A stretch of DNA of 64,000 nucleotides from Nitrococcus mobilis Nb-231 (GTDB lineage Bacteria > Pseudomonadota > Gammaproteobacteria > Nitrococcales > Nitrococcaceae): assembly GCF_000153205.1 (NCBI RefSeq), contig NZ_CH672427.1:120899-184898 (forward strand), written 5' to 3'. This document shows positions 1-64,000 of the stretch, one piece after another. The notes beneath the pieces are model-generated. The model made no database searches, was not told the DNA's origin, and was given only the letters and a program-made list of their open reading frames with translations. Every line of letters starts with the position of its first letter. Position 1 is the first letter of the stretch. A program made the translations under genes and the position numbers.

Positions 1-90
1 CGAGACCCTCGCGCCTGGAGAACGCGGCTACGCTGCGCCGGCGAGGCGTCATGACCGCGTATTTCATCGCCCTAGGCGCGCACCGGACGC

Positions 91-229
91 GTGCATCACG
101 CGGAGGAAAAGAAAGGAGCGCCGGTCCCGATCAATGCCCGCGCGGAGAAGGGTGCCGATTCGGCTTACTTCCGCAGCGCCTTTTCCAAGCGCCGAGTCAT
201 TATCCCCGCCGACGGCTGGTACGAGTTTT
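91..229 (+). pseudogene. SRAP (YedK/HMCES-type) fragment, SOS-associated abasic-site protein remnant
   Basis: This short reading frame contains the pattern PINARAE, then a FRSAF block, then RRVIIPADGWYEF. That is the central region of SRAP proteins, which crosslink to abasic sites in single-stranded DNA through an N-terminal Cys2. The Met-Cys-Gly start and the whole C-terminal half are missing. Upstream sequence in the same frame runs into a stop at about 52-54, and the homology ends abruptly after the WYEF motif, where a terminator-like hairpin begins. I read it as a truncated relic about 45 residues long. It could not form an active enzyme. The family assignment rests on motif recognition only. 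Confidence 0.6.
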
Positions 230-239
230 TAGGGGGCAT

Positions 240-302
240 TAGGGCAGGGTGGAGGGCAGGGTTTTGCCCGGGCTCTACACCCCTTTACCCTGCCCTATTT
301 TT
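240..302 (+). terminator. Terminator-like hairpin at the edge of the SRAP fragment
   Basis: A perfect 11-bp inverted repeat (TAGGGCAGGGT at 240-250 and its complement at 287-297) is followed at once by five T residues at 298-302. The 36-base loop holds a further GGGCA/TGCCC pairing. It resembles an intrinsic terminator for plus-strand transcription, but the large loop also fits a small palindromic repeat that may mark the truncation point of the SRAP gene. Confidence 0.4.
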
Positions 303-637
303 CGAGAGCAGCACCTCCAACGGAATCGCCCACATCTGTCTACTTCCGGTTTGAACACGACTTGCTCGCATGCCCCGTTCCTTACACGCATCTTGGAATG
401 CTTCCCAAAGCCGTCACTAAACCACCCGCTCTGTCCAAGGCTCATGAAAATTTCCAACAAAATATGATGCCAAGTTAGGCAAATCTTGACTTGGGATGGC
501 TGACGGGTTCTGTCGATGCGCCCGCCCATTAACCTGCAAAAATAGGTTTCGCCGCGTCACTGCTAAAAACCGGCTTATGGTAGACCACCAAGAGAAATGA
601 CCTGCCGCGGGCGGTGCGCACCGCTTTGAGCGGACAG
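303..637. other. Gap without recognisable gene
   Basis: I see no coding sequence here with convincing codon structure, no RNA gene and no strong repeat. The segment separates the SRAP relic from the leftward-reading exported-protein gene and may hold decayed sequence. Confidence 0.4.
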
Positions 638-1654
638 TTATTTCAACAAAAACAGATCAGGAACTGATCTGTCGCCATCATTCGCCAAATAGTGGCGGCG
701 ACCCGACAGCCCCGCATAGCTTCCCCCTACGTATGTCCACGCCTCTGGATTGGGTTTTCTATTCTCCCTTATATAAAGCTTATAGGCTGTCGTGCTTAAT
801 GCCCGCCCTTTTGAGTCGCACAAGGTTTTAATCCAAGTGTTGCCGTTCCGGGTCCATGAAGAAAGTGACCATTTGCGCGCGGCCGGGAATGGGGATCCCC
901 CAAAACTGTAGTACCGATTGCCACGTTTCCAGAGTGGGCTGCCAGGCCCCTGGATGATCGCGCCATCGAATTGCCTGTGAGTCTTCCCCACCTTATCAAA
1001 CCGGATGCAACTCCTTGCCTCGGCCGAGCGTGCAGGGCCGGAAGTCGTTGCAGGGCGGGCGCGAACTGCCACATCGATCACTGTCTTTCGTGACTGGCTA
1101 TCGATCGCGTCCCAAAGCACCCTGATTGACTGATTCGCCAGACTTGTCTTGGGAGTGATGCAGAACATGGCGTTTCTAATCGGCGCGGGACCGACGGTGC
1201 GGCACTCGACATACTGGAAGCCGCCCCATGTGTTACCCGAGGACTGAAATACCGACGGACCACAATCGAGTCCGTTTTCTCCAGACACGCTGATACTACC
1301 GACGCTCGGGGGAATGACCCCGAATCTCAATCTGCGCCCCGCTGCCCCTTGAGATAGACGTCCGCTGAAGCAAAGCGGTTCTCCAACTTGAACTCGTCCA
1401 CCATGGCGCTTTCGATAACCCGGCGGATTTGCAATCGTTCTGTTGATCCCTGCGTCATGCGGATCGGTGTATTGCGTTCCGTCGGCGGGCGAAACACGCC
1501 AAAGAGAGCCCCTAAGCCCCGCCCCCGTTGCAGCATTGAAGAGCGCGCACGCGAGTAACAGGACTGCCGCATATCCGCACGCGCTTGCAATGTTCGCTAG
1601 GCGAGGCTGGATTTGCCCAGCCCTAGATGAATCGGTGTGGATTACCGACTGCAT
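638..1654 (-). CDS. Hypothetical exported protein, 338 aa
   Basis: I do not recognise this family. The N-terminus has polar residues up to about 22 and then a hydrophobic alanine/leucine-rich stretch at about 23-45 (ASACGYAAVLLLACALFNAA), which would act as a signal peptide or membrane anchor. The rest is hydrophilic, rich in Ser, Gly, Arg and Trp, with several cysteines spread through residues 90-300 that could form disulfides in the periplasm. No catalytic motif is visible. It stands alone, next to degraded sequence on the right edge and a SulP transporter on the other side. Other starts nearer the hydrophobic stretch are possible. Function unknown. Confidence 0.55.
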   Translation of the reverse strand: MQSVIHTDSSRAGQIQPRLANIASACGYAAVLLLACALFNAATGAGLRGSLWRVSPADGTQYTDPHDAGINRTIANPPGYRKRHGGRVQVGEPLCFSGRLSQGAAGRRLRFGVIPPSVGSISVSGENGLDCGPSVFQSSGNTWGGFQYVECRTVGPAPIRNAMFCITPKTSLANQSIRVLWDAIDSQSRKTVIDVAVRARPATTSGPARSAEARSCIRFDKVGKTHRQFDGAIIQGPGSPLWKRGNRYYSFGGSPFPAARKWSLSSWTRNGNTWIKTLCDSKGRALSTTAYKLYIRENRKPNPEAWTYVGGSYAGLSGRRHYLANDGDRSVPDLFLLK

Positions 1655-1996
1655 TCTGGGTCTCCGGAACGGCGGGTCTGGTCTTGTCTTTTTTCCGCCA
1701 AGGTCCTTCGATCCGCACCGTTCACCTTATGCGGTTTGCAAAGGAGACAACCGCCCCGCGCATTCTTGGGTTTCCGGCGTTTATGGTGTGCCATTCGCAG
1801 ATCGTTGTGCAGTTTTTTGTTTCTCGTTCGCAAAGCCTTGTTCCGACGCCGAAGGCGACCCGGATCTCCCCGGCACTGCTTCTTATTACTTAATCACCCC
1901 GGCCAAAATGCGCGGAACCGGTATTGCTCGACGCCCTTATCCAGACTGTCCTAAATTATAGCGGCCTTAACGAGATAAGCGACAATAGGAGACAAG

Positions 1997-2134
1997 TTGC
2001 GAAAGTCCGTTCTCAGAATATGGGACAAGGAAATCCTGCAGCGTTTGCGCGCCATCGCTACCGGCACAGCGAAGCTCGTGGACCGTGACGAGTTACGGAG
2101 AAGGCTTGAGAAGCGGCTCAGATCTCCGCAGTGA
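1997..2134 (+). CDS. Possible small ORF, 45 aa, basic
   Basis: A TTG-initiated frame preceded by AGGAGA (about 1987-1992) encodes a basic, helix-prone peptide ending in an Arg-rich stretch (DRDELRRRLEKRLRSPQ). The composition is protein-like, and the purine-rich box sits about 4 bases before the start. It lies in the otherwise empty stretch between the exported protein and the SulP gene. It may be a genuine small protein or the tail of a decayed DNA-binding protein. I cannot name a family. Confidence 0.25.
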   Translation: MRKSVLRIWDKEILQRLRAIATGTAKLVDRDELRRRLEKRLRSPQ

Positions 2135-2222
2135 CTCGTGTCTGAATTCTTGAACAGGCGGCGGAAGAGGCTCTGTGTTAAACCCAGGCGCACGGTAGCG
2201 CAGAAGGCATCTTGTTTACCCT

Positions 2223-3935
2223 TTACTCACCAGAAAATTTCTCCTCATAAATCTTCAACGCCTCGTCCAATGACCGGGAGAAAGCAATCTGCCCCACCCG
2301 TTCGCGCACGCCGGCGCGGCGCAGCTTGAGGATCATACGCGGGTGCAGATTGTTGATGATCAAACCAATACGGTGGCCGCGTAGTTCCTTAACGATTGAT
2401 TCCATGGAGACAATCGCCGTCATGTCCAGCATTGTGACCTGCGTCATTTCGAGGATGACCACGCACACATCGGGACTGACCATACCGATTTGGCGTATGG
2501 CCTTATGAGCGGAGCCGAAGAACAGCGGCCCCTTTATATCGTAAACGGCCAACCCCTTCGGGAGATCCTGGGTTTCTGCTTTTTTATCGTTGGTGAACGC
2601 TCCACGCAGATCCACGCCGGTGAGGGCGATACTACGGCGAATAAACAGCGCGGCCGCTAGGCCGACGCCGACACTAACCGCGACGACCATGTCGAATATC
2701 ACAGTCAGCGAGAAGCAGGTCAGCAAGGTAATCACATCTTGGCGAGGTGCGATCCTGAGGGTGCGCACGAAGTGGCGCGCCTCGCTCATGTTCCAGGCTA
2801 CCATGATCAACAGCGCCGCCATCGACGCCATGGGAATGTAGGCTAGTAGCGGAGCCAGCACCAGGATGGCGGCCAGAATGAATAGGCTGTGCACGACTGA
2901 GGATAGGGGTAATGAACCACCGGCACGGATATTGGCCGCCGTACGTGCAAGGGCGGCGGTTGCTGGAATACCGCTGAATAGAGGTGCGATCAGATTGCCG
3001 ATGCCTTGCCCGATCAACTCATCGTTAGGATTATGTTTTTTCCCAGACATGCCGTCTGCGACCACCGCGCACAGCAGGGATTCGATTGCGCCAAGCATGG
3101 CGATACTCAACGCCGAGCCGATCAAGGTGTTCACCAGACTAAAGGAAAACCCGATGGGCTCACCATTCGGCCCGGGCTGCTGCCAGGGCCACATAAACTC
3201 CGGCAGCACCGGTGGGATGCCGCTGCCGGTCACCCCATCGATCACATATTGAAAGCGGGAACCGATGGTTTCCACGGTAAAGCCATCGAATACCTCAACA
3301 AGGCTCAGGGCGGCACAGGAGCCGGCCAGTAGTGCGACCAGATGTCCCGGTATCTGGCTGCGCACGCGCGGCCACAGGACCAGGACTAGAAAGGTCACCG
3401 CACCGATCAGTGCCTCCCGCCAATCCAGAGTCGGTAAGGCACTGATGAGGGTAGCCACCTGTTCCGGGAAATGCCCATCCAGGCTCACGAGGTCCAGTCC
3501 GAGTAGGTCCTTGACCTGAAGAGTGGCGATCACCACGCCGATGCCCGCGGTAAACCCAACTGTCACCGGATAAGGCATGACCTCGATTAGGCTACCCAGG
3601 CGCAGTATCCCCATCAGGACCAGAATGATGCCCGCCATGAAGCCACTGAACAGTAACCCACCCAGCCCGTGTTGCTGCACAATCGGCAGTAGCAACACGA
3701 CGAAGGCCGCCGTCGGCCCAGAGACATTCACTTTCGACCCACCAGTCAGGGCAATCACGATGCCCGCGACGATGGCAGTGTAGAGACCATTCTGCGGGGG
3801 CACACCGCTGGCGATTGCCAGAGCCATGGACAATGGCAGGGCGATCACGCCCACGGTGAGGCCGCTCAGGATGTTGGACCAGAGGATCGAAAGCGAGGGC
3901 TTGCTCCGGACACTGCGGGTCAGGGCGTAAAACAC
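2223..3935 (-). CDS. SulP/SLC26 family inorganic anion transporter with STAS domain
   Basis: A membrane transporter of the SulP (SLC26) family, which moves sulfate, bicarbonate or other anions across the cytoplasmic membrane. About 10-12 hydrophobic segments run from residue 15 to about 415, starting with the typical family sequence LSGLTVGVIALPLSMALAIA. A cytoplasmic STAS domain follows at about 450-560 (VVILEMTQVTMLDMTAI). I chose GTG at 3935 because AAGGA lies 7 bases upstream; a TTG 45 bases further upstream would add 15 residues and has no comparable ribosome site. It is monocistronic, with no carbonic anhydrase or sulfate gene adjacent, so the substrate cannot be told. The length of 570 residues is normal. 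Confidence 0.9.
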   Translation of the reverse strand: MFYALTRSVRSKPSLSILWSNILSGLTVGVIALPLSMALAIASGVPPQNGLYTAIVAGIVIALTGGSKVNVSGPTAAFVVLLLPIVQQHGLGGLLFSGFMAGIILVLMGILRLGSLIEVMPYPVTVGFTAGIGVVIATLQVKDLLGLDLVSLDGHFPEQVATLISALPTLDWREALIGAVTFLVLVLWPRVRSQIPGHLVALLAGSCAALSLVEVFDGFTVETIGSRFQYVIDGVTGSGIPPVLPEFMWPWQQPGPNGEPIGFSFSLVNTLIGSALSIAMLGAIESLLCAVVADGMSGKKHNPNDELIGQGIGNLIAPLFSGIPATAALARTAANIRAGGSLPLSSVVHSLFILAAILVLAPLLAYIPMASMAALLIMVAWNMSEARHFVRTLRIAPRQDVITLLTCFSLTVIFDMVVAVSVGVGLAAALFIRRSIALTGVDLRGAFTNDKKAETQDLPKGLAVYDIKGPLFFGSAHKAIRQIGMVSPDVCVVILEMTQVTMLDMTAIVSMESIVKELRGHRIGLIINNLHPRMILKLRRAGVRERVGQIAFSRSLDEALKIYEEKFSGE

Positions 3936-4468
3936 ATCTACTTCCTTGGCGGTAACACCGAGGCCTCTATGCGAATTCAAACATGGTCAACACAGGGCGC
4001 GCGTAATGATCCGCGTCGCTCAGCCTAACGGACAGAAGCGAGAGACCAAGCGCTTTATCCACAGGGGCATTTATGTCTCACAGCTCCCGCCGGTCTTGGA
4101 TGCCCCCTGCTGGCCAAGGTCGGCGCGACGCTATCGAGGATCACCTTGGCGGGCCACCAAGCGTGAGCCACGCCGATAAGTGACCTGGTCAAGACATAAT
4201 ACGATCGGCTGCGCGACCGGCTTGGCGACTCAAGTCGCGACGATAGCCTAATAGCCTACCCGAAACACCCAGCCGGTATTTCGCCTCTGCTGGACCACCA
4301 ACACGGCTAGTCTTGCCAAGGGCAATAGCTATGGCGACAGGCGTTATTCGGATTGATTCTTAAGGGAAGAGATCACCGAGCGGAAATTCATTAAGGGAGC
4401 TATTTAGGGGCTGAACGCTAGCATTGATAGAAAAACACCAGATTTCACAAAGCGTTATTAATTTGTAT
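3936..4468. other. Gap without gene upstream of the SulP gene
   Basis: Apart from the alternative N-terminus of the SulP gene (to 3980), I find no credible gene here. Short frames exist but have no family resemblance. It should hold the SulP promoter and the 3' flank of the tRNA-Ser gene. Confidence 0.4.
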
Positions 4469-4558
4469 TGGCGGAGAGGGAGGGATTCGAACCCCCGGAC
4501 CCCGTAAGGGGTCAACGCATTTCGAGTGCGCCCCGTTCGGCCGCTCCGGCACCTCTCC
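4469..4558 (-). tRNA. tRNA-Ser (anticodon CGA)
   Basis: Read on the minus strand, 90 bases fold into a class II tRNA. The 7-bp acceptor stem is GGAGAGG/CCTCTCC with G as discriminator and an encoded CCA. The anticodon stem GCGCA/TGCGT encloses the loop CTCGAAA, giving anticodon CGA for codon UCG. There is a long variable arm (GACCCCTTACGGGGTC) and the T-loop GGTTCGAATCC. The long variable arm and the anticodon both indicate serine. It lies alone between the SulP gene and mltF. Confidence 0.96.
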
Positions 4559-4746
4559 ACTGGTCGCCTCATACTCACACGACAGGCGGACTGCGCAGTT
4601 TACAATAGAATACCCTGAGTAAGCCAAGGCTAGGCTGCACGATGGCCAAGCGACACGGTTTATCGGGGGGCGACGGATATCCTCGTGATCAGTGCCTGGC
4701 GCTCTACAATAACCGTCCAATTTGACCAAGGCCGTTTTTATTCACT

Positions 4747-6204
4747 ATGGGCCGCTCGTTCGCGCAGCTTTTTATTATTTTGTTGATCCTTAGCGCATGC
4801 CTGCTGAGCTGGTTCGGTCGGATGCACTTCCCCGATCGGCTCCAGCTCGTCCAGCAGCGGGATAAACTTGTCGTGCTCACCCGTCTTGGCGCGAGTACTT
4901 ATTATCAGTCCAACGAAGGGCCGGAGGGGATCGAGTACGATCTTGCGAAGCGCTTTGCCAATCGCCTCGGGGTGCAGTTGGTGATAACGCTGACCGATGA
5001 TCTGGGCAAGCTCGGAGTGCAGCTGGAAACCGGCATGGCAGATCTGGTGGCCACGGGGATCACGGCGACGCCGTTGCGCAGCAAGCGCTTCGCGTTTGCC
5101 ACACCGTACCTGCAAGTATACCCCCAGCTGATCTACCGTGCCGGCTCACGACGCCCGGATGGGCTTGCGAATACGGTCAGCGGATCGCTAGCCGTGCTCG
5201 CCGATACCCGCTCCGAGTGGCTCCTTTCCGACCGCCAAGTTGACATCCCCCAATTGCATTGGGCAGCGCTCACCAATGCCACCAGTGAGGACCTGCTCTA
5301 TCGCGTCTGGAGCAGGCAATTCGATTACGCGGTAGTCAACTCCAACGAATTCACTCTGAGTCAACATTTTTACCCCGAGCTGCGTGTGGCTGGAAATATT
5401 GGCAAGCCGCAGGGGGTGGCGTGGATGTTTCGCCGCGACGGCGATACCAGCCTGCTCGAGGCGGCCAATCGATTCTTTGCGGATTTGCGGGCGAGCGGCG
5501 AACTCAACCAGCTCATCGAGCACTATTATGGTCATCTGGATAAGTTCGATTACGTCGGTACACGGGTATTCATACGCCACATAACCGACCGCCTGCCGCT
5601 CTATCGACAAGCCTTTCAGGAGGCCGCCGAGAAGCATCAGTTGGATTGGCGGTTGCTTGCCGCAATCGGCTACCAGGAGTCGCACTGGAATCCTCAAGCG
5701 AAATCGCCCACCGGCGTGCGCGGCATAATGATGCTCACCCGACCGACGGCCCGCGCGATCGGCGTCGACAACCGACTTGATGCGGGGCAAAGCATTTTCG
5801 GCGGGGCCGCCTACCTAAAGCGTATACTCTCACGCATTCCCGAGCGGGTGCCCGAGCCGCAGAGAACCTGGTTCGCTCTCGCTGCTTATAATATAGGCTA
5901 TGGCCATTTGGTAGATGCCCAAACGATTACCGAAATGCAGGCTGCGAACCCGGAATCTTGGGCGGCTGTACGCAAGCGCCTGCCGCTGCTCGCGCAAAAG
6001 AAATGGTACAAACGGGTAAAATACGGCTACGCTCGCGGTTGGCAGCCCGTACGCTATGTAAAGAACGTTCGCAAGTATTACCGGTTGCTGGTGCGCATCA
6101 CCGAACCAGCCATCCTTGATCCCAAGCACATCGAGGCCGGCAAAGCTATGCTCGAGGGCCGCAGCCCTTTCTATCTAGAGGGCGCCGTCCAGTCGTTGTA
6201 TTAA
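4747..6204 (+). CDS. mltF: Membrane-bound lytic murein transglycosylase F
   Basis: MltF cleaves the glycan strand of peptidoglycan between MurNAc and GlcNAc to give 1,6-anhydro ends. Residues 1-25 form a hydrophobic signal/anchor, and a Cys at about 18 lies in a lipobox-like LILSAC context. Residues 35-265 are a solute-binding-protein fold (family 3) with the typical EGIEYDLAKRFANRLG segment. Residues 285-450 are the SLT catalytic domain with the active-site glutamate in AIGYQESHWNPQA and the downstream ALAAYNIGYGH motif. The length of 485 fits the family. No clear ribosome site precedes the ATG. It is monocistronic and reads away from the tRNA-Ser gene. Confidence 0.95.
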   Translation: MGRSFAQLFIILLILSACLLSWFGRMHFPDRLQLVQQRDKLVVLTRLGASTYYQSNEGPEGIEYDLAKRFANRLGVQLVITLTDDLGKLGVQLETGMADLVATGITATPLRSKRFAFATPYLQVYPQLIYRAGSRRPDGLANTVSGSLAVLADTRSEWLLSDRQVDIPQLHWAALTNATSEDLLYRVWSRQFDYAVVNSNEFTLSQHFYPELRVAGNIGKPQGVAWMFRRDGDTSLLEAANRFFADLRASGELNQLIEHYYGHLDKFDYVGTRVFIRHITDRLPLYRQAFQEAAEKHQLDWRLLAAIGYQESHWNPQAKSPTGVRGIMMLTRPTARAIGVDNRLDAGQSIFGGAAYLKRILSRIPERVPEPQRTWFALAAYNIGYGHLVDAQTITEMQAANPESWAAVRKRLPLLAQKKWYKRVKYGYARGWQPVRYVKNVRKYYRLLVRITEPAILDPKHIEAGKAMLEGRSPFYLEGAVQSLY

Positions 6205-6828
6205 AGCACGCCGCGGTGCGCGTCCCACTCTGTCGGGACGGTTCACATCCATGGTTGAGTTGTTCGTGGATCGAAGAAGCGTCACTGCGGCAACACCTTC
6301 CCCAAAGCCCTCTCTGTAAGCGGTATACAAGTTCTAATCGGCATACAAGCCGGCCGACCAAGCGGCATCATGCTTAGTTGTGCAATGAACGAAAGAAACG
6401 GGAAGCACAATCGGGATAGGCCTTTTTCTGAAAATATTAGAACTTCATCACACCTGCATGACTGCCGCGTTGACCTGGCTTGTAACCTGGATATGCTGCA
6501 GAAGATAAAACACGGTTAGAGCGACCTTCTAAAAAGGTGGCCGGTTTTCTTCACCTGTGGTGATGCTTTGGTGCACCAATGGGTGGCGGTATTCGGCGAA
6601 ATGTCGAGCACGAAAACGCGCAATAGAATGGGCCGCATCGCTCTTGGGGGAAGGGCACCCAATCCACGGCGTTCGGATCGTGGACACCGCTCTCAACCAA
6701 CGAAACTGCCGTTGAGGGCGGCGCGATGAGCATAATTCGGCCGGAGCTATCAATTATGCGAGGCAGCGGTCGTGCCAAGTTTGTGGTGATTTTATACGCT
6801 TATCTACTGCCTGGAGGGCAATCTTGCT
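6205..6828. other. Gap upstream of the phc-like operon, with a short direct repeat
   Basis: No gene is recognisable in these 620 bases. At 6321-6331 and 6339-6349 there is a near-identical pair, CGGTATACAAG and CGGCATACAAG, repeated with an 18-base period. Such a pair can be a regulator site, but nothing else supports this. The promoter of the downstream methyltransferase operon is expected in this gap. Confidence 0.35.
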
Positions 6829-8253
6829 GTGGCTGCGAAGCGTAATCTGAGCAACCTTATTGTCTTCCGCAACAGCCAGGGCCTGCAGGCACGCGGCTCT
6901 CTGCTAAAACTCTCCCGCACGACGCTCATTTTCGAAGTCTACAATCCCTACTCCATCGTTCAGCTAAGTGAAGTGCTGGAGGACATGGAGATTCGCAGTG
7001 GCGAGCGAATCGTCTACAGTGGCCGAGCCGTCGTCACCAATTTGGTCAACACGGGATTGATGCTGATCATCTCGGCGCGCCTGGTGGATGCCTGGTCTGA
7101 TTTGCGGGGGTTGATCGGCGATGACCGTAGAATTCAGCAAGAGGTGGTGTCATTCATCGAGGATTGGCAGGACTCGCATCGAATACGCCCAAGCTATCAG
7201 TTAAGCGTATCCCGGATTCGCTCCTTCCTGACCGAGCTGCATCGTTGGCTCGAGCACGTGGACATCGAAGGCGATCCTGCCGACGCGGCATCCAATACCG
7301 AAGAAAAGCGGGAACTGCTCGCTTCTCTCACCAAGCCCCTCCTGCCCCGATTATCCGAGATGTTCGAGCGCTTCGAAGAAGTTGCTGCAGAAGTCTCGGA
7401 CGAAGAGCGCACCACCCATTCCCGTTATGTCCAGCGCGATCTGCACCCGTTGCTTATGCGCGCGCCGTTTGTCCATCGCGCCTACCACAAACCACTCGGT
7501 TATGCCGGCGATTACGAGATGGTCAACATGATGCTGCGCGAACCGCAGGAGGGTCCGACCATCTACGCGCAGCTTATCAACACGCTGTATCTCGACACCG
7601 GTCCCGCCCAGGCCCACCGTAACCGCATCGACATATTGGCGGATTGGCTACAGGAGCGTGTCCGCAAGACTCTGGAGCACCGTGAGCAACCGCGCATACT
7701 CAATATCGGCTGCGGGCCGGCAATAGAGCTCCAGCAACTGATTCGCAGCGAGCCTTTGATGGCTCAGTGCCGGATTAAGCTGGTCGATTTCAGCGAGCAG
7801 ACCCTTGCATACACGAAAGGAAAACTTGACGAGGCCAGTCAAGTAAATGGCATCCGACCAGAAATTGAATACAGTCACGATTCAGTGCACAAGCTACTCA
7901 AACGTGCTTCCCAAAAAAGGGAAGAGGAAGATTACACAGAGGCGTTCGACATCGTCTACTGCGCGGGCCTTTTCGATTATTTATCCGATCGAGTGTGTAC
8001 GCGGCTGCTCAGCCTTTTCTGCCAATGGAGTTGCCCAGACAGCGAGATTTTAGCCACCAACGTGCATCCGAGCAACCCGACTCGCTACTGGATGGAATAC
8101 TTGCTCGAATGGTATCTGATTTACCGGGACGAGCGCCAAATGTTGAAGATTTCCGAAGACCTTGGCCGGCGGGAGGTTTTCGTAGATGAAACCGGGATCA
8201 ATGTTTTTTTGAAAATCTTCAAGGAAGTAGATGCCGACTCGGATGGACATTGA
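6829..8253 (+). CDS. phcB: PhcB-like SAM-dependent methyltransferase, probable hydroxy-fatty-acid methyl ester signal synthase
   Basis: In Ralstonia, PhcB makes the quorum signal 3-hydroxy-palmitate or -myristate methyl ester by methylating a hydroxy fatty acid. This 474-residue protein has an N-terminal beta-rich region (about 10-90, possibly PilZ-like) ending in GRAVVTNLVNTGL. A helical linker follows, then a conserved block around HKPLGYAGDYEMVNMML at about 220-240. The class I methyltransferase fold has its SAM-binding loop ILNIGCGPAIE at about 287-297. The start is GTG with GGAGG 11 bases upstream. It is the first gene of a four-gene operon with sensor and response proteins in the same order as phcBSRQ, which gives the main support for the name. 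The exact substrate is inferred. Confidence 0.8.
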   Translation: MAAKRNLSNLIVFRNSQGLQARGSLLKLSRTTLIFEVYNPYSIVQLSEVLEDMEIRSGERIVYSGRAVVTNLVNTGLMLIISARLVDAWSDLRGLIGDDRRIQQEVVSFIEDWQDSHRIRPSYQLSVSRIRSFLTELHRWLEHVDIEGDPADAASNTEEKRELLASLTKPLLPRLSEMFERFEEVAAEVSDEERTTHSRYVQRDLHPLLMRAPFVHRAYHKPLGYAGDYEMVNMMLREPQEGPTIYAQLINTLYLDTGPAQAHRNRIDILADWLQERVRKTLEHREQPRILNIGCGPAIELQQLIRSEPLMAQCRIKLVDFSEQTLAYTKGKLDEASQVNGIRPEIEYSHDSVHKLLKRASQKREEEDYTEAFDIVYCAGLFDYLSDRVCTRLLSLFCQWSCPDSEILATNVHPSNPTRYWMEYLLEWYLIYRDERQMLKISEDLGRREVFVDETGINVFLKIFKEVDADSDGH

Positions 8254-10852
8254 CCCGGCCGTCGAGCAGGCTTGGGCCGAAAAGGATCGTTCGGCGCGGT
8301 TGCGATTTTCCAGGATCGGCTGTGTGCTTGCCCTCGTCCTGATCCCGGCGGGGGTGACCCTGGATCTGTTCATCTACCCACAGTTTTTCGGCAAATTTTT
8401 GCTGCTGCGCGCGCTTGGTGATGTGGCTGTCCTGGTCATTCTAGGGCTGCATTTCAGTAAAAACGGCCGCGACAATATTCGAATTCTCACGATGGCCTGG
8501 CTGATCATACCCCAGGCAACCATCTGCTACATGATCTACCTGACCGAGGGCTATGCCTCTACCTATTATGCCGGGCTGAATTTAGCGATCCTCGGTATGG
8601 GTGTGTTACTGCCCGTCACCGTATGGGAAGTCGCGATACTCGTTAGCGCTAGCCTGGCGCTTTACCTCGTGGCTTGCTTGAGCCGGACCGAAGAGCCGAT
8701 TAATTCTGTTTTGCTCTACAATAATCTCTATTTTCTCGTCTCTACCGGTGTTATCAGTGCCACCGCCGTGTATTTCAATCGACTTCGACGTTTTACGGAA
8801 TTCCGGCTTAATTTCGAGCTGGATGCACGTCATAAAGAACTAGCGGAGCTGGACCGACTTAAGTCCGAGTTCTTTGCTAATGTCAGCCACGAACTGCGCA
8901 CGCCGTTAACGCTGATTCTTGCGCCGGTGGAGGATCTGCTGCAAAAACGTGCCGCTATTCCGGCGGCCATTGCCAGTCAGTTGGACATCATTTACGGCAA
9001 CGCGCATCGGTTGTTGCGGCTGGTGAACGATCTGCTCGAGGTCATCCGGCTGGAGGAAAGCGGTGTCAAGCTGGATCGTCGGCCACTCGATCTGACGGCA
9101 CTTTTGAAAAGTATCGTAACGGCCGTTGAACCGCTCGCTAAGTCACGCGGTATCACTTTCAAGCAGCGGCTTCCCGACGATCCGGTTCCGATTCGAGGTG
9201 ATCGCAGTGCGCTAGAGAAAGTCTTTTTCAATCTGCTGAGCAATGCATTCAAGTTCACCAACGCTGGGGGTGGCGTTCGCATCACCGCCGAAGTTGAACC
9301 GGATCAAGTGCAGGTGACGGTCCAGGATACGGGCATCGGCATCAGCGAAAGCGATTTGCCGTTCGTGTTTGACCGTTTCCGGCAAGCGGACAGTTCGGCA
9401 ACGCGAAAATACGTTGGCACGGGTTTGGGCCTCGCGCTCGTGAAAGAGCTCACAGAAAAACATGACGGTTCAGCCAAGATTCAGTCAAGACTGGGAGCGG
9501 GCACGGCCATAACGGTTAGTCTTCCCCTGGCGCGTGCCGCGGGTGAGCTCGATGCGGAGCCCACGGATAAAGAAATCTTTGCGCAGCCCGCTAGCGCTGC
9601 GCCATGGCAGGAGCTGGCGGCGGCGCCGGGCACCGATGCGTCTCCAGTCGCTACGGGTGATGATGAGCGGGCAACAGTCTTGGTGGTGGACGATGAGCCG
9701 GACATGCAGCGTTATCTGGTCGAGTTGCTCGCACGGGAATATCGAGTGCTCAAAGCAAGCGACGGGCGGCAGGGGTTGGCGCTCGCACAAAGCCAGCGTC
9801 CGAATCTTATGGTGCTCGATTTGATGCTGCCCGAAATCGACGGTCTGGAGATCTGCCGTCGCATCAAAGAGTCTCCGCAGACCCGTTCGACGCGCATCGT
9901 ATTGCTCACCGCCCGAGCGGACGAGACTACCAAGCTGGCGGCGCTCGAGAACGGTGCGGATGACTTCCTCACCAAGCCGTTCAGCGGTATCGAGGTGCAG
10001 ACTCGGCTGCACAATCTGCTGCGCTCCGCCAAGCTGGAGCAAGACCTGCAATTACGTAACGAAGAGCTGCAGACCACCTTGGATGAGCTCACGCAGACCC
10101 AGAACCAACTCCTGCACAGTGAAAAGATCAATGCACTCGGTCGCCTCTCGGCCGGACTCTTGCATGAGGTCAACAATCCACTGAACTACGCTCTGACCGC
10201 TTTGGAGGTGGTGAAAAACGATCGCACGATCACCGGCGACGAGGAACTCAGTGAAATCATCGGCGATATCGACGAAGGCATGCAGCGTATCCGCGGAATC
10301 GTCTCCGAGCTACGCGCCTTCGCCTACCCCTCCAAGGGTGAACAGCAGACGTTCGATGCCGCCAAAGCCGTACAGGGCGCGGTGCAAATGCTCGTCCACG
10401 AACGTCGCGACGTCGCCGTGTACAACGAGGTTGATGAGAGCTGCTGCGTCAAAGGCTCGCGCAATCACATCGTTCAGGTTCTGGTGAACCTCATCGGCAA
10501 TGCCATCAAGGCCGTACAGGCCGTGGCAGAGCAGCGAGCCGGCGAAATCCGGATACGGGCCGAAGAGGACAATGGGCGCATCCGCGTCAGCGTCCGCGAT
10601 AACGGCACCGGCATACCGGCCGACACATTAAATCGCGTTTTCGACCCCTTCTATACCACCCGGGATGTGGGCGAGGGAATGGGCATGGGTCTGAGCGTCT
10701 GTCAGACCATCGTTCGCAACCACGGCGGCGAGCTTTGCGTGCGTAGCGAAGAAGGCGCCTGGACCGAATTCACTTTTGATCTACCGGCAGCGGATGAGCT
10801 GACCCAGACACAGAGCAAGGCGCACAGGGATGTACGTGAGCGAACCGCATAA
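8231..10852 (+). CDS. phcS: PhcS-like hybrid membrane sensor histidine kinase
   Basis: Likely receptor of the signal made by the preceding enzyme, located in the inner membrane. Residues 28-182 contain about six hydrophobic segments and no large periplasmic domain. A HisKA domain follows with phospho-acceptor H220 (FFANVSHELRTPLTLIL), then an ATPase domain with GIGISE and GTGLGLAL boxes at about 330-440. A receiver domain lies at about 475-600 (VVDDEPD, the LDLMLPEIDG phospho-Asp region, TKPF). A second transmitter follows at about 625-860, with its own histidine in LLHEVNNPLNY and GMGMGLSV near the end. Having two complete transmitters around one receiver is unusual. The gene overlaps phcB by 23 bases; AAGGAA stands just before the ATG. 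The role is inferred from order and domains. Confidence 0.8.
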   Translation: MPTRMDIDPAVEQAWAEKDRSARLRFSRIGCVLALVLIPAGVTLDLFIYPQFFGKFLLLRALGDVAVLVILGLHFSKNGRDNIRILTMAWLIIPQATICYMIYLTEGYASTYYAGLNLAILGMGVLLPVTVWEVAILVSASLALYLVACLSRTEEPINSVLLYNNLYFLVSTGVISATAVYFNRLRRFTEFRLNFELDARHKELAELDRLKSEFFANVSHELRTPLTLILAPVEDLLQKRAAIPAAIASQLDIIYGNAHRLLRLVNDLLEVIRLEESGVKLDRRPLDLTALLKSIVTAVEPLAKSRGITFKQRLPDDPVPIRGDRSALEKVFFNLLSNAFKFTNAGGGVRITAEVEPDQVQVTVQDTGIGISESDLPFVFDRFRQADSSATRKYVGTGLGLALVKELTEKHDGSAKIQSRLGAGTAITVSLPLARAAGELDAEPTDKEIFAQPASAAPWQELAAAPGTDASPVATGDDERATVLVVDDEPDMQRYLVELLAREYRVLKASDGRQGLALAQSQRPNLMVLDLMLPEIDGLEICRRIKESPQTRSTRIVLLTARADETTKLAALENGADDFLTKPFSGIEVQTRLHNLLRSAKLEQDLQLRNEELQTTLDELTQTQNQLLHSEKINALGRLSAGLLHEVNNPLNYALTALEVVKNDRTITGDEELSEIIGDIDEGMQRIRGIVSELRAFAYPSKGEQQTFDAAKAVQGAVQMLVHERRDVAVYNEVDESCCVKGSRNHIVQVLVNLIGNAIKAVQAVAEQRAGEIRIRAEEDNGRIRVSVRDNGTGIPADTLNRVFDPFYTTRDVGEGMGMGLSVCQTIVRNHGGELCVRSEEGAWTEFTFDLPAADELTQTQSKAHRDVRERTA

Positions 10853-12014
10853 ACGGGCAGTCGTACTCTTCGTCGATGACGAGACTAAGGCGCTGAAGTA
10901 TTTCGCGCGTTGCTTCCACCGGGAGTTCAACATCCTCACGGCCAGCAGCGGCGACGAGGCCAGAGAGATACTTGCGCAGCACGGCATGTGTATTGCCGTA
11001 CTGTTAACGGACCAGAGAATGCCCGTCAGCGATGGCATCTCGCTGCTGAGCGAGACTAAAGCACGCTATCCCCACATCGTGCGATTGCTGACCACCGCGT
11101 ATACGGACATCGGCGAAGCCATCGCCGCGGTCAATCGTGGCGAGGTGTGGCGCTATATTACCAAGCCTTGGGATCTTGAGCTCCTGCGCGGCGAGTTGAC
11201 CAATGCACTGGAGCTGTATCGCGAACAGAACCACGAGCGCGAGCTACTCACCGAGCGGCGCAAAAGCATCCTCTCCGTGGCGAGTCACATCGCGCACGAG
11301 ATGCGCACTCCGCTGCTCAGTACCCGTTCCGCCGCCGCGGGCATCGAGCGCTACCTGCCGCGCTTGCTCGAAGGTCACCGCTGGGCTTGTGAGGCCGGGG
11401 CGCCGGTCGAGCCCCTGCGGGAATCGCATAAGTTTGCCCTCGAAGAATCGGTAGTCAGCATTCGCCGCATCGTGGATCGAACGAATATTATGATCGATCT
11501 GTTGCTGGCGAATTGCGGCGGTAAGCGCATCGATCCGACGGCCTTCGATATCTGTCAGATGGGTGAGTGTGTCGACTGCGCCCTGCAAGATTTTCCGTTC
11601 CAGACCGATCAGCGAGAGTGGGTGCACAGCCAGGTCCAGCCGAGTTTTTATTTCCGTGGCTCATGCGGGCTGATGGTGTTCGTGCTGCACAATCTCATGC
11701 GTAACGCGTTCAAAGCAATAAACAACGCGGGCAAGGGGCGGATACGTATTTGGACGAGTCGCGGCGAGACGAGTAATACGCTTCATTTTGAGGATACCGG
11801 CACCGGTATCGATCCGAAGGTATTGCCCGAAATTTTCGAGGACTTCGCCAGTTTTTCGAGTAACGGCAAGGGAGTCGGTATCGGACTTGGCTTCTGTCGC
11901 CGCGTCATGGAAAGCTTCGGAGGCACGATCAGCTGCCACAGCATACCCTCCGTACACACCCGCTTCGATTTGGCATTTCCCCTAGTGGTTGGCGATGGCG
12001 CCGATCGGAGCTGA
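10830..12014 (+). CDS. phcR: PhcR-like response regulator fused to a histidine kinase transmitter
   Basis: The protein has an N-terminal receiver (residues 8-125: VVLFVDDETKALKYF, LLTDQRMPVSDG with the phospho-Asp, RYITKPWD). A transmitter module follows, with the histidine in ASHIAHEMRTPLLSTRSA at about 155 and ATPase motifs FEDTGTGIDP and GVGIGLGFCRRVMESFGG near 330-380. It has no DNA-binding domain. Ralstonia PhcR has this same receiver-kinase arrangement and takes part in the phosphorelay that frees the PhcA regulator. It overlaps the previous gene by 23 bases, so the two are translationally coupled. No phcA-like LysR gene lies in the window. Confidence 0.8.
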   Translation: MYVSEPHKRAVVLFVDDETKALKYFARCFHREFNILTASSGDEAREILAQHGMCIAVLLTDQRMPVSDGISLLSETKARYPHIVRLLTTAYTDIGEAIAAVNRGEVWRYITKPWDLELLRGELTNALELYREQNHERELLTERRKSILSVASHIAHEMRTPLLSTRSAAAGIERYLPRLLEGHRWACEAGAPVEPLRESHKFALEESVVSIRRIVDRTNIMIDLLLANCGGKRIDPTAFDICQMGECVDCALQDFPFQTDQREWVHSQVQPSFYFRGSCGLMVFVLHNLMRNAFKAINNAGKGRIRIWTSRGETSNTLHFEDTGTGIDPKVLPEIFEDFASFSSNGKGVGIGLGFCRRVMESFGGTISCHSIPSVHTRFDLAFPLVVGDGADRS

Positions 12015-12030
12015 TTCTATTGTTTAATTT

Positions 12031-13200
12031 ATGGATGTTAATACACGCGCTATGACGATATATGCGGTTCTCTATGTGGACGACGAGGAGAAGGCGCTGA
12101 AATACTTCCGCCGCGCGGTCGCGGATGAGGCGCTACCGGTATACACCGCTTCCAGTGTTGCGGAGGCCTTGGAAGTGCTGGAAGTTCACGGCGAGGAGAT
12201 CGGTGTCTTAATCACCGATCAGCGTATGCCGGGCCAAACTGGCGTCGACTTGCTGCGCCGCGTTCGCGAAGACTGGCCTGAAATCGTACGCCTGCTGACG
12301 ACGGCGTATTCGGATCTGGACGAGGCAATCGAGGCGGTCAATCGCGGTGAGATCTTCCGCTACATCACCAAACCTTGGGACATTCGGCAGCTGCGCACGG
12401 AGTTGCAGCAAGCTTTGGAAATCCACCGGCTCAGGCTGGAACGCTCATTGCTCATGGAAGAGAAGCTGAGCGTGTGGCAGCGTCTGATCGAGGTCAACCG
12501 CGTGCGTGATCTGGTGGTCATGGCCGGCAGTTTTACCCATATCCGCAATGCCATGACGGCCGTCGCCGCCTATCTGGAGGCCAATGTCACCGCAAGCTAC
12601 CGCGGTAGACTGATTGCTCCGGAACAACTCGACCTGTGGAGTCTGACCGAAACCGAGATCCGGCGCACACTGGGGCTGATCGAGGCGCTCATCCATACCA
12701 CCGAGCCGAACGAGGCTCGGGATGCCTTCGATGCACAGACCAGCCCACGCCGCTTGATCGAGGAGGCCGCGCCGCCGGTGTGCCAAGTGCGTGTGCAGGA
12801 AGTCGACGGGATTCAGCCTGTACTCGTCGATAGGACCCTGGCGCGCTCGCTCGTTGCCAGCTTATGCCACATGAGCGCCGGGGGTGACGAAACGACCGTG
12901 GAGGTACTCTGCGAGCCGGGAAGATTATATGGGGAGCTGGCGGCCACCGTTATGACCTTCTGCAGCGCGAGTAATTATCAGGCACCGGAAGGGACGTCCG
13001 GTTTGGATGTGATCCCGGAGCATCTGAGCGCCTACCTCATTGCCTATCATCACGGTGGCAGCCTACAGCCGGTCCTGGATGGTTCTATCCAGAAGGGCTT
13101 CCGCCTCACCCTGCCCACCGAGCCGGCGGTGGTGCCTGCGGGGCAACCCGCCGAAGGCTGGTTGGAAAGGATTCTCGCGCGCTTGGAGTGTTGGGAGTAG
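12031..13200 (+). CDS. phcQ: PhcQ-like response regulator with degenerate transmitter
   Basis: The N-terminal receiver (residues 10-130) closely resembles that of the preceding protein: VLYVDDEEKALKYFRRAV, LITDQRMPGQTG, RYITKPWD. The C-terminal half keeps a histidine in a kinase-like helix (SFTHIRNAMTAVAAYL, about 170-185), but I cannot find the usual N, G1 and G2 ATP-binding boxes, so autokinase activity is doubtful. It starts 16 bases after the preceding stop; a second ATG at 12052 is an alternative start. Ralstonia PhcQ is the fourth gene of phcBSRQ and a receiver protein, which matches this position. Function as an output or signal-dampening protein is inference. Confidence 0.75.
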   Translation: MDVNTRAMTIYAVLYVDDEEKALKYFRRAVADEALPVYTASSVAEALEVLEVHGEEIGVLITDQRMPGQTGVDLLRRVREDWPEIVRLLTTAYSDLDEAIEAVNRGEIFRYITKPWDIRQLRTELQQALEIHRLRLERSLLMEEKLSVWQRLIEVNRVRDLVVMAGSFTHIRNAMTAVAAYLEANVTASYRGRLIAPEQLDLWSLTETEIRRTLGLIEALIHTTEPNEARDAFDAQTSPRRLIEEAAPPVCQVRVQEVDGIQPVLVDRTLARSLVASLCHMSAGGDETTVEVLCEPGRLYGELAATVMTFCSASNYQAPEGTSGLDVIPEHLSAYLIAYHHGGSLQPVLDGSIQKGFRLTLPTEPAVVPAGQPAEGWLERILARLECWE

Positions 13201-14046
13201 CAATCAGGGCGATCAATTAGCCGGATGAGTGGCGTCCACACGGCGAGATCGTCCTAGTTTCAGCGCGCGTGCTGACTGGGAAAACAACGGCCAATCTATA
13301 GTTTCTGTGCAAAATACACTTTTTGACCGCCAACTAAGGGATTGGCCTGCCAGTATGTGAGGTATTTCTACCTATAGATGATCCGGCCGTCCGTGGTGAT
13401 CGTTTGGGCAACGCCGGTCGGTTGCGCATCTTACGCAACATGCGTACCCATCGGGGCTCGAAGCTGATCCGGCAGAAGAGCGCCGGGAATGCTATCGCCG
13501 CCAGCGACTGAACTGCCCCCGTTTCACGGTTGGAGTTTCGTAACTTGCAGTACCGCCCCTGATGATTTTAAAGTCATCTATGCTTGAAACGAGCCGGCGC
13601 TCCGGCCTTGATCTCCGTGCGGGTGCGCGGCGTGGTGCGAGCCTGGGGGTGTAAAGTAACAGGCATCATCGGGCTTCAAGGTGCCGGCAGGGTTGTCTCA
13701 TCGCGTCACGGGCCACGCATAAACGCCAGACCCGCTGTCCAATAGAATCACACGGAACCTGACATATAACCGAGTTACGGAATTTCTCGAAGTAACCGGC
13801 GTTTTTCAGTGCCACTTCTTGCGCATCAGCTATATGGCCTCGCGTAGAGGTTCGTTGCTGCGGTGACGTGGTCACCCCAAAGGCTTTCAAGGTGCAAAAA
13901 TACAATATTGTAAATCAATAGCTTATGACACACCTTGCAACCCTGTGTGACGGTTCAGACCGAGACCGTACCGCGCTAGAGGACCGGTTTTCAGTCACTT
14001 ACCTTGAGCCGCCATCTGCCCACCTTGAAAGCCTTGCTGCCACCCC
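13201..14046. other. Long gap without gene, with two palindromes near its right end
   Basis: About 845 bases carry no recognisable coding sequence; short frames show no family signal. Near the right end are a perfect 12-bp palindrome TACAATATTGTA at 13901-13912 and, upstream, GGTGAC-GTG-GTCACC at 13862-13876. These could be operators or remains of a lost gene's promoter. Nothing else in the stretch stands out. Confidence 0.35.
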
Positions 14047-14445
14047 TTAATGTCGGTGAAAGCCACGGCCTCGGTGGTAGCCACCGCGGTAGCCTCTGTG
14101 GTGAGGTCCTCTGAACTGGTGTCCACCGAAATAAAAATTGCCGAAACGCGGGCCCCGAAAGCGGGGGCCGCGCTTAAAGCGCTGGTAGTAGAAGCCCTGG
14201 TTCCGGAAACCCCGGCGCCAGCGCGGGTAATGGCCGTGCCGAAAGCGATGGTAGCCGCCCATGGGCGCGGAGTAACGGTATTGGTAGAAATGGGGACCGT
14301 AGCCGTAGGAGAAGCCGTAGCGCGTCACCGGTAATGCGCCTGGGCCGCCGAGATAATCGTTGGCGCGCGCCGCAGACGATCCAGCGAACGTTGCGCCAAA
14401 CAGCATGCCTGCCGCGATCAGCGGTAATAAACGCATTCTCGTCAT
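14047..14445 (-). CDS. Gly/Tyr/Arg/His-rich secreted protein, 132 aa
   Basis: Residues 1-28 form a clear signal peptide (LLPLIAAGMLFGATFAGSSAARA) with an Ala-X-Ala-type cleavage site. The mature part is low-complexity and rich in Gly, Tyr, Phe, Arg and His, with repeated RG, FRGP and HRG units and no cysteine. Such proteins may bind metal, polyanions or envelope components, but no function is known to me. AAGGAG is 7-8 bases before the ATG. It diverges from the glycine-zipper protein gene, and the shared intergenic region carries matching regulator-like boxes on both sides. Probably a periplasmic or surface protein under the nearby two-component system. Confidence 0.7.
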   Translation of the reverse strand: MTRMRLLPLIAAGMLFGATFAGSSAARANDYLGGPGALPVTRYGFSYGYGPHFYQYRYSAPMGGYHRFRHGHYPRWRRGFRNQGFYYQRFKRGPRFRGPRFGNFYFGGHQFRGPHHRGYRGGYHRGRGFHRH

Positions 14446-14525
14446 AATACGTCTCCTTCCTGCTCCTTGCGGATAAAGCCGGGCTGAGCCCGAGGCTTCT
14501 TTGAATCCATGCTGCGCGCTGTTTC

Positions 14526-14541
14526 CTGAACCGCGGCTGAA
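14526..14541 (-). promoter_or_regulatory. OmpR-family-type direct repeat facing the leftward gene
   Basis: On the minus strand TTCAG-N6-TTCAG (plus strand CTGAA-N6-CTGAA) gives an 11-base repeat, the spacing used by OmpR/PhoB-family regulators. It lies 80 bases before the start at 14445 and is mirrored by an identical box facing the other way at 14612-14627. Confidence 0.6.
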
Positions 14542-14555
14542 CGGGTGGGCCGAGA

Positions 14556-14601
14556 GCCTGTTAACAATCAGCCGCGACGCTGCGGGTGATTGTTAACAGG
14601 C
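14556..14601. repeat. Perfect 15-bp inverted repeat in the divergent promoter region
   Basis: GCCTGTTAACAATCA at 14556-14570 is repeated in exact inverse complement at 14587-14601, with 16 bases between. It lies between the two TTCAG-type boxes. A further 12-bp inverted pair (14536-14547 and 14617-14628) surrounds it because the two boxes mirror each other. It could be a second operator, or a bidirectional hairpin that separates the two promoters. Confidence 0.75.
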
Positions 14602-14611
14602 CCTACTGCCA

Positions 14612-14627
14612 TTCAGCACCCGTTCAG
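14612..14627 (+). promoter_or_regulatory. OmpR-family-type direct repeat facing the rightward operon
   Basis: TTCAG-N6-TTCAG (the longer form is TTCAGC-N5-TTCAGC) has the 11-base periodicity of OmpR-family binding sites. It stands 77 bases upstream of the ATG at 14705, nearly the same distance as its mirror copy from the divergent gene. The obvious candidate regulator is the OmpR-family protein encoded at 15675-16364. Confidence 0.65.
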
Positions 14628-14704
14628 CTCGTGCGCGCTAGGGTGGCCGCGTGCCGATGCTAAATCGGCTGCCAAAATACGCGAAAAAGTAAGGAGGCCT
14701 ACCG

Positions 14705-15250
14705 ATGAACAAATTGCTGAGTATCGGTCTGTGCGCGGCATCCGCGGCCCTTGCCCCGCTTGCTCAGGCTGCCAGCTACGGCAATTACGGTATGGATTAC
14801 GCCCGGGTGATCCGCGTGGAACCGATCTACCGCGAAATAGAGATCACCACACCGCAGCGGCAGTGCTATGACCAGCCGGTTCATCGAGGTTACCGGGCCA
14901 ATGATGGCGGTGATGGCGCCTTGGCGGCCGTCGTCGGCGGGGTTGTGGGCGGCGTGATCGGCCATAGTCTGGGCCGTGGCCGCCACCGCGCGCCCGTTAC
15001 CATCGCTGGTACTTTGGCGGGGGTGGGTATCGGCCGGCACATTGCCCGTCAGCGTGACGACTACTACGCCGAGCGGATTGGCTATCAGCGTGTTTGTCAG
15101 GTGGTCGACGATACCCGTTACGAGCGGCGCGTGGAGGGTTACGATGTCACCTACCGTTACCGTGGCGAGACCTATGAGACGCGTCTGCTCTATGATCCGG
15201 GTCCGCGGCTGCGGGTACAAGTGGATGTGACACCGGTGCTGGAGAATTAA
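14705..15250 (+). CDS. Glycine-zipper 2TM (17-kDa antigen-like) envelope protein
   Basis: A signal peptide occupies residues 1-22 (LCAASAALAPLAQA). After a short polar segment, residues 73-118 hold two small-residue-rich helices, LAAVVGGVVGGVIGHSLG and IAGTLAGVGIGRHIA, the glycine-zipper pattern of the Rickettsia 17-kDa antigen family, which sits in the outer membrane or periplasm. The C-terminal 60 residues are a beta-rich tail with a conserved Cys and many Tyr/Arg (YRYRGETYETRLLYDPGPRL). There is no lipobox. AAGGAGG is 8 bases before the ATG. It is the first gene of a probable operon with the PepSY gene and the two-component system, and probably answers to envelope stress. Confidence 0.85.
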   Translation: MNKLLSIGLCAASAALAPLAQAASYGNYGMDYARVIRVEPIYREIEITTPQRQCYDQPVHRGYRANDGGDGALAAVVGGVVGGVIGHSLGRGRHRAPVTIAGTLAGVGIGRHIARQRDDYYAERIGYQRVCQVVDDTRYERRVEGYDVTYRYRGETYETRLLYDPGPRLRVQVDVTPVLEN

Positions 15251-15285
15251 CCCTCGGGGTAAGCGAATGGGTTAGGCTAGCGGGG

Positions 15286-15672
15286 ATGGGGCGCATGATG
15301 GTCGTAGCGGCACTGCTGGCAGTGGTCCTGGGGGGATTCGGAATCGCATCCGCCCAGTCCCGCCCCTTCGATTTCGACCAACGCCGCGTCATGGCGCGTT
15401 CGATGCCCTTTCCCGGGGAAGGCGGGCCGCGCCGGTCAGGATCCGTTGACCACGCCGATCACCACGGCTCAGCCCGTTCCGAAAGTCTCGCCCCAGGCTA
15501 TGCGCCGCGGGATCGCCTGATCTCACCCGGGGAGGCGGCGCGCCGGGCCCGGCAGCGCTATGGTGGCCGCGTGCTGGGTGTAGAGCTCGCCCGTGACGGC
15601 GCGCCCTACTATCGAATTAAGCTGCTTCGCAACGGCAACGTGCGGGTCGTGCGTATACCGGCCAGGCGGTAG
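15286..15672 (+). CDS. PepSY-domain periplasmic protein
   Basis: The first 24 residues form a signal peptide (VVAALLAVVLGGFGIASA). Residues 75-126 resemble a PepSY domain: ISPGEAARRARQRYGGRVLGVEL followed by YYRIKLLRNGNVRVVRI. Small PepSY proteins are commonly encoded beside OmpR/HK pairs and are thought to inhibit periplasmic proteases or modulate the sensor. Residues 30-70 are a poorly conserved basic linker. The stop is two bases before the response regulator start, so the genes are surely co-transcribed. An internal ATG at 15295 could also be the start. Confidence 0.8.
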   Translation: MGRMMVVAALLAVVLGGFGIASAQSRPFDFDQRRVMARSMPFPGEGGPRRSGSVDHADHHGSARSESLAPGYAPRDRLISPGEAARRARQRYGGRVLGVELARDGAPYYRIKLLRNGNVRVVRIPARR

Positions 15673-15674
15673 CC

Positions 15675-16364
15675 ATGCGTGCTCTGATCATCGAAGACGA
15701 CCGGCATTTGCTGGAGCAGCTCAAGGAGCATCTGGCGAGCGCGGGCTTGGTGGTGGATACGGCCGCCGACGGGCGCGAAGGTTGTCATATGGCCATCGAA
15801 TACCCACTCGATGTGGCCGTGATTGACCTGGGGTTGCCACACGTTTCGGGGCTGGAGATCATCAAGGCGACGCGTGCTGCCGGGCGCCGGTTTCCGATCC
15901 TCATCCTTACGGCCCGCACTCGCTGGCAGGACAAGGTGGCCGGGCTGGAGGCCGGCGCCGACGACTATCTGGTCAAGCCCTTTCACCCAGAGGAATTGCT
16001 GGCCCGGCTGCGCGCATTGCTGCGGCGCACGAGCGGCTGGGCTCAGCCGCTATTGATCTGTGGCCCCGTACGGCTTGATATCTCGAGCCAGGCGGTCATG
16101 CTCGATGGTCGGCCCGTTGCTCTCACCGGGTTCGAATACCGGGTGCTGGAATATCTAATGCTCCACGCCGGGGAGGTGGTATCCAAGACCACGCTCACCG
16201 AGCACCTCTATGCCGAGGACGGCGACCGCGACAGCAACGTCATCGAGGTATTCGTCCGGCGCCTGCGGCGTAAGCTGGATCCGGATGGCCGGCTGGCGGC
16301 GATCGAGACGCTGCGCGGTCGAGGCTACCGGTTCACCCTGCCGCGGCAAGAGCCTGAGGCGTGA
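15675..16364 (+). CDS. OmpR-family response regulator (QseB/PhoP-like)
   Basis: Residues 1-115 form a receiver domain: acidic pair IIEDDRHLLEQ, phospho-Asp in VAVIDLGLPHVSG, Thr in ILTARTRWQDK and the Lys of VKPFHPEEL. Residues 128-224 are a winged-helix DNA-binding domain ending in IETLRGRGYRFTL, typical of the PhoP/QseB branch. The stop overlaps the kinase start by four bases. This protein is the natural candidate to bind the two TTCAG-N6-TTCAG boxes upstream of the operon and of the divergent gene, which would make the operon autoregulated. The signal is unknown. Confidence 0.93.
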   Translation: MRALIIEDDRHLLEQLKEHLASAGLVVDTAADGREGCHMAIEYPLDVAVIDLGLPHVSGLEIIKATRAAGRRFPILILTARTRWQDKVAGLEAGADDYLVKPFHPEELLARLRALLRRTSGWAQPLLICGPVRLDISSQAVMLDGRPVALTGFEYRVLEYLMLHAGEVVSKTTLTEHLYAEDGDRDSNVIEVFVRRLRRKLDPDGRLAAIETLRGRGYRFTLPRQEPEA

Positions 16365-17716
16365 GCTCGCTGCACACCCGGCTGTTGCTCGCAGCCACCT
16401 GCATTCTGGTCGTTTTTATCGCGGCGACGGGGCTGGCGCTGGACCATGCGGTTTACGAGCGGACTTTGCACGCCGAGCGTGACAAGCTCCAAGGGCTGCT
16501 CTATGCCGTGTTGGGTGCCGCCGAGCTGGACTCGGATGATGTCCTTACTGTGGCGCTGGCACAATTGCCGGAGGGTCGGCTGGTGCAGCCGCAATCGGGC
16601 CTCTATGCCTTGCTGTTGGATGCCACTGCAGAGGTAGTCTGGCAGAGCCCATCGCTGCTGTTTCCGGCACCGAGGGTGGTTGCGCCCGCGGTCGGGCACT
16701 GGCGGTTTCAGAATGTGTCGAAAACGGGCTTCGGCCCCGTTTTTGTCCTCAGCTTTGGCATTCGCTGGCTGGGGGAGGACGCCGGCGGTCGCCGCTACAC
16801 GGTGGTGGCATTGGAGGATAGGACGGATTTCGATGCTCAGCTACGACAATTCCGCACCAATCTCTGGACGTGGCTCATCGGGGCCGCCGTATTGCTCCTG
16901 GTAACGCAGTTGCTCGTGCTGCGCTGGAGTTTGTTGCCGCTGGGGCGGCTGATGCAAGAGTTGCGTCGTATCGAGGCGGGGGAACGCGACACCATCGGCC
17001 CGAGTTATCCCGATGAGCTGCAACCTCTGGTGGCAGCGTTGAATGCCATGCTCGAGCACGAGCGCCGCCAACGGGCTCGTTACCGTAATGCTCTTGCCGA
17101 TCTGGCGCACAGTCTGAAAACCCCACTGAGCGTGTTGCAGGGTATTGCCCAGAGCAATGAGCGCAGCAGCAGTGCGCAGCGCCGGGTCGCATTGGAGCAG
17201 CTCTCTCGCATGGGCGCTATCGTCGACTATCAGCTCAAGCGCGCCGGCGCGGCGGGGCGGCAGGTGCTGCGCCGGCCGGTGCCGCTTGGCCCGGTGGTGG
17301 GTCGGTTGATAGCGGCACTCGAGAAGGTCTATCGAGACAAGACACTGGAATTCGAGCTGCAGATTGTTCCCGCGGCGCTGGCACTGCGCGCCGATGCGGA
17401 CGATTTGATGGAAATGCTGGGTAATCTGCTCGATAACGCCGCCAAATGGGCGCAGGGGCGCATTGGTATCCGGGCCGAACGCTCGGCGGAGCAATGGGTG
17501 ATTCAGGTCGACGACGACGGTCCAGGGTTTCCGGCGCAGGCGTTGGAGCGCCTGCGCGAGCGCGGTGCCCGCGCGGATACCCGCACCGAGGGTCAGGGCA
17601 TCGGGCTGGCAATTGTCGATGAACTGGTGCAAAGCTATGGCGGTACGCTGAGTGCCGAGCCCTCACCGCTTGGAGGCGCCCGGCTGGTGATCCGGATTCC
17701 GGCTCGTTCGCTATAA
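16361..17716 (+). CDS. Sensor histidine kinase partner (PhoQ/QseC-like)
   Basis: The protein has a transmembrane helix at 9-28, a periplasmic sensor of about 135 residues and a second helix at 168-188 (WLIGAAVLLLVTQLLVL). A HAMP-like linker follows, then the dimerisation helix with the phospho-acceptor in LADLAHSLKTPLSVLQGIA, and the ATPase domain with NLLDNAAKWAQ, DDDGPGF and GQGIGLAIVDELV. The H-box HSLKTPL rather than HELRTPL is characteristic of PhoQ-type kinases. It starts with GTG overlapping the regulator gene. It should phosphorylate that regulator and may be tuned by the PepSY protein of the same operon. Confidence 0.92.
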   Translation: MSSLHTRLLLAATCILVVFIAATGLALDHAVYERTLHAERDKLQGLLYAVLGAAELDSDDVLTVALAQLPEGRLVQPQSGLYALLLDATAEVVWQSPSLLFPAPRVVAPAVGHWRFQNVSKTGFGPVFVLSFGIRWLGEDAGGRRYTVVALEDRTDFDAQLRQFRTNLWTWLIGAAVLLLVTQLLVLRWSLLPLGRLMQELRRIEAGERDTIGPSYPDELQPLVAALNAMLEHERRQRARYRNALADLAHSLKTPLSVLQGIAQSNERSSSAQRRVALEQLSRMGAIVDYQLKRAGAAGRQVLRRPVPLGPVVGRLIAALEKVYRDKTLEFELQIVPAALALRADADDLMEMLGNLLDNAAKWAQGRIGIRAERSAEQWVIQVDDDGPGFPAQALERLRERGARADTRTEGQGIGLAIVDELVQSYGGTLSAEPSPLGGARLVIRIPARSL

Positions 17717-17766
17717 CACCGGGTGGACGCTAACGCCTGTGCAACCGCGCAGTGGGGATGAGACTA

Positions 17767-18603
17767 ATGGCGAGGATTCTGGTCGTCGGCTCGATTGCTC
17801 GGGACGAGGTGGTCTATCTCGATGCCTCGTTGCGGGTGGGCGCACACAATCAGGGCCGCTGGGGCGGCGTGCGACTCGGTGGCGGTGCCGCCAATACGGC
17901 GTTGGCGCTCGCCCGCGCCGGTGATCGCGCACGGGTGGTCAGCGCCGTCGGGCAAGACCAGGATGGCGAGGGCTTGCTGCGCGAGTTGGTCGCCGGCGGT
18001 GTCGATGTGTCCCTGGTGTCGCGAAGCGCAGCGGCGACCACCCGATCCCTGGTTTTGATCGAGGCCGGCGGCGAGCGCACCATCATAAATCTGGCGCGGG
18101 CTTGCGTGCCGTTGCCGGCCGATCTGGCGCGGTTGCCGGCAGATTGCCTATACGTGCGCAGTGCCGACCCGGCGCTGACGCCGATTATGGCGCAACGGGC
18201 GGAATGGGGGCTGGTCGTCGCCCATGTGCCGCCGGTTCGGGCGGGTTGCCTACCGGCACGGATTCTACTTGGTTCTGCCGGGGATCTGGATGATACTTTC
18301 CTGACCGATCCCTGGACCGCCGGCCGGCGCGTCGCCGGCCAATATCTGCAATGGATGGTGGTGACTCATGGGGGCGAGGGGGCCGTTGCGTACAGTGCGG
18401 ATGGCCCGCTGCGCGTGCGTGCACCGCGAGTCTCCGTAGTCGATAGCACCGGTGCCGGCGATGTGTTCGCGGCGGGTCTCTTGCATGATCTCGCGCGTGG
18501 CGAGATGATGGAAGCCGCGCTTGCCACGGCGGTCTCGTGGGGGGCTGCATCCGTATCTTATGCGGGTAGCGTGCCGCTACGAGGCTTCCTTGATCGCGGC
18601 TGA
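17767..18603 (+). CDS. PfkB/ribokinase-family sugar kinase
   Basis: A cytoplasmic carbohydrate or nucleoside kinase of the PfkB family. The N-terminus LVVGSIARDEVVYL and the GG motif VRLGGGAANTALALARAG represent signature 1. The C-terminal signature VVDSTGAGDVFAAGLLHDL carries the catalytic Asp and the anion hole. The 278 residues are slightly short for the family, and the substrate cannot be read from the sequence. I favour ATG at 17767 because GGGGA lies 8 bases upstream; ATG 17758 and GTG 17752 are alternatives. It follows the kinase gene by 50 bases and may be cotranscribed. Confidence 0.85.
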   Translation: MARILVVGSIARDEVVYLDASLRVGAHNQGRWGGVRLGGGAANTALALARAGDRARVVSAVGQDQDGEGLLRELVAGGVDVSLVSRSAAATTRSLVLIEAGGERTIINLARACVPLPADLARLPADCLYVRSADPALTPIMAQRAEWGLVVAHVPPVRAGCLPARILLGSAGDLDDTFLTDPWTAGRRVAGQYLQWMVVTHGGEGAVAYSADGPLRVRAPRVSVVDSTGAGDVFAAGLLHDLARGEMMEAALATAVSWGAASVSYAGSVPLRGFLDRG

Positions 18604-18730
18604 GCAGCGGTGCCGGGTGTCCGTATCCGCTTCGCTGTAAGTGGCGAGACCCAAAAAATGCGCGAATACTTGCCACGGCAACCGGCTTCGATGGTAAAGT
18701 TGAGCGTCAAAATCTGAACGGCTTGCCTGC

Positions 18731-19177
18731 ATGAGCATCGAGTACTCACCAGCCAAAGCCAAGGCTTTACCGCTGATCGTCCGCTATCTGTTGATCGGGA
18801 TCGGGTTTACCGCCGTTGCCTTGGGAATGCTCGGTGTCGTGCTGCCATTGCTTCCCACCACACCCTTCCTGCTGCTTGCCGCGGCGTGTTTCGCGCGTAG
18901 CTCCGAGCGATTCCATGATTGGCTCATGAATATGCCCGTCTTCGGTCAATATATTCGAGACTATAAGGCCGGCAAGGGCATTCCGCTGCGGGTAAAGATC
19001 ACGGCGCTCACGGTGCTTTGGGTGACGATATTGACGAGCGTGATCTGGATAGTGCCGGTGCTGCTCATCAAAGCATTATTGATCATCATCGCTAGTGCGG
19101 TCACCACGCATATCGTGCGCTTGCCGAATCGTCGCCCGGAGGCGGTTTGGCGGCGATCGGCGCCGCCACCCGCATGA
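18731..19177 (+). CDS. DUF454 (YbaN-like) small inner-membrane protein
   Basis: A 148-residue protein with three hydrophobic segments (about 15-35, 38-52 and 92-122). It contains the DUF454 signature: a Gly/Leu-rich helix with LPLLPTTPFLLLAAACFARSS, then FHDWLMNMPVFGQYIRDYKAGKGIPLRVK. The family is widespread and its function is unknown. It is separated by 127 bases from the PfkB gene and is convergent with the SNF2 gene. No clear ribosome-binding site precedes the ATG. Confidence 0.88.
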   Translation: MSIEYSPAKAKALPLIVRYLLIGIGFTAVALGMLGVVLPLLPTTPFLLLAAACFARSSERFHDWLMNMPVFGQYIRDYKAGKGIPLRVKITALTVLWVTILTSVIWIVPVLLIKALLIIIASAVTTHIVRLPNRRPEAVWRRSAPPPA

Positions 19178-19253
19178 GGGTGCATGGCATAGCGTAGCTT
19201 GGGCGGCCCGAACACAAGGCAGTTGTCTCGTCACGGGTTCATGTGAATTACCA

Positions 19254-22200
19254 CTAGCGGCTGAGGGCGAATACGTTGCGCAGCTCTTCGTCGGCGAGGT
19301 TGCCGATCCACTGCTCGCCGGTGCCGACGGTGAGTTCGGAGAGCGCCCGCTTGGAGCGGATCATGGCATTGATGCGCTCCTCGAAGGTTGCGCGGGTGAT
19401 GAGCCGGTGGACCTGCACGGTTTGGGATTGGCCGATGCGGTAGGCGCGGTCGGTGGCCTGTGCTTCCACCGCTGGGTTCCACCACAGGTCGAAGTGAACG
19501 ACCTGGGAGGCGGCGGTGAGGTTGAGACCGGTGCCGGCGGCCTTGAGCGAGAGAATGAAGACGCGCTCGGTGCGCTCGCCCTGGAAGCGCTCGACCAGGG
19601 CATCACGTTGCTTGCGCGAGAGACCACCGTGCAGGAACGCCGGTGTGCGCCCGAACGCCTCGGCAATCCAGCCTTGCAAGAGCTCACCGGCTTTACGGAA
19701 CTGGGTGAATACCAGCACTTTCTCGTGCAGGCGGTGCGTCTCGGTCAGGAGCTCGAGCAAGCGTTGGGCCTTGCCGGAGTGCATGGGTGTCGTGGCACCG
19801 TCATTGAGGTATTGCCGGGGGTGGTTACAGATCTGCTTGAGCGCGAGAATCATCTGCAATACGAGCCCCTGGCGCTGGAAGGTATCCGACTCGCCCTGAA
19901 TGACTTCGAGTCCTTCCCGAACGACGGATTCATAGACGGCGGCCTGTTCCTCGGTGAGCTCGCAGAATTGGTCCTGCTCAATTTTCTCCGGCAGATCGCT
20001 AATGATGGAGGTGTCGGTTTTTACCCGTCGCATCAGGAAAGGCGCGGCGGCTCGGCGGAATCGCTCGGCGACGCGGCGGTCGCCGTGCACCTGGATCGGG
20101 GTGGCGAACTGCTCGCTGAATCGTTTCGGTGTGCTGAGATAGCCGGGGTTTGCGAAGTCCATGATGCTCCAGTACTCCGAAAGCCGGTTCTCGACCGGGG
20201 TGCCGGTCATGGCGATGCGGGCACCCGCGCGGATGGACTTGATGGCTTTGGTCTGGGCGGCGGAGGGGTTTTTGATGTTCTGCGCCTCGTCGACGATGAC
20301 AACGCGCCACGACAAGCGCCGCAAGGCCGCCAGATCGCTACGCGCATGACCGTAGGTCGTGGCCACCAAGTCCGGTTGCGCACCGGGAGCAGGTAGGGCG
20401 CGGCCGGGGCCATGATAGACGTGGATCGATAGCGACGGCGTGAAGCGCTCGATCTCCTTGCACCAGTTAGTGAGCAGACTGGTGGGAACGACGATCAGCG
20501 CGCTTGCGTGGTTGCCGATCTCGCCGTCCTCCTTGAGTTTGAGCGCGGTGGCGAGGACCTGCAATGTCTTGCCAAGCCCCATGTCGTCGGCAATGATGCT
20601 GCCAAGCCCCGCGTGGGTGTTGCCGTAAAGCCACTGGAACCCGCATTGCTGGTAGGGACGCAGCTCCGCGTGAAGGGCAGTGGGCAGTGGCACGTCGTCA
20701 ATTGTCTTGAGCGCTTTTACACGCTCATGGGCCGCGTTATCGAGCTGCACCGGCGCGTCTTCATACTCGCCGGTCAGGGCAATGCGCGTAAGCTCGGCCC
20801 CATGGAGGCGGGTGGATTTGGCGAGCTGCTTGCGCAGGCGCTCGATCTCGCTCGGCTCGAGGTAGACATACTCGCCGCGGAAACGCACGATGCCCGTGGC
20901 TTCGCCGACCAGGGACTCGAACTCCTCGGGGGTCAGCAGGTGGTCGCCTACGGCAATACGCCAGTTGAAGTTGAACAGATCATCGGCACTGAGAAATCCG
21001 CTCGTTTCTCTCTTCTTGGCGGTAACCTCCAGGGAGCGCTTTGGTCTCAGCAACTGCTCCAATCCGCGTGGTAGGAGGGTACGGATGCCGAGGAGCTGGA
21101 TAACGGGCAAGACCTCGAAGAGCAACTCGGGAAGCTGTTCGGCTGCAATGCGCATCGGTGCGCTGGCTCCGGCGCGTACATAGTCGTTAATGGGCGGGTA
21201 GGACTCGCCGAGCATCGAAATGGTTTGCAGGATGCGGCTGCGCTGCGTCGCCCACTGCGGATTCTGGAGGATCTGTGCGAGAGGCGTCGGTGCCCGCGCC
21301 GGGGCATCGTTGCGCGCCGTGACGTCGATGGACAGGGTGAATGTGGCGGTGTCTTCCTCCAGGCGAAGAAGCGGTGTGTGATCGCCCTCGGTGAGATGGA
21401 GTCGTGCAAGCCAGGTGCGGATGCTTCCCGCTATGGCCCCTTCGCCGGGGCCGTCGAACCATTCGGAGCCAGCGCCGAAGAACAGCCCCATGACCTTGTC
21501 GCCGCGCTGGGCTTCCGTGAGCTTGCTACCCCACTCACGCAGCCAATGATCCATGAACAGCCCGCACAGTAGGCGGGCCTGCATTCGCGCCGAGAGCCGT
21601 CGCTGGCGATTCTCCAGTCGCAAGCGCAGCAGACTCGAGGGTAACCCGCGAGCGAGGTGCTCGATGAGTGCCCGCACGCTGGGGTCAAGCGTCGCAGGTA
21701 GCCATAACAGGCCGGTGTCACCTCTTGGGAGGGCAAAGACCCAAGGAACGGCCGCACCCGCCTGGAGGAGGTGCAATGCGGCTCGGTTGGCGGCATGCAG
21801 CCCGGCCAGCTCGGGTTGGTAATCCGGCAGGTCGGCCGGGTCTAGCGCACCGAGGGAGGCGAGCAGGTCGGCAAGCTCCGTCACGCTTGCGGCGTCAATG
21901 ACGGTGGTGTCTGCGTTTGCGTCGACGAGCAGCAGCGGTTTGTCATCGCTCGTGAGGCGGGTTGTGGGATGTGCCTCCGCCTCTGTTCCACCGTGCTCTA
22001 ACTGCCGGCGGGCGGCCTTCGCTAGGCGGCGCATCTGGGTTGTCCAGCGCTTGCGGAAATCACCCGCCGGGCTGAATGATGGATTCGGCGGTAAGGCTTG
22101 GGGCAGCGCGTCAACCAGGTCGGATAGGCCCGAGTAATCGATGTGGGCGAGGGAGTCCGGCTCGGGGGCGGGCTCACGTTCGTTCTCATCCGCGCCCGCG

Positions 22201-22769
22201 AGGGCGAGTTCGTCGAGCCCGGGAGGTGCGCCTTTGACCTCCGCGGTAATGGCAAGACCACGATGCTCGAGTTCAGCAGCGAGATCGACGCCACGCAGGT
22301 GGAAGACGAGAAACGGGTTGCCGTCGATCTCCCGCGAGAGTGTGTAGATCACAGCGGCGAGATGCTTGCAGGGCACGGCCCAGTCCGGGCAGGAGCACTG
22401 CATCTGCAAGTCGCGCCACTGGGTGGGGAAAACGCTGATGTCCAGCGAGTCAGCTCGCTCGAGCACGGCGGGGTCGAGCTCGCGGTTGAGCAGCCGGCCG
22501 ATCAGTGCCGGATCGGTGGCGAGGGCGTCGACTAATTCCTCGGTGTCTGCCATCGTCATAGCCGGTACTCGAAGGGTGACCCTATACGGGCGTGGCCGGC
22601 TTCCCTTCACCCGTGCCCGCACGTTGGTGCCGTTGATCGCGAGTTCCTCGACGGAGCCGTTATTCGCGTATCGCCTTCCCCGCGGCAGACGGTTCTCCCA
22701 GTCGATTTCGCGTAGCGCATACAGCCACTGCGCGCCCCACCATGTTTTGCCGAACGTTTGCCTGGACAT
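19254..22769 (-). CDS. SNF2-family ATP-dependent helicase with SWIM zinc finger
   Basis: A large cytoplasmic Swi2/Snf2 translocase of 1171 residues. Residues 1-20 carry the family opening SRQTFGKTWWGAQWL. A SWIM zinc finger (C-x-C-xn-C-x-H) lies at 125-136. A long middle domain runs to about 690. The SNF2 motor then shows Walker A DDMGLGKTLQVL, the DEAQ box VIVDEAQNIKN, TGTPVENRLSEYW, and the C-terminal helicase lobe with VFTQFRKAGELL, ILSLKAAGTGLNLT and the arginine-finger region ATDRAYRIGQ. I placed the start at the conserved SRQTFG sequence; the frame stays open another 71 codons upstream, but that part looks non-coding. Likely acts on nucleoprotein complexes; the specific role is unknown. 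A 433-codon open frame on the other strand is a shadow. Confidence 0.92.
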   Translation of the reverse strand: MSRQTFGKTWWGAQWLYALREIDWENRLPRGRRYANNGSVEELAINGTNVRARVKGSRPRPYRVTLRVPAMTMADTEELVDALATDPALIGRLLNRELDPAVLERADSLDISVFPTQWRDLQMQCSCPDWAVPCKHLAAVIYTLSREIDGNPFLVFHLRGVDLAAELEHRGLAITAEVKGAPPGLDELALAGADENEREPAPEPDSLAHIDYSGLSDLVDALPQALPPNPSFSPAGDFRKRWTTQMRRLAKAARRQLEHGGTEAEAHPTTRLTSDDKPLLLVDANADTTVIDAASVTELADLLASLGALDPADLPDYQPELAGLHAANRAALHLLQAGAAVPWVFALPRGDTGLLWLPATLDPSVRALIEHLARGLPSSLLRLRLENRQRRLSARMQARLLCGLFMDHWLREWGSKLTEAQRGDKVMGLFFGAGSEWFDGPGEGAIAGSIRTWLARLHLTEGDHTPLLRLEEDTATFTLSIDVTARNDAPARAPTPLAQILQNPQWATQRSRILQTISMLGESYPPINDYVRAGASAPMRIAAEQLPELLFEVLPVIQLLGIRTLLPRGLEQLLRPKRSLEVTAKKRETSGFLSADDLFNFNWRIAVGDHLLTPEEFESLVGEATGIVRFRGEYVYLEPSEIERLRKQLAKSTRLHGAELTRIALTGEYEDAPVQLDNAAHERVKALKTIDDVPLPTALHAELRPYQQCGFQWLYGNTHAGLGSIIADDMGLGKTLQVLATALKLKEDGEIGNHASALIVVPTSLLTNWCKEIERFTPSLSIHVYHGPGRALPAPGAQPDLVATTYGHARSDLAALRRLSWRVVIVDEAQNIKNPSAAQTKAIKSIRAGARIAMTGTPVENRLSEYWSIMDFANPGYLSTPKRFSEQFATPIQVHGDRRVAERFRRAAAPFLMRRVKTDTSIISDLPEKIEQDQFCELTEEQAAVYESVVREGLEVIQGESDTFQRQGLVLQMILALKQICNHPRQYLNDGATTPMHSGKAQRLLELLTETHRLHEKVLVFTQFRKAGELLQGWIAEAFGRTPAFLHGGLSRKQRDALVERFQGERTERVFILSLKAAGTGLNLTAASQVVHFDLWWNPAVEAQATDRAYRIGQSQTVQVHRLITRATFEERINAMIRSKRALSELTVGTGEQWIGNLADEELRNVFALSR

Positions 22770-23000
22770 GAGGATTGAACGGGTTAGAGGAGTAACTGCG
22801 CGTGCTTTTGAAGTGTCGGACTGTAGCATAGAGGGTCCGGGTAGAGGATGACTAAACAAGCCGTGGTGAGGGAAAACGACCTGAACACCGGCCTGCGCCG
22901 GCATGGCGCCTAGACCTGAATTTTCCCCGGCAATCCGCAAAATGCACGTTACAATTAAGTGCGTCTGCTGCCGTGTAATCACTCATATCAAAGGGCGACA

Positions 23001-23467
23001 ATGAATTTTTGGCCCCACTACGACAGCGACGAGCTGGCAGGCGTGCAGCAAGTGCTGGCCTCCAAGCGGGTGAATTACTGGAACGGCGCAGAGGGGAGGT
23101 GTTTCGAGCGGGAGTTCACGGCGGCTATGGGCCGGCCGTGACACGCCGTGGCGCTCGGCTTGGCGTTGCGCGTGCTCGGCATCGGGGCGGGCGACGAGGT
23201 CGTAGTAATGCCGCGGCATGCAACCTGAAGGTCATCGAGGAGTGTGCTCAGGCCCACGGCATCCCCGCGCTGCATGGTTCCTGTCCGAAGGTGTATCGGG
23301 AAATGGCCTTCGACGGGCTAGGCTGTTGCCCGGCCGAACGCTTGCCGATTGCTTGGGTGCTCGGTGAGACCAGCCTTATGCTTCCCGTGCATTCGGCTCT
23401 GACCGGAGCTGATCTGGATCGCTTCTGCGCAGGCCGCAACGAAGTGCTAGAAAAGGCCTCGTCCTGA
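23001..23467 (+). pseudogene. DegT/DnrJ/EryC1 (ArnB-like) aminotransferase remnant
   Basis: Two pieces of a PLP-dependent sugar aminotransferase are visible. The first (23001-23215) encodes NFWPHYDSDELAGVQQVL, then VNYWNGAEGRCFEREFTAAMGRP, an in-frame TGA, and HAVALGLALRVLGIGAGDEVVV. The second, in another frame (from about 23221), begins KVIEECAQAHGIPALHG and ends LGETSLMLPVHSALTGADLDRFC. The centre of the enzyme, including the PLP lysine, is deleted. The family normally serves in O-antigen or deoxy-sugar synthesis, so a surface-polysaccharide locus may once have been here. It lies just left of the insertion element. Confidence 0.75.
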
Positions 23468-23581
23468 GGGTCGGGTGCAAAAGAGTTGGCACAATATGTC
23501 TATTGCATCTTAACCCAAGTTTAACGTCCCCAAAAATAACTTCGCGATACTCAGAGAGTTAAGATCGGCCGCGGCGGCGAG

Positions 23582-25522
23582 TGGCACTACATTACGTTCA
23601 TTTTATAAATCAGCGGGCTCACACGATTGTTTTCTGCACGCCGCCCGGGGCGGGATCGGCCCCGAGGGCCTGATAGATTCGCGCCTGATCGGGCTCGGCG
23701 CGGGTGGCCTTGCGCACGTGCAGGGTGCGGCCATCGCCGCGGTTGAACGTGGCGGTGACCCGGCACTGGCCGGCGAGGGTATCGCGTAGCGTGCTCCAAC
23801 GCTCGCAGATGCCGTGGGCGGCGAGGCAGTGGCGGATGAGCTGGACGAACTGATAGGCGAGCACGGTGATGAACAGGTGCCCCTCGGCGCGCTCTTCCTT
23901 GTGATGGAAGATCGGGCGCAGGCCGAGCTCCGATTTCAGGCTTCGGAAGACCGCCTCAAGGTCGGTGAGCATGATGTAGGTGCGCCACATTGTCTTCTCG
24001 TCCCAGCCGGTCTCGTTGCTGCGCAGGCAATAGACGCCCGGCTCGGTGACCAGAGAGCCTTTCACGGGCAGGCGCTGCCAGTGGATCGCACGGGCGCGCT
24101 CGCCGCTGTCACCGGCGATCACTTCAATGTGGTAGTGCTGGCCGAGGCCGCGGCTTTTCTCCTTGAGCCGCCCGATGCGCTCCCAGAGCTTGTCGATGCG
24201 CTTGGTGGTGCCCCGCCGGCTGAGTCCGGTCGCAAGCTTGTCGAGCCCAGCCTCGAAGCGGTCCATCAGGCGCCCGGCGATCGCTTGCTCCTTGCGCACG
24301 CGGCCCTCGGAGCGACAATACAGGCGCACCTCCTGGCCATCGGCCGAGGGCACTTTGAGTAGCTCCACGGCCTGCCCGCCGGCGTTGTCGAGGGTGATGG
24401 CCTCTTTAAAATCGACCGCGCGGCGGCGCTCGCGGCTGACCACCAGATAGCGGTAGCCCTGCTCGGCCAGCCAGGCGAGGTTGGCCTCGGTGGCCACCCC
24501 GCGGTCCATGACCACAAGCGCGCCGGCGGGCGCCGCGAGGCCGGTGAGCATCCCCTGGAGGGTCTGCGCCTCGGCCGCATTGCCAGCGAAGACCCGCGAG
24601 CGGCGCACAAAGCCGCAGGCATCGAGCACCAGCGCCAGGGTGAGCAGCGGGCAGTCGCTGCGCCGCTCCTTGGAGTGGCCGTGGCGCGCGGCCGGATTGA
24701 CCGGTGCCTCGCCCTCGAAGTAAGTGTTGGTCAGATCGTAGAGCGTGATTGTCGGGGCGAGCGCGAACAGATCGCTCACCCGGGCGAACAGATGCCCTTC
24801 GAGGGCCGCGCGGTGGCGCAGCAGGATATCGGAGGTACGGTAGAGCTGCATCGGGCTCATCGCCTCGAAGTCCACCTCCAGCAGCTCGCCGAGGCCGCTG
24901 CGCCGGCGAGCCACTGATACGTCGCCCGCTCCGAGCCCGGGGCGGCCATGCGGGCAACGATCAGCCCCAGCGCCGCCGCACGTTGCGGGCCGGTCAGCCC
25001 CAGCGCTTGGAGCTGCTCCTCCAAGCCCGCCTGGCGCAGCGCCCACAGGGCGAGCTGCTCGACGCCCACCGAGCGCGGGCGCACCAGTGAGAGCGAGTCC
25101 ACGTCCACCGACTGCACGTCACCCCCACCGCCGGGTACACCGCCAGCATCGGCCGGTGCCGGCGTACCGCCCTGCTCGGCGAGCAGCCGCGCCGCAATAC
25201 GCTCGGCCTGGCGCTCGACGGCGAGCGGGAGGCCCTTCCCCTCCTCGTCGAACAGCGCCGCCTGGCCGCTGAGCCGTTGCTCGATGCGCGCACACAACGC
25301 CGACCAGTGTGCCTGCGCCACTGGGAAGTGCCGCCCCAGGTTCAACAGGGTGCGCTGGCGGACCTTACCGGCGCGCCGCTCGGAGCGCACCAGACGATAC
25401 GTGACATACGACTCGCCGGTGGCCGTGCTGCGGGTCTGGGTGCGGCGGATGAACATGCCCGCGAGGCTAGCGTGGGCGGGCGCTCCGCACAAGGGATAAC
25501 AACAAATATTATGGCACTACAT
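23582..25522 (-). mobile_element. IS1634-type insertion sequence bounded by 11-bp direct repeats
   Basis: A single transposase gene fills the element. The sequence TGGCACTACAT occurs in the same orientation 27 bases beyond the transposase stop (23582-23592) and 20 bases before its start (25512-25522), where target duplications are expected. Clear terminal inverted repeats are not visible to me, and 11 bp is longer than is usual for the family, so the ends are provisional. Confidence 0.6.
23619..25492 (-). pseudogene. IS1634-family DDE transposase with a frameshift
   Basis: The N-terminal part (25492 down to about 24900) begins MFIRRTQTRSTATGESYVTYRL and reaches ATYQWLAG. The rest continues in another frame as GLGELLEVDFEAMSPMQLYR and runs to 23619. 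The C-terminal DDE domain includes TLYDLTNTYFEGEA, the second-Asp region GALVVMDRGVATEANLAW, and the family signature YIMLTDLEAVFRSLKSELGLRPIFHH. A one-base change at about 24893-24902, in a GCC/GCT/GCG-rich stretch, separates the halves. Programmed frameshifting is not usual for this family, so it is probably a disabling mutation or a sequence error. It lies directly downstream of narG. Confidence 0.85.
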
Positions 25523-25773
25523 CCAGCGCGCCACCCTCGCCACTATACGAATCAATAACTTCTCTTCGCATACACGCCCAAATCAGCCCGAAATCAGGCA
25601 GAGAGCGTTAAAGATGGGTTAAGAGCTTGCCGGGGTTTGTCATCAGAGCTGGATGAGCGCTGGTACAGCGAGGGACAATCCTGGTAACGGCACACGGAAC
25701 TTCTGCCTTGGGGCGTTAAGGGCGTCGGTTCTTCGATGGTTTTGAAACCGAAAGTATCAGAGATACTGAATCC
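25523..25773. other. Gap between the insertion sequence and narG, no narH remnant seen
   Basis: In these 250 bases downstream of narG, where narH is normally found, I see no coding sequence and no ferredoxin-like cysteine pattern in any frame. Confidence 0.5.
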
Positions 25774-25802
25774 AAGCGGCCGCGCCTAAGGCGCGGCCGC
25801 TT
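25774..25802. terminator. GC-rich perfect hairpin downstream of narG
   Basis: A 13-bp perfect stem (AAGCGGCCGCGCC and its complement) closes a 3-base loop, 22 bases past the narG stop codon. There is no T-run on either side, so it may act as an RNA 3' stabiliser or a weak terminator rather than a standard intrinsic terminator. It suggests that the transcript ends after narG. Confidence 0.55.
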
Positions 25803-25823
25803 GCTTGATGCCTCTCGTTCACG

Positions 25824-28800
25824 CTACCACTCGAGCTTCTCGAGTTTGCGCACTGCAACGTGCGTATCCCGCGTCATGATTCCGGTCGGACCCCAGTAAT
25901 TCCATGCGTAGGTGAATTGCCCACTTCCCCCGGCGAGATAGAGCGGGTTCAAGCGGGTACGTGTCAGACTGTTGTGGCCGCCGGCGCGACGGCCACCGCG
26001 GATCTGCGATTTGGGTATGTAGATGGTCCGCTCGACGGCGTGATAGTACAGGCACATACCCGACTGCACTCGGCGGCTTACGTTGGCGCGTGTCACGACT
26101 ACGCCGTTGTCGTTATAGACCTCGACCCAGTCGTTGTCCTTCAGGCCGACCCGTTCTGCGTCTTTGTCGTTGATCCAAACTGGGTCCATGCCGCGCGACA
26201 AGGTCAACATACGGTGGTTGTCCTTGTAGGTCGAGTGGATGTTCCACTTCCCGTGCGGGGTGACGTAGTTCAAGATCAAGGTCTTGTCATCGATCGGGCT
26301 GACGCTCAGATCATGGATATCCTTATAGTCGATCTTTGCTCGATAGGTACACAATTGCGCACCGAAGTCGAGATACCATGGGTGGTCGATGTACATTTGC
26401 TGCCGGCCCGTGAGGGTACGCCAGGGTATTAACCGCTCCACCTGCAGGCACCAAGCCGCGTAGGCCCGGCCCTCGGTGATATTACCGGTCCAAACGGGGC
26501 TGACCAAAACTCGGCGTGGCTGGCGGGTGAGGTCATAGAAAGTCATCCTCACGCCGCGGTACGGCTCGGCCAAGTCAACCAGCGGCACGCCAGTGTGGTG
26601 CTCCTCCGCCTTGAAGGCCTGATAGCAAACCTCGCCGTTGGTCTCTGGAGCCATATACAGCAAAACGTTGGCGGCATCGAGCGCGTCCTCGAGGCAGGGA
26701 TAGCGCTTGCCGCCCCACTCGATTGCCCGGCGATGGCGCGGGTCGGGTGAGCCGCCAACCGGCTGGTCGCAGAGTTCGTCGTATTGTTTCGTAACTGGGA
26801 AATTACACCCGTTGCCGCTAATGCCTTTTTCTCGGACGGCGGGGCCCAGGGAAATGTACTTATTGTAGATCAGGCTGTAATCCCGCTCGAACACCTCGAA
26901 GTGCGGCATGGTTTTGCCCGGAATGGGCTCGCACTCGCCTTCCATCCAGTCGCGCACCTCACGTTGGGCCATCTGATCCGGCGTGTCGTGCATCAGCGGT
27001 CCTGCGAAGACGTCTTTCACTGGTCCTGGGAATACGCTGGGTGCGAGTTCGCTGATCTTCTTGGCAAACGCCTTGAAAATATCCCAGTCGCTCTTGGACT
27101 CCCAGACCGGCGGTACTGCCTGACTTAGCGGATGGATGAACGAGTGCAAGTCGGTGCTGTTGAGATCGTTCTTCTCGTACCAAAAGGCCGTTGGCAGAAT
27201 GATATCGGAATACAGCGCTGTGGAGTCCATCCGGAAGTTGATGTCGACCACCAGATCGAACTTCCCGCGCGGAGCCGGCTCCCGATACTTTACGTGCTTG
27301 ACGTGCGGTTTGGCGCGCTCTTCGGCGACCGCATTGTCATGCGTGCCAAGGTAATGTCGTAGGAAGAACTCCGCGCCCTTGGCGCTCGACTGCATGGCGT
27401 TGCCTCGCCAAACGAACCACACCCGTGGCCAGTTCTCCGGGGCATCCGGGTCATCGGTCGCGAAGCTGAGTTCTTTCTTCTTCAGCGCCTGCACCGTATA
27501 GTTCACGATGCCTTTGTCGTCCTTTGCTCCAGCCGCTTGCGCCGCACGGGCGACCTCGTGGGGGCTGCGGTCGAACTGCGGGTAATACGGCATCCAACCC
27601 ATTCGTACCGACTTGGCGATCAGATCGATCGAGTGCTGACCCTTCGCGAGTTTGGAATGCGGGGGGAGATTGGCATACTCTTCGGCCAAACCATCATACC
27701 GCCAGCTGTCGCTGTTGCTGTAATGCCAGGTAGCCGATTGAGTGAGGCGCGGTTTGACGCCCCAGTCTAGAGCAGACGTCAAAGTGCTCCATGGCGCGAG
27801 GATCGCGAGCTTCTCCTGACCGACGTAGTGGTTCATGCCGCCGCCGTTGCGGCCACAGCAACCGCAGGCAATTAGGCAGTTGATGGCGGCCCGATAAATG
27901 AAGTTGTTATGGTACCAGTGGTTGGCGCTGGCGCCGACGATGACCATCGAGCGGCCCTTGGTCTTCTCCGCGGTGCCGGCGAACTCGCGGGCGAAGCGAA
28001 TGACCGTCTGCCGGCCGATGCCGGTGTATTGCTCTTGCCAGGCCGGCGTGTAGGGCTTGAGGTCGTCGTAGCTCTCCGGGTAATCGCCGGGCAGCCCGCG
28101 ACCCACGGCATACTGGCCCATGTTCAGGTCATAGACCGTGGCGACCAATACACTGCCGCTGCCGGTGTCGATCTTCTTCGCCGGTACGCCGCGCTTGTAT
28201 AGGGTCTCCGAGGCGAACTCGTAGAACTGCACCATGGCGATTTCGTCGCTCTCGCCGAGAAAGCTCAGCACGGGCTCGATGGGGCTGTTGTCGAGAGCGT
28301 CCTCCATCTTGAGGTTCCACTGGCCGTGTTGTTTGGCCCAGCGATGGCCGACCTGGCCTTTCGGGCAGCGGGTCTCGTTGCTTTTGCGATCGAGCACCAG
28401 CTGCTTCCAGGCGGCGTTCTCCTGCTTCTTGTACTTCTTGACCTCCTCGCTGGTCAGGTAGCGACCCGGACGGTAGCTATCACCGTCCTTCTCGAGCTTG
28501 ACCAGGAACGGCATGTCCGTGTAGCGCGTCACGTAGTCGATGAAGTAAGGCACTTGGCGCTTGACGTAGAACTCGGTGTAGATGACATGGCCTACGGCCA
28601 TCCATATTCCCAGGTCCTGCCCCTTCTTGACCGGAATCCACCAGTCGGCGTACTTGCTGACCTGGCTGAAATCCGGCGACAGCACCACGAACTTGGCCCC
28701 CTCATGGCGCGCCTCGGAGATGAAATGCACATCCGGGGTGCGGGTCATGTTGAGGTTGGAGGCCATCGATACGATGAACTTACTGTTGTACCAGTCGGCG

Positions 28801-29486
28801 CTCTCGCAGACATCGGTCTGATCACCCCAGATCTCCGGGAAGGAGTTGGGCAGATCGGCGTACCAGTCATAGAAACTTATGGTCGCGCCGCCGAAGAGCT
28901 GCAGGAAGCGCTGGCCGGCCGCAAAGGAGAGCATCGACATGGCCGGAATCGGGGAGAAGCCCATTACCCGATCGGGTCCGTACTTCTGGGCGGTATAGAG
29001 ACAAGCGGAAGCGATGAGCTCGAGCAGTTCGTCCCAGCTCGTGCGTCGGAACCCGCCCTTGCCGCGGGCCTTCTGCCAACGCTTACGCTTGTTCTCGTCG
29101 GTGACAATGGAGCTCCACGCTTCGACCGGGTTGTTGTGGCTGGAGCGCGCCTCGCGCCAGAAGTCCAGTAGCACACCCCTAGCATAAGGATATTTGACGC
29201 GAATCGGACTGTAGACATACCACGATGCAGAGATGCCGCGCTGACAGCCGCGCGGCTCATAGGGCGGTATGCCGCGGCCACCTTCACCCCGCCCAAGCAA
29301 GGGGTAGTCGGTCTGCTGCATTTCCCAGGTGATGATGCCGTCCTTGACGTAAATCGCCCACGAACAGCCACCCGTGCAGTTCACACCGTGGGTGCTGCGG
29401 AAGATGTTATCGTGCTGCCAGCGGTTGCGGTAAAACTCCTCCCACCGGCGAGTCTTTGGGTTGACAAGATCCTGAATCCAGCCCAT
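25824..29486 (-). CDS. narG: Nitrate reductase alpha / nitrite oxidoreductase alpha subunit (NarG/NxrA), no beta subunit nearby
   Basis: Catalytic molybdenum (bis-MGD) subunit of membrane-bound nitrate reductase or nitrite oxidoreductase, cytoplasm-facing. Near the N-terminus H33, C37, C41 ([13 protein letters not shown]) and C81 (EPRGCQRG) bind the FS0 [4Fe-4S] cluster. The Mo-ligand Asp lies in [16 protein letters not shown]. There is no twin-arginine signal. The start [22 protein letters not shown] and the length of 1220 resemble the clade that includes Nitrobacter and Nitrococcus NxrA more than E. coli NarG (1247 aa). The ribosome site is AGGGGAG. Whether it reduces nitrate or oxidises nitrite cannot be read from the sequence. 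No narH, narJ or narI follows, so it needs partners encoded elsewhere or is a relic or extra copy. Confidence 0.9.
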
Positions 29487-29627
29487 GGCTTATTAATCTC
29501 CCCTGCGAATTTCTTCTTGGCTCGCTTCGCGCTCGGTTCGCCGAAGCGATCATCGCGCTGGGATCTTTAAGCTACATCCTTCGTCACGCATCGGGAGGAA
29601 GCTTTGCAATCCCATTAATTTAATAAA

Positions 29628-29670
29628 TATCATTTATACTTAATAAAGTAAAAATATTATTTATACTTGT
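29628..29670. promoter_or_regulatory. AT-rich block with direct and inverted repeats upstream of narG
   Basis: In a GC-rich window this stretch is almost pure A/T. ATTTATACTT occurs twice (29632-29641 and 29659-29668, a 27-base step), and between them AAGTAAAAA makes an imperfect dyad with TTTATACTT. It stands about 150 bases before the narG start, a fitting place for promoter and regulator binding. No FNR-type TTGAT-N4-ATCAA is visible. Confidence 0.4.
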
Positions 29671-29785
29671 TTATGTTTAAGTGGGGGGAGGCCTTACTCC
29701 TGATGGGCGTGTTGTCGGGCAGGGTGTGAAGACACAATAGGTCCAGCTTCTCTTCAGCATTGTGCCCCTGGGTGTGGAGAGGCTA

Positions 29786-29977
29786 ATGATCGAAGAAGCT
29801 GTCGAGCGTCTGGAGGTGGTGCGCCTCGCATTTTTGGAGCGCAACTGGGGTGAGGAAGCCGCCCGTGCTTTTGCCGCACGAACCTCGCGCAGCTATCGAC
29901 GGGCCGTAGTACATCACGCCCGCCCGCCGGTGATCGGCGGTTTCGGTTGCGTCTACTCGCTTCCTATTGCTTCTTAA
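29786..29977 (+). CDS. Possible small protein, 63 aa
   Basis: An ATG-initiated frame with GGAG about 6-7 bases upstream encodes a helical, charged N-terminal half (MIEEAVERLEVVRLAFLERN) rich in Glu, Ala and Arg and a short Gly/Pro-rich tail. I recognise no family. It reads away from narG, in a 680-base interval that otherwise holds no gene. It could be real or a chance frame; the composition and the ribosome site slightly favour coding. Confidence 0.3.
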   Translation: MIEEAVERLEVVRLAFLERNWGEEAARAFAARTSRSYRRAVVHHARPPVIGGFGCVYSLPIAS

Positions 29978-30164
29978 AACGATGTGTTCGCCCGAAACGA
30001 GGGGAGCGTTGGCCGGGCCCGGTTAAAGAGCGTGCACGCCTCACCTTGTGTCAGCACGGCGGTGGTGAACCGAGGCATCCTGTCCTGCAAAGCGCATCCC
30101 TACCGTGCGACGAATATTAGGCTGTAAAGAGATTGTAGGTGTGAGCAAATGTCAGCGCCACCGA

Positions 30165-30785
30165 TCAACTTCCGAGGGGTAGCGTTTGAGCATTACCATT
30201 AGAGGTGGCATCGCTGCCGCAGGCGGCGCAGACCGATAGCCCGAACTCATCGGTCTCCAAGTGTTCCACGGTCTGTGTGATGCGTTCACACAGATCCGTG
30301 AATTCTTCCAGCGGGTCTCTGGGTAGAGGCCGGTAAGGTCGGTCTGGGGCGGTATCGTCGGTTGACCTGTGGCGATGACGCTGGAGATAGGAACGCTCTC
30401 GCCGTAAATGTTCTTGATATATCCGCAAGTAACGCCGCGCAGGTGTGAGCAACGCTGATCGTGACACCACGATGCTGCCTATCATGTCCTCGATGAGTGC
30501 CAAGCAGCGTTCGCCGAGTTCGATGATCGCCTCATGCTCGGTGGTTAGGACAAGCCGAGCCGGGGCAAAGCGGTCATCAGCCTGCGTGAGCGCGTCGATC
30601 AACTCGCCTTCGTAGGCATCGTCGCCAATCGCCGCGTAGCGGTTGAGGCAGTCGACGATGTCGTGCATTAGCAGCATATCCGGTGTCCGACCACGCGCGA
30701 ATGCGCGCAGTTGATTGGAAAAGACATCCAGCAACCGTTGTACGTTGCGCTGTCCAGCTTGGAAACGATCGATGGCAGTACTCAT
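30165..30785 (-). CDS. Hemerythrin-like domain protein, probably NO/O2 related
   Basis: A four-helix-bundle protein of about 206 residues resembling hemerythrin HHE proteins. Candidate diiron ligands are H41 in LLMHDIVDCLNRY, E60, H84-E85 in TTEHEAIIEL, and H126 and E130 in YLRIYQEHLRRERSYL. The pattern is somewhat degenerate at the first helix. I chose ATG 30785 because GGAGG is exactly 8 bases upstream. An NsrR-like site lies 23 bases upstream of the start, which suggests induction by nitric oxide. Related proteins (YtfE/DnrN group) repair Fe-S centres or bind NO, but this one lacks the N-terminal ScdA domain, so the role here is inferred from context. C-terminal Cys residues (CAACG) may bind metal. 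Confidence 0.7.
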   Translation of the reverse strand: MSTAIDRFQAGQRNVQRLLDVFSNQLRAFARGRTPDMLLMHDIVDCLNRYAAIGDDAYEGELIDALTQADDRFAPARLVLTTEHEAIIELGERCLALIEDMIGSIVVSRSALLTPARRYLRIYQEHLRRERSYLQRHRHRSTDDTAPDRPYRPLPRDPLEEFTDLCERITQTVEHLETDEFGLSVCAACGSDATSNGNAQTLPLGS

Positions 30786-31285
30786 AATGCGATCCTCCGG
30801 ATCGATTATTATGCATATCAAATACTTTTTAGGTCGCCTTACCCCAATCAACCGATCGGATTTGCCGGAGGCACCGCGAGCATTCGGAGACCCTCGACAG
30901 GATCCGTCCCAAGGGTTCCCGGCGGTTCTCGCCGCCGACGATACATGGCTAGTAGTACAGTGTAGTCGTGTTTGGTTTGCGGGCGAGGTTTTTAAGTCAA
31001 TTCTTATATTATACTGCGAAAACGTAATGTGTGCTGTGGGGGAGATCGGTTGTCCGCGACCCGCGCGTTGTTTGCCCGGTCTGTGGACGCTTATTGCAAG
31101 CACTCGAGCGATTCAGTTTATGCTTTTTCTTTGGAGCTTCAGCCATTGCGCCAGGCCGTGGTTGCCAAGTGTCGGCCGCGCCACGTCGGTTTTTCGGAGG
31201 GGCTGATTAATGAGCGCCGTCCTCCATCGGGTCTAATGCCCGTGAACCGGCCCAGCCCCTGGCAAACGCCCCGTGATCGTTATAA
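30786..31285. other. Promoter-bearing gap between nsrR and the hemerythrin-like gene
   Basis: Apart from the NsrR-like site at its left end, I see no gene. An A/T-rich patch at about 30985-31025 may be a second promoter. Frames on the plus strand look non-coding. Confidence 0.35.
30808..30830 (-). promoter_or_regulatory. NsrR-like operator before the hemerythrin-like gene
   Basis: On the minus strand the 23 bases read AAAAAGTATTT-G-ATATGCATAAT. Compared with the known NsrR consensus of two 11-bp arms, AAGATGYATTT-N-AAATRCATCTT, I count 9 and 8 matches out of 11. The site ends 22 bases before the start codon, next to the nsrR gene itself. Confidence 0.6.
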
Positions 31286-31765
31286 TTAGGCTCGCTTGGG
31301 CGGTGGTGTGGTGCTGGAAGTTACCCGAACCGGGATTTCGATGGCGAGCAGGTTGGCCAATTTTTGTTTCGGCTCGAGCAGATCGGCAAGGCTATAGCGA
31401 TCGAGCACGGCGAGAAAGGCCTGCAAGGCCTCGCGAAGTACCCCGTGCAGCACGCAGGAAGGTGTCAGACGACAGTAGTTCTGGCTGCTGAAGCACTCCA
31501 CCAGTGCCATGTCGTTTTCAGTACGGCGTACGACCTCGCCGAGATTGATGCTGGCCGGTGAATGGCGCAAGCGCATACCGCCGTGCTTGCCGCGCACCGT
31601 CTCTACATATCCGAGCCGGCCGAGTTCGTAGACGACTTTCATCAGGTGGTTGCGAGAGATGGCATAGCGCTCGGCAATCTCCGAGATCGTGCTGAGCTCG
31701 TTCTCCTTGAGGCTGAGGTACATGAGTACCCGTAAGGAATAATCGGTAAAAGAGGTTAATCGCAT
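31286..31765 (-). CDS. nsrR: NsrR, nitric-oxide-sensing Rrf2-family repressor
   Basis: A 159-residue Rrf2-type winged-helix repressor that holds an Fe-S cluster and loses DNA binding when NO attacks it. The N-terminus MRLTSFTDYSLRVLMYLSL and the helix-turn-helix AERYAISRNHLMKVVYEL closely match NsrR, followed by the wing VRGKHGGMRL. The cluster cysteines are C91, C98 and C104 (VECFSSQNYCRLTPSCVL), with a C-x6-C-x5-C spacing. It is 37 bases downstream of nnrS in the same direction, so nnrS-nsrR is probably an operon and autoregulated. NsrR-like sites are seen near the adjacent hemerythrin gene and in the nnrS/DUF427 promoter interval. Confidence 0.9.
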   Translation of the reverse strand: MRLTSFTDYSLRVLMYLSLKENELSTISEIAERYAISRNHLMKVVYELGRLGYVETVRGKHGGMRLRHSPASINLGEVVRRTENDMALVECFSSQNYCRLTPSCVLHGVLREALQAFLAVLDRYSLADLLEPKQKLANLLAIEIPVRVTSSTTPPPKRA

Positions 31766-31802
31766 CGTCTACTCCGTAGATAAGCGGTTCGCGGGTAACT
31801 GC

Positions 31803-32957
31803 TCATCCTGGTTGTCCATCCACTCGTGGTCGACTCAGAATCGGCGCGTAGCGCACTGCGAACAACGCAAACGCTGCGACCCAAGCCAGTGCGGCAGCAT
31901 ACAGCATCCACGGCGCCCCGCTGAGGGTGGCGCTTACGCGCAGTACGGCCGCCGCGCTTACCAGCCAGTAGATCGGCTGCGTGCCGCGCAACAAAGTAAG
32001 CGGCCGTCCAGTGTGTCCGACTGTTACCCGTGTCATTACGCCAATGATCAGAGTACCTATGGCGCCGACGCCAAGTGTATGATACCAGACGCTTGTATCG
32101 AGTGCCGCCGATAGTGGAGTCAGCCCCTTCAGTAACAACGCCAGTGCCAGCCAGGCATAACCCACGTGCAGAATCCACATCAGCGGCTCCCGCCACGTGT
32201 GCCAACCCTGCCAGCCACAGAGTCGTAACAAGTGAAACAGGCCGGCAGCGAGTGCGATCATGCCGGCGCCAAGACTGGCGGGGGCGAGCAAATCCGCCGG
32301 CAGCATCAGTATCGTGGCGAGCAGCGTCGCTTGATCCAGGCGCGGCTGGCGGCGTATGCGTTGCGGCTTATGCTGGCGGATCAGCCAGTTGTCGGTGAAT
32401 GCCGGGATGATGCGCCCGCCGATTACCGCCATCAGCACCGCGATGGTGTCCAACGCCACGAGTTCGCCCATATAACCGAGGGTAGGCGTGAGGCCGAGCA
32501 GGGTGAGGTGCATGAGCACATTGCCTGCCGCGAGGACGGCAAGCACCGCGACCAAGGGTAAATTCCGCGAATTGCCTGCACGGCGCAAAATCAGAAGTGC
32601 ATAAAATGCCAATGTCGGTAGAAAGCTTAGATCTATGGCGGCCACCAACCAATTCGGTAGCCAACCCGTTAGCGCCATGGCAAGACGGCCGGCGAGCCAG
32701 AGGGCGCCGAGGGCAAGCAGCGGATAGCCGCTCGGCGGCGGGAGACCGGTCCAATTGGCCATGGCCGTCAATAGAAAACCGGCGATGGCGGCCGGGACGA
32801 ATCCGTAGAGCATCTCGTGGGAATGCCACAGCGGTGGTGAAATCCCGGCCGGGAACTGCAGCCAGCCGAGCAGTACCGCCAGCCACACCAGTACCGCCAC
32901 TGCGCCGAATATCCCGGTGAGTAAAAAGAACAGGCGGAAGGGGTAGGCGAGCAACAT
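31803..32957 (-). CDS. nnrS: NnrS-family haem-copper membrane protein
   Basis: An integral membrane protein of 384 residues with about 12 hydrophobic segments. It shows the NnrS signatures LLAYPFRLFFLLTG at the start, WHSHEMLYGFVPAAIAGFLLTAMANWTG at about 45-70, and IGGRIIPAFTDNWL and VMTRVTVGHTGRPL further on. NnrS proteins protect against nitrosative stress in denitrifiers and respond to NO regulators. It is first in a leftward operon with nsrR. Its start lies 340 bases from the divergent DUF427 gene. Assignment is firm; the biochemical role within the family is not settled. Confidence 0.92.
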   Translation of the reverse strand: MLLAYPFRLFFLLTGIFGAVAVLVWLAVLLGWLQFPAGISPPLWHSHEMLYGFVPAAIAGFLLTAMANWTGLPPPSGYPLLALGALWLAGRLAMALTGWLPNWLVAAIDLSFLPTLAFYALLILRRAGNSRNLPLVAVLAVLAAGNVLMHLTLLGLTPTLGYMGELVALDTIAVLMAVIGGRIIPAFTDNWLIRQHKPQRIRRQPRLDQATLLATILMLPADLLAPASLGAGMIALAAGLFHLLRLCGWQGWHTWREPLMWILHVGYAWLALALLLKGLTPLSAALDTSVWYHTLGVGAIGTLIIGVMTRVTVGHTGRPLTLLRGTQPIYWLVSAAAVLRVSATLSGAPWMLYAAALAWVAAFALFAVRYAPILSRPRVDGQPG

Positions 32958-33006
32958 AGCGCGCTTAGCTCATGGGTGGCCGACTGCGGCTTTATCGAAG
33001 AGAGCC

Positions 33007-33028
33007 CGCGTGGCGCACGCGCCACGCG
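33007..33028. repeat. Perfect GC-rich palindromic hairpin upstream of nnrS
   Basis: The 22 bases form a 10-bp stem CGCGTGGCGC with two central bases (in practice a 9-bp stem and 4-base loop), 50 bases before the nnrS start. No T-run follows on either strand. It may structure the nnrS leader RNA. Confidence 0.5.
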
Positions 33029-33146
33029 AGAAAGGGTTGTCGCTATACGCTGTTGCAGCGCAGGAGGCCCGCGATCGAGATAGCAACGCAGCTAAGGAGT
33101 GAGGCGTGGCGGGCATAAGCCGGAGACCTCAACCGCCAGGCGATAA

Positions 33147-33170
33147 TGACTATATGAAATACTTTATTTT
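33147..33170. promoter_or_regulatory. NsrR-like half-conserved site between nnrS and the DUF427 gene
   Basis: On the minus strand this region reads AATAAAGTATTT-C-ATATAGTCATT. It shares AAAGTATTT-N-ATATR with the site before the hemerythrin gene, but only about 14 of 22 positions agree with the NsrR consensus. It could control nnrS, 190 bases away, or the DUF427 gene, 130 bases away. Confidence 0.4.
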
Positions 33171-33299
33171 GTGTGGTGTCAAGTCAGCGTGGTATTGGTT
33201 GAATGCGCCGGTGCCAGTTGTTCATTTCGAAGGCGAGCCTGGCGCCGGCGATCTTCGGTAAAGGGGCGCTGTTTAAACAAGCCGTAAGAGGAGATGATC

Positions 33300-34115
33300 A
33301 TGTCCCTGACCTTATTCCATGGGCCATTGTCCGGCCGACCCGCCGAGGCCAACTACCGCATCGAGGGTCCTGCGCATCGTTTGTTTTTTGATGACTTCCC
33401 GCGCCGTGTGCGGGCGAAGTACGCTGGCCAGACGCTGCTTGATACTCGCCGCGGCAAGCTTCTCCACGAGACCGGATTGTTGCCGCAGCTCTATGTCCCG
33501 CGCCAAGATGCCCGCTTCGACATGCTGGAGGCGACGGACCGCAAAACACATTGCCCCTTCAAGGGCGACGCCTGCTACTGGTCTGTTCGTGTCGGCGAGC
33601 GTGCCGTACAGAACGCGGTTTGGGCTTATCCTCAGCCGAGCGAGGCCGCGGCGTGGTTGCGCGACTACATTGCCGTCTACTGGGCCACCATGGACGCCTG
33701 GTTTGATGAAGACGAGGCAGTCGAAGGCCATCTGCGGGATCCGTACCACCGTGTCGATGTACGCGAGACCAGTCACCATCTGCGTGTCTGTGTGCAAGCT
33801 GATGTGGTGGCCGAGACCAAGCGGCCGAAGATCCTCTCCGAAACGGGGCTTGCGAATCGTTATTACGTGCCGCCGGCGGATATCCGCGCCGATCTGTTCG
33901 AGCCGAGCGCCACACAGACGGTCTGTCCGTATAAAGGGGTCGCCTCCTACCGCGCGCTTCGAATCGGTGATCAACGCATCGAGGACGTCGCCTGGCTTTA
34001 TGCCGAGCCGCTGCCAGACGCCGGCAAAATCGGTGGTTACCTTTGCTTCGATCTCGCTGAAGGCCTCACGATCGAGATCGACGGTGCGCCGGTGCCGGGC
34101 CGCAAGGACAAGTAG
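33300..34115 (+). CDS. Tandem DUF427-domain protein
   Basis: Two DUF427 repeats of about 110 residues are joined. The first (residues 25-120) has the core RVRAKYAGQTLLDTRRGKLL, LPQLYVPRQDA and HCPFKGDACYWSVRV. The second (140-250) has LRVCVQADVVAETKRPKIL, NRYYVPPADIRADLF and VCPYKGVASYRALRIG. Both keep the C-P-[FY]-K-G motif, the hallmark of the family. The function is unknown. ATG 33300 is preferred because GAGGAG precedes it by about 6 bases; the ATG six bases earlier overlaps that box. A 388-codon frame on the other strand is a shadow. Confidence 0.88.
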   Translation: MSLTLFHGPLSGRPAEANYRIEGPAHRLFFDDFPRRVRAKYAGQTLLDTRRGKLLHETGLLPQLYVPRQDARFDMLEATDRKTHCPFKGDACYWSVRVGERAVQNAVWAYPQPSEAAAWLRDYIAVYWATMDAWFDEDEAVEGHLRDPYHRVDVRETSHHLRVCVQADVVAETKRPKILSETGLANRYYVPPADIRADLFEPSATQTVCPYKGVASYRALRIGDQRIEDVAWLYAEPLPDAGKIGGYLCFDLAEGLTIEIDGAPVPGRKDK

Positions 34116-34217
34116 ATAGTAGGGGAGAGCTTGCGTGCTTGTCCGTGTCAGGTTCGGGCTGACGTGGCGCCGCCGGGAATAGAAAATTCTCTGTTCGGGC
34201 CGAGTTCTGCAAGCCTT

Positions 34218-34304
34218 TGGTGCCGGGAGCGAGACTCGAACTCGCACTCTGTCTCCAGAACCGGATTTTGAGTCCGGCGCGTCTACCAGTTCCGCCATCC
34301 CGGC
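34218..34304 (-). tRNA. tRNA-Leu (anticodon CAA)
   Basis: On the minus strand 87 bases form a class II tRNA. The acceptor stem is GCCGGGA/TCCCGGC with discriminator A and an encoded CCA. The anticodon stem CCGGA/TCCGG holds the loop CTCAAAA, giving anticodon CAA for UUG. There is a long variable arm and the T-loop GTTCGAGTC. The D-loop sequence GGTAGACGCG is typical of tRNA-Leu. Confidence 0.96.
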
Positions 34305-34457
34305 TGCATCATAGCGGTGGAGTATAAGGCAGGCCGAGTTACGGCGAAACCCATTATCTCGCGGTATGGCTTCGGAGCTGATACCATCGGCGCAGCTGTT
34401 CAAGGCGCCGCGTGGATTTGCCGGCACAGGTGTTGATTCAGGATTTTCCCTTCCCCT

Positions 34458-36610
<2,153 letters not shown>

Positions 36611-36671
36611 TGCCTAGCTTTCGTCACGGGCGCGTGCCCGTTCCGCCGTTTTAGCGACGAGGAGTTTACAT

Positions 36672-37064
36672 ATGGATTTTCTAATCAGCGACGCCATGGC
36701 TCAGAGCGGTCCGGCGGCGGGTCCAGGCCTCGGCGGTCTGATCTTTCCGATCGCGCTGATTGCCATCTTCTACTTCCTGCTGATCCGCCCCCAGCAAAAG
36801 CGCGCCAAGGAGCACAAGAAACTGGTGGCGAATCTGGGCAAAGGCGATGAGGTAATCACTAACGGCGGCCTGATGGGCCAGATTACCGATGTCGGTGAAG
36901 GCTATGCCGCATTGGAAATTGCCGATGGTGTCGAGGTCCGGATTCAGAAGAGCGCGGTGGCTCAGGTGCTACCCAAGGGGACCGTCAAGCAGAAGCTGAA
37001 GAAGGACGAAGTGCCCGCCGTGCTCGGTAAGGGTAAGGCCGAGGGCGGCAAAAGCAACAAGTAA
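36672..37064 (+). CDS. yajC: Preprotein translocase subunit YajC
   Basis: A small inner-membrane accessory of the Sec translocon that associates with SecDF. It has a single transmembrane helix at about 22-40 (LIFPIALIAIFYFLLIRPQQKR), followed by a cytoplasmic basic domain with the conserved LGKGDEVITNGGLMGQI and VRIQKSAVAQVLPKGTVK. The start has GAGGAG upstream. At 130 residues it is slightly longer than E. coli YajC because of a Gly/Lys-rich tail. Confidence 0.96.
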   Translation: MDFLISDAMAQSGPAAGPGLGGLIFPIALIAIFYFLLIRPQQKRAKEHKKLVANLGKGDEVITNGGLMGQITDVGEGYAALEIADGVEVRIQKSAVAQVLPKGTVKQKLKKDEVPAVLGKGKAEGGKSNK

Positions 37065-37085
37065 GCCACCGCTGTCGGAGCAAGC

Positions 37086-38945
37086 ATGACCAATCGCTAC
37101 CCCCTATGGAAGTACCTCATCATCGCCGTGGCTTTGGTGGTGGGGCTTCTCTATGCATTACCGAACCTCTACGGCGAAGATCCCGCGCTCCAGATCACCA
37201 CCAATCAGGGGGATGCACCATCGGCGCCGGTGCGCCAGCAGATCCTTGACTTGCTTGCCGATGAGGGGATTGCCGCCAAGGGCAGCGGGGTGCGCGATAA
37301 CCATCTCCTGGTCCGATTCCATGATACGGAGGCCCAACTCAAGGCGGCCAACCAAGTGGGGTTGGCGCTGGGCCGGCAATACACTGTGGCGCTCAATCTG
37401 GCGCCGACCACACCCGCCTGGCTGCGTGCGATCAATGCGCAGCCCATGTATTTAGGGCTTGATCTGCGCGGCGGCGTGCATTTTCTGATGGAGGTGGATA
37501 CGCAGGCCGCGATCAAGCAAGCCATGGAACGCTATGTCAACGCCTTTCGCACGCAACTGCGCGAGGAGCGCATCCGTTACTCGGAGGTGGCGTTGAACGG
37601 CCATAGCGTACAGGTCGCCTTCAAGCAGGCACCGGTGCGCGAAGCGGCTTTCCAGGCGTTGCGTAACGAATATCCGGAGCTCACTTTTAGCGCCGATGAG
37701 CACGATGGCAAGTTTCAGCTGACGGCGCTGCTGCCGCAGGGTGAAGTGCAGGAGATCGAAAACTTGGCCGTGCAGCAGAACATCACCACGCTGCGCAATC
37801 GGGTCAACGAGCTGGGGGTGGCGGAGCCGGTGATTCAGCGCCAGGGTGGGGACCACATCGTCGTGGAGCTTCCGGGTGTGCAGGATACCGCTCGAGCGAA
37901 AGATATCCTGGGGGCGACGGCCACCCTCGAGTTCCATTTGGTGAACATGAGCCACTTTCCTTATGAGGGCGAGCCGAATCAGCCGGTAGCACCGGATGAC
38001 AAGGTGTATCCCGAGCGCGATGGCGGCTACGTGCTGCTCAAGCGCGATACCATCCTTACCGGTGAGTTCATTACCGACGCCCAGGCGGGCTTCGATCAAC
38101 AAACCGGTGGCCCTGAGGTGACGATCCGGCTCAACGGCGCCGGTGGCAAGATGATGAATCGGTTTACCTCGGAGCACGTTAAGGACTATATGGCGGTGGT
38201 GTTCATCGAGAACCAAACCCAAACCCGTAAGGTTAATGGCGAACTCAAGCGGATACGCAGCCGCAGCGAGGAAGTGATCAACGTCGCTCAAATTCAGGAG
38301 CCACTCGGCAGCCGATTCCGGATCACGGGCCTGGACAATCCGCGCGAGTCCCACAATCTTGCCTTACTGCTGCGGGCCGGCTCATTGGCCGCACCGATCA
38401 GCATCGTAGAGGAACGCACCATCGGCCCAAGCCTCGGGCAACACAACATCGATCAGGGCTTCTTGGCCGTTTCGATCGGATTCGCCCTGGTGGTGCTGTT
38501 CATGGCACTTTACTACCGAATCTTCGGGTTGTTCGCGGACGCGGCTTTGTTCGCTAATCTGATCCTGATCATCGCCGTGCTGTCCATGCTGCAGGCTACC
38601 TTGACCCTGCCGGGGATCGCCGGCATCGTGCTGACCGTGGGTATGGCCGTGGATGCCAACGTGCTGATATTCGAGCGAATACGCGAAGAGCTGCACGCCG
38701 GCGCTACGCCTCAGACGGCGATCAATGCCGGCTATGCGAAAGCGTTGTCCACCATTACCGACGCCAATGTGACCACGTTGATTGCAGCGCTGGCGCTGTT
38801 TGCCTTTGGCACGGGGCCGGTCAAAGGTTTTGCGGTCACGCTTTGTATCGGCATCGTGACCTCTATGTTCACGGCCATCATGGGTACGCGCGCCCTGGCG
38901 AATCTCGTCTATGGTGGGCGCCGTGGTGTTCGACTGGCGATCTAA
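37086..38945 (+). CDS. secD: Protein translocase subunit SecD
   Basis: SecD uses the proton gradient, with SecF, to complete export of proteins through SecYEG. Residues 1-28 contain the first transmembrane helix. The large periplasmic domain includes the D1 motif MYLGLDLRGGVHFLMEVD at about 118-135. Five further helices from about 450 to 610 include TLPGIAGIVLTVGMAVDANVLIFERI, the conserved region at the proton channel. It lies 21 bases after yajC and 18 bases before secF, clearly one operon. Confidence 0.97.
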   Translation: MTNRYPLWKYLIIAVALVVGLLYALPNLYGEDPALQITTNQGDAPSAPVRQQILDLLADEGIAAKGSGVRDNHLLVRFHDTEAQLKAANQVGLALGRQYTVALNLAPTTPAWLRAINAQPMYLGLDLRGGVHFLMEVDTQAAIKQAMERYVNAFRTQLREERIRYSEVALNGHSVQVAFKQAPVREAAFQALRNEYPELTFSADEHDGKFQLTALLPQGEVQEIENLAVQQNITTLRNRVNELGVAEPVIQRQGGDHIVVELPGVQDTARAKDILGATATLEFHLVNMSHFPYEGEPNQPVAPDDKVYPERDGGYVLLKRDTILTGEFITDAQAGFDQQTGGPEVTIRLNGAGGKMMNRFTSEHVKDYMAVVFIENQTQTRKVNGELKRIRSRSEEVINVAQIQEPLGSRFRITGLDNPRESHNLALLLRAGSLAAPISIVEERTIGPSLGQHNIDQGFLAVSIGFALVVLFMALYYRIFGLFADAALFANLILIIAVLSMLQATLTLPGIAGIVLTVGMAVDANVLIFERIREELHAGATPQTAINAGYAKALSTITDANVTTLIAALALFAFGTGPVKGFAVTLCIGIVTSMFTAIMGTRALANLVYGGRRGVRLAI

Positions 38946-38963
38946 CCCCGAGCGAGGGATACG

Positions 38964-39893
38964 ATGGATCTGTTCAAACGCCAGACCCATATCAACTTCA
39001 TTGGCATGCGCCGTTATGCGACGATCCTCTCCGCGATTCTGATTCTGATCGCGCTCGTATCGTTGGCGGTGCGTGGCCTCAACTTAGGTCTCGATTTTAC
39101 GGGCGGCACCATAGTAGAGGTGACCTACCCCAAGCCGGCGGAGTTGCAGGACGTGCGGGCGGCGCTCGCGGTGGCCGGTTATCCGGATGCCGTTGTGCAG
39201 CATTTCGGCAGCGCCCGAGATGTGCTCATCCGTATGCCCTCCCGGCAGACGTCGAGCGCGCAGCTTGGTGATCAGATCATAACCGCGCTCAGCGGGTCCG
39301 GCGAAGCGCGGCTCAGCCGCGTTGAGTTCGTCGGGCCGCAGGTCGGCGAGCAGCTGATTGAGAAAGGCGGTTTGGCAATGCTCTATACGCTGGTGGGTGT
39401 TCTTATCTATGTTGCATTCCGCTTCGAATACCGGTTTGCGGTCAGTTCGGTTGCGGCACTGATTCACGATGTGATCATTACGATCGGGTTTTTCTCGCTG
39501 TTCCAGATCGAGTTCGATCTGACGGTCTTGGCCGCCGTGCTCGCCGTCATCGGCTACTCGCTAAATGATACGATTGTTGTGTTTGACCGTATCCGCGAGA
39601 ATTTCGTGCGGATGCGTAAAGGCTCGCCAATCGAAATCGCCAATCAATCGATTAATCAGACCCTCTCCCGTACCCTGGTGACGTCGGGGACGACGCTGAT
39701 CGTGGTCTTCACCCTGTATCTGATCGGTGGAGAGCTAATCGCCGGCTTCGCGCTGGCCTTACTCGTCGGTATCGTTACCGGAACCTATTCATCGGTCTAC
39801 ATTGCCAGTACGACGGCGCTCGCCTTAGGAGTAAGCAAGCAGGATCTGATGCCTCCAAAGAAGGAGGGGGCAGAGCTCGAAGAGCGTCTTTAG
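38964..39893 (+). CDS. secF: Protein translocase subunit SecF
   Basis: Partner of SecD, with six transmembrane helices. The D1-like LNLGLDFTGGTIVEVTYPKP follows the first helix. The C-terminal membrane part contains IHDVIITIGFFSLF, AVIGYSLNDTIVVFDRIREN and NQTLSRTLVTSGTTLIVVF, all hallmarks of SecF. The length of 309 is normal. It ends the queA-tgt-yajC-secDF operon; a small hairpin CCCATA-N4-TATGGG at 39972-39987 follows but lacks a T-run. Confidence 0.97.
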   Translation: MDLFKRQTHINFIGMRRYATILSAILILIALVSLAVRGLNLGLDFTGGTIVEVTYPKPAELQDVRAALAVAGYPDAVVQHFGSARDVLIRMPSRQTSSAQLGDQIITALSGSGEARLSRVEFVGPQVGEQLIEKGGLAMLYTLVGVLIYVAFRFEYRFAVSSVAALIHDVIITIGFFSLFQIEFDLTVLAAVLAVIGYSLNDTIVVFDRIRENFVRMRKGSPIEIANQSINQTLSRTLVTSGTTLIVVFTLYLIGGELIAGFALALLVGIVTGTYSSVYIASTTALALGVSKQDLMPPKKEGAELEERL

Positions 39894-39987
39894 ATGCGGC
39901 ACATAATCCGCTAGGGTTCATTCCTCGGTTTTTGTAAAGACGGGTTTTGAGAGATTCAATTCGGGCGGTCCCCCATACGATTATGGG

Positions 39988-40785
39988 CTAGGCTTGCAGT
40001 GCGGGGCTGAGGTGGGGTGTTATCGTATGCAGTAGCTGCTGACACAGCCGCGGGCTGCCGGCGACCACGTTACCGGTCTCGAGATAGCGGTTGTGACCGG
40101 CAAAGTCGGTAATCATGCCGCCGGCCTCTTGGATCAACAATGCACCAGCGGCAATATCCCATTCCTTGAGACCGATTTCCCAGAAGCCATCCAGGCGGCC
40201 GCAGGCGACATAGGCCAAGTCGAGTGCGGCCGAGCCGGCCCGGCGCAGCTCACCGACCTGCGCAAAGACTGCTGTGAACATCCTCAGGTAGGCTTCGCGG
40301 TGCTCGGGTTGGCGAAAGGGGAATCCGGTTCCCAGCAAAGTTCCTGAAATGTTGGGCAGGGAGTTGACTCGGATGCGGCGGTTCTCCAAAGTGGCGCCCG
40401 CTCCACGTTTGGCGGTGAACAGTTCTTGGCGCAGCGGATCATAAATTACCCCGACCTCGAGCACGCCACGGTGTATCAGCGCGATCGAGACGGCCCAGTG
40501 CGGGAAGCCGCGCAGGAAGTTTCTCGTGCCATCGAGCGGATCGATGATCCAAACGTATTCGGCGTCGCGCTCGCCACCGAACTCTTCCCCGATCACCGCA
40601 TGGCTGGGATAGGCTTTGTGCAGCACCTGTAGGATCGCTTGCTCGGCCATGCGATCGACGTCGCTGACGAAATCGTTATGGCCTTTCTCCTCGATTTTTA
40701 CCCGGTCGAGGCGATCAGCGTAACGCACGATGATATTACCGGCGCTACGGGCGGCGCGCACGGCGATGTTTACCATTGGGTGCAT
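39988..40785 (-). CDS. suhB: Inositol-1-monophosphatase / Nus factor SuhB
   Basis: SuhB is a Mg-dependent inositol monophosphatase that also joins the rRNA antitermination complex. The motifs are GEEFGGERDAEYVWIIDPLDGTRNFLRGFPHW (metal site, residues about 68-98) and LKEWDIAAGALLIQEAGG near 215. The start is the conserved MHPMVNIAVRAAR at 40785; sequence upstream in the same frame has no homology. The length of 265 is normal. It is divergent from trmJ, the usual arrangement in gammaproteobacteria. Confidence 0.96.
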   Translation of the reverse strand: MHPMVNIAVRAARSAGNIIVRYADRLDRVKIEEKGHNDFVSDVDRMAEQAILQVLHKAYPSHAVIGEEFGGERDAEYVWIIDPLDGTRNFLRGFPHWAVSIALIHRGVLEVGVIYDPLRQELFTAKRGAGATLENRRIRVNSLPNISGTLLGTGFPFRQPEHREAYLRMFTAVFAQVGELRRAGSAALDLAYVACGRLDGFWEIGLKEWDIAAGALLIQEAGGMITDFAGHNRYLETGNVVAGSPRLCQQLLHTITPHLSPALQA

Positions 40786-40884
40786 ATTAGGATGGGGCTC
40801 AAACTGTCGAAAGGTAGACGCCAAGCTAAGCATATCAGCAAAAGCTCGGCGCTTGAATCGGTGACTGCAGTTGTATGATGCGCC

Positions 40885-41616
40885 ATGAATCCTGACAACA
40901 TTCGCATCGTGCTGCTCGGCACGACTCATCCCGGCAACATCGGTTCGGCGGCCCGTGCCATGAAGACCATGGGGCTCTCCCGGCTGCACCTGGTCGCGCC
41001 CTTGTACTATCCCGATCCTCGGGCACAGGCCACGGCCGGCCATGCCGCGGATGTGCTGGGCGCAGCCCACGTCCATGCAGATCTGGCTGCGGCACTGCAC
41101 GACACGCGGTTGGTTTTGGGGTTGACCGCTCGCCCGCGCCGTCTGGCGGCGGAGGCACTCGATGCTCGGTGTGGTGCGTTGCAGATTGCTGAGGCCAGTA
41201 GGGCCTATCCGGTGGCCTTGCTGTTCGGTCGCGAGGACTCCGGCCTTACCAACGCGCAGCTCTCTTACTGCCACGGGGTGGTGCACATTCCGGCCAATCC
41301 CGCTTACCCGGTGCTGAATTTGGCGGCCGCGGTGCAGATCGTCTGCTATGAACTGTTTCTAGCCGGGAGGTGTCTGGAGGGGGAGCGGGGGGAGCCGTCT
41401 GGCAGCTCAGCTGCGCCGCCGGCCCCTATGGAGGAGCTGGAGGGATTTTATTGCCACCTACAGCGAATAATGCAAGCGAGCGGCTACAGTCGGCACCGCC
41501 CCGATGCTCTGCTCATGCGACGGCTGCGGCGGTTGTTCAACCGAGCCCGCCCCGAGCGTGCCGAGCTCAATTTGCTGCGTGGAATACTTACTGCAATCGA
41601 ACGTCGGCTAGGGTAA
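40885..41616 (+). CDS. trmJ: tRNA (cytidine/uridine-32-2'-O)-methyltransferase TrmJ
   Basis: A SPOUT-class, knotted methyltransferase that modifies position 32 of several tRNAs. Residues 1-160 contain the family motifs IRIVLLGTTHPGNIGSAARAMKTMGL, VALLFGREDSGLTNAQLSYCH and IPANPAYPVLNLAAAVQIVCYEL, the last forming the knot and SAM site. The C-terminal 80 residues form the helical extension. The 243-residue length matches E. coli TrmJ. Divergent from suhB by 99 bases. Confidence 0.95.
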   Translation: MNPDNIRIVLLGTTHPGNIGSAARAMKTMGLSRLHLVAPLYYPDPRAQATAGHAADVLGAAHVHADLAAALHDTRLVLGLTARPRRLAAEALDARCGALQIAEASRAYPVALLFGREDSGLTNAQLSYCHGVVHIPANPAYPVLNLAAAVQIVCYELFLAGRCLEGERGEPSGSSAAPPAPMEELEGFYCHLQRIMQASGYSRHRPDALLMRRLRRLFNRARPERAELNLLRGILTAIERRLG

Positions 41617-41790
41617 CAAGAGCCTAATGGCCGTGGATGGCGCGAAGCCTTTATACTGGAGAAATGATGCATTGTGTCGGCTTCAATTATCCACTGTGTA
41701 GCGAGGGGCGTTGGGTGGCCCGTGAGGGTGGGCTGACGCCCCGAGCCTAGCGGTTTATCCCTGCATCGGTCGACACTGCGAGGCATCAGG

Positions 41791-42624
41791 ATGTTCCAAC
41801 GGCTAAGAGAAGATATCCGCTGCGTCATGGATCGTGATCCTGCGGCACGCAATGTGTTCGAGGTGATCAGCAGCTACCCGGGCGTGCACGCTTTGCTGGC
41901 GCATCGCCTCAACCATTGGCTGTGGCGGCATGGATTGCGTTGGTTGGGGCGATTTTTGTCGCTTTTTTCTCGCTGGTTCACCGGCATCGAGATTCACCCA
42001 GGTGCCTACATTGGCCGGCGCTTTTTCATCGATCACGGTATGGGAGTGGTTATCGGCGAGACAGCGGAGATCGGTAATGATTGCACGCTCTACCATGGGG
42101 TGACGCTGGGCGGGACTTCATGGGAGAAGGGCAAACGGCATCCCACGCTGGGCGATAATGTCATCATCGGTGCGGGCGCCAAGGTGCTCGGCCCGATCCA
42201 CGTGGGCAATGGTGCGCGCATCGGTTCCAATGCGGTGGTGGTCAAGGACGTGCCCGAAGGCGCGACCATGATCGGCATCCCGGCGCGCGTGGCCGGCGTT
42301 CAACGGCACGGGTTGACCGCCGAAGACCGCCGCCGCGAGGAGGTGGCAAGACGCATGGGCTTCGATGCCTACGGGGCGACTCGTGGTGTCCCCGACCCCG
42401 TATCCAATGCCATTAACGCTATTTTGGATCATGTTCAAGCCACCGATCGGCGCTTGGAGGAGATTTGCAGTGCGCTGAAAACGCTCGGCGCTCATGTTGG
42501 GAACACACAGTTGCCGGACATCGAGGGCTGTCAGATCGAGGATAACGGCGAGTCGTCCGAGCAACAACCGAGCGTATCCGTTGCGCAGGGCGGTGCCGAG
42601 CGCCGCAAGCAGACGGGCGGCTGA
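41791..42624 (+). CDS. cysE: Serine O-acetyltransferase
   Basis: CysE acetylates serine with acetyl-CoA, the first step of cysteine synthesis. Residues 1-60 form the helical region with the short-type opening [20 protein letters not shown]. The left-handed beta-helix follows with the active site [28 protein letters not shown] and [18 protein letters not shown]. The C-terminus is longer than usual, with about 100 residues after the hexapeptide domain that are helical and then acidic. It is followed three bases later by the cysteine desulfurase gene, so cysteine supply and sulfur mobilisation are linked. Confidence 0.94.
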
Positions 42625-42627
42625 AGC

Positions 42628-43923
42628 GTGGCAATGAGCGCGAGACAGCACGAGACCATTTATCTCGATTACGCAGCTACGACCCCGGTAGACCCGGAAG
42701 TCGTACGGGCGATGGCGAATTACCTCAGCGGCGACGGCGTTTTTGCCAACCCGGCCAGCGAGCATGCGCCGGGGCAGCAGGCGGCCGAGGCGCTCGCTGT
42801 GGCGCGCCTGCGTGTGGCCGCGCTGGTTGGGGCCGAGCCGGGGGAAATTGTATTTACCTCCGGAGCGACGGAGGCGAACAATCTCGCTATTGCCGGGGCG
42901 GCGCGCTGGCGCCGGCGGCACGGCCGCGGTCAGCGTATCGTGACCGTGCGCACCGAACACAAATCGGTGCTGGAGACGTGTACCGCCTTGGCCGCCGAAG
43001 GCTTCGCGGTGAGTTATCTCGATGTCGGCGCCGATGGGCGCCTTGATCCCGCGGCCCTGGATGCCGTGTTGGACGATGACACGGCTCTCGTCTCCGTGAT
43101 GCATGTCAACAACGAGACCGGGGTGGTACAGGATCTGGCCGCCCTGGCTACTCGCGTGAAAGCTGTGGGCGCGTTGCTGCACGTGGACGCCGTGCAGAGT
43201 ATCGGAGGCGAGCCGTTGGACGTGCGGGCATTGCCGGTGGATTTGGTCTCGCTATCGGCCCATAAGCTTTATGGGCCGAAAGGGGTCGGTGCGCTCTATA
43301 TTCGACAGCGTCCGCGGGTGCGATTGTGTCCGCTATTGCACGGGGGCGGTCAAGAAGCCGGTTTACGTCCCGGCACGGTGCCTGTGCATCAAGCGGTCGG
43401 TATGGGGGTTGCCTGCGAACTTGCGGCGCAACGCCGCGCAAGTGATGCGCTGTGGCTTAAAGGCTTGCACCAGCGGCTGCGTGAGTCGCTGGCGGCGCTG
43501 GGCGGTGTAGTGCTCAATGGCCGCGAGGACGGCGCCGCGCATATACTCAACGTAAGCTTTGTCGGCATCCAGGGCGAAACTTTGGCCTACGAACTGCAGG
43601 CGGCAGATCTGGCGGTGGCTTCCGGATCGGCTTGCACGGCGGCGTTGAGTAATCGGGCGCCATCGCATGTGCTGCAAGCAATGGGGCGGCCTGCGGCACT
43701 CGCGCACGCGGCCGTGCGCTTTAGCCTGGGGCGCTCGATCACGGGCCACGAAATCGATACGGCGGTTGAGCGAATTCGGTGCCGGTTACAGTCGCTGCGT
43801 CGATTCTCGCCGCTCTGGCGCGACTGGTGCCGAGGCCGCTCGTTGCAGGCGCTTTATGAGACAGCTACGCCGCTGACGGTGCTTGAGAATTCGCCGGGAG
43901 CGCGCAAACGTGAGATCACTTAA
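42628..43923 (+). CDS. iscS: Cysteine desulfurase (IscS type)
   Basis: A PLP enzyme that takes sulfur from cysteine for Fe-S clusters and tRNA thiolation. Motifs: IYLDYAATTPVDPEVVRAM, the substrate region TSGATEANNLAIAGAA, the PLP lysine in VSLSAHKLYGPKGVGALYI and the mobile catalytic loop SGSACTAALSNRAPSHVLQAMG. The C-terminal FSPLWRDWCRG mirrors the IscS docking tail. The start is GTG 42628 or ATG 42634. The gene directly follows cysE without an iscR gene and overlaps the IscU-like gene by 14 bases. At 431 residues it is longer than E. coli IscS (404) because of the tail. Confidence 0.93.
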   Translation: MAMSARQHETIYLDYAATTPVDPEVVRAMANYLSGDGVFANPASEHAPGQQAAEALAVARLRVAALVGAEPGEIVFTSGATEANNLAIAGAARWRRRHGRGQRIVTVRTEHKSVLETCTALAAEGFAVSYLDVGADGRLDPAALDAVLDDDTALVSVMHVNNETGVVQDLAALATRVKAVGALLHVDAVQSIGGEPLDVRALPVDLVSLSAHKLYGPKGVGALYIRQRPRVRLCPLLHGGGQEAGLRPGTVPVHQAVGMGVACELAAQRRASDALWLKGLHQRLRESLAALGGVVLNGREDGAAHILNVSFVGIQGETLAYELQAADLAVASGSACTAALSNRAPSHVLQAMGRPAALAHAAVRFSLGRSITGHEIDTAVERIRCRLQSLRRFSPLWRDWCRGRSLQALYETATPLTVLENSPGARKREIT

Positions 43924-44302
43924 ACTCGGTTTGACGGCTGCGCCCTGGTATCATGAACGCAGTCGAGCCGGTATTCCGCCGGAGGCGGGTTGGCAGATCG
44001 GTCAAGCGGGCTCGGTACGCGAGGGCACGTGGGTGCGCTTCGGATTACGGCTGACGGGCCGGCGGATTGTCGATGCCCGCTATGAAGTGTTCGGCTGCCC
44101 AGCTGCCATCGCAGCCGCCGCATGGACGGCGCAGCGAGTGGTTGGCGCTGCTCCCGCGGCCGTTGCAAGTCTGCACGGACGCACTATTGCCGAGCTCTTG
44201 GCGCTACCGGTCGAGAAGACGGGGGTAGCCTTGGTGGTCGAGGATGCCGTACGGGCGGCCCTCGCTGCAGCCGGCCTATTGGTTGGACAGGGTATAGAGT
44301 AA
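43910..44302 (+). CDS. Degenerate IscU/NifU-like scaffold protein with one cysteine
   Basis: The protein aligns with the IscU fold: RIVDARYEVFGCPAAIAAAAWTAQRVVG matches the region around Cys63 of IscU, and LPVEKTGVALVVEDAVRAALAA matches the last helix where Cys106 normally lies. Only the first of these cysteines is kept; the site near Cys37 is missing, and the last is replaced by Gly-Val-Ala. The protein has no other Cys. It starts with GTG at 43910, where GGGAG lies 9 bases upstream; a TTG at 43883 is an alternative. It sits between iscS and iscA where iscU belongs. Probably a scaffold variant with altered or lost cluster assembly, or a sulfurtransfer modulator. The usual three-cysteine IscU is absent from the window. 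Confidence 0.75.
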   Translation: MRSLKLGLTAAPWYHERSRAGIPPEAGWQIGQAGSVREGTWVRFGLRLTGRRIVDARYEVFGCPAAIAAAAWTAQRVVGAAPAAVASLHGRTIAELLALPVEKTGVALVVEDAVRAALAAAGLLVGQGIE

Positions 44303-44318
44303 GAGCGAGGTTGAGGCA

Positions 44319-44642
44319 ATGGCGATACAAGTGACCGAAAGCGCAGCTACACATATCCGTGGTGCGCTTACCCGCCATGGTTCCGCTGTGGGACTGCGGC
44401 TTGGGATCAGGACTTCCGGCTGTTCCGGGTTTGCCTATACGGTCGGCTATGCCGAGCAGGTTGACGAGAGCGACGCCGTGTTCGAGAACCGGGGAATCAA
44501 GCTGGTGGTGGATCCAAAGAGTCTGCCGTTTTTGGACGGTATGGAAGTGGATTACGTGCGCGAGGGACTCAACGAGCGTTTCAGCTTTCGCAACCCCAAT
44601 AGCAAGGCTGAGTGCGGTTGTGGGGAGAGCTTTTCGGTCTAG
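44319..44642 (+). CDS. iscA: A-type Fe-S carrier IscA
   Basis: A 107-residue HesB/IscA carrier that passes Fe-S clusters to target proteins. It has the three required cysteines, at about 35 (RTSGCSGFAY) and in the C-terminal CGCGESFSV. The segment GIKLVVDPKSLPFLDGMEVDYV is the family core. GAGG is close upstream of the ATG. It follows the IscU-like gene by 16 bases and completes a short isc cluster without hscB, hscA or fdx. Confidence 0.94.
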   Translation: MAIQVTESAATHIRGALTRHGSAVGLRLGIRTSGCSGFAYTVGYAEQVDESDAVFENRGIKLVVDPKSLPFLDGMEVDYVREGLNERFSFRNPNSKAECGCGESFSV

Positions 44643-44742
44643 CTAAGATTGCCCGTGCTCCACGGTTCGCATGCCGTGGGGCAATATTTGAGATCAACCC
44701 ATCCGTATTGGTCCAGCAACCTAAACAGAGGACGGATTGTAC

Positions 44743-45171
44743 GTGCCAGTGCAACGCACCCTTTCGATTATCAAGCCCGACGCGGTTGCCAGAAATCTGC
44801 TCGGAGCTATCTGTGTTCGGTTCGAGCAGGCGGGCTTGGCCATCGTGGCCGCGCGGATGATGCACCTCACCCGCGAGCAGGCCGAAGGTTTCTACGCCAT
44901 TCACCGGGAGCGCCCTTTTTTCAAGGATCTGGTCGAATTCATGCGCTCCGGGCCGATACTGGTCCTGATCCTCGAGGGAGATGAGGCGGTTCGTAAAAAC
45001 CGTGAGATCATGGGGGCGACTAATCCGGCGGAGGCATTGGCCGGCACCATTCGGCACGATTATGCCGAGACGATCGATGCCAATGCGGTGCATGGCTCGG
45101 ATGCGCCGGAAACCGCGCAGCAGGAAATCGAATTTTTCTTCGAGCAAGATGAGATCTTTTCGCGTAATTAA
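44743..45171 (+). CDS. ndk: Nucleoside diphosphate kinase
   Basis: Ndk transfers phosphate between nucleoside tri- and diphosphates through a phosphohistidine. It has the opening [20 protein letters not shown], the active-site histidine in [16 protein letters not shown] and the [11 protein letters not shown] segment. I chose GTG at 43 (44743) with AGAGGA about 10 bases upstream; a TTG six bases before it is an alternative. It follows iscA by 100 bases and overlaps rlmN by 23 bases. Confidence 0.96.
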
Positions 45172-46285
45172 GACGGCCGAGCGCGAGGCACCCGGAAAAG
45201 CCAATCTGCTCAATTTCGATCGGCAAGCCTTGCAAGAGTGGTTGGCTCAGCTTGGCGAGCCGCCTTTTCGGGCCGTTCAGCTCATCAAGTGGATACACCA
45301 GCGCCGGGTCTTCGATTTCGATCGCATGACCGACCTCGGTAAGCCGCTGCGGGCTCGGCTTGCCGAGATAGCGGAGATCCGCCTACCAAGCGCGGTTTTC
45401 GACCGAACCTCAGCCGACGGGGTCCGCAAGTGGCTGCTCACCCTCGACGGGGATAATGCCATCGAGACGGTGTTCATCCCCGAGCCCGGCCGGGGTACGT
45501 TATGCGTTTCTTCGCAGCTGGGCTGCCCTTTGGCGTGCACATTCTGTTCGACCGGTCAGCAGGGTTTTAACCGTAACCTCACGGCCGCAGAGATCGTCGG
45601 CCAATTGCTGTTCGTCACGCAGGCCCTTGCAGCGGACGGTGTCGCTGGCCGGGTAACCAATGTGGTATTCATGGGCATGGGCGAACCGCTTGCCAATTTC
45701 GCCAGCGTGCTCAAAGCGAGCAACCTTATGGTGGACGAGCACGCCTATAATTTGTCCCGGCGGCGTGTGACGCTCAGCACTTCAGGTATTGTTCCGGCGT
45801 TGTATCGACTCGCCGAGGTGAGCCGGATCAGCCTGGCGGTATCCTTGCATGCACCCGACGACGCCCTGCGCGATGAGCTGGTGCCGATCAATCGCAAATA
45901 TCCGATAGCAGAGCTCCTAGCGGCATGCCGCAACTACGTCGAGTGCACTCCGCATCATCGAATCACCTGGGAGTACGTAATGCTCGATGCGGTGAACGAC
46001 ACCGATGGGCATGCCCAGGCGCTGGCGCGGTTGCTGAAGGGTGTACCGTCCAAGATCAATCTCATTCCGTTTAACGCATTCCCGGGTGCGCCCTATCGCA
46101 GTTCGCCGCCCCAGCGCGTTGCGCGTTTTACCGAGATTCTGCAGCGGGCCGGCTATATTACGACGGTACGCAAGACCCGTGGAGACGACATCGACGGCGC
46201 CTGTGGGCAGTTGGTGGGCCAGGTCCGCGATCGTATGCGCCGCTTGCGTGCTCGCCCGCCACATTTGCCCATGGTACGCGCATGA
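45149..46285 (+). CDS. rlmN: Dual-specificity rRNA/tRNA adenine-C2 methyltransferase RlmN
   Basis: A radical-SAM enzyme that methylates A2503 of 23S rRNA and A37 of some tRNAs. The cluster motif C-x3-C-x2-C is in [19 protein letters not shown]. The substrate-modifying Cys is in the C-terminal [23 protein letters not shown] and [20 protein letters not shown] are also characteristic. The ATG at 45149 gives 378 residues, normal length, and overlaps ndk. The stop overlaps pilW by four bases. Confidence 0.97.
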
Positions 46286-47055
46286 GGCGATATGCGGCGG
46301 TGCTACTTACGGTGTGCAATATGGTGCTCGCGGCGGGTTGCGCGACGGACTCGAAGCCTCGGCCGAGCCCCGAGGCCTTGCAAAAGGCGTCCGAGATTAA
46401 TACGCAAATCGGGATTCGCTACCTGCAGACCGGTGAGCTGCAGCAGGCGGTGCGCAAGCTGGAGAAGGCGCTCAAGCAAGACGCGGGGAACGCGGATGCC
46501 CATATGACGCTCGGGGTCGTCTACGAACGTCTCGACGAGACCGTGCAAGCACGCGCACATTACCGGCGGGCGATCGAGCTGCAGCCGAACAATTCCTCCG
46601 CTTTGAACAATTACGGCCAGTTTCTCTGCGAGCGTGATGAGTACGATCGGGCGGAGCGTTTATTTCTGCGTGCAGCCGAGAATCCGACCTACGAGTCTCC
46701 CCAGGTGCCGCTTGCCAATGCGGGGGTTTGTGCCATCCAGGATGGCGATACCAAGCGTGCCGAGGATTTCTTCCTGCGTGCTCTCAAGTATGAGCCGCGT
46801 TTCCCGTCGGCCTTGGCTCATATGGCGCAGCTGCGCTTCGACGGCCGGCATTTCTTGTCGGCTCGCGGATATTACCAACGCTACCTCGCCGTGGCCCGGC
46901 AGTCTCCGAGTACGCTTTGGCTGGGTATTCGACTCGAGCACGCGCTCGGCGACAAGGATGCCGTAGCCAGCTATAAATTGTTATTGAAGGGAAAGTTTCC
47001 CGATTCGATACAGACACGCCAGCTTCTGGAGTGGGAAGAAGATGGAAGGCTCTGA
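46282..47055 (+). CDS. pilW: Type IV pilus biogenesis/stability lipoprotein PilW (PilF)
   Basis: An outer-membrane lipoprotein that helps the PilQ secretin assemble. The lipobox is LAAGC with the lipidated Cys20. About six tetratricopeptide repeats follow, such as [22 protein letters not shown] and [23 protein letters not shown]. The length of 257 is normal. It overlaps rlmN by four bases and rodZ by 14. It implies that the organism makes type IV pili, whose other genes are not in the window. Confidence 0.93.
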
Positions 47056-48133
47056 GCGCTTACATACCGCGGTGGAAATCGAATCGTTGTCCAAGGAGCG
47101 GCATGGTCCGGGACTCAGTCTGCGCCAAGCGCGCGAGCGTTGTCGGCTCAGCGTAGCCTCGATTGCCGATACACTGCATTTGGAGCCGCGTGTAATCGAA
47201 GCGTTGGAGGCCGATGACTATAGCCAGCTACCGCCGGTTACCTATGTACGCGGTTATCTCAGTGCGTACGCGAGGCTCGTGAACCTTCCGGTAGCGAATG
47301 TGCTACAGGCCTTCGAGCGTGTGGGCGGAGAGGAGCGCAGCCAGCCACTGACTTTGCATGCGGGCCGCGCCGGAAATCGCAGAATGGCCCGTTTCTCCAT
47401 AGGCTCCTCCTGGCTGCTTACTTTGGCGTTCATCGCCGTGTTGATCAGTGGCTGGATGTTTTGGACGCAGGGTCAATCCACGTCAGAGGTCGCTTCCCCG
47501 GACGAGAATAATGCGGTTGATGCCGGTCCGGATACGATGCTTGACCCGAAGAGTGAGCCGGATGCAGCCGCTGCCGGGTCGGAGATTTTAGCGGCACCGA
47601 CCGGAGCCGATACCGCGTTGCCGGCGCATCGTGCCGAAACCGCATCTCTCACCACGCAGCCTGCAGCGCCGCCAGGGGAACGGCTATCACGTGACCCACA
47701 CATGAGCGGCGCTGAAACAGCCGGGGAAACCAGCGCCGTATCACCGACACCGCAGCGGGAAGCCCCGCTCATCCCATCGGCGAAGATCGGTACCGCCAGC
47801 ATTGCGGATCACAAGCCGGCCGCACTCGCAGCCACAACGGTAGGGGTTGCCCCCGAATCGATCGCCGCGCAGCGCGCGGGAGCGTTGGAGACGCTCAAGT
47901 TCGATGCCAGCGGCAAGTCGTGGGTTACCGTTGAGGCCGCCGGTGGCCAACGACTGGTCTACGGCCTGCTCGAGCGGGGCGAGAGCCGTCGGGTAACGGG
48001 ACGGCCACCCTTTAGAATCACGATTGGTGATGCAACGCAGGTGATGTTGCGCCACAACGGCACCCGGGTAGATCTTGGCCCCTACACCCACGCTAATGTG
48101 GCGCGCTTTACGCTGAGTGCTACGCACGATTAG
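47042..48133 (+). CDS. rodZ: Cytoskeleton protein RodZ
   Basis: RodZ links MreB to the cell-wall machinery and keeps the rod shape. Residues 20-85 are a helix-turn-helix (LRQARERCRLSVASIADTLHL). A transmembrane helix lies at about 122-138, followed by a low-complexity Ala/Thr/Glu-rich periplasmic linker. The DUF4115 domain (ESRRVTGRPPFRITIGDATQVML) closes the protein. It overlaps pilW. The gene ispG that normally follows is not here; hisS starts 167 bases later. Confidence 0.93.
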   Translation: MEGSERLHTAVEIESLSKERHGPGLSLRQARERCRLSVASIADTLHLEPRVIEALEADDYSQLPPVTYVRGYLSAYARLVNLPVANVLQAFERVGGEERSQPLTLHAGRAGNRRMARFSIGSSWLLTLAFIAVLISGWMFWTQGQSTSEVASPDENNAVDAGPDTMLDPKSEPDAAAAGSEILAAPTGADTALPAHRAETASLTTQPAAPPGERLSRDPHMSGAETAGETSAVSPTPQREAPLIPSAKIGTASIADHKPAALAATTVGVAPESIAAQRAGALETLKFDASGKSWVTVEAAGGQRLVYGLLERGESRRVTGRPPFRITIGDATQVMLRHNGTRVDLGPYTHANVARFTLSATHD

Positions 48134-48300
48134 CCGTGCGTGGCTCCGTCTACGCGCACCAAAGCGACCCGCCGAGTGCGGATTCATTGCCAAGCTGTCA
48201 TCGGAGCAATATTCTGCCTCGCAAGAGGCGAGGGATGGTTACGCCGTCGCCGCTGGGAGTGAGCGAAACGGGTTAGCGTCCGGTTACTGGGAGTGGGCTG

Positions 48301-49575
<1,275 letters not shown>

Positions 49576-49617
49576 TGCGGCTCGGTCGCGAGCAGGCCTG
49601 AAACGAGGAAACAGAGC

Positions 49618-50259
49618 GTGGCTGGTTATAGATCGGAAGAAGAGCAGATCGATCAGATTCGGCGCTGGTGGGGTGAGTATGGGCGGTCGGTGATCGCCGG
49701 GGTGATCATAGCGCTGGTAAGCATTTTGGGCTGGCAGCAATGGCACGGCTATCGGGACCGCCAGGAGTTGGCTGCTGCTGCAGCCTATCAAGCCTTGGTC
49801 GCTGACCTAGGAGATGGCAATACGGCAGCGGCAAAGAGCCAAGCTGAGCAGTTGCAAAGCGAGCACGAGGGCAGCGCCTATGCCGTATTGGCCGCCCTCC
49901 AGATGGCCGGCCAATATGTCAAGCAGGATGACCTGCAGGCGGCGGGTAAAGCGCTGCGCTGGGCGGTGGACCATACTCAACTGCCTGCCCTGCAGACTAT
50001 CGCGCGCTTGCGCTTGGCGCGTGTGTTGCTGGGTGCCGGTGATGCCAAGGCGGCATTGCAGGTGGCACAGCCGGTACCGAAAGACGCGTTCGCCGGTCAG
50101 TTCCAGGAGCTGATCGGGGATATCCATATCGCGCAGTCTGATCAGGCGTCCGCCATCAAAGCGTATCAGGCGGCGCTGGCCGACGGGTCTAACAGTCAGC
50201 GTCACGGTCTGCTTCAGGCCAAACTCAATGATCTCGGTTCGGCAGAGTCCGCATTGTGA
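49618..50259 (+). CDS. yfgM: YfgM-family ancillary SecYEG translocon protein
   Basis: A single-pass inner-membrane protein (helix at about 24-44, SVIAGVIIALVSILGW) with a periplasmic TPR-like domain. E. coli YfgM associates with the Sec translocon and PpiD and aids periplasmic folding. The N-terminus YRSEEEQIDQIRRWW is typical. The start is GTG with GAGGAAA about 8-10 bases upstream. It overlaps bamB by four bases, as in other gammaproteobacteria. Confidence 0.92.
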   Translation: MAGYRSEEEQIDQIRRWWGEYGRSVIAGVIIALVSILGWQQWHGYRDRQELAAAAAYQALVADLGDGNTAAAKSQAEQLQSEHEGSAYAVLAALQMAGQYVKQDDLQAAGKALRWAVDHTQLPALQTIARLRLARVLLGAGDAKAALQVAQPVPKDAFAGQFQELIGDIHIAQSDQASAIKAYQAALADGSNSQRHGLLQAKLNDLGSAESAL

Positions 50260-51407
50260 GGCGAGCCTTCCTGCTGACGGCGGTTCTGCTCGCTTTGACC
50301 GCTTGCACCAGCTCGAAGCTTTTGCAATCGACTCCCGCTCCGGCCGAACTGGCTGATGCCGCAACCGCGCGGGGTGTGCGGCTGGTATGGCACGCCGATG
50401 TCGGGCGTACCGATCTGGTGAGCGAGCGGCTTCGACCGAGTTCGGCTGCGGACCGCCTTTATGCGGCCGCGAGCGACGGCACTGTAACGGCACTGGCTGT
50501 GCAGGATGGGAAACAGCTCTGGCGTAAAGAACTGGATCGGCCCATCTCCGGGGGGCCGACGGTAGCCGATGACTTGGTGATCGTTGGCACGCGTAAGGGC
50601 GAGGTGTTAGGACTGGCGGCGGCCGACGGTGAGCTGTTGTGGATCTCCGGCGTGACCAGCGAGATGCTCGCACCGGCGGCCATTGGGCAAGGCGTAGTGG
50701 TCGTGCGGACCAATGATGGCCGCGTTTTCGCGCTTGATGCCAAGACGGGGGAGCGGCGCTGGATCTATGACCGCAACGTCCCGGTGCTTTCACTGCGCGG
50801 CCACGGTTCGCCGGTGCTCGTGCCGGGTGGCGTGCTCGTGGGTTTTGACAATGGTCGGGTCGCAGCGCTGAGCTTGAGGGATGGAACGCCGGCTTGGGAA
50901 CAAAATATCGCGATTGCGCAGGGACGCTCCGAATTGGAGCAGATGGTCGATGTGGACGCGGACCCGGTGGTCGTGGAGGGCGCTGTATTCGCCGCCACTT
51001 ATCAGGGTCGCATCGCGGGACTGAGCTTGCGCGATGGCCATATCGCCTGGGCGCGCGAGATTTCGGTGTACACTGGTATTGCGCTCGATTCGAACAATGT
51101 CTATGCCAGCGACGCAAAAGGTCGTATTTGGGCCTTCGATCGTTTCAACGGGGCCTCCGTGTGGCGCCAAGATGTGTTTCAAGGCGAACGCATGAGCGGT
51201 CCGGCCGTGTATTCGGATTACGTGGTCGTCGGCGGCTCGGACGGCTATGTGAATTGGCTTGCTGTCGACGACGGCCGGCTTGTGGCGCGGCAGGAAGTGG
51301 ACGATACGCGGCTCAACGTGACTCCGCTGATCGCCGGTGACCGCATCTACGTGCAGTCGATGGGCGGTCGCCTGGTCGCCTATGAGCTCGAGGCGGGCCG
51401 CGATTGA
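50256..51407 (+). CDS. bamB: Outer-membrane protein assembly factor BamB
   Basis: A lipoprotein subunit of the BAM complex that folds beta-barrel proteins into the outer membrane. The lipobox LTAC has lipidated Cys17. The rest is an eight-bladed PQQ-type beta propeller with repeats such as DGKQLWRKELDRPISGGPTV and GRIWAFDRFNGASVWRQDV. The length of 383 is normal. It starts with GTG overlapping yfgM. The gene der, which normally follows, is replaced by an NRDE-family gene. Confidence 0.95.
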   Translation: MRRAFLLTAVLLALTACTSSKLLQSTPAPAELADAATARGVRLVWHADVGRTDLVSERLRPSSAADRLYAAASDGTVTALAVQDGKQLWRKELDRPISGGPTVADDLVIVGTRKGEVLGLAAADGELLWISGVTSEMLAPAAIGQGVVVVRTNDGRVFALDAKTGERRWIYDRNVPVLSLRGHGSPVLVPGGVLVGFDNGRVAALSLRDGTPAWEQNIAIAQGRSELEQMVDVDADPVVVEGAVFAATYQGRIAGLSLRDGHIAWAREISVYTGIALDSNNVYASDAKGRIWAFDRFNGASVWRQDVFQGERMSGPAVYSDYVVVGGSDGYVNWLAVDDGRLVARQEVDDTRLNVTPLIAGDRIYVQSMGGRLVAYELEAGRD

Positions 51408-51423
51408 CCTCGGCGGAGGCCCT

Positions 51424-52185
51424 ATGTGCTTGTTGCTGCTTGCTTACCGGGTCCACGCCGGCTATCCGATAATCGTTGCCGCCAATCGCGATGAATTCCA
51501 TGAGCGTGCTGCCGAACCCGCGCATTGGTGGGAAAGGCCGGATATCTTCGCTGGGCGCGATCTTGAGGGCGGAGGCACCTGGATCGGTATTAGCCGCAAC
51601 GGGCGAATGGCCGCTGTGACCAACTATCGGGATCCTTCGATCACCGAGCCGGGTGTCGCCTCGCGTGGCGAGTTGCCGGTGACGGCGCTGGCCCGGCATA
51701 ACGATGCTGATCTGCTCCGGCATTTCCAACGTGAGGGTCACCGCTACAATGGTTTTAATCTCCTGTTCGGATCACCGGCGCGGCTGCTCTACTTATCTAA
51801 CCGCGGTGCGCGGCGGATCGGGCTTGCAGCGGGAGTTTACGCTCTGAGCAACCACGTGCTCGATACCCCCTGGCCCAAGGTTAGCCGTGGTAAAGCGCGG
51901 CTGATTGACTATCTGCGGGGGCACAGCCGGCCCGATCCCGAAGGCTTGTTCGAGCTGCTTCGCGATCGGCATCGCCCCCCTGATACGGCTTTACCTGATA
52001 CCGGTATCGGTTTGGAGTGGGAACGAGCGCTCGCACCCATGTTCATCATCACGCATCGCTACGGTACCCGTTGCTCGACCGTTATCATCATGAATGAATA
52101 CAACGAAACCCTCTTCGCCGAACGCACTTTCGATCGCCAAGGCAATCCGATTGGAGATGTGTGTGAGTGGGTTCTGGCCGCCTAG
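51424..52185 (+). CDS. NRDE (TANGO2-like) family protein
   Basis: The protein begins MCLLLLAYRVHAGYPIIVAANRDEFH, with Cys2 as likely N-terminal nucleophile and the NRDE motif that names the family. A GGGTWIGISRNGRMAAVTNYR segment follows. The fold is of the Ntn-hydrolase type; in eukaryotes TANGO2 relates to haem or lipid handling, but the bacterial role is unknown. The ATG has GGAGG 5 bases upstream, giving 253 residues. It lies 16 bases after bamB. Confidence 0.9.
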   Translation: MCLLLLAYRVHAGYPIIVAANRDEFHERAAEPAHWWERPDIFAGRDLEGGGTWIGISRNGRMAAVTNYRDPSITEPGVASRGELPVTALARHNDADLLRHFQREGHRYNGFNLLFGSPARLLYLSNRGARRIGLAAGVYALSNHVLDTPWPKVSRGKARLIDYLRGHSRPDPEGLFELLRDRHRPPDTALPDTGIGLEWERALAPMFIITHRYGTRCSTVIIMNEYNETLFAERTFDRQGNPIGDVCEWVLAA

Positions 52186-52266
52186 AGATTAGCGGGCGGC
52201 GCCCTTGCTGGCGCGCCGATTGGGCCGTGTGTGACCTCGTCAAGAGAACCGCAGGAGATTGCTCGT

Positions 52267-52923
52267 ATGCGAATCATTTTATTAGGCCCGCCGGGAGCTG
52301 GGAAAGGTACGCAAGCCGCCGACGTGTGCCGAAGCTATGGCATACCCCAGATCTCCACCGGTGATATGCTGCGCGCCGCAGTGCAAGAGGGCACGTCGCT
52401 GGGCCGGGAGGCCAAGGCGGTGATGGACAGCGGTGGGCTGGTTTGCGATGACCTCATCATCGAATTGGTCAAGGAGCGCATTACGCAGCCGGATTGCGCG
52501 AACGGTTTCCTCTTCGACGGCTTTCCGCGAACCATTGCCCAGGCCGATGCGTTGCGGGATGAGGGCGTTCGCATTGACTACGTCATCGAACTGCGCCTCG
52601 AGGATGAAGAGATCGTGCGCCGCTTGAGTGGGCGGCGCGTTCATCCGGGCTCGGGGCGAGTTTATCACCGCATCCATAACCCACCCACGCTGGATGATCG
52701 GGACGATCTGACCGGCGAGCCGCTCGTGCAACGCGATGACGATCGGGAGGAGACGGTGCGCGAGCGGCTTCGCGTCTACCACGAGCAGACCCATCCTCTG
52801 GTGGCCTATTATAGTGCTTGGGCCGTGCAGGATGGTTCTGCGGCGCCCCGTTATTTGGTCATCGACGGTCGAGGGGGCGTCGATGAAATCCAAGCGCGGA
52901 TCCAGACAGCACTTGGTGGCTAG
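52267..52923 (+). CDS. adk: Adenylate kinase
   Basis: Adk equilibrates ATP, ADP and AMP. The P-loop is [13 protein letters not shown], the AMP-binding region has [11 protein letters not shown] and [16 protein letters not shown], and the LID (residues about 122-160) has the Asp/His/Thr form without the four zinc cysteines. AGGAGA precedes the ATG by about 11 bases. The 218 residues are of usual length. It stands 81 bases after the NRDE gene. Confidence 0.97.
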
Positions 52924-53002
52924 AGCGCCGCTGAGGAGTTTGCGTGCTCGGTGAACGAAGCCTGCAAGCCTGTCGTTGTACCGACACCCGGGAGACTGCG
53001 GC

Positions 53003-54364
53003 ATGCGTGCCATCGTTCTTGCAAGCCTGCTTTGGTTGTTGACGGTCGCGACGGCAGCCGTTGCATCCAATGAGCGTGCCTTGCTACTGAGGATCGATGG
53101 TGCGATCGGTCCGGCGATAAGTGACCACATCACCACTGAACTGACTCGAGCGGAGCACCAGGGTGCGGCGCTCGTGATTCTAGAGATGGATACCCCCGGT
53201 GGGTTGGACACCTCGATGCGCGACATTATTCAGGCCATTCTCAGCTCATCGGTGCCGGTTGTCAGTTATGTCGCGCCGAGTGGCTCGCGTGCGGCCAGCG
53301 CCGGTACCTACATTCTGTATGCCTCTCACGTGGCCGCCATGGCCCCAGGAACCAATATCGGCGCCGCAACTCCGGTGCGGATTGGTGGAATGCCGGGCGC
53401 ACCCTCTCCCAGGCCGGATAAGGAGCCGGACAAAGGGGATCGCGAGGAGGGGAACGAGGTCACATCGGCCACGCCGATGGAGCGTAAAATGGTAAATGAT
53501 GCCGTGGCTTACATCCGCTCGCTCGCCGAGTTGCGGGGGCGCAACGCGGACTGGGCGGAAAAAGCCGTGCGGGAAGCGGCAAGCCTGCCGGCTCATCAAG
53601 CTTTGGAAATGAAGGTCATTGATGTGATGGCCGACAACGTCGCGCAGCTACTGCGCAAGATCGATGGCCGTACCGTGAAGCTTGCAACCGAGAAGGTGAC
53701 CTTGGCTACGGCGCGGCTGAGCGTGGAGCGGATCGAGCCGGGTTGGCGTACCCGAATATTGGCGGTGCTTACCAACCCGAACGTGGCCTACGTTCTGATG
53801 TTGCTTGGTATCTACGGGCTTTTCTTCGAGCTCGCCAATCCAGGTGCAATCCTACCGGGTGTGTTGGGTGGAATCGCCCTGTTGCTCGCGCTGTTCGCCT
53901 TCCAGGCCTTGCCGATCAACTACGCCGGCTTGGGGCTGATACTGCTTGGCATCATCTTCATGATTGCCGAGGCCTTTGCACCCAGTTTCGGTGCCTTGGG
54001 GCTGGGCGGTGTGATCGCTTTCGTGATCGGATCGGTCATGCTAATCGATACCGATCTACCCGGCTTCCAGCTCTCGATAATGCTCATCCTCGGTTTTGCC
54101 GTTGCCAGTTTGCTGTTGTTGATGGCAAGTGCGAGTTTTGCGATACGGGCCCACAAACGGCCTGTCGTATCGGGGCAACAGCAAATGTTGGGCAGCGAGG
54201 GCGTTGCAGCGGTCGATTTTCAGGGGACCGGCTGGATCCGTATCCACGGCGAGCGCTGGCGGGCGCAGTGTGCTGTGCCCGTACGGGCCGGTCAGCGGGT
54301 GCGGGTTACCGAGTTGAATGGCCTATTGCTGCGGGTGGAGCCTGTCGAGGAATCGAATCGCTAG
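53003..54364 (+). CDS. NfeD/ClpP-class membrane serine protease
   Basis: A membrane-bound protease of the long NfeD group (stomatin operon partner in other organisms). The signal peptide lies at 1-22. The ClpP-like domain (about 30-210) has LDTPGG-type ILEMDTPGGLDTSMRD and the catalytic Ser in SGSRAASAGTYIL; the Lys of the Ser-Lys dyad is likely in MERKMVNDAVAYI. Four or five transmembrane helices occupy about 255-375, and the C-terminal OB-fold NfeD domain about 385-450. GGGAG lies 8 bases before the ATG. No stomatin/SPFH gene follows, which is usual for such pairs. Confidence 0.92.
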   Translation: MRAIVLASLLWLLTVATAAVASNERALLLRIDGAIGPAISDHITTELTRAEHQGAALVILEMDTPGGLDTSMRDIIQAILSSSVPVVSYVAPSGSRAASAGTYILYASHVAAMAPGTNIGAATPVRIGGMPGAPSPRPDKEPDKGDREEGNEVTSATPMERKMVNDAVAYIRSLAELRGRNADWAEKAVREAASLPAHQALEMKVIDVMADNVAQLLRKIDGRTVKLATEKVTLATARLSVERIEPGWRTRILAVLTNPNVAYVLMLLGIYGLFFELANPGAILPGVLGGIALLLALFAFQALPINYAGLGLILLGIIFMIAEAFAPSFGALGLGGVIAFVIGSVMLIDTDLPGFQLSIMLILGFAVASLLLLMASASFAIRAHKRPVVSGQQQMLGSEGVAAVDFQGTGWIRIHGERWRAQCAVPVRAGQRVRVTELNGLLLRVEPVEESNR

Positions 54365-54414
54365 CGCCGTTCCAATGCTACACTACGCCGCACATTGGGT
54401 AGTTACGAGTCTCC

Positions 54415-54999
54415 ATGGAACTCTATCGTGAGGCGATCGAGCGGTTTCAACGCCTGTTCGAACGCGCCCAGAATACAGCTCTGGCCGAGCCGGCGGCCAT
54501 GACCTTGGCGACGGCTGATCGGCATGGTCGGCCCAGTGCGCGTACCGTCCTGCTCAAGCAGGTGAGCGAGGCGGGGTTGGTATTCTATACCAATACCCAT
54601 AGTCGCAAGGGCCGGCAGCTCAGCGAAAATCCGCGGGCCGCACTCTGCTTGTTCTGGCAGCCGTTGCTGGAGCAGGTTCTCATCGAAGGGAGTGTACAAT
54701 TGGTGGCTGCGCAAGAGGCGGATGGCTACTGGGCCACGCGGGAGCGAGCCAGCCAGCTCGGTGCATGGGCATCACAGCAATCGGAGTTGTTGGAGAGCCG
54801 GGCATGGCTTGAGAATCGGGTCAGGGAATTGGAGGCGCGCTACGCGGATCAACCGGTGCCCAGGCCACCGTATTGGACGGGGTATCGACTGGTGCCGGAT
54901 CTGATCGAGTTTTGGCATAGCCGTCCTGGGCGGCTGCATGAGCGTTATCGCTACTGGTTCGAAGCGGGGGCGTGGCGCTGTGGACAGATCCAGCCATAA
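54415..54999 (+). CDS. pdxH: Pyridoxamine 5'-phosphate oxidase
   Basis: The FMN enzyme that makes pyridoxal 5'-phosphate from PNP or PMP. It has the FMN region AMTLATADRHGRPSARTVLLK and LVFYTNTHSRKGRQLSENPRAALCLFW, and the C-terminal RLHERYRYW with the substrate Arg and His. The N-terminus is about 20 residues shorter than E. coli PdxH, but the core is complete (194 residues). It starts 50 bases after the NfeD gene, apparently as a single gene. Confidence 0.95.
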   Translation: MELYREAIERFQRLFERAQNTALAEPAAMTLATADRHGRPSARTVLLKQVSEAGLVFYTNTHSRKGRQLSENPRAALCLFWQPLLEQVLIEGSVQLVAAQEADGYWATRERASQLGAWASQQSELLESRAWLENRVRELEARYADQPVPRPPYWTGYRLVPDLIEFWHSRPGRLHERYRYWFEAGAWRCGQIQP

Positions 55000-55280
55000 C
55001 GGTAAATTGTCGCACGCTGGATCGCCGGCCCCCGGATCGCAGGCTTGTGTCATGGCCGGTGATGAATGCCTCCTTAGACCATCTCCCCATCGTGGGCAAC
55101 ACTCGACAAACGCCGGTCTCGCTCAGGGATACTGCGGGGTGCTTGCTCGAACCAAACACCGACCTGCCGGATAGCGCGCGTCTCCTTTATGTCCCGCCGG
55201 CCCCAAGGGGAGATTCTCGCGCTGAGAGCCACGTGCACGGGCGAAACGGGTTTTACCGGCAGTGGCGGGAACGTACCTCG

Positions 55281-56615
55281 ATGCGGATAAGTAACCCTTG
55301 GCCCGCAGCGGCGATGCGGCTCGCGTTGCTCTTGCTGATTGCGGCCCTGATCGGCCTAGCCAGCGGCTATGTTACGCTGGCGTTGTTGCTTGCATTGGTG
55401 CTTTTCTTGGGCGTCCAGATCCGCAGCTTGGTTCGCTTCGAGCGTTGGCTACGGCAGGGACGTCAGCTACGGCCGCCTCGGTCGGAAGGGCTGTGGGCCA
55501 CGCTTTTCGAGCATTTCTATCGATTGCAACGTCGCCACCGGGAGCGCCGCCAACGCCTTGCCGAGCTGCTGCGACGCTTCAAGGAGTCAGCCAATGCCAT
55601 GCCCGATGCCACCGTGGTGCTGCGTGGGATGGGGGAGATGCAATGGTGGAACGCTATGGCCGAGCGCTACCTAGGGCTCGAGTGGCCGCGTGATCAAGGC
55701 CAGCGAATTGCCAATCTGTTCCGCCATCCGTTCTTCAGCGAGTTTCTGGCGCATGGCGACTGGTATGGCTCGGTCAAGGTTCCTTCACCGCTCGACGAGC
55801 ATCTGATATTGGAGATCCGTATCGTGCCTTATGGGCAGGAACGCAAGTTGCTGGTCGCCCGCGACGTGACCCGCCTGCATCGCTTGGAGGTGATGCGGCG
55901 CGATTTTGTCGCCAATATCACCCACGAGTTGCGTACTCCGCTGACCGTGATTCAAGGAGTGGCCGAAACATTATCCGAGCAAGAGGAAGCCGGCTCAGAG
56001 GATTTCCAGCGATCGCTGGAGCTGATCCAGGAGCAGAGCCAGCGGATGAGCCGGTTGGTGGATGATCTGTTGCTGCTCTCCCGCCTGGAGACCGGTGAGC
56101 GTAAATCGGCTGCGGTGCCGGTCGATGTCGCAGCTATGTTGGAGGCGCTTGCCGTGGAAGCCAGCGCGTTGAGCGGCGGTCGACACCGCATCGAGCTCGA
56201 TATTGACAGAGATCTAAAACTGCACGGTGATCAAACCGAGTTGCGCAGCGCTTTTTCGAATCTGGTGGTGAATGCGGTGAAATACACGCCAGCCGACGGC
56301 CGGATCGTCATCCGCTGGTTTGTCGATGACGACGCCGTGCATATGCAAGTGGTGGATACCGGCTTCGGTATTCCGCCGCACCACCTGCCGCGGTTAACCG
56401 AGCGTTTCTATCGCGTGGACAGTGGGCACAATGATGCGACCGCGGGCACCGGTCTTGGCTTGACTATCGTCAAGCACGTGCTTAGTCGTCATGACGCACG
56501 GCTGGAGATCCGCAGCCAGCTGAATAAGGGCAGCACCTTCGACTGCCTGTTTCCCGTCAAGTTGAGTGCGCGCGGGCTGGCTGCGAGCGCATCGCCAGGG
56601 ACAAGCTCGCCGTAG
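55281..56615 (+). CDS. phoR: Phosphate regulon sensor kinase PhoR
   Basis: PhoR phosphorylates PhoB under phosphate limitation. Two hydrophobic segments at about 12-46 anchor it. A PAS-like domain follows (about 95-200, ANAMPDATVVLRGMGEMQWW), then the histidine in DFVANITHELRTPLTVIQGVAETL, and the ATPase domain with NLVVNAVKYTP, DTGFGIPP and GTGLGLTIVKHVL. The start at 55281 gives 444 residues; the upstream 281-base interval stays open in frame but shows no homology. phoB normally precedes phoR but is absent here. The gene lies 174 bases before pstS. Confidence 0.93.
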   Translation: MRISNPWPAAAMRLALLLLIAALIGLASGYVTLALLLALVLFLGVQIRSLVRFERWLRQGRQLRPPRSEGLWATLFEHFYRLQRRHRERRQRLAELLRRFKESANAMPDATVVLRGMGEMQWWNAMAERYLGLEWPRDQGQRIANLFRHPFFSEFLAHGDWYGSVKVPSPLDEHLILEIRIVPYGQERKLLVARDVTRLHRLEVMRRDFVANITHELRTPLTVIQGVAETLSEQEEAGSEDFQRSLELIQEQSQRMSRLVDDLLLLSRLETGERKSAAVPVDVAAMLEALAVEASALSGGRHRIELDIDRDLKLHGDQTELRSAFSNLVVNAVKYTPADGRIVIRWFVDDDAVHMQVVDTGFGIPPHHLPRLTERFYRVDSGHNDATAGTGLGLTIVKHVLSRHDARLEIRSQLNKGSTFDCLFPVKLSARGLAASASPGTSSP

Positions 56616-56633
56616 CAGCAGCGAGCGTAGCGG

Positions 56634-56673
56634 CTGACATCCACGTTACCGATGGCCGTCATGGACGTGTAAC
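56634..56673 (+). promoter_or_regulatory. Pho box upstream of pstS
   Basis: Heptamers resembling CTGTCAT recur with an 11-base period: CTGACAT (56634), GTTACCG (56645), CCGTCAT (56656) and GTGTAAC (56667). Two of the four match the consensus 6 of 7, which is typical of a natural PhoB site. It stands 117 bases before the pstS start and should make the pst operon phosphate-regulated. Confidence 0.6.
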
Positions 56674-56789
56674 ACAGCTCCAGTACGCTAGGCCCTACCC
56701 GAATGTATCGCTTATACGGCAATCTCAAGCCGGTCATTGCAATTTCAAGGGTTAGATTGCCATCCAGTTCAACGCTTGGGGAGATCAGA

Positions 56790-57866
56790 ATGCGAAAAGA
56801 ATTGACGCGTGTGCTTATGGTCGCTGCCGTGCTGATGGTTGCCGGTGTGGCGAGCGCCGCCGCGGCGAGCAAGAGCAAGCAGATCAGCGGGGCCGGCGCG
56901 ACTTTCCCTTACCCCATCTACAGTAAGTGGGCCGCGGCCTATCACAAGGCGACCGGGGTTAGAGTGAATTACCAATCCATCGGTTCGGGCGGTGGTATCA
57001 AACAGATCAAGGCGGGAACGGTGGATTTCGGTGCCTCGGACGCGCCGTTGACCAAACAGGAGCTTGACGCAGCTGGGTTGGTACAATTCCCGATGATTAT
57101 CGGCGGAGTGGTGCCAGTGGTCAATTTACCGGGAGTCAAGCCTGGTACGCTGAGGCTGACGCCGCAGACGCTTGCTGGGATTTTCCTGGGCCGGATCAAG
57201 CGCTGGGATGATCCCATGCTGCAGGAGCTCAATCCCGAGCTGGACTTGCCCGACTCGCCAATCACGGTGGTGCATCGCTCCGATGGCTCGGGTACGACCT
57301 GGGTCTTTACCAATTACCTGAGCAAGGTCAGCTCGAGCTGGCAACGCCAGGTAGGCAACGCCAAAGCGGTCAGCTGGCCCGCTGGGGTTGGCGGTAAAGG
57401 CAATGAAGGCGTGGCTTCCTATGTGACTCGGCTGAAGGGCGGAATCGGTTACGTCGAGTTCGCCTATGCGCTGCAAAACCAGATGAATTACGTGCTCTTA
57501 CGTAACCGCGCGGGTGATTTCACCAAACCGAGTATCGAGGCTTTTCAGGCGGCGGCAGCGGGTGCCGATTGGGCTCACGCGCCGGGTTTTTATTTGGTGC
57601 TGACCAATCAGCCCGGTCAACAGAGTTGGCCGATCAGTGGGGCGAGTTTCATCCTGATGCACAAGGTTCAAAACGACCGCACGGCGGGTCGAACGGCGCT
57701 CGAGTTTTTCGCTTGGTGCTTCGAGCATGGGAACGAGATGGCGCTGGACCTGCACTATGTGCCATTGCCGCAAAACGTGGTCGATCAAGTCGAAAATGCC
57801 TGGCAGGAAAGGCTGGTAGGATCGGATCAGCAGCCGCTCTGGACCCGCGCCGCGTCCCATGAGTAA
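56790..57866 (+). CDS. pstS: Phosphate-binding periplasmic protein PstS
   Basis: The periplasmic receptor of the high-affinity phosphate ABC transporter. Signal peptide residues 1-27 (MRKELTRVLMVAAVLMVAG) end in AAA. The phosphate loops are GAGATFPYPIYSKW, IGSGGGIKQIKAGTVDFGASDAP and HRSDGSGTTWVFTNYL. GGGGAG lies 7 bases before the ATG. 358 residues, normal. A hairpin follows between it and pstC, which could allow more PstS than membrane subunits to be made. Confidence 0.96.
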   Translation: MRKELTRVLMVAAVLMVAGVASAAAASKSKQISGAGATFPYPIYSKWAAAYHKATGVRVNYQSIGSGGGIKQIKAGTVDFGASDAPLTKQELDAAGLVQFPMIIGGVVPVVNLPGVKPGTLRLTPQTLAGIFLGRIKRWDDPMLQELNPELDLPDSPITVVHRSDGSGTTWVFTNYLSKVSSSWQRQVGNAKAVSWPAGVGGKGNEGVASYVTRLKGGIGYVEFAYALQNQMNYVLLRNRAGDFTKPSIEAFQAAAAGADWAHAPGFYLVLTNQPGQQSWPISGASFILMHKVQNDRTAGRTALEFFAWCFEHGNEMALDLHYVPLPQNVVDQVENAWQERLVGSDQQPLWTRAASHE

Positions 57867-57905
57867 AGACCTACGGTTTGACCCAACTGACCTAAGCTGG
57901 TACAC

Positions 57906-57931
57906 AAAAGCCGCTCACCGAGGCGGCTTTT
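57906..57931 (+). terminator. Attenuator-like hairpin between pstS and pstC
   Basis: A perfect 9-bp stem AAAAGCCGC / GCGGCTTTT with an 8-base loop ends in a run of four T residues, 40 bases after the pstS stop. It has the form of a weak intrinsic terminator that would reduce, but not abolish, read-through into pstCAB. Confidence 0.65.
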
Positions 57932-57991
57932 GGCTGCATGCCACAGCGCGGCGGCGGTACTTTAGTTAATACACCATGCGCGGAGTGCGTT

Positions 57992-58984
57992 ATGGAGCAG
58001 GTTGCCAGCATACCGGCGACGGCCGCCGAACGAATCCTGCAGCGTAGACTGCGTCGGGGTCATTTGGCAGATCGATTGTTTGCCTACACCACGATGTTGT
58101 TCGCCGGAGTCGTGCTGTTTCTCGTTTTGGCGATTAGCGTAGCCCTCCTGGTTGGTGCGTGGCCCGCTATCCGTCAGTTTGGTTTTGGCTTTCTGACGAG
58201 CGCCGAGTGGAACCCGGTGACGGATAACTACGGTGCCGTGGTACCGCTTGTAGGCACATTAGTTACCTCGGCGATCGCGATGATTATCGCCGTGCCGGTC
58301 AGCTTCGGCATTGCCGTGTTTATCACCGAGCTTGCGCCACGTTGGCTGCGCCGCCCCATCGGTACCGCCGTTGAGCTGTTGGCGGCTATCCCGAGCATCA
58401 TCTATGGTATGTGGGGCCTATTTGTGTTCGCCCCCTTGTTCGCCGAATATCTCCAACCCTGGGTAATCGAGCACATCGGCCGGCTGCCGCTGATCGGCGC
58501 GCTATTCTCCGGCCCGCCGTTGGGGATCGGTGTGTTCACGGCTGGGATAATCTTGGCCGTCATGGTCATTCCTTTCGTCACCGCCGTGATGCGCGATGTC
58601 TTCGAACTGGTTCCGGCCGTGCTCAAGGAATCCGCTTACGGGCTCGGTGCCACCACATGGGAAGTGCTCCGTCATGTCGTGCTGCCTTATACCAAGGTGG
58701 GCGTGGCCGGCGGTATCATGCTTGGCCTTGGGCGGGCGTTGGGCGAGACCATGGCGGTGACTTTCGTGATCGGCAACGCGCATCAGTTCAACAGTTCATT
58801 ATTTATGCCCGGCAATACGATTTCCTCAACCCTCGCCAATGAATTTACCGAAGCGACGGGTGAGCTATACACGGCCGCGCTGATCGAACTTGGTCTGGTG
58901 CTCTTTTTTATTACCTTCCTGGTGCTTGCGCTCGCCAAGCTGCTGTTGCTGCGGCTGACGGCGAGAGAAGGTGAGCGTACCTGA
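57992..58984 (+). CDS. pstC: Phosphate ABC transporter permease PstC
   Basis: An inner-membrane permease with six transmembrane helices. The transmembrane core carries [17 protein letters not shown] and the ABC-coupling EAA loop [21 protein letters not shown] with [13 protein letters not shown] after it. ATG 57992 has GGAG 6 bases upstream; an upstream extension in frame is non-conserved. 330 residues. Confidence 0.96.
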
Positions 58985-58996
58985 GGCACGCAGCCT

Positions 58997-59830
58997 ATGA
59001 GTCTGTATGTTCGTCGCCGTATCGTGAACGCCGTGGGGCTGGCCTTGTCGATTTTCGCCACCGCATTCGGCCTGTTTTGGCTGGGCTGGTTACTCTGGAC
59101 GCTAGTGGCGCAAGGCCTGCCTTGGATCGATCTGAGCGTATTCTCGCAACCTACGCCGCCGCCCGGCGATGTAGGGGGATTGTCCAATGCCATCATCGGA
59201 AGTTTGTTGCTCACCGGCAGCGGCATTGTTATTGGAGCGCCGATCGGTGTTCTGGCCGCTACCTATCTATCCGAGTTCGGGCGCAAGACCCATTTGGCTT
59301 CGGTGGTTCGATTCGTGAATGATATTCTGCTGAGTGCGCCATCGATCGTTATCGGCGTGTTCATCTATGAGCTGATCGTTTTGCGTACGGGCCATTTCTC
59401 AGGCTGGGCGGGAGGCATGGCATTGGCTCTCATCGTCATTCCGATCGTCGTGCGAACGACCGAAGACATGCTCTGTCTCGTACCTGTAAGTTTGCGCGAG
59501 GCGGCGGCGGCACTGGGTGCGCCCCGCTGGCGAGTGATCTTCGCCGTCGTCTATCGAGCGTCACGGGCAGGTATACTGACCGGTATGTTGTTGGCGGTAG
59601 CGCGCATAAGCGGTGAGACGGCGCCATTGCTGTTCACGGCGCTCAACAATCAGTTCTGGAGCTTAGATATGGGTGGCGCCCTTGCCAATCTACCGGTGGT
59701 GATCTTCCAGTTCGCCATGAGTCCTTATGAGGATTGGCAACATTTGGCGTGGGCGGGCGCGCTGTTGATCACGGCGGGGATCCTGGCACTGAACATCATC
59801 GCACGCGTACTCGGTAGAGCACGCAAATAG
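58997..59830 (+). CDS. pstA: Phosphate ABC transporter permease PstA
   Basis: The second permease subunit, 277 residues and six helices, with the family segments [37 protein letters not shown] and the coupling loop [22 protein letters not shown], then [20 protein letters not shown]. It starts 12 bases after pstC. Confidence 0.96.
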
Positions 59831-59843
59831 AGTGAGCTAGGCC

Positions 59844-60749
59844 ATGGCTTACGATGGATCGAGTGCACGCGGCCGTATCGACCTGCGGCCTCTTGGCTCG
59901 TACAAGCGAGAACAAACTGTCGAAGACGCGCGTGCGCGTCAGAGCTGGACCGCGGGAGTCGAACAAGGCGCTGGACAAGCGGCTAAAGGATCGGCAGTGA
60001 CCTGTATCGAGGTCCGCGACCTGAGCTTTTTCTATGGTCGCTATCAGGCGCTGCAAGCGATTAATCTGGAGTTGCAGGCGCGCCGGGTGACCGCTTTCAT
60101 CGGCCCCTCCGGTTGCGGGAAATCGACCTTGTTGAGAACGTTCAACCGCATTTATGAGCTCTATCCGGGCCAGTATGCGACCGGGGAGATTCTCATTGAC
60201 GGCAGTAATATTCTGGACAAGCGCCAGGATCTGAATCTCCTGCGGGCGCGGGTCGGGATGGTATTCCAGAAACCGACGCCGTTTCCCATGTCCATTTACG
60301 ACAACATCGCCTTCGGCGTCAAACTCTACCAGCGTCTTAGCCGGTATGATATGGATGAGCGGGTGGAGTGGGCTCTAAGGAAGGCTGCTTTGTGGGACGA
60401 GGTCAAGGACAAGCTCAAGCAGAGCGGTACCTTGCTTTCGGGTGGCCAGCAGCAAAGGCTTTGTTTGGCCCGGGCCGTGGCGGTCAAGCCGGAGATTTTG
60501 CTGCTTGATGAGCCGGCATCGGCGCTCGATCCGATCTCGACGCTGAAAATCGAGGAGCTCATCGAGGAACTCAAGGGCGAATACACGATTATCATCGTGA
60601 CCCATAATATGCAGCAGGCGGCCCGTGTCTCGGATTACACGGCATTCATGTATCTGGGTAAACTGGTAGAGTTTGCCGATACCGATACGATCTTCACCCG
60701 ACCGCGCGAGAAGGAGACCGAGGACTACATTACCGGCCGCTACGGCTGA
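59844..60749 (+). CDS. pstB: Phosphate ABC transporter ATP-binding protein PstB
   Basis: ATPase of the phosphate transporter, with Walker [17 protein letters not shown], signature [15 protein letters not shown], Walker [14 protein letters not shown], switch [20 protein letters not shown], and the phosphate-type [19 protein letters not shown]. From ATG 59844 it has 51 extra N-terminal residues compared with usual PstB. GTG at 59997, with AAAGGA 6 bases upstream, gives a 250-residue protein and may be the true start. It follows pstA by 13 bases and precedes phoU. Confidence 0.94.
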
Positions 60750-60806
60750 CCTCGGTAGCCGCCACGCAATACACATTGAATAGGGACGGGCCCGAGGTAG
60801 TACGCT

Positions 60807-61529
60807 ATGGATAAAATGAGCTTCTCCCATCATATTTCGCAACAGTACAACGAAGAGCTTTGGGGGATTCTCGACAACGTCATGCGCATGGGCGGGCTGG
60901 TGGAGCAGCAGCTCGGCGATGCACTGGTGGCGTTGGTGGAAGGGGACAATGAGCGCGGCGAACTCGTGGTGACCAGCGACTACAAGGTCAATGCCTTCGA
61001 AGTGCGCCTCGACGAGGAATGCACCCATGTACTGGCTCGCCGGCAACCCGCTGCCAGCGACTTGCGCCTGATCATCGCCGTGGTCAAGACGATTACCGAT
61101 TTGGAGCGCATTGGCGATGAGGCCGAGCGCATCGCTCGGATGGCGTTGCATCTGCTGGAAGCGGATCGTCGGCGTAGCCCAATGGAAGAGGTGGCGGCCC
61201 TCGGAGAATTGGTGAAGAAGATGCTCCACGGAGCGCTGGATGCCTTTGCCCGGATGGATACCGAGCAGGCCGTCAAGGTGGCGCAAGAGGATATCAAAGC
61301 CGACTCGCAGTACGAGGCGATCGTACGGAACCTGATTCAACACATGGAGGACAATCCCAAATCCGTGTCGCCGATCATGGATATTCTCTGGTCGGTACGT
61401 TCACTCGAACGCATCGGCGATCGATCGCGCAATATCTGCGAGTACGTGATCTACTTCGTCCTCGGCAAGGATGTGCGCCACACCAGTTTCGAGCAGATGG
61501 CGGCGGAGGCTACCGGTGATCGCCGTTGA
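60807..61529 (+). CDS. phoU: Phosphate signalling regulator PhoU
   Basis: PhoU joins PstB to PhoR and keeps the Pho regulon off when phosphate is sufficient. It has two PhoU domains of about 90 residues (residues 15-110 and 118-210) with the metal-binding repeats [23 protein letters not shown] and [18 protein letters not shown]. The length of 240 is typical. Its last 20 bases overlap the 3' end of argF on the other strand. Confidence 0.96.
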
Positions 61530-62421
61530 GCAGCAAGAATTCCAAGAGTGCTTTTTGGGCATGGAGTCGATTCTCCGCTTCGTCCCATACCACGCTCTGG
61601 GCGCCGTCAATGACTTCTGCCTCGACCTCTTCGCCACGATGCGCCGGTAGGCAGTGCATGAACAGCGCCTGTGGATCGGCGAGCTCCATCAGGCCATCCG
61701 TGATCCGATAAGGCGCTAGATCACGCAAGCGCTGCTCGCGCTCGCGCTCTTGGCCCATGCTGGCCCAGACATCGGTAACCACCAAATGGGCTCCGCGTAG
61801 GGCCTCGCTGGGTTCGGGAATGAACTCGATGCGGGGATCGGCAAGCCATTGTGGGCCTGGGGCGTAGCCGGGTGGGCAACATACGCGCAGCTGAAAGTCG
61901 AGCATGCGGGCGGCATTGACGTAGGAGCGGCACATGTTGTTGCCATCGCCTACCCAGACGACGGTTCGTCCTCGGATGTCGTCCCGGTGCTCCCAGTAAG
62001 TCTGCATGTCGGCCAGCAACTGACAGGGATGGAACTCGTCGCTGAGTCCATTGATGATCGGTACTCGCGAGTATTCGGCGAAGCGCGTTAGGGTCTCGTG
62101 TCCAAAGGTGCGGATCATGATCGCATCCACCATGCTCGAAATTACCCGCGCCGTATCTTCAATGGTCTCGCCACGGCCGAGCTGGGTATCGCGGGGGGAT
62201 AGAAACATGGCATGCCCGCCGAGCTGCACCATTCCAGCCTCGAACGATACCCGGGTGCGGGTCGATGCTTTCTCGAAGATCATCGAGAGGACGCGGTTTT
62301 TGAGCGGTTCATGGACCAGTCCGTCGCGGCGCATGCGTTTGAGCTCTATACCGCGGCGGATGAGAGCGTGCAGTTCTTCGGCAGTGCAGTCCGTTAAGGT
62401 CAGAAAGTGACGCGGATTCAT
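61510..62421 (-). CDS. argF: Ornithine carbamoyltransferase
   Basis: OTC makes citrulline from ornithine and carbamoyl phosphate in arginine biosynthesis. The carbamoyl-phosphate site [17 protein letters not shown], the [16 protein letters not shown] motif and the catalytic Cys in [13 protein letters not shown] are present. 303 residues is normal. It starts 3 bases after the argD stop, so argD-argF form an operon. The 3' end overlaps phoU tail to tail. Confidence 0.96.
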
Positions 62422-62424
62422 TAG

Positions 62425-63621
62425 TCATCCTCTGCGCGTGGTGCCGCTGTTAGAGAGGAAGGAAGTGACGAGGTCGATCACGGTGTGGGTGATCCATTGT
62501 GCCTCCTCATCCGTGAGGATTAGCGGCGGTAATAAGCGAAGCACGCTCTGTTCGGTGACATTGATCAGCAGTTTCCGATCGAGTGCTTGGTAAACAAGCT
62601 CTGTGCAAGGCCACTCGAGTGCGATGCCCTGCATCAGACCAAGGCCACGTACGGCCCGTACCCCGGGCCGTCCAGCCAGCCCAGCCTGAAGCTGCGCAAA
62701 CATACGCTCGCCGAGCCGGCTCGCTCGCTGTACCAGACGCTCACTCTGCAGTGTTTGCAGGACGGCCAGGCCAACCCGGCAAGCCAGCGGGTTGCCTCCG
62801 AATGTGGACCCGTGTGAGCCGGGCTCGAAGAGTTCCGCGGCCTCGCCCCGCGCCAGGCAGGCGCCGATGGGATAACCGTTGCCCAGTGCTTTGGCGAGGG
62901 TGAGTACGTCGGGTTTAGCTCCCAGCCGTTGATGGGCGAACCAAGCACCGGTTCGCCCCAGGCCCGTCTGGACTTCGTCGAGCATGAGCAGCCAGGCACG
63001 CTCATCACAGATGCGGCGTAGGCCGGTGAGATAGCCCTTATCCGGCACGACCACCCCCGCTTCGCCTTGGATTGGTTCCACCAGCACGGCAACGATGCGA
63101 TTGTTATTATTACCGGCGCGTTCGACCGCCGCTAAATCGTCGTATGGAACGCGTACGAAACCATCGACCAGGGGATCGAAACCGGCTTGCACCCGCCGAT
63201 TACCGGTTGCGCTGAGAGTGGCAAGGGTGCGACCGTGAAAGCCGCCATCCATGACCATCACGGTGGGAGTATCGATGTTGCGCTTGCGGCCGTATAGACG
63301 AGCGAGCTTGAGCGCAGCTTCATTGGCCTCGGCGCCGGAGTTGGTAAAAAAAATCGCAGCCATGTCGGCGAGCTCGCAGAGTTTCGCAGCGAGTCGCTCT
63401 TGCAGTGGAATGCGGTAGAGGTTCGAGGTGTGCAGCAGGGTTCGGGCCTGCTCCGCTATGGCCTGGGTAATCACCGGGTGCCCATGTCCGAGGTTGCAGA
63501 CCCCGATGCCGCTCAGCGCGTCCAGATAACGCTCGCCCTTGTTGTCCGTAAGCCAAGCGCCCTCGCCGCGTTCGAAGGCGACCGGGAGCCGGGCATAGGT
63601 CCGCATCAGCGCGTCCGACAT
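62425..63621 (-). CDS. argD: Acetylornithine aminotransferase
   Basis: The PLP aminotransferase of arginine (and often lysine) biosynthesis. The motifs are FFTNSGAEANEAALKLARLYGR, MLDEVQTGLGRTGAWF and the PLP lysine in LTLAKALGNGYPIGACLA, followed by HGSTFGGNPLACRVGLAVL. I chose the ATG at 63621 with GAGGA 9 bases before it; starts at 63636 or 63651 would add a few residues. It is the first gene of argD-argF. Confidence 0.95.
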   Translation of the reverse strand: MSDALMRTYARLPVAFERGEGAWLTDNKGERYLDALSGIGVCNLGHGHPVITQAIAEQARTLLHTSNLYRIPLQERLAAKLCELADMAAIFFTNSGAEANEAALKLARLYGRKRNIDTPTVMVMDGGFHGRTLATLSATGNRRVQAGFDPLVDGFVRVPYDDLAAVERAGNNNNRIVAVLVEPIQGEAGVVVPDKGYLTGLRRICDERAWLLMLDEVQTGLGRTGAWFAHQRLGAKPDVLTLAKALGNGYPIGACLARGEAAELFEPGSHGSTFGGNPLACRVGLAVLQTLQSERLVQRASRLGERMFAQLQAGLAGRPGVRAVRGLGLMQGIALEWPCTELVYQALDRKLLINVTEQSVLRLLPPLILTDEEAQWITHTVIDLVTSFLSNSGTTRRG

Positions 63622-63654
63622 GCCGTCTATCCTCATCGGCGGTACCCGCAAAAT

Positions 63655-63675
63655 AAAAAAACAGCCTCGCGGCTG
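63655..63675 (-). terminator. Intrinsic terminator after sodB
   Basis: Read on the minus strand, a short stem CAGCC-GCGA-GGCTG is followed by seven T residues. It ends the sodB transcript 68 bases past its stop codon and lies just ahead of the argD start, separating the two units. Confidence 0.75.
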
Positions 63676-63743
63676 CTTTCTGCATGCTCAATTATATCGA
63701 ATAGCCGACGCGGGCGCAGCAAGCGCCCGCGGGGTTCTCAGCG

Positions 63744-64000
63744 TTATTTTTCAAAGTTTCGGTTGACGAAATCCCAGTTGACCAAATTCCAAAAAGCTTC
63801 TAGATACTTAGGCCGTGCATTGCGGTAATCGATGTAGTAAGCGTGTTCCCAAACATCGCAGGTCATCAGGGGCACGACGCTCTCATCGGTCAGCGCGGTC
63901 TGGGCATCGTCGGTCTCGACAATGGCCAGCGTGCCATCGGACTTATTCTTGACGAGCCAGCCCCAGCCCGAGCCGAAATTTGCGGCCGTCTTCTCATTGA
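63744..64000 (-). CDS. sodB: Fe superoxide dismutase, C-terminal part
   Basis: Only the last 85 codons lie in the window; the rest is beyond the right edge. They encode [45 protein letters not shown] and [10 protein letters not shown]. The DVWEHAYY motif holds two of the four metal ligands, Asp and His. The pattern fits the Fe-type SOD of gammaproteobacteria. A T-run hairpin follows. Confidence 0.96.

Follow-up and report, generated by a model that had tools for sequence, protein, structure and literature searches.

The four genes at positions 6,829 to 13,200 of the window, a stretch of 64,000 nucleotides on contig NZ_CH672427.1 of Nitrococcus mobilis Nb-231, probably form a quorum-sensing operon of the Phc type in a two-kinase variant, with an ester signal, a relay through PhcS and an output by contact of PhcQ. 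We assign this reading a probability of roughly 0.7. The observations comprise which genes are present and in what order, their homology and conservation, and the motifs of the kinases and receivers. PhcB-, PhcS-, PhcR- and PhcQ-like genes follow each other tightly packed on one strand (Table 1). An earlier note on this DNA had described them as methyltransferase, hybrid kinase, receiver-kinase and receiver, and the open reading frames, domains and order bear this out. Its overlaps of 23 bases were found again between phcB and phcS as well as between phcS and phcR, while phcR and phcQ are separated by a gap of 16 bases. The start codon of phcB is GTG, and a GGAGGG stretch is located upstream of the gene. 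Four relatives (L001 to L004) also have the phcB/phcS overlap of 23 bases; phcS and phcR overlap by 26 bases in L001 and L002 and, with the first start codon used, by one base in L004. Promoters and terminators did not exceed the number obtained in shuffled sequence.

Table 1 Features of the phc-like operon (positions in the window)
Feature	Position	Strand	Remark
phcB-like gene	6829..8253	+	methyltransferase of 474 aa; candidate synthase of a fatty-acid methyl ester
PhcB N-terminal six-stranded part	6853..7083	+	residues 9-85; holds R22; strands from AlphaFold model
PhcB SAM methyltransferase domain	7636..8226	+	about residues 270-466; motif N292-I-G-C-G-P297
phcS-like gene	8231..10852	+	873 aa two-kinase membrane sensor
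PhcS membrane sensor segment	8297..8815	+	about residues 23-195; homologous to the Burkholderiales PhcS segment, 37 % identity to that of Hydrogenophaga
PhcS first kinase core (HK1)	8861..9532	+	residues 211-434; His220; missing from 28 classifiable Burkholderiales loci
PhcS internal receiver	9677..10006	+	residues 483-592; Asp530
PhcS second kinase core (HK2)	10094..10798	+	about residues 622-856; His645 in HEVNNP; corresponds to the H230 kinase of Ralstonia
phcR-like gene	10830..12014	+	394 aa; receiver (Asp61) and kinase core (His156)
phcQ-like gene	12031..13200	+	389 aa; receiver (Asp63) and putative decayed kinase core

Hydrogenophaga sp. PBL-H3 and a Cupriavidus-like genome served as yardsticks, and Ralstonia was compared through published lengths and residues. 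The Cupriavidus-like operon encodes proteins of 467, 445, 376 and 335 aa, close to the lengths published for Ralstonia PhcB, PhcR and PhcQ (PMC8578825). With the Phc operon of Ralstonia, Cupriavidus and Hydrogenophaga the Nitrococcus genes share content and order, a PhcB matching over nearly the full length, the membrane sensor, a HEVNNP kinase whose histidine corresponds to H230, a receiver-kinase PhcR and a receiver PhcQ. They differ in an extra HK1-receiver module of PhcS (873 aa; both yardsticks are shorter, with 441 and 445 aa), in a longer PhcQ (389 aa versus 318 and 335 aa), in the lack of a clear PhcA and in the gammaproteobacterial host. Of the Ralstonia phcBSRQ content and order that the earlier note had recognized, the order holds, but the content holds only in part because PhcS carries the additional kinase-receiver module. 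We regard a single-kinase PhcS, as present in the betaproteobacterial loci, as typical of the Phc operon but not as defining it; the Nitrococcus operon deviates in this point and was therefore counted as a variant. Its placement outside Ralstonia stands for Nitrococcus, but Phc systems were already known from Cupriavidus, Hydrogenophaga and other Betaproteobacteria, and a phcX/lqsR gene adjoining the operon is described as confined to Ralstonia, Cupriavidus and Hydrogenophaga (excerpts of PMC10653808). A published survey, as excerpted, restricts the distribution to Betaproteobacteria, and no description of phcB or of the operon outside this class was found in searches of the open-licence PMC literature. 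The Phc operon is known from Ralstonia, a plant pathogen; the host of the present relative with a two-kinase PhcS appears to be a nitrite-oxidising gammaproteobacterium. One excerpted study lists PhcB among 13 signal synthases surveyed in human gut species and also mentions 'Verrucomicrobi', the excerpts naming no host of PhcB (PMC12503165). Two other occurrences of 'phcB' in the literature were the name of a maker, not of the gene.

The methyltransferase PhcB

PhcB shares 42.7–47.2 % identity over nearly the full length with PhcB of 32 Burkholderiales loci, and a search of its own genome returned a single match, the protein itself. The class I methyltransferase domain scores under the Pfam cut-offs. 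Of the 474 positions, 86 are invariant across 15 sequences that cover Verrucomicrobiota as well as gamma-, alpha- and betaproteobacteria. These include R22, which is residue 22 in the Cupriavidus-like PhcB too; the exchange R22C in PhcB of R. solanacearum alters signal synthesis (PMC6989110, as excerpted). In a tree thinned from 121 to 65 rows, the window protein falls into one set with Burkholderiales PhcB, separate from an outgroup of distant methyltransferases with very long branches. Its nearest neighbours are other Gammaproteobacteria, and the branch joining these with the Burkholderiales is weak (82). Search and phylogeny support the relationship to Phc proteins that the earlier note had proposed. 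The kinship to Phc proteins extends to the signalling proteins: with PhcS, PhcR and PhcQ of Hydrogenophaga as queries, the top matches in the whole Nitrococcus genome were S, R and Q of the window, respectively.

The Pfam listing for 29 relatives comprises 25 families, none of which models the N-terminal part of PhcB, and PilZ or another named domain was dismissed on the same list. In the comparison of the PhcB model with the PDB only residues 171–468 are spanned by a fifth or more of the rows, hence the N-terminal fold was hardly tested. A sequence search for solved relatives of PhcB gave two weak hits, both to designed repeat proteins (E 0.003 and 0.007), which were taken as chance.

The same anatomy may belong to a quorum- or self-sensing circuit in which the product of PhcB is a small signal other than a 3-hydroxy fatty acid methyl ester. 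Lipids differ between phyla, and the PhcB family spans several of them according to record titles; the identity to Burkholderiales PhcB is 43–47 %. Chain length is not fixed even in Ralstonia, where 3-OH PAME and 3-OH MAME both occur (excerpts of PMC10653808 and PMC13320629). We regard this alternative as rather unlikely in view of the invariant PhcB positions and of the membrane sensor that is conserved alongside.

Signalling proteins PhcS, PhcR and PhcQ

The domain series of PhcS consists of a membrane segment, a HisKA/HATPase pair, a receiver and a second HisKA/HATPase pair, giving two complete kinase cores, an arrangement that the betaproteobacterial yardsticks lack and that corrects the earlier note. 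The additional kinase and receiver are placed between the membrane sensor and the PhcS-type kinase HK2. A hydrophobic N-terminal segment is visible in the alignment. HK1, the receiver and HK2 contain motifs that can be identified as H, D, N and G boxes. In the Cupriavidus-like PhcS the HEVNNP histidine is at position 233, fits H230 reported for the Ralstonia kinase (excerpt of PMC11960443) and aligns with His645 of the window protein. The first NCBIfam match of PhcS was the LvrA model with 338.8 bits, under its cut-off of 1200, and a search for PAS domains gave no match at E 0.01.

Two known systems resemble this architecture. TodS of Pseudomonas putida (transmitter-receiver-transmitter-receiver) runs a His-Asp-His-Asp relay (excerpt of PMC4321377). 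PhcS has the kinase-receiver-kinase order of TodS within one sensor protein, not its cytosolic form with PAS sensors; TodS also differs in its DNA-binding partner TodT and the lack of a membrane segment, and a methyltransferase is not mentioned in the excerpt. In Leptospira LvrA (HK-REC-HK) phosphorylates LvrB (REC-HK), and LvrB in turn acts as the kinase of a REC-Bergerat protein (excerpts of PMC5863495 and PMC13269768). Like the Lvr system (LvrA, LvrB, LvrC), whose members act in series, the Nitrococcus operon combines an HK-REC-HK, a REC-HK and a further receiver protein without DNA-binding domains, whereas LvrA has a PAS sensor and is predicted to be cytoplasmic, and the Lvr excerpts do not mention a PhcB.

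PhcR comprises a receiver and a kinase core with its motifs and no DNA-binding domain; it is only 29–35 % identical to Burkholderiales PhcR (n = 15). PhcQ also lacks a DNA-binding domain, has a receiver, and Pfam finds no kinase in its C-terminal part. Relatives and the AlphaFold2 model suggest that this part derives from a kinase core by decay, in agreement with the receiver with degenerate kinase described before. With Burkholderiales PhcQ (n = 15) the match covers mainly the receiver. Ranked by E-value, LvrB headed the PDB matches of the PhcQ model, without superposition of the whole molecule (TM 0.3, rmsd over 22).

The resemblance of the signalling proteins to LvrA and LvrB fits a stress or metabolic relay like Lvr or TodS that involves no intercellular signal, with a lipid or protein inside the cell as the substrate of PhcB and the state of the membrane as the input of PhcS. 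A LuxI-family synthase match, far from the phc-like operon, could serve quorum sensing in this genome, and distant proteins resembling PhcB are present elsewhere without an assigned role. We nevertheless consider this improbable, as the four-gene order and the pairing of PhcB with the sensor match an operon type proven for quorum sensing in Betaproteobacteria. Quorum sensing by an AHL synthase alone was rejected, the LuxI-family match being distant from the operon and without bearing on it.

Three elements of the Phc-type circuit are inferred: its ester, its output regulator and the relay with the direction in which it runs. PhcB would methylate a (3-hydroxy) fatty acid, and the methyl ester would leave the cell; at high density the PhcS membrane segment would detect it. 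Within PhcS a phosphoryl group may pass from His220 of HK1 to Asp530, whose receiver would switch on or charge HK2 at His645; the relay is most likely of the His-Asp-His-Asp type as in TodS, resembling Lvr. HK2 would then phosphorylate the receivers of PhcR and PhcQ; HK1 could equally well be the phosphoryl donor of PhcR, because LvrA also phosphorylates LvrB directly. PhcR may act as a receiver-controlled kinase able to pass the signal on. PhcQ, with its presumably dead kinase core and no DNA-binding domain, would contact a transcription factor encoded elsewhere, as Ralstonia PhcQ binds PhcA (excerpt of PMC13320629). The genome has eight LysR-type HTH matches, six of which were compared with NCBIfam for naming; five resemble OxyR, MetR, CysB, CbbR or ModE. 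No clear PhcA was recognized by this comparison, with one match unassigned and two partly masked; the lack of a phcA-like regulator in the window, stated in the earlier note, thus extends only tentatively to the genome. Counted against the Phc circuit were the PhcB score under the Pfam cut-offs, the low PhcR identity and the PhcQ match that covers mainly the receiver, and also the lack of a clear PhcA, the poor superposition with LvrB and the weak PhcB branch.

Relatives and conservation of the operon

Across the loci compared, the long two-kinase PhcS is more frequent than the short one: it was present in 62 of 113 loci (proteobacteria outside the Burkholderiales, Verrucomicrobiota and others). 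The contig scan behind this survey used short peptides of the window protein and thus favours window-like relatives; it yielded 138 stretches with 120 relatives, of which 80 were kept. All 28 classifiable Burkholderiales loci have the short form, and PhcS was left unclassed in 20 of the 113 loci owing to truncated contigs and split or fused reading frames. The count sets aside L081 to L086, other second copies of the same genomes and distant PhcB-like loci. One short PhcS (L047) belongs to a MAG, and its form may reflect faulty assembly.

Phc-type ester quorum sensing may be spread over several phyla with the two-kinase phosphorelay sensor as the usual form, the sensor of Ralstonia and its relatives being a stripped-down derivative without the kinase-receiver module, which would have been lost more than once overall. 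We put this forward tentatively, at somewhat less than even odds; with the very long outgroup branches, the tree does not settle insertion versus loss of the HK1-receiver module.

The four-gene arrangement is more than chance, judged by the recurring order, the lone matching neighbours and dN/dS. Within the 113 loci phcB is followed by S, R and Q in seven with a long PhcS, three of them Nitrococcus, and in 13 with a short one. In WFHF3C12 (L005), Salinisphaera (L006) and L009 the four genes alone match with more than 90 bits across the first 24 kb of the window; in WFHF3C12 a frame antisense to phcS also exceeds this score. Full-length PhcB was found in only two of 369 genomes of a class-wide sample (the own genome and G159), a rarity that speaks against a wide distribution. 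A decaying or chance set of two-component genes beside a methyltransferase would fit a PhcQ devoid of recognisable kinase motifs, but is contradicted by conservation and has a negligible probability: dN/dS within the genus is 0.05–0.15 for all four genes in 11 of 11 comparisons, PhcB was found in all five genomes of the genus searched, and the order is kept in other families without other matching neighbours.

If the operon works alike in Nitrococcus and its relatives, signalling by fatty esters would extend into the nitrogen cycle, through a nitrite oxidiser, as well as to Hyphomicrobium and Verrucomicrobiota. These would be non-pathogenic hosts for solving the signal passage among PhcS, PhcR and PhcQ, for which excerpts of PMC8578825 and PMC11960443 still call for further work in Ralstonia. 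The natural presence and absence of the HK1-receiver module offers a ready-made test of extra relay steps against the quorum response.

Operon layout and kinship with Betaproteobacterial Phc proteins

The earlier note described a four-gene operon with the content and order of phcBSRQ from Ralstonia; its coordinates, gene order and overlaps were correct according to the ORF positions. The overlap is 23 bases for phcB/phcS as well as for phcS/phcR, and 16 bases separate phcR from phcQ.

Open reading frames of the phc-like operon in the window
ORF	Position	Strand	Product and start
phcB-like	6829-8253	+	474 aa, GTG start at 6829 with GGAGGG upstream
phcS-like	8231-10852	+	873 aa
phcR-like	10830-12014	+	394 aa
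phcQ-like	12031-13200	+	389 aa

Within Nitrococcus, dN/dS ratios (Nei-Gojobori) were 0.051-0.119 for phcB (four comparisons), 0.086-0.148 for phcS (three), 0.106-0.143 for phcR (two) and 0.120-0.152 for phcQ (two). L001 and L002, the relatives closest to the window, also conserve the genes flanking the operon. At the loci L005 (WFHF3C12), L006 (Salinisphaera) and L009, the four operon genes were the sole matches above 90 bits to the first 24 kb of the window, barring one antisense frame inside phcS (L005). Downstream of the operon, an OmpR-type regulator and sensor kinase pair (15675-17716) is syntenic in L001 and L002.

Yardstick proteins were taken from Hydrogenophaga and a Cupriavidus-like genome; Ralstonia was compared through published lengths and residue numbers. 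The Hydrogenophaga operon has the order B, S (441 aa), R (402 aa), Q (318 aa), and the 19 kb tested of its genome (G159) shared 100% identity with a Hydrogenophaga sp. PBL-H3 plasmid. The gene phcX is reported to adjoin phc genes in three genera, Hydrogenophaga among them (PMC10653808). The Cupriavidus-like genome resembles Cupriavidus megaplasmids or chromids most closely, its best match reaching 77.9% identity across 44% of 14 kb. Its operon encodes B, S, R and Q of 467, 445, 376 and 335 aa, for B, R and Q close to the lengths published for Ralstonia PhcB (464-468 aa), PhcR (368-374 aa) and PhcQ (336-337 aa) (PMC8578825).

The kinship proposed in the earlier note was borne out by search, as the Hydrogenophaga S, R and Q each picked their window counterpart first in the whole own genome. 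PhcR matched the window R best (3.9e-51), followed by Q (1.2e-23); PhcQ matched Q (3.6e-47), then R (4.0e-37); PhcS matched the second kinase of the window S (3.9e-63), then its N-terminal half (6.8e-42). These whole-genome searches ran one way, from Hydrogenophaga to the own genome; the reverse direction was checked within the two yardstick loci, where the best matches of the window proteins fall in the order B, S, R, Q. The window PhcB matched itself alone in its genome. Identities to the window were 42.7-47.2% for PhcB (32 Burkholderiales loci), 29.1-34.8% over nearly the full length for PhcR and 43.7-55.8%, mainly over the receiver, for PhcQ (15 loci compared each).

Phylogeny agreed: in a PhcB tree of 65 rows, thinned from 121, a branch with 99% SH-aLRT support parted all Phc-type PhcB, the window included, from six outgroup rows. 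Support was 100% both for the group of the window, WFHF3C12 and Salinisphaera and for a single Burkholderiales clade; the branch joining both groups and some other Proteobacteria reached just 82%.

Residues, structure and distribution of PhcB

Among 15 diverse sequences, 86 of the 474 PhcB positions were invariant, including R22, which is residue 22 also in the Cupriavidus-like PhcB. The exchange R22C in R. solanacearum PhcB affects signal synthesis (PMC6989110); judged by the Cupriavidus-like numbering, this residue probably corresponds to R22 of the window. In the structure model (mean pLDDT 85), six strands at the N-terminus and a helical central part precede a class I methyltransferase fold; the first PDB match was 3ocj (Z 19.2, rmsd 3.5, 266 aligned).

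The closest PhcB in named records all came from MAGs: one label was Gammaproteobacteria (94% identity), another Nitrococcus mobilis (93%), and two records at 79% were labelled Nitrococcus sp. Matches occurred in 12 of 59 kin genomes searched, own included: full-length proteins in 5/5 genomes of the genus and 1/18 others of the family, and in six further genomes of the order distant PhcB-like proteins alone (30-34% identity over part of the length). Class-wide, 9 of 369 sampled genomes matched, own included, at full length solely the own genome and G159. The family of G159 yielded full-length PhcB in 25/399 genomes and its order in 9/399, two overlapping samples sharing G159, G461 and G489. Relatives, most with an adjoining sensor, came from records titled Gammaproteobacteria, Hyphomicrobium, Kordiimonadaceae and Verrucomicrobiota, further ones from one Planctomycetota (Anammoximicrobium), one Omnitrophota and candidate division FCPU426; these names are titles as deposited, many of MAGs. 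No paper on PhcB relatives in these taxa or on a two-kinase PhcS was found in searches of open-licence papers.

L089 (461-2955) has a distant PhcB-like gene (~30% identity) followed by an ORF weakly matching the Phc membrane sensor, perhaps a sister signalling pair. L023 (7269-10374), titled Candidatus Anammoximicrobium, carries tandem PhcB-like genes with 31% and 46% identity to the window. The Paraburkholderia graminis plasmid pPHS1_P, typed conjugative, is a mobile element with a Phc cassette (11995-16370) made up of phcB, a short phcS and two receiver genes; a PelD-like gene follows ~8.7 kb downstream.

The two-kinase sensor and the genes behind it

The main difference of the operon from those of Burkholderiales is an extra kinase core and receiver in PhcS. 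The membrane segment is common to long and short forms (alignment of 12 sequences; window 37% identical to Hydrogenophaga). Behind it, the window protein carries first a complete kinase core (His220), next a receiver (Asp530) and last the PhcS-type kinase (His645); in the short form the segment passes directly into the last kinase. Because of this junction, and because the Cupriavidus-like histidine (residue 233 of 445) fits the Ralstonia kinase histidine H230 (PMC11960443), the kinase known in Ralstonia most likely corresponds to the second kinase of the window. The first kinase and receiver would be an added or an ancestral module.

We classed 113 PhcS loci, the window, 80 surveyed relatives (of 120) and 32 Burkholderiales, as long (62), short (31) or not classifiable (20); the Burkholderiales contributed no long, 28 short and four unclassifiable forms. 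The short form occurred elsewhere in two Rickettsia(ceae)-labelled MAGs, as well as in a single Roseibacillus MAG paired with a long form. On the PhcB tree the short-form label needs three changes, two of them forced by well-supported branches. In the Roseibacillus locus L047 (3667-5205), the kinase-receiver module may have been lost naturally; further loci of Roseibacillus, such as L043, L046 and L048, are long. In L013 and L033, PhcB and a PhcS of the short form occur in MAGs whose label, Rickettsia or Rickettsiaceae, may be wrong.

Genes downstream of phcS were classed as Q-like or R-like by set thresholds. Among the 62 long-form loci, R-Q followed in seven (window, L001, L002, L005, L006, L009, L029) and a single Q-like gene in 42; therefore, few long-form loci share the four-gene order of Burkholderiales, and B-S-Q is commoner. 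The others had Q-R (3), Q-Q (3), Q with an unclassed gene (2), Q-Q-R (1), one truncated gene (1) or no gene (3); L017, with a split PhcS frame, is a fourth Q-R locus. Of 31 short-form loci, 13 had R-Q and 13 others were short stretches ending before R. Two Hyphomicrobium loci (L014, 7630-8853; L020, 7726-8853) have a second PhcQ-like receiver gene directly upstream of phcB.

PhcR combines a receiver (Asp61) with a kinase core in which His156 and the N and G boxes are recognisable. PhcQ has a receiver with Asp63; a G-box sequence remains in the C-terminal part in L030, L036, L041 and L044 and is absent in the window. The first PDB match of its model (mean pLDDT 83) was LvrB, a receiver-controlled kinase, over the full length but with a poor whole-molecule superposition (TM 0.3, rmsd >22).

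Proposed signalling and output

To the observed anatomy and conservation of the operon we add a mechanism in which PhcB would make the ester, PhcS would run an internal relay, PhcR would act as second kinase step and PhcQ would contact a regulator encoded elsewhere. TodS, with a kinase-receiver-kinase layout, runs His-Asp-His-Asp (PMC4321377). LvrA phosphorylates LvrB, which phosphorylates LvrC, a receiver-Bergerat protein taken by the authors for an anti-sigma factor (PMC5863495, PMC13269768). In Ralstonia, PhcQ binds and stabilises PhcA (PMC13320629). The own genome gave eight LysR-type matches, six of which were read and two of which are partly masked. Five of the six resemble OxyR, MetR, CysB, CbbR and ModE; the CysB-like one alone scores above the threshold of its own equivalog model, and the ModE-like one above that of the Mop domain. 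The sixth (326 aa) had no assignment. No clear PhcA emerged from these eight matches, and the genome may still encode one.

Outside the window, the genome contains a LuxI-family acyl-homoserine lactone synthase match that scores above the Pfam cut-off (G000:C1:2775141-2775644, L193; 94.3 bits), so a second quorum system may operate in this organism.
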